Assembly: GCA_031763025.1 (NCBI GenBank)
Contig: JASSKH010000001.1
Location: 20,933,142 to 20,997,141, forward strand
Length of the DNA stretch: 64,000 bases
Origin: Macrocystis pyrifera
Taxonomy: Eukaryota; Sar; Phaeophyceae; Laminariales; Laminariaceae
Direction: 5' to 3'
Positions 1 to 64,000 of the stretch are shown here, piece after piece (position 1 is the first letter of the stretch; each line of letters opens with the position of its first letter). The translations under genes were made by a program, and so were the position numbers. Below the pieces are notes generated by a model that did not search any database, was not told where the DNA came from, and saw nothing but the letters and a program-made list of their open reading frames with translations.

Positions 1-973
1 GCGCTGCCTTCACGCGATGCTTGACATACCAGCGAGTGGCTACAGAGCAGACATACTTGGTACCACATTTCCCGCATTCAGCACATCAAGCATTGCAATG
101 GTTTCTCTGTGTATGTAATACAAATCACGCTGGTGGCAGGATGCGGTCGGTACGGGGCGACGAGATGCCTGAAGAAATCTCCGGCATTGGTGCCAGGGCC
201 CTCGACGTGGCGGCTTGCCGCGCGTGGCCGGGCTTGCACGTGCTCGTCATCGCCGCCTGGCCGGAGCTCGGCGTGGAGACCGGCTGCTATCACCATGACA
301 TCGCTTTCCGTACATTGTTGTTTGTCTACCCGTGTAGCAAGGGAAGTTCAACAGTGGCGATGCTGCCATGTCTTGAGGCTCATCTCACCATTGGTGTAGT
401 TGATAGCGGTTGTGAGATAAAATGGCTTCCTTTCTCCTTCTCCTTCTCGTAGGGGAAGGTCGCTCGACGATACTAGAGACGATAGCTCCACAGGTGTGTT
501 CACGTCAACCTCCGCCTGGATAAATTTCGACACAACAGTAACATTGCCAATATCAACACCGGCATCAATAGTAGCCAACATCAATATCAATGCTAATCGA
601 AAGCAGTACCAACACTACAGTAGTAGCATTAAATACCCGGCAATCATCAATACACCCGCGTTTCAAGGAAAAAAAAATAGTTGGAACTAGAGTGCTTTTA
701 GCAGGACGAGTGACCAGCCGTACTGGAACACAAAATTCGCGCTTGGATTTGGACTTGGATAATTCAGGCAGTAAAAAAGGTAAAAACCTCATTTGGTACA
801 ACAATACGCGCGCAGCATACATACACACTGTATATCAACATGTACTTCACAATTTATACCGTGAGCACAACCAGGTCCCGGGGCTCGACAAAGCTGCGAG
901 GATCGTTGAAAAAGCACGTGGTGGCGTTTATATATACGGTAGCTGGTGGTCGCCGTAGGTGGATGGCGCTTAC

Positions 974-1063
974 CGTTGCGCCCGCTGCATTGCCGACGAA
1001 CTTGTCCTTCTTGGTCACCGAAGCGGTGGACGCGTTTTTCTTGGCTTCTTTCGCTTTCATCAC
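974..1063 (-). CDS. possible orphan exon, lysine/alanine-rich, unidentified
   Basis: A 30-codon open stretch on the minus strand reads V-M-K-A-K-E-A-K-K-N-A-S and ends G-A-T. It is preceded by an AG acceptor (TTGGTAG) and followed by a consensus donor GTAAGC at 973. Codons are G/C-ending, unlike the AT-rich surroundings. The exon is phase 0 at both ends. The ATG two codons in could be a translation start. I recognise no family and cannot join it to a neighbouring exon: the candidate at 1303-1502 leaves phase 2 and the join would create a stop. It may be an exon of an unknown minus-strand gene or chance. Confidence 0.22.
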
Positions 1064-1302
1064 CTACCAAACACAAAACGTACGCACCAGGTAGAAAAGT
1101 GATGAGCACCTACACCGTACTTTACCATATGCTTTAGTACCTCTATACTGGTAGTGATAGTATTCCTAAAAGTAGTATCACCTCTGAACCTTATACTGCT
1201 CGTACTCCTGTAGTAGTGCCAAACGACGACACAGCAGTCGGACAGAAAAAGAGAACAGAGCGTACAGACATATTAGGCCAGCAGTATCGACGTTTACGCT
1301 AC

Positions 1303-1502
1303 CGATAGAGTCGACTGACGACCAAACGGACATCAAAATGGGATCGAGGGAGGGAGAAAGACGTTGACATGGTGTCAAGCTTCGCGAACAGTACGCGACT
1401 AGTCTCGGCTCCGTGCTCATGCTGTAAGGACTGTCGCAAGCAGGAGAAACCGTCCCCGACCACGAGGGCGTGCTCGTCAACCTGTCGCACGTACCACAGC
1501 AC
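1303..1502 (-). CDS. possible orphan exon, unidentified
   Basis: The minus strand is open for 66 codons, starting V-L-W-Y-V-R-Q-V-D-E-H and continuing A-L-V-V-G-D-G-F. It lies between an AG acceptor (GCTGTGTGAG) and a GTAGCG donor at 1302. Third codon positions are mostly G or C, as in the two confident genes of this window. No motif is recognisable and no partner exon of matching phase is found nearby. It could be part of a minus-strand gene with the exon at 974-1063, but the phases (2 into 0) do not fit directly. Confidence 0.2.
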
Positions 1503-1562
1503 CTCACACAGCAATCGGTTGATCTAGCGATGGACTCTGATGCTATGTTTTGAGGATGCAAG

Positions 1563-3190
1563 GTACGGGCGGCGGCGCTATGGCTTGTTTTCTTGCGTTA
1601 TTTGCCATTGGCCAGCTCCAGGCTACCACACTGTTTGACTCTTGATAATCGAGAAGTCTTCAGAGTTATACGTACCAGGTGCCTGATATTGAGAGCGTAG
1701 ACTCGACGATGTATGTTTGCACCAGGTATTGGTACCAGACATTTACTGTCGTAGCACGTCTATGATGCCGTTAGACAACGTGTACCGACTGCGCTGTACG
1801 TAGTACTACGTACGTACGTAGTGTGCGATCACCAGTAGCTATACAACACCGTGAATAATGTATGCACATAATGTACGTATCAGTCGTAGAGGTATGATAT
1901 GGTGACATGGTACGTACGTCGGCAGCAACTGTGGTATTGGGTGGTCCGCCTGGAAAATCTGTAAAGCTGTTGATATATAGGGCACAACAAGCTCGACCAA
2001 GCAAGGTTAGATGTCCAGGATACCCGTGGTTACACCATACGAAGCTGTGCAACAGGACTACGTATTAATAGAGTGAATCCTTTGTAGACTTGGAGGGTAC
2101 TGGTATTGCGGTATTGCAGAAGCCACGAGCTCTCATATAGACCTACCTACAGATATAATCTCTCTGGGCGTGCTCGGTTGGTGCATCCCTGGCCTCTTAG
2201 AGCTCCCACTTGGACACCGCCTCCTTCGACTACTTGCCGGACATTTCCAGCGGTTCTTTGTTTTCCCTATTTTTTTGGCACCTTCAGTTCTTTTTTCCTT
2301 TTTTCTTCCTTCGTTTCGTGTGCGTGCGTGTACTCCGCGAATGGTACCGCGGGCGAGCCCGGCGCCGTCGCGAGTGTCAGCGGGTGCTGGCGGGTAGAGG
2401 GGGGGTTGCAAGGAACGCGTTCGCCGTTGTCGTGGCTAGGCGTCGCGTGTGCCTGGAGACACGAGGGAAGCATGAATGGGCTCTGTCTGGCCTCCATTTG
2501 TGGAATTGGATATAATATGTACGAGTCTTTAAGGGTCGTTCGGGAGTGCGAAATAACATTCGGCCGGTGCTTAATTTTGCGACCAAGCCGAAGTTCACAG
2601 AGAGAGAGAGCTACGCACTCTGAGCACCAACATTGTCGAGCTGGCGAACGAGGGCCACGGTGAGCACCGGGCTCCACGCGAGGCGGGCGACGGGGCACAC
2701 TATGGCAGAGGGGGAGGAAAGCTTTACCCGGACCGAATCGGTAGTGAGATGGTCGCGAGAGGGGCGGGCGGTACGAGGCTGACAGAGAAGCTCTGCTATT
2801 CGATTTTCATTTTCTTTTTGACCTGTGCAAGGTGTTCCAATCAGACAGAAAATAAATACATGAGAGGGGACGGGGATTTTTTTTACTTTCCGAATTTTCG
2901 CTCCTTTGTTACTGTTTTGCGGTGCTGCTGTGCCGTGCTGTGCTTTCTCTTTCGTACATACAGCATATCAAAAGAAGAAAATAAGTACCCTACCTGGGGG
3001 ATGTACGTACGTACGGCATGTTCGGACCGTCTGTTCTGTTCCATTCTTCTTCGTGAGCGGAGCGTAGCGGGCGGAAGCGCCCGCGACGCGAACCGCTTGT
3101 ATAACTGATCAAATGATCACATTCCGACATCACCACTATAATATTACTACTCTGAAGTTCGAGTACCTGGTACAGAGCATCGTCAACATA
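1563..3190. other. no supportable gene; ACGT-rich short palindromes
   Basis: No family is recognisable in any frame. The stretch holds runs of overlapping ACGT/TACGTA (around 1795-1825) and several ACCAGGT/TACCTGG palindromes. A GC-rich part (2330-2470) is open in several frames but shows no motif or consistent codon bias. Nothing else is supported. Confidence 0.4.
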
Positions 3191-3194
3191 TTTT

Positions 3195-3325
3195 CTAAAG
3201 TCATGAAATACGTCAGCTGTGAGTTCGATTGCATTATATATAGTTGAGACTCAACTTTGCAAGCTGCGTAATACGTCTCGTCAATACCCCATTTTTACTG
3301 AATTTTACAAGCTGTGTGATAACAG
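3195..3325 (+). repeat. MITE family M1, single arm
   Basis: This carries the 130-base arm that begins GAAATACGTCAGCTGTGAG and ends near AATTTTACAAG. The same arm is found at 59945, 60220 and 62110 on this strand and inverted at 46569 and 60402. It lacks the terminal GAATACGCGCG motif of the complete copy, so it is a truncated or solo arm. The central part (GCAAGCTGCGTAATACGTCTC) is the best conserved. Confidence 0.75.
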
Positions 3326-3351
3326 TAGTACAACACTTACGACGTATAGGG

Positions 3352-3650
3352 TGCCCCTAATTGCAACACCACCTTGCAAATAGACTCGTGCAGCGCCTTT
3401 TGGCCACTTTGTACCTTGCACGTCGGCCCAGACCCAACCCGACCCCCACCCTAAACCTATCCCCGAGCTATAGTAGTAAGCCCTAACCCCAACCCTTTCG
3501 GGGGCTCGAGGGGCGGCCGGGCGGCCCCGCGGAGTTTTTCGGTTGCGTTTCTTAAAAAAATACGGCCGACCGAAGGCTAGCCTCGATTAATCAGTCAGGG
3601 GTGTTGCACGCCTTTGTATGCAAGGGGGTGTTTCAAATAGTAGGGATATG
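3352..3650. mobile_element. short TIR element (MITE-like)
   Basis: The left end (CCCCTAATTGCAACACCACC) and the reverse complement of the right end (CCCTACTATTTGAAACACCC) match imperfectly, followed on both sides by CCTTGCA and a CGTGCA motif. The 300-base interior has no coding capacity. It includes a stretch of CCCTAA-like repeats (3430-3505) that recalls telomere sequence but is too degenerate to call telomeric. The TIR form resembles Tc1/mariner-derived MITEs; that assignment is inference. Confidence 0.45.
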
Positions 3651-3659
3651 TGATACCTG

Positions 3660-4654
3660 GTACCTGGTAGATGGCAAGAGGTATGGTGCGTGTACGTACC
3701 ACGTGCATACTCTTGTACACTCCTACCTCCCGCTACTGCTGCTTGCTGGCTGTGCGTAAGTTGCACTGGTCAGAGGTACGAGATACAACAGGTTCGTGGT
3801 ACACGTACTATCTAGCTCTAAAATCAGGAGCTCCTGCCGTCCCCAACGGCGTTAGGGACGACAACGCCTTGTGCCATGTGACGGCGGCATTGCGAATTGC
3901 TAACGTCGTATTTATGTCCAGCTCTCTCCAACCACAGGGCTTGTCATCTTATGAGCAATCGAAGCAGCATGGAGTGGGACAGGGCCAACCGCACATCTGT
4001 CTTCAAAAGGAACGACAGCAAGTAAACAATAAACATCCACGTTCATCACTGAGCAGAACCTGCAGACAACTCCTGGATACGCTGCCAAGCAAGCCACGCA
4101 GGAGCACGGCGCAATGCACACATCGCCAATGGAGTACGCATGGGCGGGCACCTTCAAGTCCTTTTGTTTTTTTCTTCTCCTTTCGCCGAGCTTCCTTGTC
4201 GTCCGCTGGGGACCCTGATGGTGGCCCTTCGCAATGCTCCAGGTAGCTCAGCCTCAGAGCAATGTCCATCTCGTCCGTACGAAGCAGGTCAAGCTGAGAC
4301 GACTCCATCTCAACCGGTGCTCACAACGATTTGCACGAATGTGGGCTAGTCAGCCTTCGAAAGAAAGAGGAAGCCGCTCACACTGGAACAGTTGAGCAGG
4401 TGGTGGTAGCAAGGCTTGTTGCTACCTCGATAGGGGAGTTCCAAAAACAGTTGAAGGCATTTTTGATGAGAAAGAACAAAAGGACGTACGTGAGAAAATT
4501 CCTGTGGTAACCTGTTCACCTGAGCGCTTGGAGGTGGTATGTATGGGAAGGAAGCACGGGTGCCTACCGCCTATCCACTTCATCTTGCATTCCCCATGCC
4601 ACGATTAGTGCCAAGTTTTTTCGTTTTTTTCTCTTCACAAATACTGGCGGCGTC
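3660..4654. other. no supportable gene
   Basis: Open frames up to 191 codons exist on the plus strand (from 3671), but they show no motif, no signal for splicing and no consistent codon bias. The segment opens with two tandem TACCTGG palindromes. I see nothing further. Confidence 0.35.
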
Positions 4655-4659
4655 CCCGG

Positions 4660-4696
4660 TGGCTTGGTAGTAGGTGGTCCGCGTGCCTACCGACGT
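4660..4696 (+). repeat. head fragment of tRNA-derived SINE S2
   Basis: The sequence CCCCGGTGGCTTGGTAG and the following GGTGGTCCGCGTGCCT repeat almost exactly at 7280-7320, where the tRNA B-box follows. Here it is cut off by the (GTT)n tail of the LINE. Only the A-box half of the head is present. Confidence 0.5.
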
Positions 4697-4725
4697 TGTT
4701 ACAGCAGTTTGTTGTTGTTTGTTGT

Positions 4726-4761
<36 letters not shown>

Positions 4762-6219
4762 TCTTCACATCATTATAAACCGTTCTTTCTACCCGTCGAC
4801 ATCCAGCACAACCCGTGTCCGTGCCGATTCTTCAATCCTATTAATAGAAGAGATACAAGACTTACTTCTGCGGTCACAAAGCTGCGCCACAGAGATACTA
4901 CGTTGCCACGTATGTATGCAGTAAGCGCAGACAGTAGTGAGCAATGTAATGTCTTGTAATGTGATATTGGATATCGACAGGCGGCATACATACGCATTCT
5001 ATGAAATTAGAGAAACGAAAGGAAAAACAAAGAAAACACAAAAACAAAGACAAATCGAAAGAGAAAAATAAGAAAAAAAGAAAAGAAAAAGAAAAAATGG
5101 AAGGAACAAACTGTGTCGTGCCCCCCCCGCGGGGGATGTGGCAGACACTTGAAAAGAACGAGCTGGAAAAAAAAAGAAAAAGAAGAAAAACACGACTATA
5201 CTTGTAAACAGAGTAAGACTAAGAACCAAGGGAAAATAACAGGCAAGCCAAAGCACAAAGCACCGTCCAGGTAGCGGCAGCAGTTTGTGGTACGAGCAGC
5301 ATATAGCCAGGTTCTCCCTGCTATTAATAGTCCGCCTGGTATACCTTGCTACCCTGACTGCCGTCTCCGCCCTGCGTTCGTCAACTATGCCCAGCCCCTC
5401 GGCGTCAGACACTACGAAATACGCAAAGCGGGTTCGTCATACACCGGATATGCGAACACATGCTCTATAAACAAAAACCACCCAAAACGTACGTTAAAAT
5501 TAAGCAAAACAAAACATGTGAAACTTCGGTACATACCACGTTCGGGGAAGAAGAACGTCTCGTACTATTTTCATACCATTTTCATGAATTCCGCGTCTAG
5601 ACTATTCTGCAATAAACGAAAATTTGCATAAAATTAGAAATATTTTGATAAAAAAATGCGATCGACACAAACTCACCTCTTCGTGTACGATGCAAACACC
5701 ATCATTCATTGCAGATACATGGTATTCGCACCCGTTGTCAACTTCATGCCCCTCCCCATCATTTCTTCTCAAACATGCCCACGATTCAGTATACCCCTCC
5801 ACAACAAGCCCCAGATTTCCTCCGTTCAATATTCCATGTTATATTTCGTCAATATAAGGTATATAACAACACATACATACGGTATACCCACGCCACACGA
5901 CTCCTTCCGTTAGGCTTATCATTCGAAGAAAGGAAGAGAAGGAAATAAAATGAAAATCATAGGGGATCAGCGGAAGAAAAAAAAGAAAAAACAAAAAGGA
6001 AAGAAGAGAAGAACAGGGAAGACCACGTTCGAACCAGCTGCACCATTGGGTGGCACGAGTAGTATAGGCATGTTCTACTTCCTAGTCGGCCTGGGGCCTT
6101 GCTACCCTGTCTACCATCTCCTTCCTACTTTATGGTCCAGCCGTTTCCCTTCTACTTCTCCTGTCCCCCCCCCCCCCTCTCCGCATTCCCTTGCGCGGGT
6201 TTTCTGACACTCCTCTTGT

Positions 6220-6259
<40 letters not shown>

Positions 6260-6839
6260 ATTCCCTTGGACACCACCCACGGCGGATGCGCGGCGCTGCC
6301 TACTCAGCTTAGCCTCAGCCTCGTGCCACCTCACCATGAACCGTTCGCGGCTGCTTCAAGGATCCCCCGGTACCACTTCCCCGCCTTTTTTGCTGCAGTG
6401 GACCACAGCGCGGTCTCAACTCCAAACACCAAGGGGGCAAGTTCCGTTGACCCTTCGGTGGCTCGGAACTCCCTAAGGTCTTCGACTATGCATCAATGCC
6501 AAGTCTTAAACTGTCCGCCAGGTCTCGGGTTCTCCCCACCAGCCATCGTCCCGAACATTACCCGACTGGGTAATCGCTCTTTGCTTTGCCGTGCCACGCT
6601 CCCCGCAAAGAAGAGCCGCCGTTTACGAATGGTCGTTTCGATGCTCTTGCGACGTGTCATCTTGAGGAACTTCGCGTACGAGAGGGTGGCATGGTCACAG
6701 TACGAAGTCGGCGCTGGAAGCCAAGGACTCGCAACAGGACTTGGTGGTGAGCTGTTCGAAGCTTGGCAAAGTGTTCCGCTCGGAGGGTCCACGTCACACA
6801 CCCGTACAGCAGAGCCTCAATCACCTCGGCCTTCAGCAT
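4696..6839 (-). mobile_element. LINE (non-LTR retrotransposon) 3' end, copy A
   Basis: On the minus strand the last part of a LINE polyprotein is readable. It runs from E-A-L-L-Y-G-C-V-T-W-T-L (about 6820) through R-R-L-F-F-A-G-S-V-A-R and L-P-S-R-V-M-F-G (about 6600) to K-K-A-G-K-W-Y-R-G-I-L-E (about 6370). Such blocks end many LINE reverse transcriptase ORFs. Reading changes frame at about 6700 and meets a TGA after K-T-W-H where copy B has an arginine codon. A 1.5-kb 3' region follows and ends in a (GTT)n run (4696-4760), which is an (AAC)n tail on the element strand. A C37 run (6222-6258) sits where copy B has only 14 mixed purines. A block at about 5430-5880 is absent from copy B. The copy is 5' truncated and dead. 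Confidence 0.7.
6222..6258. repeat. (C)37 homopolymer
   Basis: An uninterrupted run of 37 C lies within LINE copy A. The matching site in copy B (about 23680-23693) reads GGGGGGAGGAGGGG on the element strand, so the run appears to have expanded in copy A by slippage or by assembly collapse. Confidence 0.85.
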
Positions 6840-6975
6840 TCAGACTTTCAGGCTAAGGGGTGCGGTCGGCCTATCATACAACTCCGGGCCGAACCGCTTG
6901 AGGCATGCTCGCATGAGACGGATCCGTCGGTCGATTTCGAGCGAGCGGTCAGCGTTTTCGTGGATAATGCCGCCT

Positions 6976-7203
6976 ATAGTGCATACGTACTCGTAAGGAC
7001 TTTTTCTTGCATACAAACTGATTATATTATAGCGGAAAGCGCGAAAGCGTGAGTTAGCTACATTCGTTGAGAATCGACGAGCAGTGGGAACGCTGAACCC
7101 TATGCGCGATAAAATGGAGGCACGTGTGCCGGGGGGGAGAAGAAGGAACGAAACCTGCGACCACGGCCAGAAGAAGACCGCTGAGGGTAAAACCTAAACC
7201 TCC
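6976..7203 (+). repeat. SINE S2 body, first copy
   Basis: About 225 bases are repeated in direct orientation at 7350-7573. Shared landmarks are TTTTCTTGCATA, GCGGAAAGCGCGA, GTTAGCTACATTCG, GACGAGCAGTGGGAA and CTGAACCCTATGCGCGA. This copy lacks the tRNA-like head seen before the second copy. Confidence 0.6.
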
Positions 7204-7279
7204 TACGTACGAAAGTGAATGAAGGTGATAAAATAATAAACGATGATGACACGCTGGTATTAATATTATTAATAATAGT

Positions 7280-7573
7280 ATCCTCGTCCCCGGTGGCTTG
7301 GTAGGTGGTCCGCGTGCCTGTCAAGATCAATTTCGTGGGTTCGAGTCTCACCGAGTGCATGCTCGTAGGGACTTTTCTTGCATAAAAAATTGACTAGCGG
7401 AAAGCGCGAGAGCGTAAGTTAGCTACATTCGATGACAATGGACGAGCAGTGGGAAATTGAATGCTGAACCCTATGCGCGACAAAGAATAAAGGCCCGTAC
7501 ATGGGGGGAGAAAGGACGACACCTGTATGACCACGGCTTGTCCAGAAGATCGCTGAGGGTAAAAACCTCCTAC
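7280..7573 (+). mobile_element. tRNA-derived SINE S2, head plus body
   Basis: The head has an A-box-like TGGCTTGGTAGGTGG (7287-7301) and a B-box GGGTTCGAGTCTC (7336-7348) at tRNA-like spacing, followed by the S2 body that is also present at 6976-7203. No acceptor stem can be formed, so this is not a functional tRNA gene. RNA polymerase III promotion of the SINE is inference from the boxes. Confidence 0.55.
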
Positions 7574-7881
7574 GAGATAGGCCGGAAAGAAAAAGTGATG
7601 ATTAAACAAGAAAAAGGTTTCCGTGGACCATGTTGTCCATCGCCCACCAGGCGAAGACGAAACCCGCGGAAAACCGTCATCCATCCGATCCATCCACACG
7701 ATGACGGGCTTTTAGAGGAATAACCGATGCGAGGAGAAACAAACTGTCACGCGCGGTAAAATAACGAAACAACTCTCCAGAAACGGGATGGGATAGGCAA
7801 GAACTACGCACGAATTAATTGTATATAACAGCAGCTATACACAGTACTGTAGTGTTGGGCCGTTCCTAAAAGCTGAATCTT

Positions 7882-8467
7882 ATGGGAACCCGAAACAGGA
7901 AAATAAAACAGGATTTCCCTTCTTCGTGTAGAAACCCCAGGGTAGTGCCGTCGGTAGAAATGAGCCATTTCCGATCACTGCCAAAACATGAAAACCTGTG
8001 TTTTCAACATACCTCACCCGCCGCCACCGCCGCCGATTTCTCGCCTCGCAGGGCACGGGATGACGTTAAACCTTCGAAGCCGTATGCCCCACTGCTCTGA
8101 GAGTGCTTGCCACCAAGTTTGAGGGTCGTTGATGCTGTGTGGCCGGAGTTCTCGCTCGAGACGTGACAGCTTGACCCATTCCTGGCCTGTTTTTCCTTAG
8201 ACGAAACTGGAGAGTCCGGCCACGCAGCATCAACGACCCTCAAACTTGGTAGCGAGCACTCTCAAAGCAGTGGAGCATATAACCTCGAAGGTTTGTGGCG
8301 TCATCTCGTGCCCGATGAAGCGAGGAGCCATCGGCGGTGGTGGGTATTGTGTGTTGAAATCGCAGCTTTTTGCGGCCACGGCAGACCAAATAATATCTCC
8401 CATCGGCTGTGTGGGTTTTAACACCATAAAGGGGAAATCCTGTTCTGTTTTCCGGTTTCGGGTCCCA
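7882..8467. mobile_element. fold-back element with about 270-base inverted arms
   Basis: The left arm (7882-8155) and the reverse complement of the right arm (8209-8467) align along their length. The pairing is best at GAGTGCTTGCCACCAAGTT and GAGGGTCGTTGATGCTG, and also at GGGCACGGGATGACG and GAACCCGAAACAGGAAAA. A 53-base loop lies at 8156-8208. Both arms can be read as a related peptide (F-Q-H-T then A-R-D-D), so the arms may come from duplicated coding sequence. No transposase is present. Confidence 0.65.
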
Positions 8468-8502
8468 CAAGAGAGTCAGCCTAACGAACAATAAAAATCA
8501 CG
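8437..8502 (+). repeat. 66-bp direct repeat, left copy
   Basis: This is identical over 66 bases to 8592-8657. The two copies flank an 89-base segment that contains the palindrome ATTCGTGAG...GTCGTGAAT and the motif CCCTAAGGGCCCATC. Identity of the copies implies a recent duplication. Confidence 0.85.
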
Positions 8503-8591
8503 ATTCGTGAGATTTTTGTCGTGAATCATGTTTTTTTTTCGATTTTTTTTAGCCTGTCCCTAAGGGCCCATCTTATCGAGGAATTTTGGTG

Positions 8592-8657
8592 ATCCTGTTC
8601 TGTTTTCCGGTTTCGGGTCCCACAAGAGAGTCAGCCTAACGAACAATAAAAATCACG
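8592..8657 (+). repeat. 66-bp direct repeat, right copy
   Basis: Identical to 8437-8502. The retroelement reading frame at 8660 starts directly after it. Confidence 0.85.
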
Positions 8658-8659
8658 TC

Positions 8660-9157
8660 GACAGAAACCTCCGCATGGATATAGTGATCGAGAGGGGAGG
8701 CCTCCGAGACGCTACGTCGTCAGAGTACCGTAACAAGGCGATACTCCTCGACATCACGCACGCAGACCCCCAAGCGAGAGTCCACATGCAGGCTGGCAGC
8801 GCTGATCGAGACGGATCAGCTGCCTCCACTTCCGAGGCGCGAAAGCGCAACCACTACGCTCGTGCAGGACAAGTGTCCTTCGACGAGCGCAGCCATAAAC
8901 TTGTCACCCTCGCGGTGGAAAGCTTTGGGCGCCTCGGGAAGGAAGGCAGCGATTGCATCGACCAGCTGGCAACGAGCATCATCGGAGGAACGGACGGGGG
9001 ATCTCTAGCAAGAAAAGTTGTTTGTAAGGAGCATCTTTTCCAGATCATATCGGTGACCACCCAGGTCGCGATCTCCCGCCGGGTGCACCGATATAAGCTC
9101 GCCCTGCGAGACCGCCAGGCCACCAGGGGGAGAAGAGAGGAGGAGGGAGGACTACTT
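8660..9157 (+). pseudogene. C-terminal fragment of a retroelement-type protein
   Basis: An open frame reads D-R-N-L-R-M-D-I-V-I-E-R-G-G-L-R-D, then L-L-D-I-T-H-A-D-P-Q-A-R-V-H, then S-F-D-E-R-S-H-K-L, L-A-V-E-S-F-G-R-L-G, and V-T-T-Q-V-A-I-S-R-R-V. The layout (a D-I-T-H segment, an A-V-E-x-x-G-R-x-G segment and a final I-S-R-R helix) is like the domain that follows reverse transcriptase in some LINE-like ORFs. The family assignment is from memory and moderate. No RT lies upstream: a repeat abuts the 5' side, so the piece is truncated. The frame stays open to 9217, but similarity seems to end near 9125. Confidence 0.45.
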
Positions 9158-9355
9158 CCCATGGCGTGGGGATGGAATGTAGATGCGGAGAGGGACCCAG
9201 GGCGTATAGATACATAGTAGGTGAAAATATATCGGTAAAAGGTGGTAGTACGTCTTCAATTGAGTATACGCAAGGAAGGAGAAAAGGTTGGATAAAAATC
9301 ACGATTCGTGAGATTTTTGTCGTGAATCGTGATTTTTTTTTAATCTTTTTAGTCT

Positions 9356-10212
9356 TTCCCTAAGGGCCCATCTTATCGAGGACTTTCGGTTTTGTTAATT
9401 TGATTTGATTTTTTCTCAAATTGAATTTGTGTCTGATTGGCCGAAGAGTGGATCACCAATCAGGCATTCTCAAGGCAAATTAAAAAAAATCAATTTGAGT
9501 GAAAAGTCCCAAAAGACTTTTTTTGTGTGATTTTTCAAATTTCATTTTCGAATTTGGGAGTTGATCAGCCTTGATGTAGCATGTTCATGATGGGTCAACA
9601 CCCCCGGTGCAGTCTGGGGTGATTCTTGGCCGCTTCGGTGACCACTGTCGAGGCGATGAAACGCGAACCTCAACGACAGGCGACGGGGGCAATAACCACG
9701 CCGACGCCCACAGACCATAGCACATCGTACCCCGGCGGTGGCGCCTCAAAAGAGATCATGGCGGCCGCAAACCCATTTTTTCGGCCTGCTCGATCGGCCA
9801 ACCATCACGAAAATCAATCAGAGGATACGCTCGAGACCTCGATAGCTGCATCACCGTTGCTGTTCTGCACGTGGCGCTTGAGAGCTCCCTCCGCCCACCC
9901 AAGACAACCCTGAGAGTGATAGCTTCCTATCCTGCGCCACCGAAAAGAAAAAGAAGCTAGCGGGAGCGCGCACGCGACACCGCAAACCTTCGCTCTCGTC
10001 TACGCTCGTCGCTGTTTGTCGGCTGGGCGTTGTGTAACGCGCTGCGTTATTCCAGGTTGTTCCGAATTCCTTTTCGTTTGACAATGAATACGCCGTTTCC
10101 CGATAGGATACAAACACGTTTTTTTTCAAAATCAAATAAACTTCATTGAAACTTAAATTTTATTTCCAAATAACGAACCTTAGCGTTCCCCGTTAAGATG
10201 GGCTCTAAAAAA
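9356..10212. mobile_element. possible TIR element, AT-rich
   Basis: The left end AGGGCCCATCTTATCGAGGA and the reverse complement of the right end AGAGCCCATCTTAACGGGGA match at 17 of 20 positions. A second left-end-like copy lies at 8571. A palindromic ATCACGATTCGTGAG...GTCGTGAATCGTGAT block (9297-9340) sits just outside. The interior (9626-9913) has an open frame of 95 codons without recognisable motif. No target duplication was identified. Confidence 0.35.
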
Positions 10213-10484
10213 ACCAAAATTACGAAGAATTCTCGCATTAGTTTTCCTCCTACTGCAGGTAAGGCACGTTCGCCGGCGTGCTAAAAAGGCCTGCCAGTGA
10301 TGTGGCAATCTGCCACCAACACCTGGACCCGTCGTGGCGTCCCCATTAATTTTATCCACTACGAAACCCCACGAAGATTAAAGAGACCGGCTAACCCGCA
10401 GTTTATGCCTCGCGCCTTCCTCTGCGGGGCTAAGTAACATCTCACACCATAAGGCCAGCCTGATTATTAATCGTACTTCCCGCG

Positions 10485-11560
10485 CTACTCGTACACTACC
10501 CCGTTATCCGATCTACCCCGATTGCTCGAGTGCGACGGAGACAGAGTCTGCCCCTTCCCCTGCCTCTCCCGCACATACGTCATGAACGCTCGCGACGTCC
10601 ATCTGCCTACGCGCTGAATTTGCAGCTCAGGTACCCCTTGCGCAGCCAGCTGGGTTGCACCTCCGATTCTTCCCGCGTGCAGCGCGTACTGCGCCGGGTC
10701 TCTACCGCTACTCCCGATCATGAATCTCAACGCTGCTAGGGCTTCCGTCCGCGTGAAAAGCTTCCACCCATGTGGCGTACACCTAACCGTCAAGGGTCAT
10801 CCTCCCGGAAGCAACGGGGTGAACGGCGAGGAGGTGCAGCAGCACCTCGAAAGCACCCACTGGACCCTCTGCGGCGTAGCTCGCTTTAGATTTACACGCG
10901 GTCGAGTGATCGTGCATCCCGCCCTCTTCTGGCCGGTCTTCGACGCCACGAACTGCACCTGTACCGAGTCCGCGATCGATCTGTTCTCAATCGCGACCTG
11001 TACCCCCCCCCCTCGCAAGAAGGTGAGACAATTTCGCGCCAGACGGAACTCGGGGTGCACTTTTCCGTTCGCGTAAGCCCACAACTCCGACGCGCAATAC
11101 AGCAGAAAGTACGACAACGCAAGACCCAACCACATGACGTTACCCCCGTCTACCATCGTTGTGACCACGTACCTACCGTGGGCTAAATTGGCCCAGGTCA
11201 GTAGCAACCTAACCTGCACGGGTTTCTGCGCTTCACTGTGCGCGTGGTCAATCCCTTTTCCTACGGCAACAATCATGCAGTGTGAAGTGGGGAGTTCCCA
11301 CGTTGCATACACCTTGTGGAAAAATTGATAGCGGCAAGATACCCCCTCACAGTGGACTGCTGGCTGCTGTGCACGTAGCTTGCCTTGCGCTTCCCTTCCC
11401 GCAACCCAGATCTTCCACAACCTCAAGTAATTTTCTGGGTACTTTCTTGCACCGATCCCAGCGCCAGCGTCTCCACCAGACGTACCACCTCCTTCTTATC
11501 TCCATCTTTCTTTGCCCTGTTCCTGTGGGCGCCACCGGTTAAACGTAGAGTGAACGGGGG
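10485..11560 (-). pseudogene. DIRS-like tyrosine recombinase, degenerate
   Basis: The minus strand encodes a tyrosine recombinase in pieces. From about 11350 come F-H-K-V-Y-A-T-W-E-L-P-T-S-H and then W-L-G-L-A-L-S-Y-F-L-L-Y-C-A-S-E-L-W. The C-terminal box is H-A-G-R-I-G-G (about 10663), G-R-W-T-S (about 10603) and F-M-T-Y-V-R (about 10588), which supply the H-x-x-R, W and Tyr of the family. The first catalytic arginine, expected next to A-S-E-L, is a cysteine. An in-frame TGA at 10797-10799 divides the two halves. The N-terminal part (11560-11430) is in a different frame. In DIRS elements this enzyme integrates circular cDNA; here it must be inactive. Confidence 0.72.
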
Positions 11561-11625
11561 GAAACGAGGGGGGGGGTGCAGTATAGTCCCCGCGCTAGTC
11601 CCCGCGGCGCGCCGTGTATGCAAAA

Positions 11626-11820
11626 TCAAAACGAGTTCCGTCCGTTGACCATGATGTCCCACGACCGATCGTCATGTCGGTTTGTACCGTTCTTGGTTTC
11701 GAGCACGACGTCAAAAATCTTTGACCCCCGGCGGCTATCCTGCTCCACCCAGTCGTTACTTCCAGTCACTTCCCTAATTTTTTTCTGCCAGCTCGGCTCG
11801 GGGCCAGCGCGATATGCCAT
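11626..11820 (-). pseudogene. DIRS-like RT/RNase H ORF, C-terminal fragment
   Basis: The minus strand reads I-R-E-V-T-G-S-N-D-W-V-E-Q-D and then K-I-F-D-V-V-L-E-T-K-N, ending in a stop at 11626. I recognise this as the end of the RT-RNase H ORF of stramenopile DIRS-like elements, directly before the recombinase in the same orientation. The RNase H core itself is missing. The recognition is from memory of the family, not from a search. Confidence 0.5.
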
Positions 11821-11929
11821 CCGTTAAAGTGTTTTGCAAGCCGGGTATTTGGTTGGCAGAGTGGCTCTACTCGCCCTTGATTTCGAGGCGGCCGAGCATT
11901 CTCATAAGTAAGCAAGCCCTCCTGTCTTT

Positions 11930-12510
11930 CGCTCCTCCCGTGCCTGTGCGCAGAGGCCCTTCCCAAATTCCTCGCGGAACTAGGTAGTCTGCGAAAGAAA
12001 TACCCGACCAAGCGTATTTTGATGAGCAAGAGGGACGTGTCTGATGCCTTTCGCAACGTCAGAATAGACCCTGACGAGGCTCGCAATTTCTACTACACGG
12101 TAGGGGAATTGGTGGTCATCGATTTCCGTCTGACATTCGGGTGGTCAGGGTCCCCGGGTTTCTGGGGCGTGATGTCGGCAGCCGCTGAACACACTCACTG
12201 CAACACCACGGTGGCGTCGGCCCAGATACTGCGAGAGGTAACATACATGATGGCTCACGCGTAGACCGGTGGGAAGAAGGAAACCCAACGACTGTACCCG
12301 CCGACTTAAAAACTCTAGCGAGTCGTTGGGGGGAGGAGTCGGACCTTTCTTCGCTACCGTATACGTGGACGACTACTTTTTACTTAAGGCGCAGCAGTCA
12401 GACGCAGACTCGTCCTCGGCCTCACTAGCCTCCGATGACGTATGTTTGTTCGGGCCGGGCGAGGCAGGCGCCACGCCGATCCTAGCGTTAAAAAAGAGTA
12501 CTTTTTGCTG
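11930..12510 (+). pseudogene. DIRS-like reverse transcriptase core, inverted piece
   Basis: The plus strand reads A-L-P-K-F-L-A-E-L then S-K-R-D-V-S-D-A-F-R-N-V (RT motif A, about 12023), F-G-W-S-G-S-P-G-F-W (motif B, about 12139) and V-Y-V-D-D-Y-F (motif C, about 12361), ending P-I-L-A-L-K-K-S-T. A stop at 12262 and a frame change occur between motifs B and C. The piece runs opposite to the RT N-terminus (12505-13232), the RNase H tail and the recombinase, so it has been inverted within the element. Confidence 0.75.
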
Positions 12511-13232
12511 CTCTGCGTCTCGAAGGAGTAGTCGTTAATTATCTGATTCTTGTGTATGATTCCCAGTGGTGGCACTCTTAGGTTCGGGATTTCGTGCGCG
12601 ACCGCTTTCTTTATTACGAGGCGTTTCTGACGTTGTACATCTTCACGAAGCTTGTCCCAAATCACTGACATGTGCCCGGAGGCACTGCGGTGGTTACCTT
12701 ACTGTGGGGCGCGCTCCAGACCCCGTCTGTGCGGTACTGGCTGCACCGAGACCCCGCTGGTAACTATCGTGATCAGTTTATCAATGGCACCAAAACCTTT
12801 TGTGTCACCGAAATACAGCTGTATTTGCGCGGCATCTGCCGGTGGGGCTATCAGAGACCCTCCCAGCGATCTGGCAACGTAGCCCACAACGCCGCGGTAG
12901 TGTCTCCTCAGGTCCGTGCAAATATCGGCAAGCTTGTACAGCAGTACCTGTTTGGTGCGTGCATCGATGTTTTCCTTACCAAGGTTGGCTTTTTCTGTAC
13001 GCCAGGTCCGTACCATGAGTTCGGTTTGCGGTCGACGAAGCGACTCCCCATCAGGAAGCCGCGAGCGTGCTGACCCGCTACCTGTCCTCGACTCGACCGG
13101 ATCGAACATGTGCTTGGCTACATGTGGCCGGCGTATTTCGCCTCGCCGCGGCTCCGACGGCCACTGTTTCGATCCTGCAATGTGCACGTGTTCGAACGCG
13201 GACGGGTTTAGCTGGCATTCCATATTTCGCAT
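12505..13232 (-). pseudogene. DIRS-like RT N-terminal region
   Basis: The minus strand is open from 13232 to 12699 (R-R-H-Y-R-G-V-V-G-Y-V-A-R, then G-D-T-K-G-F-G-A-I-D). It continues in another frame from 12671 as V-I-W-D-K-L-R-E-D-V, V-A-H-E-I-P-N-L-R-V-P-P-L and I-I-N-D-Y-S-F-E-T-Q. The last block normally precedes RT motif A. Here it stops at about 12505, where the inverted RT core begins. One frameshift lies at about 12680-12700. Confidence 0.6.
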
Positions 13233-13652
13233 GAGGGCAGTACGCGCGATGTGTCACCGGTGCACGGTCCGTCTGAGCGATCCTTACGCCGGGTCGGTAC
13301 GGTGGCGCGAAAGGTGGACTACGGCCCTCTGGCTCCGGGTGCGGCATCGTTGTGAACCGCTGCCGGCCCGAGGGTATCTTCTCTGTTTTACTTTTTATTT
13401 ATTTATTTATTTATTTTCTTCGCTTTTTCTTGCGTTCTGGTGTGTGTTTGTTCGGGGTACGCTCACGGCGTAATTAGGTGTGACGGTCCCACTACCTCGG
13501 AGCTTCTTTTTTTTTTCGAACTACGCCTCGCGCGAGGTCGTCACGTACTCCTGTCTGAAGGAAACAATGAACCTAGCCCTGAGGGACCTAGAACCGGGGC
13601 CGAGCCTTCGCACTCACGCAGCTGCGGGCGTGCGAAACATTGACCTCCGACA

Positions 13653-14184
13653 GGGGGGGGGGGGGGGGGGCACTCATTATCATGCATGGACGTAGTCGTA
13701 TGAGCATAGACCCTCGCATCCCTACAATGCCGGGACGGAGCGCATCGGGTTTTTAACCGACCAGGCAAACATTGCTGGCACCAAGCGCGAAGCGCCGTGA
13801 GATGCTGGGCGAGTCGCATGAAGGGTGAGTTAGTCCTACTACGAACCGCTTTAGAGACGGATTTTCTTGCACGTGGATGACAGCGTCAATGAATTTATTT
13901 ATTTTCTGGTGTGGCCGCTTCCAGAGACAACATTGGGTTTACTATGTAACTGCCCCGTGGGTGCCTCACCATATACACACCACGTGATACATTCATCCCC
14001 CTTGTACGGAGTGAAGGTTCTCCTCGCACGAAAATGATCTAAGTTGACCGCCAGCCGTGGTAACCGCTAAAAAAAAACCGGTACCCTGGCTCTCTAGCTC
14101 ACGCAGTGAGAGGCGTGTTTTACAGCGTCGTTGCCAACCGACACCAACCCAACCTGTATATACCAAGTATATAATATAGGGGGG
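13653..14184 (+). repeat. dispersed repeat family B, full copy 1
   Basis: About 530 bases match 36266-36812 in direct orientation. Both begin with a G run and ACTCATTATCATGCATGG, continue through CATAGACCCTCGCATCCCTA, ATGACAGCGTCAATGAATT and GCCCCGTGGGTGCCTCACC, and end with GTGAGAGGCGTGTTTTACAG, a TATA-rich stretch and another G run. There is no coding capacity. This copy has G18 (13653-13670). The family looks mobile, but no terminal repeats or target duplication are evident. Confidence 0.8.
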
Positions 14185-14199
14185 GGGAAGGGGCGCTGG

Positions 14200-16150
14200 G
14201 GACCCTAGCCCTCATGCGCAAGCAGCGGTTGAATGAGCCTTCCGCGGTTCGGTACTGGCGACATGCGCGGAAGGGGGGAAACGAGCCCTGGGGGGCCTAG
14301 CCCTCATACTCACACAACTGCCGACTGCGAACTGGATGCCCTGTCGGAAGAGAAAAGCGGGAACCCAGCCCTCGACAAACGAAAGAAAAAACCTCCAAAC
14401 TGAATCAGCCTCTCGCGATGTCGGCACGGCCGGCGCTCGCGGGAGGGTGAACCTAGTCCTGGTGAACCCAACCCTCGCACTCCGGCACCGGCGGGCTGTG
14501 ACATGTTATCCAGTCCGACAGGGAACAAATTGGGGGGGACCCAGCCCTCGGAAAACCAACACACGAAAGCTGCATGCACCTCGCGCGATGTCGGCCCAGC
14601 TGACGCTCGCGGGAGGGGGGAACCTAGCCCTTGCACTCGAGCAGCTACAGGCTGTGAACTGCTGTTCCGTCTGAAAAGGAAAGAGGGAACCCGGCCCTCG
14701 GAAACAAACAGACCCAAACTGAATGAGCCCCCCGCGATGTCGGCGCGGCCGACACTCGCGGGAGGGGGAACCTAGTCCTAGGGGAACTGGCCCTCGTACT
14801 CGAGCGGCTGCAGGCTGTGAACTGTTGTCCCGTCTGAAAGGGAAATAGGGAACCCAGCCCTCGGAAAACAAACATACCGAAGCTGAATGCGCCTCGCGCG
14901 ATGTCGGCACGGCCGACGCTTGCCGGGGAGGGAACCTAGCCCTGGGGACCCTAACCCACGCACTCAAGCAGCTACGAGATGTGAGCTGTTGTCCAGTCTG
15001 AAAGGGGAAAAGAGGGGACCGAGCTCTCGGAAACAAGCACACCTTTGGCTGAATGAGTCGCTCGCAATGTCGGCCCAGCCGGCGCTCGCGAGAGGGGAAC
15101 CTAGCCCTTGCACTTGAGCGGCTGCCGGCTGTGAACTCTTGTCCCGTCTGAAAGAGAGAAAGGGACCCCAGTCCTCGGAAACGAAAACACCCTAGGTGAA
15201 TGAGCCGGTCGCAATATCGGCACATCCGACGCTCGCGGGAGGGGGAACCTAGCCCAGGGGAACCTAGCCCTCGCACTCAAGCAGCTGCAGGCTGTGAAAA
15301 CTTGTTCTGTTGACTAAACGGGGGAACCTAGCCCCGGAGAACTTAACCCTTGTACGCTGGCGACGGTAGGATGATCCTTCCCGCGGTTCGATACGGCTGA
15401 CACGCGCGAAAGGGGGACCAAGCCCGGGGGAGACCCGTCCCTCGTACTCGCGCAGCTGTGGGCTGCGAACGGTTGTCTTGTACAACGGGGAAAAAGGGCA
15501 ACCCGGACCTCGACAGCGAAACAGCAGAGTGGATAAAACCCCTCGCGATGTTGATACCGCCGGCGCTCGCAAGAGGGGGAACCTAGCCCTAGGGAACCTA
15601 GTTTTCGCACTCAAGCGGCGACAGGTTATGAACGCTCTCCTGTCGCAGGGCAAGGGGAATCGGGGCCCTGGGGAACCTAGCCCTCTACACGAGCGGCGGT
15701 TGACCGAGCCTTCCGTGGTTCGGGACAGGCGACACGCACGGAAAGGGGAACCAAGCCCTGGGGGCCCGAGCCCTCACACTCACGCAACTGCAGACTGTGA
15801 ACTGGTGTTCCGCCTGAAAGGGAAAAAAAGAGGGAATCCAGCCTTCTGAAAAAAAAACAACGTCAAAACTGAACGAGCCTTTCGCGATGTCGGCACGGCC
15901 GGCGCTCGCAGGAGGGGGAACACTAGCCCTCATACTCGCGCGGCTGCGGGCGTTGGAGACCTGTTCTGTGGACATGACGGGGGAACCTAGCCCCCGGGTG
16001 TTGTTTTTTTCTTTTGATACGCCGGCGACGGTTGAATGCGCCGTCTCGCGGTTCGGTACGGCCGACACGCGCGGGGAGGGGGAACCGAGCCCTGGACAGG
16101 CCAAGCCCTCGCTCTCGGGTAGCTGTAGGTTATGAACGGTTGTCATGTCT
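14200..16150. repeat. GC-rich minisatellite, about 12 units of 147-184 bp
   Basis: Units are recognisable by GAACCTAGCCCT, CAGGCTGTGAACTG, CCGTCTGAAAGG and ATGTCGGC followed by CTCGCGGGAGGGG. The CGATGTCGGC box or its variant recurs near 14255, 14418, 14588, 14735, 14901, 15065, 15212, 15393, 15546, 15730, 15884 and 16060. Two subtypes alternate irregularly: one with ATGTCGGCACGG and one with GACACGCGCGG. The minus strand stays open for 256 codons (14506-15276), reading G-L-G-S-P-S-R-E-R-R repeatedly. Frame use shifts between units, which argues against a selected protein. Confidence 0.85.
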
Positions 16151-16425
16151 CAGAGGAAAGAGAGAACCTGGCCCTCGCGGGGGTCTATTGCGCGCATACT
16201 CGTGTTCATCCTGCTACCACCACGCAAAAAAAAACACGTCCCAGCGCTCGTGCGAGGAGAGGGCGGGGGAAAAAACGATTTGACATGGACGGCTCGGGAA
16301 TCGACCTACCCAGGACTGCGGCGCACCGACACTGCAAAACGAACCCACCGGCTCTGCTGTTCTCCTTTTCCTACCACCAACCCATTTGTGGCACGCATTC
16401 ACTCTTTGCGCTGCGTAATTCGTAT

Positions 16426-17371
16426 TCAAACCACGCTGTCCGTCAGACACTCACCGTGAAATAAGGCGGGCGAAACCGATCCGGGTGTGGGAACGCGGTG
16501 AAGTCTTACGGACCTCGAGGCGTCAGCGAACAACTCGCTTGCTCCTCTTGGCTCCCCCCCCCCGCGGTCAACCCTGCCTGGCGGCAGAGCCCGTATTGTC
16601 AATTGCCGCCCCCGCCCTCTTGGCCGCTCCGGCTCCCGAAGGGGCCGCACCGTTCCCGCCCCCGGTGTATCTCCTGCTGAACCGCGCGAAGCTCGGCTGC
16701 CGTTCCCCACCCCCCCCAGCTACGCCGCTTCCTCCGGCACCCGGGGCTTGCAACTGTTGGGGTGGAGGGGGAGGGGGCGAGGGAGGGGAGAGGGACATGT
16801 TTCGTGCCTAGCCTGCCCCCCTAGCGAGGGCTGATTGGGGAGACGTGATGATCGAACGGACAGGCGGGTCTGGGGCAGTCGTCACCGCTCCACGCGTAAC
16901 GACACGCGTTGGTCGGTTACTCAGGGCGGCGGGCCGCGACTTGGGGGGGGTCCCTCCCGCCCCCAAGAGCCCGTACCGTCCCTCGCGAAGGTCGTCTTCC
17001 GTCCGTTGGGACCGGCGGGGGTCTTACGCTTCCCCGACCCCCACCCTTTGCGGTCGCGCGAGCACAGGACCACATCTCAGAGCGCACGACCAGAACACTG
17101 TTCGTGCTGCCTTTCTCCACGAGCTCCCGTAGCTGCTTGAAGGCGAGAGGCTGGAAGACAGGACCGCTGCCCGGTGGAAGTGGGACGAGGGGGGGGGTGC
17201 TGCTTCCGCACGACTGCTGCGTCGACGGCGAGCTTGTACATGGCGTCCTTTAGGTCCGCGTTATTGGCCTGTACGACCACGTCTCGCATCTGCGCGTTGT
17301 ACGGGGCAAGGACCAGGCAAAGTCGACCGATCAAAATGGTCTCGCTGTCATCTACTACGCGAAGGTTGTGA
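16426..17371 (-). pseudogene. gag-like 5' region of the DIRS-like element
   Basis: From 17371 the minus strand reads R-V-V-D-D-S-E-T-I-L-I-G-R, L-A-P-Y-N-A-Q-M-R-D-V-V-V-Q and N-N-A-D-L-K-D-A-M-Y-K-L. Proline/glycine/arginine-rich frames follow down to 16426 (for example P-S-F-A-R-F-S-R-R-Y-T-G-G-G). The Y-N-A-Q-x-R-D and N-N-A-D-L-K-D-A-M-Y blocks are, as I remember, typical of the first ORF of stramenopile DIRS-like elements. Several frame changes occur. It shares orientation with the RT N-terminus at 13232 but is separated from it by repeat B and the minisatellite. Confidence 0.5.
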
Positions 17372-18757
17372 CACCACGGTACCCGGACCAGCTGCGACTG
17401 AAAGGGCCAGCTCTCTCCCTCGTCCGCTCCGACGTGCTCGTAGCTCGTTGCCTCCGCTGTCTTACGCCGACTGGAGGCTGGACGCGTGCGTCGAAACTTT
17501 TACCTCGACCTATTTCAGACTATTCCGTTACTCGAATTCAACCCGCGTCACAAACGCCAGTTTCCTACGGAAGCCTGCATTTCGTGACATTTGTCGCTAT
17601 GGGCAATGACAGTAAAAACATAATTACTGACATAGCCCAATGATTTGTCGTGTCTCGAAATTCGCCTGATCAAGGCACTACGCAACCCACGTGGACCCAC
17701 GGTGGCAGACTCTGCTTCGTACTCCGCTTGTGGACAACGGGCGGCAACCCAAAGACACCGTTGGGCGCAGGCTAATGAGCACGTTGTGGCCTCCAGATTT
17801 CGAGGAGGAGGAGCCACAGCTCTAAGAGAAAAGCCAAAAGGATCTGAGAATGTCACAGGCCAAGCCGGGCAGACGGCCTGCGAGATGGAATCTCGCGGAC
17901 CGGGCTTGACCGACGGTCGGTGAGACTGTAATCTCGTAGGCTGGGACAGGCTTCGGCCCGGGTTTCGAATATATCACCGGCCGGGCCAGGCGCGGTCGGC
18001 CCGGTCCGGCCTGGCCGTGCCTACTCGCGAGAGTTGGCTCCACCCGCAAAAATCGTTGGGTTTGAAACATCGGAATTTTTAAAAATTGAAAATATCTCGA
18101 AAAGTGACGTTTTTCGGCTTTTTTCGTTAGAACCGAAATGTCACGGATCGTGATCTTTAGTCATGCCAAAAGGTCACGAATCGTGATTTTTTTTCGTCTC
18201 AATAGAAACGACCCTTTCTTATCAACGAGAAAAAAAGAAGAAAAAAAACGAAGCTAAAGAAGAAGCCAAGTCGAATTTGTACGCGGTGCATTTTTTCAGA
18301 ATGACTCAACCGCCGCAGCACGTGATTCCGGCGATAGTGTTCGACAACGACGGTGGATAGACACAACTCGCAAGCGCGAGGCACCCTCCACAGCAGGCGG
18401 TTCTCGTGGTCCAACCCGCTCCCTCCGGAGTGCTCTAGAGCCTGTGTATCGGCCATCGCTGTTCGATGGCAGACGTTTGAATGTTGAATGGAACTCATGT
18501 CGAAAAATATACCACCTCCTGATCCCCCAGTTTTTTGCGAGAGCACCCTTTGGTGATGCCTTACCCGTAAGTGCTCGCGCCGTCAGCAGACAAGCCCCGT
18601 GGTAACCACATGCACTACCTCGGCCATGGTGCGCTTGCCAATGGGTCATAAAACTTTATCGGAACTTCAGGCCAACCCTTCGAGCTCCTCCTTTGTTCCT
18701 CTTCGACGCTGGGTAACCCATATTTCGTTTGTTTGGCACCCATTTCGTAAAATAAAT
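17372..18757. other. no supportable gene; GC-rich repeats and inverted CACGAATCGTG motifs
   Basis: At 17850-18030 GGCC/CGGGCC-rich short repeats occur around CGAGATGGAATCTCG and GACTGTAATCTCG. At 18140-18195 the motif CACGRATCGTGATTTT occurs twice; it resembles the palindromic block at 8493 and 9294. No coding region is recognisable. Confidence 0.4.
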
Positions 18758-18759
18758 TT

Positions 18760-18912
18760 AAGTCCTCTGGGATTTGAAACAAACGAAATGTGAAAACGGA
18801 GGTATCGGGATCTCTTATTTTTTAAAAATCTGACCAATAAAACTCACGTACTATTTACTATCCACTCTTCGTTTTTTATTTCGTTTTTGTTCCCTCGTTA
18901 GGGCCGGCCCTA
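18760..18912 (+). repeat. direct repeat D, left copy
   Basis: About 155 bases starting AAGTCCTCTGGGATTTGAAA and ending CCCTCGTTAGGGCCGGCCCT are repeated at about 80 percent identity (judged by eye) at 21538-21710. The two copies lie immediately outside the TIRs at 18911 and 21539. Confidence 0.75.
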
Positions 18913-21539
18913 AGGGCATGTCCAAACAGAATCGAAAAGCGGAATCGAAAATCAAATTCGTTTCGACTTCGATAAAAATTAGCCAAAAGGTATCCAAACA
19001 GAATCGAAAATTGAAAATAGAAATCAAGGCGAAAAGCAACGGAGAGCACACCCTACTTGGGCCGTTCGAAACTGTGCACACATGCCGGCAATCTAGTGCT
19101 CGGCAACACAGATCCACCACAGAAGCAGGCTAACGCGACCGCAGTTCGATTCTGGGACTTCGTTGAGCCTCCCATGGAGGTGGTGGCGCGTCCAACATTG
19201 ACGCCTCGGGATCAAAATTATACTGAGAACGAACTTCCGACCGCGCTCTCGAGAGCACCATCCTGAATTTTACTCAAACTATATTCGCTTTGGCTCGACA
19301 ACGTCGGGGCTGGTGTTGTGGTTCGCCTGCTGGTTGTTTACGGGGGTCTGTGCGGCTGTGTTGCCGTGCTAGCTGTGAGTTGGATGCTGCTGTGTACGGC
19401 GGTCCTGATGTGATCTTTGCACGTGGCTACGCTGACCAGTAGGACGTACTGAATTGATGCTGTTCGTGTTTCGATTTACTTTTCGATTTCCAGCCGTCAA
19501 CTTTTTGGTTTTAGCGTTGGATTGCAAATCGTTCACATCTCAGATAACGTAACACTTAACGTTGTATGTTAATGTTAGGCGTCAGCGGAAAAAAAAACGT
19601 AACCTTACGTTACTACGTTAACTACTTTCTGGATTTTGTGATAACATGGTGTTAGTGTGTTATGATATTGGCGGGCGATCGCGTAACATTATGCTAGAGT
19701 GTTACCTTGATCCCGTACTGGCCGCAGTATATCTGTTACGGTGTTAGGGTATGCAACCCATAGCGAGTAACACTATGTTAGCGTGTTAGCGGAATTCCTG
19801 GTGGCTATCGTAACACACGTTGAAGGGATAGCGTACATGGTCAATTAAATGTTAACATTATGTTACCGTGTTAGCGACATCAGCCCGTAGCGAGTAACGT
19901 TATGTTAGTGTGTCAGCGGGATTCTTACTTGCCACCGTAACACCATTTCGACGGATAACGTACACGGCCAAATAAACGCGTACATAACACTATGTTAGTC
20001 TGTTCGTGAAATTCCTAGGGGCTATCGTAACACACGTTAGAGGGATGACGTATATGGTCAATACAACGTTAACATTATGTTATCGTATCAGCCGCAGCAG
20101 CAGTCCGTATCGAGCGACGTTATGTGAGGGTATTACGGAAGTCTTGCCACCATAACGTAACATACGTCAAGCGCATAACGTATATGATCGATAAAACACT
20201 ATATAGCATTATGATAATGTGATAACTCGTATGCAATGCATGTAGTGACACAAGTTCGCAGATGACGTATACCCCCAAACTAACATCAACAATATGTTAC
20301 TGCCGTGTTAACTCGTACGTGCGAGTGTGCAGAGTCTGATTACGTTATTGATGGATAACGTAATGTGTTATAGATGGATAACGTACTGGCAGGGTTTCCA
20401 CTTTGCGGGGATCCCTCCTAAATATCCCCCGTTTTGGGGTTTTAAAATATGGAGGCGTTTTTTTACCGGGGATGTCATGCTATCCTCCCCCACTCGGGGA
20501 TATTTTTGTAGGTATCCCCTATTGGGTTGTCGGCGAAATTGGATAACACGGCTACGTTATGTTACTCCCACACGCCCGCTTTACCACTAACACAAGTACC
20601 TTATGTTATATCTCGGGAAGATCCAAAGGGTAACGTAGTAACATTACGTTAGAACGACTTCGGCCCCAACAGTAACTCAGTAACATAACGTTCGACTCGG
20701 ATCGATTTTTATGGTAACACGGTAACGGAATGCTACCATCAGAGCTTTACTGACGGTAACACCGTAACATAATGTTAAAGGGACTTCCGCATTTAGGCTG
20801 ACATCCTAACGTAATGTTACGTATAGACCGGCTAAGATTGTAACGTATCTAACGCACGTTAAGTGTTACGTTATCCGAGCCTAAGGCAATCAGATGGGGG
20901 GTCCAGATAACGTAGTGTTAGTAGTGCTGGCCATTGCATTATGCTATGCTAGTGTGTTATCTGTAACACAATGTTATGTGTTTGTAGTGCTGGCGAACAT
21001 GGTAACGTTATATTAGGGTGTTATGTACAGCACTCCTCCTATTAGGGTAACACTATGTTAGTGTGTTACATCTAACGCTGCGTCGATAATAACATTATGT
21101 TATCGTGCTAGTAAATATGCGGGTATCGATCTGGGCATGTTCGAGTGATAACGTACGTGTTTGGTCAAAGCCTAACACTGTGTTACAGTGTTGGTTCAAG
21201 GACTGATCACGGCATAACATAATGTTACTGTACCAGAGCTGGACGAGACCGAGCAGCAACGTAACGTTAAGGCGCGTGCACGTTCGTGGGTTTCCAGTTA
21301 ACACTGTGTTACCACGTTGCCGTGATTGCCCCTCCAGTGCTAACACTATGGTAGTACGTTGCCACGTTCCTGTGTTGGAACCCATAACGTAGATATGTGT
21401 TATCCGAGCGTTACGTTATCCAAGGTGTGAAATCGTTCATTTTCTCGGAACCTAAAAACGAAGGGGAACATGTTTGGGCCAGGGACCAATCACCGCCTTG
21501 TTTATTTTCGATTTTCGATTCTGATTGGACACGCCCTAA
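18911..21539. mobile_element. 2.6-kb non-autonomous TIR element filled with palindromes
   Basis: The left end TAAGGGCATGTCCAAACAG (then AATCGAAAA) and the reverse complement of the right end TTAGGGCGTGTCCAATCAG (then AATCGAAAA) form terminal inverted repeats of about 28 bases with three or four mismatches. The TIR type is reminiscent of hAT-like elements (inference). There is no transposase ORF. The interior from 19540 to 21420 is an array of TAACAYTATGTTA palindromes, many followed by GTGTTA. A central segment (20395-20525) instead has nested GGGGATA/TATCCCC motifs. Confidence 0.65.
19540..21420. repeat. array of TAACAYTATGTTA-type palindromes
   Basis: Dozens of copies of the half-site TGTTA/TAACA occur, most as 13-base palindromes TAACAYTATGTTA, often with GTGTTA 2-4 bases further on. 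Orientation of the composite is mostly forward at 19640-20330, reverse at 20630-20860 and mixed after 20990. Within 19755-20100 a longer unit of about 230 bases is visible (GTAACACTATGTTAG ... GAATTCCT ... GGCTATCGTAACACACGTT ... ATGGTCAAT). Spacing elsewhere is irregular. Confidence 0.8.
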
Positions 21540-21710
21540 GTCCTCTGGGACTTGAACAAACGAAATGTGAAAACGGAGGTATTGGGATCTCTACTTCTAA
21601 TTCGTTGAATTTGACCAATGAAACTCACGTGCTCTTTAGTTCTGCTCTTCGGTGCTTTATTTCGTTTCTTTTTTTTTTAATTTTTTTTTTCCCTCGTTTA
21701 GACCGGCCCT
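21538..21710 (+). repeat. direct repeat D, right copy
   Basis: This matches 18760-18912. It starts AAGTCCTCTGGGACTTGAAC and ends CCCTCGTTTAGACCGGCCCT, with a longer T-rich stretch before the end. Confidence 0.75.
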
Positions 21711-21717
21711 TCATAGG

Positions 21718-21842
21718 TTAGATTGGGTAGGCGATAGGTTAACCTGTTGTACCAGTAGCCCAACGGACTAAGACCTTCAGAAATGACGTCGACGGCAGGA
21801 CATGAGTCGTTGGTCGTGCGTTCGGATCTCACGTCCACCTTG
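21718..21842 (+). mobile_element. tRNA-derived SINE S1, copy 1
   Basis: It starts TTAGATTGGGTAGGCGATAGG and has an A-box-like TAGCCCAACGGACTAAGACC (21757) and a B-box-like GCGTTCGGATCTCACG. Copies at 23207 and 24814 share both blocks and the middle GACGTCGACGGCAGGACATG (here) or its variant. No acceptor stem can pair with the 3' CGTCCACC, so it is a SINE rather than a tRNA gene. Confidence 0.6.
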
Positions 21843-22584
21843 ACAATTCTTTTTAAGGCTATTCCCTATGAGGTTCAATTTCGAGCTTCGCATTTTTATT
21901 TTTCGATATCAAAAATGGATGACCCTGCATATGCAGTCCGAATAATAAATATTCAAAATCCGACCGGAATTTTTTCGATTTGATTCTCGCCTTCTGGCGG
22001 ATCTGTTAAACAACTGGGGAAAACTCTGTTCCCGAGAGGTAGTAAGTTATGCCAGGGACATTTATTCCCGGTCACCTCCCCCCCAATATCATTTACCACT
22101 GCAGAACTATCCTGAGAATCCGATGACCCAAGTCGTTGGGTTAAGGCCCAAAATCCGACGATTTGGGTCATCGGATTTTCAAATCGAAAAATGGTATGCT
22201 CTTTAAAAAATCAAGATGTTATCCACGGCAGCAAACAGCAGCAGAACGATCGATGAGTTGGATGGTGACACAGCTATATAGCGACGTTGCTCCGCGCCCG
22301 ACGCGCGGTCGGCGGGCGGCGCGTCCCTCCATGGCCAGACTGCAGTGGGCTGGCGCGGGGCTCGGGCCTTGAAACCACGAGAAGCGCACTCGGCGCACAC
22401 ACCTCTCCGTGGATACGTACTCGTAGACTACACTGCTGTACAGCAGCAGCAACAGCAGCAGCAGTCAGTCACACTGTGAGATACAAAGTACCAAGACAGG
22501 TTGACTCCAGCGCACTCGCCACGTCTCTTCGCCGCCTGACCAGAGGCAATCAGCCTTGGTTCGGACGCTTGTTTATCGTCGTGT

Positions 22585-23185
22585 GATCTGTGCATTTATA
22601 CGGCTATTCAGGGTGGGCTAATGTGATGGAGTACTGTAGCACATCCATCGTATAGGAACGACATAAACTCGTAGGCGAACCTTACATGGTTGCACATAGC
22701 GCTTTGGGAATACCAGGTATACCTGTTGTAGACGAATCTTATATGGTTGCACGCGTAGCTCTTGAGGAATATATCTGCAGGCGAATCTATATACGTATGG
22801 TTTCTACGTAGCTCTTTAGGAATATTCACAGTGGAGCCAGTGTAGACTTATTCCCTTTGTGAGCAGAACATTCTGTTATAATAGGTCTTCGAACCTTCTG
22901 TATGACAGCGTCCCGGTAGAGAACATTCTGTTATAGTTAGGGGAAACTTCTGTATGACAACGTCCCGATAGACTGTATCTGCATACGGGTTAGTTTTGGT
23001 CAAAGTCTGAGCCGAGTGGTGTCCCCGACGATGCCCCCTCCTCGCTCACTCGCGAGTTCTCTCGTTCCCTCAACTCACTTCAGGAGCAATAATAAGAAGA
23101 CCGTGATCTACAAGCAGCGTGTGCCCTACTCAGCATCGACATCCCTGTGCCTCTTACCAGCTCTTTAATAAATAAATATCTGACT
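22585..23185 (+). repeat. LTR-like stretch with an internal 57-bp duplication
   Basis: It opens with TTCAGGGTGGGCTAATGTGAT, shared with 45590 and, inverted, with 62963. The GGGTGGG could be a polypurine tract and TGTGAT an LTR start. Two 57-base units (22866-22922 and 22923-22976) share GAACATTCTGTTATA, CTTCTGTATGACA and CGTCCCG. A TTTAATAAATAAATA near 23170 could be a polyadenylation signal. No second LTR or pol gene is linked, so a solo LTR is only one possibility. Confidence 0.35.
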
Positions 23186-23206
23186 GCCCCCCCCTCTTCA
23201 CAGTGT

Positions 23207-23292
23207 AGCTCAACGGACTAAGACCTCAACAAATGGCGTCGACGGCAGGACATGGTTCGTTGGTCGTGAGTTCGAATCTCACATCCACCATG
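23207..23292 (+). mobile_element. tRNA-derived SINE S1, copy 2 (best preserved)
   Basis: The A-box TAGCTCAACGGACTAAGACC and a perfect T-arm GTGAG-TTCGAAT-CTCAC are present. The sequence between them (ATGGCGTCGACGGCAGGACA) does not form an anticodon arm of normal size, and the 5' end does not pair with the 3' CATCCACC. It is therefore a tRNA-derived SINE or a tRNA pseudogene, not a working tRNA. Confidence 0.6.
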
Positions 23293-23392
23293 AAAACGCT
23301 TTTACAAGAAAAAAAAGTGAATTTCCTCATGTCAAGAATCAGATAGCCACTCTTCTTCACTCTTCTTTCAGGTCCCCAGTCCCCAGTCCCCA

Positions 23393-24696
23393 GAGAGTGG
23401 TGGGGAGAACCCGAGACCTGGCGGACAGGTTAAGACTTGGCATAGATGCGTAGTCGAAGACCTTAGGGAGTTCCGCGCCACCGAAGGGTCAACGGAACTT
23501 GCTCCCTTGGTGTTTGGAGTTGAGACCGCACTGCTGTGGCCCACTGCTGCAAAAAAGGCGGGGAAGTGGTACCGGGGGATCCTGGAAGCAGCCGAACGGT
23601 TCATGGTGAGGTGGCACGAGGCTGAGGCTGAGCTGAGCAGGCAGCGCCGCGCATCCGCCGTGGGTGGTGTCCAAGGGAATGGGGGGAGGAGGGGCAACAA
23701 GAGGAGTAGCAGAAAACCCGACCAAGGGATGCGGAGAGGGGGGGGAAGAGGAGGAGTAGCAGGGAAACTGCAGTGGACGAAAGTAGGAAGGAGATGGCAG
23801 ATAGGGTAGCCAGGTACCGGGCAGACTAAGAAGTAGAAGATGCCTATACTACTCGTACCACCAACTGGTGCAGCTGGTTCGAACGTGGTCTTCCTTTGTC
23901 TTCCTGTTGTTTTTGTTTTTTTTTATTTCATTTTATTGTCTTCTTTGCGGTGACCCTATGTGATTTTCATTTCTCTTCCTTTCTCCGATTGATAAGCCTT
24001 ATTGAAGGAGTCGTGTGGCGTGGGTGGATGACGAGCCTGCTCTGCTTGTTTCGTACTGTCTGACGCCGAGGGGCCGGGCATAGTTGACGAACGCTGGACG
24101 ATGGTGGCAGACAGGGTAGCAAGGTACCAGGCGGGCCAGCAGGGAGACCCTGGCTGTGCTACTCGTACCATAAACTGCTGCCGTTACCTGGAGCATGCCT
24201 TGTGCTTTGTTTGGTTTGCCTGTTATTTTTCCCTTGGTTCTTAGTCTTACTCTGTTGACGACTATTAATAGTGGTGTTTTCTTCTTTTTTCTTTTTTTTT
24301 CCAGCTCGTTCTTTTCAAGTGTCTGCCACGTCCCCTACGTGGGGGTACGATGGTTTGCTGCTATACTGAAGTATATACATATACCAGGTGTATCTAGTTT
24401 CTTTTTTTGTTTCTTTTCTCTTTCGAATTGTCTTTGTTTTTGTTTTTGTTTCTTCTCTTTGTTTCGTTTTTGTTTCTCTAGGTCATGGAATGTGTATGTC
24501 GTGCCTGTCGTACGCAGTATGATGACATGGCATTGCATTACATACGTGGCAACGTAGTATCTCTGTGGCGTAGCTTTGTGACCACAGAACTTGTATCTCT
24601 CTAGGTTTGAAGAATCGGCACGGACACTGGTTGTGCTGGATGTCGACGCGTAGAAAGAACGGTTTAATGTGAAGAAAACAACAACAACAACAACAG
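23393..24696 (+). mobile_element. LINE 3' end, copy B
   Basis: The plus strand reads G-E-N-P-R-P-G-G-Q-V-K-T-W-H-R-C, E-D-L-R-E-F-R-A-T-E, K-K-A-G-K-W-Y-R-G-I-L-E and M-V-R-W-H-E-A-E-A-E-L, to a stop at 23807-23809 after one frame change. This is the same protein tail as copy A on the opposite strand. The 3' region matches copy A through GCCACACGACTCCTTC, CGTTCGTCAACTATGCCC, and GCGTCGACATCCAGCACAACC (all on the copy A display strand) and ends with a short (AAC)n tail at 24675-24696. The copy is 5' truncated next to a CAGTCCC minirepeat (23373-23393), typical of incomplete target-primed reverse transcription. Confidence 0.7.
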
Positions 24697-24813
24697 AGAC
24701 CTTGATTGAGAAGAACTAACTGCGGACGGACCCGGTCACGTACGACCTCACACACTTAGACTAATAAGGACCTCGCTGTTCCGAAGGGGGGGAAAGTGTT
24801 GTTGCAAAAAGGC

Positions 24814-24876
24814 TTAGATTGGGTAGACGATGGGTTGGCCTTTTACCAGCAGCCCAACGGACTAAGACCTTTACCA
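24814..24876 (+). repeat. tRNA-derived SINE S1, copy 3 (5' fragment)
   Basis: It carries TTAGATTGGGTAGACGATGGG and AGCCCAACGGACTAAGACC as in copy 1, then loses similarity before the B-box. Confidence 0.55.
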
Positions 24877-24879
24877 CGA

Positions 24880-26940
24880 CGTATTCCTGTGAGCGTGCCA
24901 GCGTCACGATGACGAGTAAAACTAAACTTTCCAGTAAGCATTATTTGGCAGCAGGGAGGGGCCGTCGTTGACCAATCATAGTAGTACATTTTTTTTTAGC
25001 ACCCAGCAACTCCCCGGGACCAACGCCAGGGCCAGCAGGGAAATAGGTCTGCCTGGTGTACATTTCGTGCACTTCCTTGAGTAGCGTGCAGTGTCCCGTG
25101 CTACGTGGAGTGCCGTGCGTACTGCTGTATACCGTTATCTGGCATGTATGTGCTGGTAGGAGTTTTGCGAGCTTGTTGAGATAAAAAGGTAAAAAGTAAG
25201 TAAGTACGACAGACAAACTGCAAAAAGAAACTGAAACGGAAAAATGAAACCGAATTCGCTCAACACCGACCCCTAACCCCTTACCAGAAAATAAAGTAAA
25301 GGGTTTCCATAGGTGCCCCACCCTCTCCACGCCGGGAAACCCAAGCGGGGACCAAACCCGATAAAGCTCTATTGACCAACACACGGCCGCCCCCTCTTCA
25401 GGTGAGATGGCCAGATGAAACACATAACGGCCCCCGCCCCACCCTTCGTCTTATACGCGGCTGTTGCTTTGTTTTTATTTTCATCACGCGGACTGTTTGG
25501 GGTTTGACACAAATTCAGAGTGCGTGGGTCCGGCTGGCAACTTCTCTGCTGTTGCGTTGCTTCGTAGACTGATGATGATTGCGTCGCAGAGTGCTGTGTG
25601 TGGCGATGGTCGAAATGATTGCACCGCCTGCGTGCGCTTTCGAGGCACGCGAGTTTTCGTAGTAACGGATCTTCTCTCTGTTTTACGGCGGACACTACGA
25701 GGGTCAATGCTGGGTGCTGGGAACAGAGCCTTCGTTGGGTACCGGGTACCGGTCCTGATCCGGCAAACGGCGTGCTTTTTCGTCCGCTATGACTTTTGTT
25801 GTTGTCGTTGCCATGACGTGCGTGAGGTTTAGTGATTGGGTTGTGTTCCCTATCTCCATGCACGAAAAGGAGAAGGGGCACGAGCAGCGGGCGCAGCTTC
25901 CTAGCCTTTGTGTTTTCGTCGACATCGAGGCTTGGTGGTGTTGGTGTGTTCTCTGAGACTCCGATTGCTATTCCTGCCCCGCTCGATCAGAACTTTAAGT
26001 TTGACACCTACTTATATTAGTATTAATGGTACGAGTACGTACTCGCTCGTACCAGGTGTACTAACAATAGTATACTCTGACCGTCAATATAAGGACAGTT
26101 TGACCATTCAGATGTAAACCTAAACGTCCTTAATTTTCCGGATATAGGGGATATGGTACTGGCAAACGGTCAAGTGTCGTCGTGCGTCCAGCAGTTGCAG
26201 TTCCCGAACCACCGAGAAACTTTAGAATTAAAAAAAAAAACACTCACCGTCTTCGCTACTGCCCTTGTAGCCTTTGTCCGCAACGAACTCGCTGCCTACC
26301 TGGTACTCGTACGTCAAAACTCGCATAACACATACCCTAGGGTAGTAATATTATTCCGGATCATACATGCTGCTATTACGTCATCCACGTGCGTAGAGGA
26401 CTGCCGGGTACAGCAGAAGCATCATGGGCCGTATCATGGCGTTCGACAAGTATTCCCCACTCCCTTTACATTGCGGGCTACCTATTAATAGTCACGTACG
26501 GGCGGTACCAGGCACTCATGTACCCTGCTGCCTGTCCCAGATGTCTGCATGTTTCCGGCTGCACCTTGGTTTGCGGGGGCACGACAGTCAGTACATGGTC
26601 AGTAGTACTATGCAATACGCATTATATTATACCAGGTACATGGTACCTGATATGCCAGGTGTATGGCGTACAGCAGTAGTACGTGTTGATGTGTTAATAC
26701 TTGGTATTGTGAGTACAGCACACACATTTACTTGTCGCACACGTACTACTAATACGATATGATACTGCCGCCGTATGTTTGATCAAAGCCCAACATTCGC
26801 CTACTTTGCTATTTTATTGCCTCCTCTACTCAGGCAGGCCCTCTAAATACCTACTGCACCTGCTGTAAAGGTACCGGCCGGCAAGGCAAGCGCCCTCTCG
26901 GCACGCTTGCCGCGATAGTAAACGGCAAACAGCGGCCGTA
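24880..26940. other. no supportable gene
   Basis: Open frames of 120-170 codons occur on both strands at 24941-25881, but none shows a domain, a signal peptide or flanking splice sites of matching phase. The sequence from 26030 to 26760 is rich in ACCAGGTA, TATTAATA and GTACAGCAGTA palindromes. The last 250 bases may include the promoter of the kinase gene at 27192; no TATA box is evident. Confidence 0.35.
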
Positions 26941-26944
26941 GCAT

Positions 26945-27022
<78 letters not shown>

Positions 27023-27079
27023 CCACCGCCGCCGCTGCCGCCGCCGCCGCCGCAGCAGCAGCAGCCGCCGCAGCCGCAG
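26945..27079 (+). repeat. (CAG)24-CAACAG-(CCG)n tract upstream of the PRP4 kinase
   Basis: Twenty-four uninterrupted CAG triplets (26945-27016) are followed by CAA CAG, then CCA and a CCG-rich run with one CTG, then CAG and CCG mixed to 27079. In the glutamine frame there is a TAG just before the tract (26939-26941), no ATG, and a TAA at 27081. The tract is therefore not obviously coding. It lies 175 bases before the kinase ATG and could be in its 5' leader or promoter. Confidence 0.85.
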
Positions 27080-27191
27080 TTATAATAGCGACATCAACTG
27101 CACCACCACCAGCAGCTGGAGCAGCAGCAGCAATAGCAGCTTCACCACTAAAGGCGGCAGCAGTATAATAGGGCCAATCTAATCGATTAAC

Positions 27192-38208
<11,017 letters not shown>

Positions 38209-40400
38209 TCAGCAGTAGGAGTTGGCGAAATGCGAGCGAAGGCAAGAGGCAACAGGAAGACAAAAGGCAGGATCACGACGAAAGGCGAAATAACGAGTAA
38301 ATAAGGATGAAAGCACAGCAAGCGAGAGGCAAGGTTTCTTTAGGGGGAAAGGGCCAGAACACCTCGCAGAAAGAACGCACAGCAAGAGAGGCAGAGCGGG
38401 AGGGGAGACTATCAATACCTTTTTAGGGGCAGGAGGGAGGGCGGTATTTAGCCCGGGGTACTGGTTTGTGATCGAGGCGTTCGCGTTCTGGCACAATAGT
38501 GTCGGCGACGTTGTTTTGCTCCTATCCCCTCGCCCTTCGCTCTTGTGCGAAGCGATGATTGCCAGATGGAAGTTGAAGCAATCGCGCAGCGTACAGCGCT
38601 CTGCTGACCGGTACACACGTACTCATTCTTTGTGGTAGTTATATTGACGTTATTTGGTCTCCCTATTAAGCGAGAAGAGTGGTTGGTGTTGCTCTGGCCC
38701 TTTATTTCGCCTCTCCTTTGCGCTGTTATTCTGCGTTTCTCTTTCGTTCGTGCACACGGCGGTAAAGGTGTGCGTACCTGAGCGGTTGAAGCTACTCTCA
38801 GTTTTGACTCGGAGGACGAACAGTTAGTGATACTCGTGCCGAGTAGAACACGTGCTGAATCGAGAAGTTGCTGCTTTGACATTTTCCCAGATTCCCAGAA
38901 TGTTTTGGGAGCGTTCTGCTCATGGTGGGAGATATTACCCAGAATATTCTGGGGATATGATACTCGTGTTTCCCAGAATGTTCTGGACGTTGTCTTTATA
39001 CTCGTACCCGTAGGAATATTTCCTGGCCGTTGCATTGAGACATGAGAGAATTGCACCACGGTATTCTTGCTGATTGTTAGACGGCACCAGCTTTCGCTCC
39101 TGCCGAGGGCAAACTCGTGAGGCAAATTGGCAGTTTGGCGCGATTGGTTAGCCTCGGAACGGGTTTCGTCAAGACGAGCGGGCGTTGGTGAGGAGCATGG
39201 TCTCCCGCTATCCATCGTGTGGGGGGTGTAGAACAGATGTAACAGCAGTCGTGACTGGTGCTTAGTTTCAGTTGTCACAGACAATAGGAATTGTTGTGTA
39301 GCAGGAAAAAAAACGGTAGAAATTGAGAAAATCTGAAGGGTTTTTGTTTTTCGTGTTGCAGTCGTTCAGCCTCGCTGTCTGCCTCGCGCTCTCCCCGAGC
39401 GAAGGACCAGCGCTGTGGCGTCTTCGGCAAGTGGACTGTCATGGTCCTGGTGCATCCAATACTCGACCCCTGGCCAATCGATGGGTCAGGCGGTTCTTAC
39501 GATCATCGCCAGAGACTAAAAGAATCATCGCCTACGGTATGGTGGCGCACTCAGCCTATGAAGAATCAGGTATTAAATATAGTGAAACCCGAAACATTTT
39601 GACTTCAGCCATGTCGAGCAATAGTACAATGTGCTCCTTGTACAAGATGTAGGCGGTACCATGAAGCTGCCGGTAGCCGAAATTCTGCATAAGAGGTATT
39701 TCTAGTAGGTTACTGTAGATGGCTGGGGGTGTTTGAGTCGTTTACGCACCGGCCCTTTTTTTTCTCGAAGGTACAAGCCTGCGGTAGGCCTATAGACTTG
39801 CGCATTGTGAAGAAATCCCCCAGCACACCGGAACGAGTCGCTGTGTGGTGCCGACCTTGTGCTTTCTCAAGTATCTACCTAGGTATCTGTGAGGGAATTC
39901 GGATGCTGTCTGTCCCCCTTTTCCGTTCTCCCAGGCTCCTCCAGGCATTGTTGTCGTTGTATTTTGTTTTCCTATATCGAACGATGTGCGAAGAACTCAA
40001 CTTCGAGCTTCACCCCACCCCACTGTGACCGCGACTCACGCCCACCACCACTCTCGCTCACCGGCTCTCGTCCAGCATACCCCCGGCATGCGATTTATCG
40101 GCAACTCGATCGCAAAAGTGTTTTTCGCGAGAGAAGCTTGCGAGGTTGCTTGCGTTTCTCAAACGGGATCAAACGACTCCTGGATGATGCTCTCGATTTA
40201 TATATATCCATGTTCGTGGTTTGTAAAACTGAGTCTCAGCTGCGGTAATTGCACACTTGCCTGTCTGTTCGCATGACTTATATTTTAGAATAATGTCCAC
40301 ATGGTCGATATATTAGGCCGTTTCAGATGTTCGTACGACGTATTCGACCCTTACGGACCTTATATACAGAAACTCGCCATGCCACCAGGCAAATTTAGCC
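38209..40400. other. no supportable gene; 3' flank of the kinase gene
   Basis: The first few hundred bases are presumably 3' UTR of the kinase gene, but I see no AATAAA close to the stop. Three CCCAGAATRTTCTGGG-like palindromes (38885-38990) stand out. Open frames at 38448-39284 and 39323-39652 show no recognisable domain. Confidence 0.35.
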
Positions 40401-40419
40401 TTATAATATATCCACGACA

Positions 40420-40620
40420 CCGTACAATCGTACCATACTGCCAACGTACCATACCACTTACTGTGTTTTCCCTGTACCATACCGCCAACATACCACACCA
40501 CATACGGTGTTTTCCCATATACCATACCACCAACATATCCCATATCCCATACCGCATTTTTTCCATATAGTATATCAAACCGTAGTACCATCATACCAGG
40601 TACCATACACCAACATAATA
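40420..40620 (+). repeat. degenerate ACCATACCNCCAAC repeat
   Basis: At least six variants of TACCATACCACCAACATA, separated by GTGTTTTCCC or similar, occur in a row. No coding function is apparent. Confidence 0.6.
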
Positions 40621-40700
40621 TATCACATCAAGTAAGTACACAAGAAGAGCATGCATTGAAGGTGCAATGCGATGAGGTACTAAGTAAGGTGAAGGTACAA

Positions 40701-41140
40701 CGTGATGAGGTGATATATGAGGTGAAGGTGCAAAGGGAGAGCGATGGCACCAGCAGGGAGCAGCAGCAGCCGCAACGGCACCAGCAGCTCCAGCAGACAC
40801 GTTTGCAACAAACAGCAGCACCAGGACCACAAGAAGAGCATACGTGATGAGGTGATATATGAGGTGAAGGTGCAAAGGGAGAGCGATGGCACCAGCAGGG
40901 AGCAGCAGCAGCCGCAACGGCACCAGCAGCTCCAGCAGACACGTTTGCAACAAACAGCAGCACCAGGACCACAAGAAGAGCATATGTTGAAGGTGCAAAG
41001 TGATACCGGTAAGTGAGGTGAAGGTGCAAGGTGATGAAGTGATATATGAGGAGGTGAAATGCAAAGGGAGAGCGATGGATTCAGGGAGCAGCAGCCGCAA
41101 CGGCAACAGCAGCCAGCAGTCACGTCTGCAACACACAGCA
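40701..41140 (+). repeat. 142-bp tandem repeat, two near-identical units plus a diverged one
   Basis: Units at 40701-40842 and 40843-40984 are practically identical: GTGATGAGGTGATATATGAG, GGAGAGCGATGGCACCAGC, a CAGCAGCAGCC stretch and CCACAAGAAGAGCAT. A diverged third unit occupies about 41027-41140. A diverged partial unit precedes them at about 40650-40700. The array ends exactly where the truncated Ty3/gypsy pol begins. Confidence 0.8.
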
Positions 41141-41144
41141 GCAG

Positions 41145-44100
41145 ATGTTATGATGCTGCCCCACCGATTTCGGTCTTCCCTGACTGGGACGCCGTGGCCG
41201 ACGGCTCCGCCCCTTCCACGTGTACTGCGACGCCTGCATCGACGGTTTTGGTGCCGCGCTTGAACAAGAACAACCGGACGGCTCGGTGCGGCCCATTGCT
41301 TATATCAGCCGCGCTACCCTCGATTCCGAGAGGCACTGGACACCGTTGGACCTGGAAGCTGGCAGCATTGTCTGGGCCATCAAACGACTCCGAGGTTACC
41401 TGTGAGGCACGAAGTTTCGAATATTTTTGGACCACGAAGCACTTGAGAGTATCGGCAAAGTAGGGGACCACAACGCGCGAGCCCAGCGGTGGCTCGAGTT
41501 CTTCACCGCGTTCGATTACACCCTCGAGTACCGCAAGGGCAGCGCCAACGGAAATGCTGACTTCCTCTCCCGCTTGCCGGAGCCCGCCACAGAACACGAC
41601 CGCAGTGGGTTTAGCTGCCTCAACCCCGTCGAGGACTGCGGTATCTTCCTCATCCGAGCCTGCGGGCTTCGCACTCGCTCTTCGCCGACCCCTGGTGTCG
41701 GTTTGGGTGGGCTGGTGTCCCGCAGTGAAAGTGCCGTCTTGGGTGGGCTACCTTTCGCCTCTTCGGATTTTCGCGATTTTCGCACACACGGGCCACGTAT
41801 GAAGATTGACGACCTCTCTGCTCCTTCGGGGAGATTCGTCGCTCGTGTATCTGCTTCCGTCGCCACCGTCGACCGCCGTCTTGGCTTGGGGGCTTTTTCA
41901 CCCCCCGCCAACGCTGCTTCCGCTTCGGTTTTTGTCGTTCCCTCCGGGGGCGACCAGGGCTCTGCAGAAGCCGCCGCTGCAGCAATGATTGTCGCCCAGC
42001 GCGCTCCTCTCCCGACGAGCACTCTACAGGTTGAAGATTCCGTCGTGAGCACTGCTCCGGCCGTGTCTTCCCTCTCAGGCCAGGGCTCTGTAGAAGCCCC
42101 CGCTGCAGCGATGATTGTCGCCCAGCGCGCTCCTCCCCCGACGAGCACTCTACTGGTCGAAGATTCCGTCGTGAGCACTGCTCCGGCCGCGTCTTCCCTC
42201 TCAGGCCAGGGCTCTGCAGAAGCCCCCGCTGCAGCGATGATTGTCGCCCAGCGCGCTCCTCCCCCGACGAGCACTTTACAGGTCGAAGATTCCGTCGTGA
42301 GCACCGCTCCGGCCGCGTCTTCCCTTTCACGCCAGGGCTCTGCAGAAGCCCCCGATGCAGCGACGATTGTCGCCCAGCGCGCTGCTCCCCCGACGAGAAC
42401 TTTACAGAGAAAATATTCCGCTGTGATCACTGATCCGGCCGCGTCTACCCCATCGCCGCCTGGCAACCCGGCGCCTCCGAACGTTTTGCCGTCTTCAGGC
42501 CGCATCTCAACTCGGACGCGCCGACGAACAGCCGCCGCCGCTGGCACCGTGCCGCCTGCTGTTGATTATGGCTTCGGGCCCGGCGGGGCAGCTAGATCAC
42601 CAGCCCGGCGTGCTATCACCCCGCCGCGAGCCCCACGGCCGCGACCGCCCGCATCCGTCGTTTTGGCCCCGACTCCTGCCGCCTCGTCCGTCCCGACGGT
42701 ACCCATCCCGTCCGGCCGCGACCGCACCGAGCCCGTTGGAACCCCTCTTTTACGACTTCCACCGCCAACTGACGCACCTCCCGTCACCTCGACCGACCTG
42801 GACGCCCTCGGCGCAGCTGCCGAGTTTCAGTTCGGTGATTCCGTAGCGCGCTATTCGCACACTGACTGGGCTCGGGAACAACAGGCTGAGCCCGCGTGCA
42901 ATGCCGCCATGTGCTACACTGGGCGACCGGAAGTTTGGCCAGACGACTTTTTTATCGGGTTTCCCTTCGCACCAGCGCCCTCCCTTTTCGGAGGTTCAGG
43001 GGCTGGCCAACAAAGGCCGCTTGCACACCACCGACGCGGGCATCGTTCTACTTGTCCGACAGCCGTCCCCCCCCACCTGCGTTGGATACGCCACGCCCGG
43101 TGGGTCGTACGGCCTGCTTATTGAAAGACGAGCCTACTCGCATTTATGTTCCGCTGCTCATGCGGCCCTGGGTCATGCAGGCTTGCCATTCCACGGCTTG
43201 ATGGCACCTAGGAACCGCGCGCACCCTACGTATGCTCGAACGTTTCTACTGGTGGATCGGCATGAGCATCTGCACCGGGTGGTGGCTACGCAATTGCTTA
43301 AAGTGACAAGCACGGAAAACGTTGCGGCAGACGGTCCAGTGGCCCTCCATCACGTTGCCCTTGCCAGAAGGGCCCGGCATCGCCGTCAGCATCGACTATT
43401 TCGGCCCCCTCCCGGTGACGCCTCGAGGTAATACCTACATTTTGCTTTTCACTGATCGTTTCAGCCGTCGAGCTGACATGTACGCCGTCACAGCGGCAGA
43501 GTTCACCGCTGAGGGCACGGCTAACAATCTCATCAACCGGTATATCCCTCTTTGGGGGTGCCCGCGCAGCATCCTCTCGGACAACGGCCGCCAGTTCTGC
43601 TCCAAGCTTTCGCACGCCGTATATCAGCTTCTCGGGGTTCGAAAAATTGCCACCAGCTCCTACCACCCAAACGGCAACGGTGGGGTGGAACGTGTAAACC
43701 ACACGATGGCCCAGATGTTGGCAATGGTCATCAACGAACTCCAAAACAACTGGGATGAACAGCTCCCTCACGTCGAATTTGCGTACAACAATTCCGTCTG
43801 CGCCGCCACTAGTCTGGCTCCCAACGAGGTACATATGGGTCGGCTCCCACGCCTCCCTCTCACGATTTTCGAGCGCGCTGGAGTCGCCGGCCACCAGAGC
43901 TTGGCCCGCGACCACCTCGCCTACTGCGACTTGGCGACGGACCGCCAGCAGCGCGCGTACGATATCGTTCGAGAACACCACGCCCTCACTGTCGCTCGCG
44001 TGAATCGCCGTAACTCCGCCCTCTACGACGCTCTGCGTCCGGTCCCCAAATTTGACGTTGGTGGTTGGGTGTGGGTGTACAATACGGCGACCACCATCCG

Positions 44101-44824
44101 CAAGGGCGCGAAACCAGACACGGACGCAAAGGTCCTCAAGGCCAAACTCTCACTTAACTGGACGGGCCCCTACAAAGTTATCGTAGCTGGCCCCTGCTCC
44201 TCAGCGGACACCCCGGATGGATCTCCTCCCGGAGCAAAGCTCCTGTATTTGGACCTTCCTTCCGATATCCCCGGCGCTGAGGCTCGCCGGCGCGTATCTG
44301 TTCAACTCTGCAAGCCCTGTGCCAACCGCTACGACTGTGGCGGCATGCCGAAGTATGTGCCGGCGGGGTTGACGCAATACGTGCTCAATAATTTCTCCAA
44401 GAAATCCTCTCCGTACCACGTCACCGAGGACGACGTTTCGACCCCTCTTGAACGACTCGAAGTGGAAAAGATTACTGGACATCAATCGGTTAGAGGTCGA
44501 GGTGGCGTCATCGCGGTGATGTACGAAACGCACTGGACAGGACTATCCCGGCCATCCTGGGAACGAGAACTGGACCTTCAGCTTTCTCGCCACGTAATTT
44601 TGCGCTACTGGGCCGGCACCCCGAACCAACACCGCCAAACCAACCGCCTGTACCGCCGAATGCGAATTGGCGCGGCACAACGGGAGCTTTCTCGGAGTAT
44701 CGGCGAGCGGTTTCTGGCACCCGGCTATGGCTGCGTATCGCACGCCGATTGGCTCCGCCGATACAGCAACACTGTACTTCCCAACGGGGCCCACTTTTGG
44801 TACAAGGGCGACGACGGTCTGTGA
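41145..44824 (+). pseudogene. Ty3/gypsy chromodomain retrotransposon, pol 3' half, decayed
   Basis: In order: RNase H (Y-C-D-A-C-I-D-G-F-G-A near 41222; F-L-D-H-E-A-L-E-S-I near 41424), an Ala/Pro-rich linker with four 42-residue repeats (41952-42455), an integrase zinc-binding region (43180-43315), an integrase core (D in S-I-D-Y-F-G, D in S-D-N-G-R-Q-F and E in G-V-E-R-V-N, the last two 35 residues apart) and a C-terminal chromodomain (L-E-V-E-K-I, T-H-W-T-G-L-S-R-P-S-W-E-R-E, L-R-Y-W). The final 500 codons (43322-44824) are open. RT, protease and gag are absent. Damage: a missing base near 41215, TGA for the Trp expected after R-G-Y-L (41403), TGA at 43199, TGA in place of the last zinc-binding Cys (43310) and frameshifts at 42900-43140. 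No transcription or activity is expected. Confidence 0.85.
41952..42455 (+). repeat. 126-bp in-frame tandem repeat in gypsy pol
   Basis: Four units start at 41952, 42078, 42204 and 42330, each encoding 42 residues: Q-G-S-A-E-A, then A-M-I-V-A-Q-R-A-P-P-P-T-S-T-L and S-V-V-S-T-A-P-A-A-S-S-L. Units 2 and 3 are nearly identical and unit 4 is the most diverged. Frame is preserved throughout, so the expansion was tolerated while the element was coding or arose recently. Confidence 0.9.
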
Positions 44825-45103
44825 TGGCTCGGGAAAATCAGCGCAACTACACCAACAGATGGAATATATTTGATTCGATTTTTGGACGACCCGGGACCAA
44901 TCAAGCTTCCTCTTTCTCCGGCGCGCTACACGACTTCAACGAGAGCTGTGCGAGGTTCTTGGTGTCTGCAAATTCACTTGGCTAGCGCGTTTGCACGGGG
45001 GGTCCAGCGTAATGTAGATGAATCTCGAGGTGCCGCCGTGGATGGCTGATTTTCGCTTCTTGACTGCACTCGATATTCATTTATTTTTTGTCGTCTTCCT
45101 GGA

Positions 45104-45615
45104 CTTTGGGGGGTGATTTTTGTCTGCCCGGTATGTTTCTGGTGTGCTTTCCGTTTTTTTTGGGCTGGGTTGGGGCTGTGTTTTTGCGTATTTTGTCCTG
45201 CCTATCCCCCCCGCTCAGTGTCGGGACTGGTCTGGGCACTCGGCCGCTCAATTGCGGCCCAGGACGCGCTTTTAGAGTTGTGGACTGGTTTTTAGGTGGT
45301 TCTTGCCGTCTTCCGTGTTATTTTTCTTTTCGTTCCCGTACCCACTTTTCGCTTTTCCATGCCTTTTCCTCGCCTTCCCCCCCGTGCGGGCGGCATGGCG
45401 ATGGCTTTCATTGACGATTTCTTCCTGCCCCTTAAGGCTAGGTCTTCCCTGTATTTTTTTACGTACTTTGCCGGCTTCGTTGCCTCGCCGTTCAGAGGTG
45501 TGGAAGTGGGTTTTGAGGAGCCGCATCTTCGACTCATGTTCTAGTTCGTGGAATCAGGATTTCCACGAATTTCCCATAATTCTGCATATACGGCTCATCA
45601 GAGTGGGCTAGTGTT
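45104..45615 (+). other. possible 3' LTR region of the gypsy element
   Basis: A polypurine-like TTTGGGGGG at 45107-45112 is followed by TGATTTTTGTCTG, a plausible PPT and LTR start about 290 bases after the pol stop. The following 430 bases are pyrimidine-rich. A separate PPT-like GAGTGGGCTAGTGTTATGAT occurs at 45600. No 5' LTR is left to compare, so the boundary cannot be confirmed. Confidence 0.3.
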
Positions 45616-46048
45616 ATGATACTGCTTTGTATGAGGTTGAAAGCCCGGTAACTACCTGGGTTCAGTCACTGGGAACGTATTTGCAGTACTTGGAAGGCGC
45701 TTCTTAGATGGAAAACCAGGGGTTTTCCAGAGACGCACAAGCTTGGTCTCGGTCTCCGCGTGCACGAAAGGAATAAAACTGATCTTCTTCTATAGCTAAG
45801 CAAGCAACACACGTGAGTACCAACGATTACCGACTTAAAAGGCAAGCCTCTCGAGGGATACAAAGTGTCCCGCAACGTTGATCCTAATACAGGACCAAGT
45901 GGGTCCGCTAAGCGCTTGTGACGATCGCCCCGAAGAACAATAGCAACAACAACAAGTGCACAAGAGCTTGCTATCGCTCGTTAGATATCATACTGCTGTA
46001 CAGTACCAAAACGCTCTTTGGGGATCTCTTATATGATGAGCAATGGCA

Positions 46049-46300
46049 GAGCGTCAAGTGCACAAGAAGAGCATATACCTTCAGGGTGACAGAGCAGAAA
46101 CGCGTATAGATACTGCTGTGCCAACTCTAATAACCCCGCTGTTGAAAATGCGTCAAGTGCACATTTTGTCGAGAGCATATGCCTTCAGGACGACAGAGCA
46201 GGAACGAGTATACTATTAGATAGAGCGTCAAGTGCACAAGACTAGCATATGCCTTTAGGGCGACAAAGCAGGGACGAGTATAGATACCATACTGACTGCT
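46049..46300 (+). repeat. three degenerate tandem copies of a 75-100-bp unit
   Basis: Units near 46051, 46148 and 46224 share GCGTCAAGTGCACA, AGCATATRCCTT, GACARAGCAG and ACGAGTATA. No coding content is recognisable. Confidence 0.7.
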
Positions 46301-46324
46301 GTTCCAACACGGGAAGAGCATTCC

Positions 46325-46488
46325 TTGAGGGATCTCTAACATTTCGCGGTACAGCGATCTATTGTCAATCTGTCGTTTAATACCTTGTAGTAAACAACCC
46401 ACGATACGTTTTCATTGGCCAACAAAACGTGGTCAGCTCTCCGACCGCTTGTTGGGGATCTCTTATTCCCGTTCATGTTTGTGAGCCT
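46325..46488 (+). repeat. 160-bp direct repeat E, left copy
   Basis: It matches 46747-46900 at GATCTCTAA, ATTTCGCGGTACAG, TTGGCCAACA and CGCTTGTTGGGGATCTCTTAT. The MITE at 46569 lies between the two copies. Confidence 0.7.
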
Positions 46489-46568
46489 CCTCATTGTTAA
46501 TGTTTTCTTCATTTTGCGATCCTCATCGCATATTTCGGTACTAAAATAATAATCCCGCTGTTGAAAAT

Positions 46569-46716
46569 AGAATACGCGCGTTCGGCTTATTATAACACTT
46601 GTAAAATTCAGTAAAAACGGGATATAGACGAGACGTATTACGCAGCTTGCAAAAGTTGGGTATCAACTACTTGATCAGTCGAACTCACTGCTGACGTATT
46701 TCATGATATAATAATA
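46569..46716 (-). mobile_element. MITE family M1, inverted copy
   Basis: It starts AGAATACGCGCGTTCGGCTTA and runs through the M1 arm in reverse to CTGACGTATTTCATGATATA. The flank CCCGCTGTTGAAAAT just before it also occurs without the MITE at 46134-46148, which fixes the left boundary at about 46569. The right terminal repeat is missing. Confidence 0.75.
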
Positions 46717-46746
46717 GCAAAAAATACATTTGTCTTTGCGGATCTG

Positions 46747-46900
46747 CTTATTGGGGATCTCTAATATTTCGCGGTACAGAGATCTCTTGTTAGCCTGTCG
46801 TTTGTCTCAACCGACATGTTTTTATTGGCCAACAGAGGGTCATCAGCTCCCTCTCCGCTTGTTGGGGATCTCTTATCCCCGTTCATGTTTGTGTGCCACC
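46747..46900 (+). repeat. 160-bp direct repeat E, right copy
   Basis: It matches 46325-46488. It ends TTATCCCCGTTCATGTTTGTG as against TTATTCCCGTTCATGTTTGTG in the left copy. Confidence 0.7.
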
Positions 46901-47247
46901 GAGAGGCGGGTTGTACTTGGGTTGAAGGTTCGGATTGTATGGCGATGCTATGTATGCACTGTTTCTGCAGAGCTATGTGGCTGCTCCTGCTGCATGTTGC
47001 TGCAGAGCTGTGCGGTGTGCTGTCCTGTGCGTTTTGGCTTGGCCAGGATGTGCAACAATAAAAAAACAAAACAAACTGGAGATTGCAGAACCCCGAAAGA
47101 TATTCGTTCGCTCATCATGAGCAGGATATCGCAGACATTTGATACCGCCGTACACTGCTGCGCTGCTCAAGGTCGAAACTAGAGACTGAAGACCGCAGAG
47201 ACCAGCATGATGTTGTCGTCTTTGGATTGTGTGCGTTGTTCACATTT

Positions 47248-47388
47248 AACCGTTCTTTCTACCCGTCGACATCCAACACAACAACCAGTGTCCGAGCCGA
47301 ATCTTTTATCCTGGATAGGTACAAGTTCTGCCGTCACAAAACTTCGGCACAGAGAAACTACTCCGGTAGATTGCTATGCAGTAGGCTA
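47248..47388 (-). repeat. LINE 3' UTR fragment, copy C
   Basis: The displayed strand reads ACCGTTCTTTCTACCCGTCG, TCCAACACAAC, GTCCGAGCCGAAT, TCTGCCGTCACAAA and GGCACAGAGAAACTACT. This corresponds to the last 140 bases before the tail in LINE copies A and B. The (GTT)n tail is gone. Confidence 0.65.
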
Positions 47389-48364
47389 TAGCTGTACTCG
47401 TGTCAATAATCTAGCTCTACACGCAGCAGTAATTTGGGTTCGATTCTCGATAGGCAGTCCGCAGGCGTATGGTATTGATATGAATACTATGCACTACAGC
47501 ATGTTTCATGCTTATTACTTCCGATATCGATCATGTGTATGTGCTGTGTATGACATGCGAGCGAGTGCCCTCTCCCCCCTTCCCCCTTTTCTTCTGCAGC
47601 CTGTTTCTAATGAATCAATAAACTCGTACTTCGTACGTACGTCTATACGAGTAATGAACACCTGGTACCTTGATAGATATACGTACTCGCTGGGGCGATG
47701 ATACTTCGGTGGGACCTGGTGTGAGACGGATGCACATAAATCATACTGGAAATAGAGGTAATTATTTATTTTCCGAATTCGGGGAGACGAAAAGCATGAA
47801 CATAAAATGCCAAGAAGCTTGCTACCAAATGATATAATAATGAGGCGCGCGAGCGCGAAGCGCGAGTCGGTCGAGCTACAACAGTAGATGCGACAACGTG
47901 TGTAGGCATACATGGCTGGCAAAACAGAACCGAAAAACATCAAACAGTTTGTTTTTTCCAGTTCTACCTATTAAAGAGTACACGTAGGCAGACTGTGCCT
48001 GTCCGCAGCGACGTGCGGGCCGTGTCCTAAGACATGCTGCAGGTGGCGTTGTCAGGTCCATCCTCCTACTACTGATGAGGGGACGGAGAGAAGCAGGAGA
48101 AGATCTGCTGTTGTTTGTTGTAGATGTCGGTACAGCAGTACATAGTAGTACAGTAGTACGTAGTATACTAGTAGTAGTGGTGGCACCTGTCATATCGGTT
48201 TTGTTTTTAGAGTTCTACCCAATGAAACCCAACTCTACGAGTACTCGTAGGCAGAATGTGCCTGAGTCCACAAAATACGTCGGAAAAAATCCTGTTGTTG
48301 CGGAACTGCTTGTTGGGGATCATGGAGCCAACTGGTCTCTTTCGTCACCCTCACCAGCTCCAAC

Positions 48365-48931
48365 TGCGACTTGACAAAAAAAAGACAAGTAAACGAGAAC
48401 AGCGCTCCCATACATTTCTTCGAGGGCAATAACATTTTCGTAACAACACCCAGTGCCCGTGACCACGCCCGCCATAACTCTCTTCAGCTCACATCCTCCG
48501 AATGTCTCTCACGAGGTTATCGCGGGAAAATATTAGCAAAGCCGGCTGTGAGACTGTTGCGGCCACCGAGGTTATCCGCCTACCTGCGACTTGACAAAAA
48601 AAAGACAAGTAAACGAGAACAGCGCTCCCATACATTTCGTGTTTGTATGCTCGTGTTTTCTTCGAGGGCAATAACATTTTCGTAACAACACCCAGTGCCC
48701 GTGTGGCCGAAGATTGTGCCCGCGGTGTGATTGTCTTGGTCGCCCGCCATAACTGCGCAAAATTAAACTCTTCAGCTCACATCCATCTCCGAATGTCTCT
48801 CACGAGGTTATCGCGGGAAAATATTAGCAGCGAGACTGGTGGTAGGTCCCCTCGCTGGAAGCCGGCTGTGAGACTGTTGCGCTCTCCCCATCATACATTT
48901 CTTCGGGGCCCACCGAGGTTATCCGCCTACC
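48365..48931 (+). repeat. tandem duplication with unequal units (219 and 347 bp)
   Basis: Units 48365-48583 and 48584-48931 share all blocks in order from TGCGACTTGACAAAAA to GAGGTTATCCGCCTACC. The second unit contains several extra blocks of about 3-40 bases, absent from the first. Each lies between near-identical shared blocks, some with short microhomology at the edges. No protein is recognisable. Confidence 0.8.
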
Positions 48932-48939
48932 GGGAATAA

Positions 48940-51450
48940 TATATTAGCACAGTGAAGGCCGGCTGTACGTTACCGGTATTTGTCACAAGGTCGACTCTAC
49001 GAGTATTAATAGTTACATTACACTTTTCTGAACAAATCTCAAGAATAATCATAAGGCGAATTCGCGAGCGGCATAATCCACGCCTCGCTGCCCATACCTC
49101 ATCCCCGCCACGACTCTCGCTTATTGGCTCTTGTTGAGAGGATGCCCGTCACGCGGTTCCTCCATAAGAGTCGGTAAGGGTCGCTTGCATAGTCGCCTGG
49201 TTGCTTTTCTCAGGCGGGAATAAACGGCCGGGTGCTGTTTGCTTGATGCTGCTACGCATCACATACCTGGCTGGAACTATACACATATACACCTGGTACA
49301 AGGTTCCCCGGGACTGTGGTTGTCTTTAAATCCCGGGGGTTCCGCAAGCTGAACAGGGAGAACACAGCAGGCATTCGCTCCTCGTACCTATCTACTCGTA
49401 CATGATGATATTAATATTATCGTAGCAGCCACCAGGCAAGAACGAAGCACTTTGAAAAATAAATCTTGAACCGCACATAAAAAAGAACTTCGTAGCCACG
49501 GGGGAAGTAACCGGGCAAGTAACACCGACAAGCCGAAACGATTGTACAATTTAATTATTTGAAGTATGGGGTGCGAACGAGCACGCGTAGTTTGCAGTGC
49601 AGCAGTAGTAGTAAGTAGTAGTGTAGTACGAGCATCGTACTAGAGCTTCATTTTCTTCGTTCATGTCAACTTGCAATAGACAGTAACTGCCCAAACATGA
49701 ACAAACGATAAACTGAAGATCGGCACGCCACGCCCAGAATAGGCGCTGCACTGCAGTTGGCAAAAAGAAACACTTCTACAGCAAAAACTAAAGAAGAGTT
49801 TACGTATGCGCGTGTATGCTACTGACATACAGCTCTGTGTTCCCAGAAAACGGTGCCGCGTCGCGCCTGCTTACTTCAAAACGAACCCAGCGACGCCGCT
49901 CTACAGTGTGTGCCGCCATTTGGATACACTTTAGATTTCAAGAGTAAAAAACTAAACACTTGACGGAACTAATCAGGATGCCTTGCCGAACATCTAGACA
50001 ATACGTACGAAAGGCAAACTACCATGTAACTATTAACACCAGTACTCGAATACTGTACATCTTTAACGCCCTGGTACGACACACAAGAGTACCTGGTACT
50101 AGATGCTGTGTAACACGCGACGAGCACGCCATTTGCTGTGCCTACCCTGCCGCATCAAGAATAGACCACCCGCACGTTACCCCCAAGGCTCAATACAGCG
50201 ACACCAACAACCAAGGATAATCTCCACCGTATTCTTCACACAGAGAGCCTGAGCCGGGTCGGCGATCTATCCAGCTATGTTTTTTTCACGCTGTTTGTTC
50301 TCGCCGAACATGAATAAAACATGACAAAACACAAAACAGGAAGTAAAAAAACGCAGCACTAACGAAAACCTGAACCAACTCTCGCTGAACCTGCTTCAAC
50401 TCGCACGTACGCGGATGGTGTACACTCGCTTGCATAACATATAGCACCTAGACTCGTAAACCTTTAGCGTAATTGTGATCTTTTTCTGCAGTCTCAGTCT
50501 TCATCATCAGCGATCCTACAGCAGTTGTATCCTACCGGTAATATTTATATTCTGACAGAAAGAACAGGCACCAGGTACTACATGAATTCGCCGTGCGCAC
50601 AAAAACAGAAGCACAACCCACGCACACATTACACCTGAGATGCCGGCGTTGCAACTTCAGCCCACCAGTTCAACCTCACAACAGGAATTATTGATCAGCA
50701 AGGTACTGCTTGTACGCACCGCAGCTCTTGTTCGAGGGCTTCATGTTACCAGCACAAAATATTACTGCATATACAATTCGGCCATGTCCCAGTCCACCGA
50801 ACATTCGCTATCGTGTTGCTTGTTGGTCGCCTAGCGTCCCACCCCCGCTGACTCCGTTGCTGTTACCGTAGGTGCGGCGGCCATGCCCCAGCCAGCAGAC
50901 ACCAACCATATCCGGTCACGCATCTCCATTAACATGTCCCCGATCTTGATGTTGCCGCCCGCGCCACCGCCGCAGCACGAGTCTCTTCATCCGTACAGAT
51001 CAAACAATCAGGTCGCGGCATGCAATGTGGTCAAGGGCAGGAAGAGGAATGCACCGCTTGCCCACGCGTACCGTACAGCAGTATTGAGCGTAGTACGAAC
51101 ATCTTTGGTTCGATAGACGAAGCACGACGACACCGGTCCGTTCCGAACGTTCCACTTCGTTGTTTGCGTCGTGTGAGTCCTAGCTTGTTCCGCAAGCAGC
51201 ACGACCAAGCCACACACAACGCGGTCCGCGAAACGCTGCCGAGAGTTCTCAACTGCTTTTTTGTTGTTCACACCTCTTGAACCCCAACGTGTTTCGCGAC
51301 GGAAGACGACGACGGATGCACCGTCCACAAAATCAAAAACGCCCCGGAGCGCGTAAATAAAACACACAAACCATTACCACTGTCTCATCGTGGTCTTGCA
51401 GAACGCCGGGGTTAGCACCCTCTCCGTCGCCGCTCGTCAAAAACGACGCT
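48940..51450. other. no supportable gene; end includes 3' flank of the transporter
   Basis: Nothing coding is recognisable. The 200-300 bases next to 51451 are presumably 3' UTR of the minus-strand transporter gene. Scattered GTACAGCAGTA and ACCTGGTAC palindromes occur (49289, 50088, 50571, 51073). Confidence 0.35.
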
Positions 51451-52150
51451 TTACTTTCCAGAGGTAAGACCGATTCCTATGCCTTCTTCGGGGGCTTCTT
51501 CGGCCACCACCCTAGGCGCAGCAGTAGTGGCTGGCTCCGGCTCGACGGGGGAGATAACAACGTTCCAGCTCACCACCGTAACGACGACCATGCCGAGGGT
51601 CAAGAGGTAGAAAATGAGGTGGTAGTCGAGCGGGAAGGGGCGGCGGCGGTGGATGGACCAGGCGAAGATGGTGGAGGCAGCGGTCGGACCGGCTGCTTTC
51701 GCCAGCGAGCCCAGAGTCATCGAGAGGCCATTGACGGTGCCGCGTCGGGAGGGGTCTACAGCGTTGTTGGTCGCCAGAGCAACGTTAATGAATACCTGTT
51801 GCGGGTAGAGGGGGGAAGGGAATAGCAGAGGAGGGGGGCGGAGAGGCCGCATCAAAGGTGCCTTGTTCTTAGGTGCGGGAGGTGCAACGCCGAAATCGAG
51901 CTGGCGCAGCTCTAGCGAAGATAGAAGATGCCTGGTACAGTTTATCCACACGCTGACTCGCGTTTGAGAGCGAAATATATCAACATAGAGAGATAAACAT
52001 ATGTAAGTCAGACAGGAACACAGACAGATAGACACGCAGGCATGCAGGCAGAGATATAGGCAGACAGGCAGGCAGACAGGCAGGCAACCAGACATGCAAA
52101 CAGGCAGGCAGACAGGTAGGCAGGTATACCGCCAGACCGCCAGTTTGCCA

Positions 52151-52231
<81 letters not shown>

Positions 52232-52482
52232 ACGGGCAGGCAGGCAGGCAGGCAGGCAGGCAGACGGGCAGGCAGGCAGGCAGGCAGGCAGACATACATA
52301 CATACATACAGATAGACAGACAGACAGACAGACAGACATACATACATACATACAAACAGACAGACAGACAGGCAGACAGGCAGGCAGACCGATACAGTCA
52401 GACAGACGGACAGACGGAAGACATACAGACAGACAGACAGACAGACAGGCAGACAGACAGACAGACATACACACATACATAC

Positions 52483-52518
<36 letters not shown>

Positions 52519-52623
52519 GGACAGACGGACAGACAGACAGACCGACAGACAGACAGACAGACAGAGAGACATGCAGGCAGATAGACAGACAAAGAGACAA
52601 ACACGCGGACATGCAGGCAGAAA

Positions 52624-52660
<37 letters not shown>

Positions 52661-55600
52661 CGAGACAGCGACAAAGAAGAGGGTGACAAAACGAGAGGAA
52701 AGGAGGGGGAGAGCGAGAGCGAGAGAGGCAGATAGGAAGAGAAAGAGACAGATACATACCCAGCGGATCGCACGCAACCCGGTGAAACACCACGCGCCTT
52801 AATCGCAGCGTCCACGGGGACTCAAAATCGATGGTGGTAATGCCTTAATCGAGCGCACCGGGGTGGACAACATAGACCCCCCCCCTTTCCACATCCAGCC
52901 AGCCGGCTTCCGGGGATCCCCCCCCCATCAAGACGCACATATGAACATATGCCCGGGGGCCAACCCTCCGGGATCGTCCCAACCATAAGAAAATGACCCT
53001 GAGGATAGAGGCCTCCTGCTTGTAAGAACGCGACGCATGCCCTCACCGACTACAATCCAACCAAGCTTCCAAGAGCCACGAGAACAAAACTCGCAACCAT
53101 CTGTACGACCGCGCCATTGTATAACGATGTCGCGCAGTAGCACTAAGATGCTCGGCACTGCATAGCGCCATCATACAGCGGCATCAAACTGGTCGATGCG
53201 TTTCTAAACACCAAGATGGTTGACATCAACATCGTCTAGCATTAGGAACATGCGTGGGATAGATATATGCAGAATGGTGACAAGCGTGGCACCCACCGCG
53301 TTCGAAGCCACGTTGGTGAAGAACAGCAGCACCAGCGAGGCAGCCAGAAGAGTCCGCTCGGAATCGTGCAGCCGGGAGAGGAAGGGGTAGGTGAGAAAAA
53401 CGGGGATTCCGATGCAGCAGGCCCAGCGCTGTGACGTTTTAGCGCCTATCCTTTTGACAATCCTTGGATAAATCAATAGCTGGAAGATGAGCATGCCTCC
53501 GCCACACGCAGAAAGAGCCTACAGCAGTATAGAGCGGGCGGGCGCAACATCAAAAGGGGGACAATATCGGTGCAAACGCAACCCAGGGGCTAGAGACAAA
53601 TGTACAGGATGTGTGAAGCCGTTCGCGGAATATTCAAAGGAGTTCAAGAGGCGAGGGTCGGGGCGTGTTTGAGTTTTTTTGGTTCCGAAAGAACCCCAAG
53701 AAAATCGTCCATTTCAGGCCAAGACGGGAGCCGGCGAACCGCCACCCAATCGCCGTCTAGCACAAAGGAGAGATGGGAGGTCGACACAAAGTCCAGAGGC
53801 TCATGCCGCCTATAACACCTACTGCTGCGGCGGGAGGCGAGCACAACCTGAAGTACATGCACGTTCCACTGTTCCTTTGGATGGACGCCGCGGCCAACCA
53901 TCGAACACTATATGGTGCCTTCCCGGTCATAATGGGAGGGGCGTGGGAGCAGCAAACCTTGCCTCCCTTGGCCCACAAGCAGCGCTACAGTATATTTTTA
54001 CCACAATCGTGCCAGCGAAATATACCACGGCTGCGCGCTGGGTGCTGGACGTGGGGAAAGCGCTGACGACTGCTACGAACACTGTGACCTGGAACGAAAC
54101 GGCCTCGCAGAAATACATGTTTCGGCTAGACACGGACCGACTAGTAATACGAACCTATGGAAGAACACACGCATGTGCGAAAAGCAGAGCGACAGGACAA
54201 TATGCGAGGGCGCGTGCTTCCTTGAGGCCTATCATTAGGTGCCCCACACCTGTCCTACTTCTCGGGTCGTCCAATCCAAGCCCCCGCTGCCGGCGCTGCT
54301 GATCGCCCACAGAGGGTACGCTTCGTCAAATCCAATGTCAAGAAACTGGAACGATAAATAAATCGGCGAAAAAGTGAGAAAGCGCACGAAGGAAACGATA
54401 AAAATGTCAAGTAATCGTGTTGAGGCGTTCATTATTACCTGTCCGATCTGTTTGGTCGTCCAATCCAAACCCCCGTTGGCCAAAGTGCTGAGCGCCCATA
54501 GTGGGTACACCTCCTGGGATCCAATGGATATGAACTGCGATTGAAAGGCGACGCGCGATAAAGGGGGTCCGAGCGAAAATTGCGATTTCGTGATTTTTAG
54601 CCCTTACGCACATTGTCTAGTTGCAGAAAAATCACTTGACCGGACGGAAAGTGGGGGGCACCCAACAAAAGTCGTTAAATTTCCTCGTCATAAATTCTTG
54701 GGGAGGCACACGTACGAATAGCAATCACAAGGTACAGCGATACGACCACATCTAATGCACAAAGCATCAACCGCATAAAGCGGACAAGAAAACCTCTGTC
54801 CTCACCGAAAACAAGACGTACACGAACAGGATGGTGCGGACCCGCTTCTCTTCGAGAAGTTTAACCGGCAGAAGACACTCCCGCAGGCAGGGATTCTTCC
54901 TCCTCCTCCCCCCTCCCCGACTCTCGCCACCGACAGCGTCAAACCCCCCGCCCTGTCTAACACCGGCCCCTTCCAACCGCGAGCTTCCATAGGCCCGGCC
55001 ATGGACACTGCTGTGCAACTCCCCTGCCTCCAGATCTTGCGCCCCGCTAGACGATCTCGAGCGTCGCCGAGCAAGAGGTAATTGCTCCTCGGCTCGTGCC
55101 TGGGCGAAGCTACCGTTACATCCACCGTTGTTGACGATCTCATATCCACCCTTATCCGTGCTACCCGGCGTCGCCCCCCCCCTGCCGCCGCCGGAGTGCA
55201 AGCGCACCCGGTCCACATTCGCGAGCTCGGGATCGTACGCATTGTCGAGATTGGGCATTTCGACTCTTCCCCCCTCGTCCGCTGCCGCCTCCTGACTGTG
55301 CAGCTCGGCCTCAGACGTCGGGAGGGGCTCGAAGCCCCGCCTGCATCCAGACAAGTTGAAAATTGCTGAGGCCGTGTACATGAGGCAAATATACCGTACC
55401 AGTACAAATTGTACCTCACAGCATTTTCCGACATGGGATAGGCTACTTTGCCGACACACCTCACTAATTTCTTCCTCCGCGGTGAAATTAGATTAAGCAC
55501 GGCAGACCATTTCGAATTTCACTTGTCGTTATGGAAGGTTGGCGGTCCACACCAACTCGTCCTGGACAATTATTTCGGTACACCAACTGTCTGGTTCTGG

Positions 55601-58600
55601 GACGTTTGGTCCGTCATGGGCACAAACAATGCTTGACACTTTGCCAGGTATCACTTGTGTTGTAGAAAGGTTTGCAACTGCGACGCTTTTTTCGGGGGAG
55701 GGATAGGGAAGAAATAGTTCGACCAGACAAGGAAACGTGGTGTTACCCCGGCGCACGGTGGGTGTTTTTTCCCCTCACGGTATTCGATGAGGCGATAACT
55801 TACTAAACCAGGGCTCTGCCCTAACCGGCATATTAACGTCCCCGAAGTGGGGGTGGATAGCATTCTTTAGCCTTTGAAATAGCAGGGTGAATCATATTAG
55901 CCCCATCATGTTCGTAGCCCCTAGTGCGTATAATACCTGCCGCCACGCTTAGGGGCATCCAAGGTCTCTTTCAGGAAGAAATATACCAGAGGCAGGCCTA
56001 TCAGGGCCAGGGTTGCCCCGAGGATGTTCGGCAGCAAGTACGGGAACCTGGTATAGTTCAGATGTCGGCACACAGCACAGAGGGGGGAACCCGAGCGACA
56101 AAAATACGAGAAATGATTTACAGCCCCTTTAGAACTTCACTCACGCTTCATGGGACAAACTACTAAACTTCTGAACATTAACATATGGACAACGTCTGCA
56201 GTGTTGATCGTACGCTTTCTCGGTTGACAAAGCCCAATATTTTTCGGCGTGAAACGAAATCTCGTGTTGTACCACTGCATAACTGTGGCGAGTATAGGCC
56301 GACCGGTGGCGAGAGTGAGCTGACGAAACGCAAAAGCCGTTGCTGCTGGAAATTTCGCCCTAGGTTGTTTCAGACTCAGCCAGTGCCTTTCACGGAGACA
56401 TTTCGTCCGCTGGGCCCTTTCTCTAGGGCGAAAGAAGGCGGTGGCTCACTCCCTCTCGAGGCTGATCTGCGTCGGTGCAAACTGGTGCAGTGGTAACAAT
56501 CGAGGTCAACCTCGAAGCGCGCCAGGGGGGGGCGGAGACCCAAAGATGGAGTCAACGGCGCAAGTTGTGCATTACGGCACAACCAAACATGGCACAATCA
56601 ATCCGACGGAGAAGCACCGGCAACAACTCTTGCTGCTGTAGGCCGCGCATGGCGATGGTTAGAAGCAGCGCCTATCGATGAGACACTATCGTTCGTGCGA
56701 CGATTACCTTCCGAACAGCCCCGACTCTGAAAACACGCCGGGGTAGTGATTGGCCGGTTTCGCCAGCAGGCCACCAAGGCCGGAACCAAGGACGAGTCCA
56801 ATCGACCAGCACCCTTGACGGTGAGAAAGGCACACGGACCGAGCGAAGGGTTTGCGAAGTACATTAAAGTGTTTGCAGACAAAACGTGTGGGATGCAACA
56901 GAAAAATACGTGTGGAGTGTACCAGGCAACACTTGGTATGAGGTCAAGGACAGTAACCGGCGGGGGTAAAATACCAACTGCGCAGTAAAAAAGAAGGCAT
57001 TCCAATGCAGAGGGGTCTGGAGCAGGAGGCGGAAAGGGTGAGAACAGCCTAGCCTTACTTTGGTCAGAATAAACGTTCTTTGATGTCGCTTCTTATCGAT
57101 CATCAAAGCACCTCGAGCAGTCTATCAGTATGGAATTTCGGGAGACCTTTGCAACGTACCTGGTTAGGTCTTCAGGAACAATCTTACCTGGCTGCAGTTC
57201 TTCAAGGTACTGCTCTAGCTCTATTCATGATGTGACGTCTCGCCACTATAGTAGTTACAAGGATAGCGGTGAAAATTTGCCCTATCGGCCTGTTTTTCTC
57301 GCCCTCAAATGTGAACCAGACCGCTTAGTATGGTAGGCAGTTCACTGACTGTAGCTCCGCAATCATCGCATCACCTGTGACAAAGCTCATGCCAACCACC
57401 TCGTGCTCTCTTCCGCACACCTCGGAGATCATGGTCTTGGCGATGGCTATCAGGCCGTTCATTGCACCGAGAAGAAACCTACGTCGACGCAGCGATGCAG
57501 GAATCCGTCAGCAACGAGCGATGGATGAAGCACTACTGGATGATTTTGTACGTGTCTAGCAGCACGTAGATTTTGCATGTCAGCTGTTTCAAAACATGTA
57601 CTGCTGTAGTTAGATCACTAGGCTGACGACGGCGAGAGGACGGCCGGTTTTGTGTTTCTTTACGTAATAATGCACAAGGTATAGCGTAGAATGGTTGATG
57701 GGATCGTATACCCAAGGTTCTTTCAGGTTGCACCGCGACCTGTGCTATAGGACGATGGTAGACCAGCGAATGGGAGATATATTGATGCTCGGCCGAGCTG
57801 GAACAAAGGTTGAACACAATCCATAGACACGACGAGGTAAACTGTCCTGAACCATAGATACCGCTCCCCTCACCGGCAAGCAACAGCCCAGACAAATGTG
57901 GTCGACAAACCGAAAGCGACCGAAAGGGATGCTATGGAACAAAGCCCCATGTACATGACCGGCAGTCGACCGTAGCGGTCGGCGAAGCGGCCCCAGAAGT
58001 ACGAGCTCCCGAAGCGCCCGATCATGAAAGCCGACGACAAATAGCCTGCGTAAAAACCTGTATGGGCAGTATCACGTTGGTGCACATACAGCGGTATAAA
58101 TGGTATTAGCAGTGACAGAGGGGTTCAGCGAGTACTGATAGTCAGAGCAATGGGCAGTGCGATTAAAAGGCACCCAAGATAATGCTAAGCGGCAGCCCTC
58201 GCAAAACCCTATGCACAGACCTACGCAAGCACATAGGCAACACAACCACACAGCGATACATTACCAGGGGGGAGCAAGTGAGGTTAAAGCCGTATGGGCT
58301 ATCGAGGATGGTTCACGCAATGAAGTGACAGCGCGATGCATATGACATCGCACCGATATGCTCAGGTCGAGACAGCAAGGGATGCATGCGCGCTTCAAGC
58401 CCAGACACTCAGCAGTCAGGAGGCAGCGTGGTGTCGACTGGCATCGTGCAATCAATCGTATCTTCAGGAACCAAACAAATGCCTCCCGGAACGGTTTCGG
58501 TATCGGAGAATCGCATTTTATAATGGTAAAACGCGCGTAAACTTGCCGGCCTCATCCTTGTCGTCGGTGACCCCCAGATATTGCACCATGTAGCCCACGT

Positions 58601-58688
58601 AGGGAAACAGGCTGCTGAGGGCGTACGAATGCGCCACAAGGCCGATCGAAATCGCCACCATAGGCGGCCACGGAAAAGGCGTCTCCAT
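51451..58688 (-). CDS. ZIFL/DHA1-like major facilitator transporter, nine exon positions
   Basis: Exons on the minus strand: 58688-58547, 58057-57874, 57478-57375, 56813-56708, 56047-55937, 55340-54806, then 7A 54534-54439 or 7B 54345-54250, 53518-53297 and 51795-51451. Phases (1, 2, 1, 2, 2, 0, 0, 0) agree at every junction, giving 614 residues with one exon 7. The protein starts M-E-T-P-F-P-W-P-P-M-V-A; an in-frame TAG lies just upstream. MFS motif A is W-G-R-F-A-D-R-Y-G-R (exon 2), and a motif C-like G-L-V-L-G-S-G-L-G-G lies in exon 4. Exon 6 holds a 150-residue hydrophilic central loop, as in plant ZIFL proteins. Exon 8 has L-I-F-Q-L-L-I-Y-P. ZIFL proteins move metal ions, potassium or small organic ions by proton coupling across vacuolar or plasma membranes (family knowledge); the substrate here is unknown. 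Intron 1 is GC-AG. Confidence 0.88.
52015..52670 (+). repeat. CAGG/CAGA tetranucleotide array in transporter intron 8
   Basis: GGCA/CAGG units dominate 52153-52290 and 52628-52660. CAGA units dominate 52315-52345, 52430-52450 and 52490-52570, with CATA patches between. The minus strand is open for over 400 codons (C-L-P-A repeats) because a tetranucleotide repeat without stops is open in all frames. This is not a protein. Confidence 0.9.
54250..54345 (-). CDS. transporter exon 7B (alternative twin)
   Basis: 96 bases, phase 0 on both sides, with acceptor TTATCGTTCCAG and donor GTGTGG. It encodes F-L-D-I-G-F-D-E-A-Y-P-L-W-A-I and G-G-L-D-W-T-T-R-E-V-G-Q. The D-I-x-F-D-E-x-x-P-L-W pattern is the usual one for this position in ZIFL proteins (end of helix 7 and the following loop). 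It is identical to 7A at 19 of 32 positions. Confidence 0.8.
54439..54534 (-). CDS. transporter exon 7A (alternative twin)
   Basis: 96 bases, phase 0 on both sides, with acceptor CAATCGCAG and donor GTAATA. It encodes F-I-S-I-G-S-Q-E-V-Y-P-L-W-A-L and G-G-L-D-W-T-T-K-Q-I-G-Q. The two acidic residues of the usual D-I-x-F-D-E pattern are Ser and Gln here, which may change substrate handling (inference). Only 93 bases separate it from 7B, against 271-1,501 for the other introns of this gene. Confidence 0.8.
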
Positions 58689-59944
58689 GTCCGTTCGCTA
58701 GAGTCACGTTGGGTGAGCGGCTTCTGGATGCGGCGGAGCTGTAGGAGCTTGTACTATATACCAGGTACCAGGTATACCAGCTAAGATACAAGGAGGCGTG
58801 TTACGATCTGTCCCGTCCCACGTGTAGCTGGGCCATCGGAAATGGTTGCAAGCGCCGGCAGTTGGACGGAACACAAGTGATGATTAGAAGAGCCGGACCT
58901 AAGTCCGTTGAATGTGAAGATGTTGGTGGCGTCACAAGTAACGTGTTACACAGCTCGGGGAGAGTGACACAAGTTCGCGGGGGCTAGGTACGCCGCATAT
59001 ATCGCATAAAGCATACCCGAACATTAAAGGAAGCGGTCTGTAGCGAACACATGTACGTACTGATGGGCCTGCCGTGCGCTTCTTAGTGCACCGTCACGAA
59101 CTGTGAGCCGGCTCTCTAACGTATATATTCCCCGTTTTCTATACGTATCCCAGAAGTTAATTTAGTTGTTTGGAGGCCTACTGGAGAGGGGCTGAATTTT
59201 GTATTTTGAATTCTGGAGCTTTCATCCGAGAGCTTCTCAGTGCTGTCTGTGCGACATGCTGACTCTGGTACTATAATACAAAGTACCAGGTACAGAATAA
59301 GACCCCATCAACTTGTCCACTGTTTTTTCCTTCCAAATATTCAAATTTCCATTTTTTTTTTCCAAATTTCCAATTTTTCTTTCGAGACCTTTTTTCCCTT
59401 TTCACCAGCAGACCTTGATGGAAAGTTAAAGTTTGGAAATTTGAAAAAAAAAAAAAAAAAGTGAACAGTTAAAGTACGGAAACTCAATCAACTATGTAAG
59501 CCGACAACCATGAAAAGTGGATAATCAATGGCTCCTTTCATGACACTTCTACTTTAGCTTCATACACAACGACACAGCAGCAGTACCAGCTACTGTAGTA
59601 TACCAGGTACTATTAATAGTGCAGCTAGCGTACTGCGGTACGATAGTACACTACGATGTCGACGAGCAGAAGAACGGGACTTCAGACGGGAAAATTGACA
59701 CGAAAATGTGACGATAGCAGCAACGGCCACTGGGTGATTAAGGCGATGACATATACTGCTGTACAAGCAGTATTGACATCCGAGAGAAAATGCAAACAGC
59801 AGTCGTACGGCACGGGTGCGACGAATCCTACCCGTACTTCTGGTACTTCTAGTTCTGGCCCCTCATGCTGCTCCACCTAGATGGTTAATACCACCATATT
59901 TATCTCGTATTGAGGTCATCTCGAGGTCCCAAAGGGTTATTTTA
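58689..59944. other. 5' flank of the transporter; no other gene supported
   Basis: This holds the presumed promoter of the minus-strand transporter. ACCAGGTACCAGGTATACC lies at 58762-58780 and TACCAGGTACTATTAATAGTG at 59610. An AT-rich stretch (59320-59465) has imperfect inverted AAATTTCC/GGAAATTT motifs and an A16 run. No RNA gene or ORF is recognisable. Confidence 0.35.
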
Positions 59945-60078
59945 TAAAATTATGAAATACGTCAGCTGTGAGTTCGACTGATTAAATAGTTGATATATAC
60001 TAGACGTTGCAAGCTGCATAATACGTCTCGTCTATTCCCATTTTTACTGATTTTTACAAGTGTTAAGAGTATTATTGT
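59945..60078 (+). repeat. MITE family M1, single arm
   Basis: It has the same arm as 3195-3325, starting ATGAAATACGTCAGCTGTGAG. It ends near TTTTTACAAGTGTTAAGAG, before a (CA)n run at 60086-60101. Confidence 0.75.
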
Positions 60079-60219
60079 GAAGAACACACACACACACACA
60101 CAAACACGCAAGGAGGAGCTCGAGCCGAAAAGGATCCAGTACTCGTAGGCTTGGCAGGACAAGCAGTATCGTGTCCTGATACTGTCGTCGTGGCTTGCAA
60201 CCTGTTAGCTATTTTTTTT

Positions 60220-60350
60220 TATTATAAATTTTGAAATACGTCAGCTGTGAGTTCGACTGATTAAATAGTTGATACTCAACTTTGCAAGCTGCGTAATACG
60301 CCTCGTCTATATTCCATTTTTACCGAATTTTACAAGTATTGTTGACCCGG
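60220..60350 (+). repeat. MITE family M1, arm facing the complete copy
   Basis: It starts AAATTTTGAAATACGTCAGC and forms a near-perfect 125-base inverted repeat with 60415-60545, with a spacer of about 65 bases. The pair could fold into a long hairpin. Confidence 0.8.
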
Positions 60351-60401
60351 GCAGCATCCAGGGGAGCCGCTGGCCTATATCTTTGACAAGGAATCACATA
60401 C

Positions 60402-60579
60402 AGAATACGCGCGTTCGGTTTATCACAATAATTGTAAAATTAGGTAAAAATGGAATATAGACGAGGCGTATTACGCAGCTTGCAAAGTTGAGTATCAACT
60501 ATTTAATCAGTCGAACTCACAGCTGACGTATTTCAAAATTTATAAAAGTATTGTGATAAACCGAGCGCAGGTATTCTAT
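60402..60579 (-). mobile_element. MITE family M1, complete copy
   Basis: Terminal inverted repeats are GAATACGCGCGTTCGGTTTA (then TCACAATA) on the left and TATTGTGATAAACC then GAGCGCAGGTATTC on the right. Total length is about 178 bases with no coding capacity. The same terminus is present at 62225-62255 and 46570-46590. Flanking bases suggest a TA-type duplication (ATACA/TATA) but this is not clear. The transposase source is unknown. Confidence 0.8.
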
Positions 60580-62108
60580 ATAGCACATGCATGTCTTGCG
60601 CGAGACACCGCACTACCGCACTGCTGTGTTTGCGGGAGTCACTGCTGCTGTGCGTATGTATGCATGTTTGTTGTATCTTTTGATTCGCCATCTCTCTCAC
60701 CGCAACTGGTTGTAGCATGCATATTTCAACTCGTACATAATCTACAGCAGTAACTTTGCATGTATGTTGATGTTGGCGAGTACGAGACTGCTGTCTGTCA
60801 TATCAAATCATACGTCAGAAAAGCGGTGCACTGGTGCCAGTCGATTAGGCTTGCCGATCATACCTTCCTTTACCGAATGCACACCAACGCAGCGTTTTAT
60901 GGCCGTGTGACACCATCTCCAGTCCAGTGGCCGGCTTCAATCTAAAAATGGAGCCCTTGTCCATGCTATCAGGCAAGCGACCTTCCAAGGTACCCAGGTT
61001 CCCAGGTTCTCAGAAGCTGGTTGCGACGATGAGACGGTTTGCGTGTTGACGTACCGGTACCTGTACTACGAGTACAGCGCCTGTAGTCTGTCGTAGCACG
61101 TGGGAGTGTACGTACACAGGCCGGTCTCACCTGCAATGACGTACTGCTGTAACCTCGCCCAGATAAGGTCAGACCCAGACTATGTGCGAGTCCCGGGGTA
61201 GCACACTCCCGTGTCTGCTCTTTTCGTTGATGGGATTGTGGCTCGTTCAAAGGCACGATAGCCAAGTCATCCGGTGCAAGCCGCTCGTGGCCGACGAGCT
61301 AGTTCATACCTGGAAGGCGTTCTGGTTCGCCGCGTACGTACGGGTAGCCATTGCGCCGCATCGCTGCTGACTTCTTTGTTCTGCTTTCCTTTCGGTTTCT
61401 TCCTCATCTACCACCAGTCGACAAGCCGTTGAGGGCCTCTCTCGTGATTCCTCGAAGCGGAGCTTGGCCCATGTTCTGGTACGTAAGAATATGTTGTCCC
61501 GATTCGTCAGTATGAAAAGGTACTTTCTTCGCAGTCGATATGGCTACCTCTGTACCTAGGCAGTGCAGTATTTTATTGACTGCTGTGCTGCTTGCGGTGG
61601 ATCATCTGTGATCTGGCTCCTCCTAAAAAAATCAAGCGCAATACGATTTACCTGGTACATGTTACTACTGTAGTAAAATATAGGGACCACCGCTGTACTG
61701 TCACAAAGCGGTGGGGATCAATTCTGGGAGAGTAGTCACAACATCTGCATGCGTAGCACTCATGATAGACGCTACCTCTCCGGGGTCCTTTCGCCCTGCG
61801 TCTGTTTTCACGCTGAGGTTTATATTCTTTTCCAGAGCTCCAGCCCACTCTATGCTGGGCGTACATGCCACGTTCACACTCTGCCCAAGTTCGAAGTTCG
61901 TGCACAGACTGACCATTACCCCGCAGCCTGCGGTCCTTGCTGGAGGGTCATTGTAAACGCTGTCTTGACCAGCGCCATTATTCTGGAGTAGTATAGCGCC
62001 GAGGGCAACTGTTGATTGATCTCTAAAAGTATAGACGCAGCTGGCACGGGAACGCGTGGTTGACTCCAGACAGTAACACGGAAGTCCTCTTATATACATA
62101 TATATATA
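60580..62108. other. no supportable gene
   Basis: Open frames are short and carry no motifs. TACTGCTGTA-type palindromes occur at 60741 (inverse) and 61142. Confidence 0.35.
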
Positions 62109-62109
62109 T

Positions 62110-62256
62110 TTTTATAAATTTTGAAATACGTCAGCTGTGAGTTCGACTGATTAAATAGTTGATACTCAACTTTGCAAGCTGCGTAATACGCCTCGTCTAT
62201 ATTCCATTTTTACCTAATTTTACAATTATTGTGATAAACCGAGCGCGCGTATTCTA
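62110..62256 (+). mobile_element. MITE family M1, near-complete copy
   Basis: It carries the arm from AAATTTTGAAATACGTCAGC through to TTGTGATAAACCGAGCGCGCG and TATTCTAT, that is the right terminal repeat. The left terminus is replaced by a (TA)n stretch. Confidence 0.78.
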
Positions 62257-62699
62257 TATTATATCCGAGCTGTCGAATGACAGCTCATGACAACGTATGC
62301 AGGTTATTATCCAACAGGTTGCGGGAATGAACCTCACGTTTATCCCGCAGAATATCCGTCTAAATATCCCTCTCCTTTAATCCCATATATCAATATATGG
62401 AACTCCCTAATGTTAGATGGAACATCTCCGTCGTGTTTCTGAGCACAATCAGTATCACCCTGCTGTGATGCGGAGCCCGCTCTAGGGTAGTGGTAAGGGT
62501 AGTGGCAAGGGACGCAGGTTGTTCTGGCAGCTGGAAAGCAGTGCTTCGCTTCTTCTGATTTAGATCTTCTTATTGATGGCAAGAGCTGAGGAGGTGCTCT
62601 GGTAGAGAAGTGAGAGGTAGGGGGGCGGGACTCGACGCCCAGATATACTCGTCCCACCCCACGCCACAAGCTCTCCTAAATTCCTCTTATCTGATGTAC

Positions 62700-62996
62700 T
62701 CCAACAGAACTTTCCTATGGCTACCGATCATTCTTCTGCTAATATAAGAACTTCTCACTTCGTAGTCCTATCTGCGTCAAGGAACATTACTCTCGTCTAA
62801 CGGGCTATCCGCCCTAGGGAACATTCCTAAAATAACGATACTCTCGACTAACGGAATCCGCCGGGTTAATCCATTCTTTGGATTATTCTCGTATTCGTGA
62901 AACTACAAGACTGCAACGTATTATCTATATCTATAGCCCATGAATACTCTACTCATATCACATTAGCCCACCCTGAATAGTCGTATATGCAGACCA
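62700..62996 (-). repeat. LTR-like stretch sharing its edge with 22585
   Basis: The reverse complement begins GCATATACGACTATTCAGGG and TGGGCTAATGTGATATGAG, as at 22595-22625 and (more diverged) 45583-45615. It is followed by about 250 bases with the repeated CTCGACTAACGG/CTCGTCTAACGG motif. No coding sequence is linked. A solo LTR is possible. Confidence 0.3.
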
Positions 62997-63011
62997 CAAG
63001 ATGGTCGGAGG

Positions 63012-63412
63012 GTGATGACAAAGTTCATCCCGAACGGCCAGGGAAAGGTGGCCGAAGATGCGGCTATTCGAAACAAAAGAAATGAGGCTATAGATCCCCC
63101 CACACCTCGTAATAAAACCCAAACACTACGAAGAGGGGGTGTTCGCTGCGAACAACCACGGAAAGGGAGACTAAAGGAGAAAGAGACACCGAACTCATAG
63201 CAGAGGCGAAAGGAAAAATCACCCAAAATGAAAACAAAGAAAGACGAACGCAAAATGAGGCAGAAACCGAAGCGAAGGCCGAAGAAGAAAACGAAGACCC
63301 AAATGAAGGCAAAAGAAGGACGTACAAGCGTTTCACTGGAGCCATTGTCTGGGGCCCAAGGAAGTACGAAAGGGTTGTTCACTGAACCGGGTTGGCGAAC
63401 GAGGAAACTCTA
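63012..63412 (+). other. lysine/glutamate-rich open frames, unidentified
   Basis: Two open stretches (63012-63200 and 63228-63413) are Lys/Arg-rich, and a third frame (63200-63385) is Glu-rich and ends F-T-G-A-I-V-W-G-P-R-K-Y-E-R. The A-rich composition alone explains much of this. It may be the edge of a gag-like or low-complexity protein that continues beyond the window. No domain is visible. Confidence 0.2.
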
Positions 63413-64000
63413 AAAAGGAGACAGCGATCACAATTCAAAAACATATATAGATATATATCCGCTAGGCCCATGCCTTGTCTTGTGGCGAAGGTCCTAACAT
63501 GGTAGTCATCATGCGAGACAGAAGGGACACAGCTAGAGTGCTATGAGGGCTGCGTGTACTAGGGACTACTAAAACCGAGAGACGCAACAAACAACGCGGC
63601 GTCTCGGAGACCTGTCCGTGGTGTGAACAAAACCAGCAAACGTAGCAAGGTAGCCAACTCAACAAAAACAAACTCAAAGACGGTGGCGGCAAGAAAATCG
63701 CAAGAAAATCCGCAAGAAAATCGGCCTAATGCGTGCAGTTCGAAGTTGTAGATAGCGCGGGGCCCAAAAACTAGCGTGTGCAACTCGGTCAACCGGGGCG
63801 ACATTAAACGTGGTGTCGTTTGCCAGAGGACAGAGGGGGTGTGCGGGATACCGGACAAGAAAGAAAGAAGAAGAAAAGGGAAAGAGAAAACGAAATACCA
63901 TCGGGACCAGAAAACAGACAAAAAGCAGGACACGGGTCAGGAGAGATCGATCGTGTCCGAACCGCATATGTATGGCCGATAACTCAGCGGCCTTCCGGGG

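Follow-up and report, generated by a model that had tools for sequence, protein, structure and literature searches.

Choice between alternative exons is established in solute transporters of mammals: NKCC2 has the alternative exons 4A, B and F, and in SLC39A14 (ZIP14) the choice between exons 4A and 4B affects the substrate, both belonging to transporter families unrelated to the one described here. In fish mitf, alternative exons have decayed differentially. Splicing that substitutes one tandem duplicated exon for another is rare but recognised and, in the available passages of its description, is enriched in animal ion channels and transporters (PMC9741552). The same passages give tandem exons that became divided among gene duplicates, as in FYN with FGR/SRC/YES1/FRK, in CACNA1F/CACNA1S and in PGM1/PGM5.

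Here we describe a pair of neighbouring exons, 7A and 7B, in a 64,000-nucleotide stretch of Macrocystis pyrifera DNA (hereafter the window). The locus resembles the animal cases, as the available passages present them (PMC9741552), in its in-frame homologous exons, in paralogs that keep different copies and in one gene that keeps both; it differs in that the organism is a brown alga, the gene encodes an MFS transporter, the copies lie on one contig, the splice swap is predicted and the decayed copies are still readable as relics. With SLC39A14, in the passages available, it shares alternative exons in a solute transporter (PMC5748785). Brown algal ROCO receptors likewise have tandem homologous exons and alternative splicing, but they are candidate immune receptors with variable sets of 72-bp LRR repeat exons and, as far as the passages available go, no one-of-two choice; the term 'mutually exclusive' is absent from the main text of that paper (PMC11378527). 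Neither a one-of-two exon choice in brown algae or in an algal ZIFL protein nor a matching transporter exon duplication occurred among the open-literature matches listed. The kind of system is known; the brown-alga lineage and the MFS gene family in which it is found here are new for it.

Gene model and family membership

The window gene lies on the minus strand and encodes an MFS/ZIFL-like membrane transporter (Table 1). When the exons were joined and translated, the product had 614 amino acids by the 7A route and equally by the 7B route, and the same stop was reached with A only, B only, A plus B or neither (614, 614, 646 and 582 aa). The GC donor of intron 1 has a counterpart in a paralog, L039, around position 996 (gene strand), and GC also follows exon 7 in L051, L067 and L069. 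The repeated element upstream of the gene looks like a short mobile element.

Table 1. Features of the transporter gene and its surroundings (window coordinates).
Feature	Position	Strand	Remarks
Gene	51451..58688	-	read from 58688 to 51451
Exon 1	58547..58688	-	start codon; GC donor; exon and GC donor shared with paralog L039
Intron 1 donor	58541..58546	-	GC (gcaagt)
Exon 2	57874..58057	-	holds loop 2-3 motif WGRFADRYGR
Exon 3	57375..57478	-	
Exon 4	56708..56813	-	most of the TM5 antiporter-type motif
Exon 5	55937..56047	-	
Exon 6	54806..55340	-	variable loop 6-7 and start of TM7; phase 0 end
Exon 7A	54439..54534	-	Gln form of TM7 segment; 96 nt; intact AG/GT
Intron 7A-7B	54346..54438	-	93 nt
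Exon 7B	54250..54345	-	Asp form of TM7 segment; 96 nt; intact AG/GT
Exon 8	53297..53518	-	phase 0 start
Exon 9	51451..51795	-	C-terminal part, stop TAA
Repeat array in intron 8	52009..52668		660-bp CAGA-type tetranucleotide array, about 165 copies
Upstream element	60219..60342, 60398..60551, 62106..62259		direct and inverted copies of a roughly 120-150 bp element, 98% alike

Against Pfam MFS_1 (PF07690) the product scored 111.3 bits, the curated cut-off being 33.4, with residues 14-537 aligned to positions 2-347 of the 347 in the profile. The original prediction had classed it as a ZIFL-type transporter, and this held as far as homology goes: the four published rice ZIFL motif blocks (PMC3041735, available passages), among them the block of exon 7, aligned with window stretches picked by eye at BLOSUM62 scores of 88.5, 102, 100 and 91.5; none of these alignments has more than one short internal gap. 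Judged by eye, the loop 2-3 signature W-G-x(3)-D-[RK]-x-G-R-[RK] is fitted by WGRFADRYGRL except at the last position, and the TM5 signature S-x(8)-G-x(3)-G-P-x(2)-G-G by SFVTGCWSIGLVLGSGLGG except for a change of Pro to Ser. The plant-specific Cys and complete His signatures do not carry over. By eye, the window protein has no N-terminal Cys motif C-[PS]-G-C, reported for 58 of 68 plant ZIFL proteins (PMC3041735); it reads KETLDAP where the His motif [PQ]-E-[TS]-[LI]-H-x-[HKLRD] would follow TM6, and KRIGAKTSQR, differing at the Pro and Ile/Val positions, at the loop 8-9 motif [RK]-x(2)-G-P-[IV]-x(3)-R. Since the protein is homologous to plant ZIFL proteins but lacks the Cys and the complete His signatures, we call it ZIFL-like. 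The passages seen on the plant family describe no alternative exon pair (PMC3041735).

Exons 7A and 7B are homologous

Two adjacent exons of 96 nt, phase 0 on both sides and with good splice sites, had been predicted, and both they and their coordinates proved right; the exons are open and belong to a gene on the minus strand. The acceptors of the 7A/7B pair read cgcag and tccag and the donors gtaata and gtgtgg. The encoded peptides, FISIGSQEVYPLWALSTLANGGLDWTTKQIGQ and FLDIGFDEAYPLWAISSAGSGGLDWTTREVGQ, are identical at 19 of 32 residues (59.4%), and either exon joins its neighbours in frame, since exon 6 ends and exon 8 begins in phase 0. A DNA profile made from B exons and their flanks picks up 7A at E=8.8e-19, and an A-B pair spaced 187-198 nt from start to start recurs in five paralogs (L039-L043); the likeness of the two exons is therefore not due to chance. 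Alignment to NorA, which is weak in sequence (domain E-value 0.34), places exon 7 over distal TM7 and the loop to TM8.

The two exons had further been said to differ at the acidic positions of a D-I-x-F-D-E pattern. The acids do differ, at exon positions 3 and 7, but the pattern belongs to 7B only (DIGFDE); 7A reads SIGSQE, and Glu8 is kept.

One exon of the pair has decayed in every paralog on the contig

A genome search with 7A gave at least 63 places at E<=1, of which 15 (13 genes) are on this contig and 48 elsewhere; only the best candidates were scored, and the family count is a lower bound. About 10 kb was read around each of the 12 paralogs on the same 26.5-Mb contig; elsewhere, 30 of the 48 places were examined, with flanks on each side of about 1.5 kb for ten and about 0.4-0.6 kb for twenty. 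For each exon type, a DNA profile was made from those exon copies that have an open frame, together with their short flanks.

All 13 genes found on the contig have the two exons or their relics, which indicates that the A-B pair is ancestral to these genes. Among the 13, the window gene alone has both exons in working order. B has decayed in eight paralogs (L039, L044-L050) and A in four (L040-L043). The A exon remains beside a broken B in L039 and L045-L050, and the dead B of L039 has lost its acceptor, its donor and its frame; L040, L041 and L042 have kept the B exon, and their A lacks its donor site and key residues. The DNA profiles found the A relics of L040-L043 at E 4e-15 to 5e-9 and the B relics at 1e-27 (L039), 1e-12 to 5e-12 (L045-L050) and 8e-6 (L044). 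Every relic scored far worse, or nothing, with the profile of the opposite type, and in 12 of 12 paralogs what is left of the missing exon sits on that side of the kept exon where it would be expected. On other contigs, the same profiles found a single exon-7 site in each of the 30 loci examined and a second one in none; the weak second tblastn matches in several of these loci (16-21 bits) were accordingly taken as chance.

A copy decayed in relatives had been named beforehand as evidence against the pair. Taken literally, such a copy exists in all 12 paralogs, but it is A in some and B in others, and because the decaying copy differs between paralogs, a pair of alternatives fits better than one dead copy.

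Two paralogs may have no working exon 7 at all. L044 has, beside its broken B, an open A from which both splice sites are gone; L043 has a broken A, and a one-base insertion shifts the frame of its B, which would read Glu7-Asp8.

The nearest paralog of the window gene is L039 (tree support 1.00 for DNA and 0.95 for protein). As L039 is nearest to the window gene, which keeps B, its loss of B is separate from that in L044-L050. There were at least three separate exon losses, two of B and one of A, the gene trees being unrooted, with candidate root matches too weak to use. L040 stands apart from L041-L043 in both unrooted trees at weak nodes (0.81 and 0.73); if it is truly apart, a second loss of A is possible, with up to five events in total. 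On the age of the exon duplication, for which 32 codons give too short a comparison, the nucleotide exon tree groups B with other groups of the family (support 86-90), whereas Thr26 is found in 10 of 10 A and B peptides and in none of 28 relatives.

Damage elsewhere is frequent. L044 is damaged throughout, with stops and lost splice sites, and frameshifts occur in L040, L041, L043 and L049, that of L049 in exon 6; exon 9 of L039 was not found within about 7.9 kb downstream. Since many paralogs are damaged elsewhere, their exon decay may in part be general gene decay. L042, with B only, and L045-L048 and L050, with A only, look intact in the stretch read. The first exon of L042 was not found in the 1.2 kb upstream of its exon 2, nor were exons 1-2 of L045 within about 5.4 kb upstream; L046 showed only a part of its exon 2, at the edge of the stretch, and exons 1-2 of L047-L050 were sought only inside the 10 kb. 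L046-L050 are five near-identical A-only copies, roughly 36-67 kb apart at 23.54-23.76 Mb of the same contig, and are a recent expansion.

Both exons are under constraint in the window gene

Changes were counted in gap-free columns of a three-way alignment of the window gene, L039 and L040. Over 2047 intron columns, 246 changes belong to the window gene only and 276 to L039 only, so that the two lineages mutate at similar rates. Polarised changes on the window lineage amount to 1 of 96 columns in 7A and 2 of 87 in 7B, compared with 246 of 2047 in the introns (Fisher p=1.3e-4 and 3.1e-3, respectively). On the L039 branch, A took 7 changes and the dead B, with 18 of 87, evolved no slower than the introns (276 of 2047). 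Columns in which all three sequences differ could not be polarised (4 in 7A, 2 in 7B and 166 in introns); when all such differences were charged to the window gene, the counts became 5 of 96 and 4 of 87 versus 412 of 2047 (p=9.6e-5 for 7A and 8.1e-5 for 7B). With other outgroups, changes in the window gene and L039 stood at 2:20 and 1:20 for exon B (p 1.2e-4 and 2.1e-5) and at 0:8, 0:9 and 0:9 for exon A (p 0.008-0.004). Over all tests, which concern short exons and count few changes, the window lineage shows 0-1 polarised substitutions in 7A and 1-2 in 7B.

Both window exons sit on near-zero branches in the two exon trees. For the window A, the dN/dS ratio against other open A copies was 0.06-0.36 (four comparisons), and for the window B against other open B copies it was 0.24-0.33 (three comparisons); over the rest of the gene, comparison of the window gene with its paralogs gave 0.20-0.50. 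The dN was 0.46-0.53 for A relics versus 0.07-0.10 for open A copies. The exon trees and the exon dN/dS left out the B of L043, with its one-base insertion, and L047-L050, which are near copies of L046. As the rates of 7A and 7B on the window lineage are below those of the introns, both exons are under purifying selection in the window gene.

Residues that distinguish the two forms

Of the 30 loci on other contigs, 28 served as the kelp relatives in the residue comparison, without L018 and L019 (these match as L017); L048-L050, identical in peptide to L046, were listed under it, and the B of L043 was omitted. Position 7 is acidic in all 28 relatives (Asp in 16, Glu in 12). It is Gln in 6 of 6 distinct open A peptides, which represent nine genes, and in 3 of 4 A relics, and Asp in 4 of 4 open B peptides. 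Both forms have Glu at position 8, as do 25 of 28 relatives. Asp3 is peculiar to the window 7B (1 of 4 B copies, 0 of 28 relatives). Other positions are also fixed by form, the full sets being Gln7, Leu18, Ala19 and Lys28 in A (6 of 6) and Ser17, Gly19 and Val30 in B (4 of 4).

The rice ZIFL consensus, in the passages available, has Ser at exon position 7 and Glu at position 8 (PMC3041735), and the acid at position 7 is therefore not essential to all relatives. In NorA, Glu222 of TM7 binds the proton (PMC11130294, available passages); in the weak alignment mentioned above it falls on position 10 of the exon, two to three residues away from the acids at 7 and 8.

The short intron between 7A and 7B

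The intron separating the two exons is, as predicted, 93 nt long, whereas lengths of 247-1561 nt were measured for 38 other introns, taken from six of the genes. It contains AG nowhere but at the acceptor, and 75% of the 60 nt upstream of the acceptor are pyrimidines. Five loose branch-point matches were found in it, including TTGAC at 32 nt and CTCAC at 64 nt from the 5' splice site; no branch-point consensus emerged from the introns compared. Its AG-free length, which is bounded above by the length of the intron itself, ties for 9th-11th of 60 and is reached by about 7% of shuffles.

The homologous exons 4a and 4b of OGDH also flank a short intron, and there, according to the passages available, it is the distance of the branch point, within an intron of restricted size, that enforces exclusion (PMC7969005). 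Those branch points were mapped by experiment, whereas the kelp intron offers an ambiguous sequence signal. A branch point at TTGAC, 32 nt from the 5' splice site, would be near enough to hinder splicing, as for OGDH. The sequence does not support a distant branch point that would prove steric exclusion, the matches being ambiguous and the AG-free length unexceptional. That steric hindrance blocks the joining of 7A to 7B is the least certain part of our explanation, a possibility that we hold to be more doubtful than probable.

A probable one-of-two exon pair and its alternatives

The data are, in our judgement, quite probably explained by an old tandem exon duplication in TM7, with 7A and 7B as mutually exclusive exons, and by repeated splitting of this pair among gene duplicates. 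The 13 genes found on the contig inherited the A-B pair from their common ancestor; the paralogs later lost A or B, leaving the window gene alone with both working, and it is best explained as the last complete holder of the pair among the 13. In the ZIFL-like MFS transporter each exon would encode distal TM7 together with the loop that leads to TM8, and one mRNA would carry 7A or 7B, never both. We infer transcripts with one exon only because A plus B adds 32 residues and a second TM7 segment, and skipping removes TM7; no relative examined encodes double inclusion or exon-7 skipping. The alternative exon pair of the original prediction is thus well supported, since both exons are constrained and the seemingly intact paralogs, in the part read, keep exactly one working copy.

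One exon might instead have gone out of use in the window gene and be intact merely because too little time has passed. Loss is indeed the usual fate, with one copy decayed in 12 of 12 paralogs, but the introns have changed by about 12% per lineage since the L039 split, against 1 change in 7A and 2 in 7B, and meanwhile the unused B of L039 took 18-20 changes and lost its acceptor, donor and frame. Disuse may survive as an explanation where use ended very recently, and we consider it unlikely. Joint inclusion would give a transporter with a repeated TM7 segment, and the frame permits it: 7A plus 7B is a multiple of three, and the 646-aa product is free of internal stops. An extra helix would, however, invert the C-terminal half of the MFS fold, as follows from its established topology; moreover, all 28 translated relatives have one 32-residue exon 7, and each paralog has at most one that works, which makes joint inclusion very improbable.

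The location of A-type and B-type genes in a shared region of the contig could also point to a recent chimera, produced by unequal crossing-over between A-only and B-only neighbours. We rejected this origin as barely credible, since relics in 12 of 12 paralogs, each on its expected side, and the recurrent spacing in L039-L043 make the pair ancestral. A further view accepts that the pair is used but takes the two forms as functionally equivalent, its value being in regulation or dosage and not in transport chemistry. The Ser at position 7 of the rice consensus (PMC3041735, available passages), the Glu8 kept in both forms and the offset of two to three residues from the coupling residue of NorA all agree with equivalence; the form-specific residues fixed across paralogs suggest distinct constraint instead, and we regard equivalence as rather improbable.

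Implications for kelp transporters

If 7A and 7B are alternatives, exon choice would swap the Asp of TM7 in the B form, where an acid is general among kelp relatives, for the Gln of the A form, and this swap would alter proton or substrate coupling. Judged from the residues, the switch of pore chemistry proposed in the original prediction is plausible, and a change in coupling from Asp7 to Gln7 is a reasonable hypothesis. More speculatively, and with considerable doubt, kelp splicing could switch one transporter between two coupling modes, B being a proton- or cation-coupled antiporter and A an uncoupled or otherwise coupled carrier with other substrates; the paralogs on the same contig would then be hard-wired for each mode, and the window gene would be the last switchable copy.

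The splitting of an exon pair among duplicates is on record in this one contig, with the broken copies kept and the unsplit gene alongside, and the array preserves both intermediate and end states of the partition. The A-only and B-only paralogs are natural single-form controls for the role of each form. If the splicing is confirmed, an MFS transporter would be subject to a one-of-two exon choice, and this in a member of the brown algae, a lineage in which complex multicellularity evolved independently.
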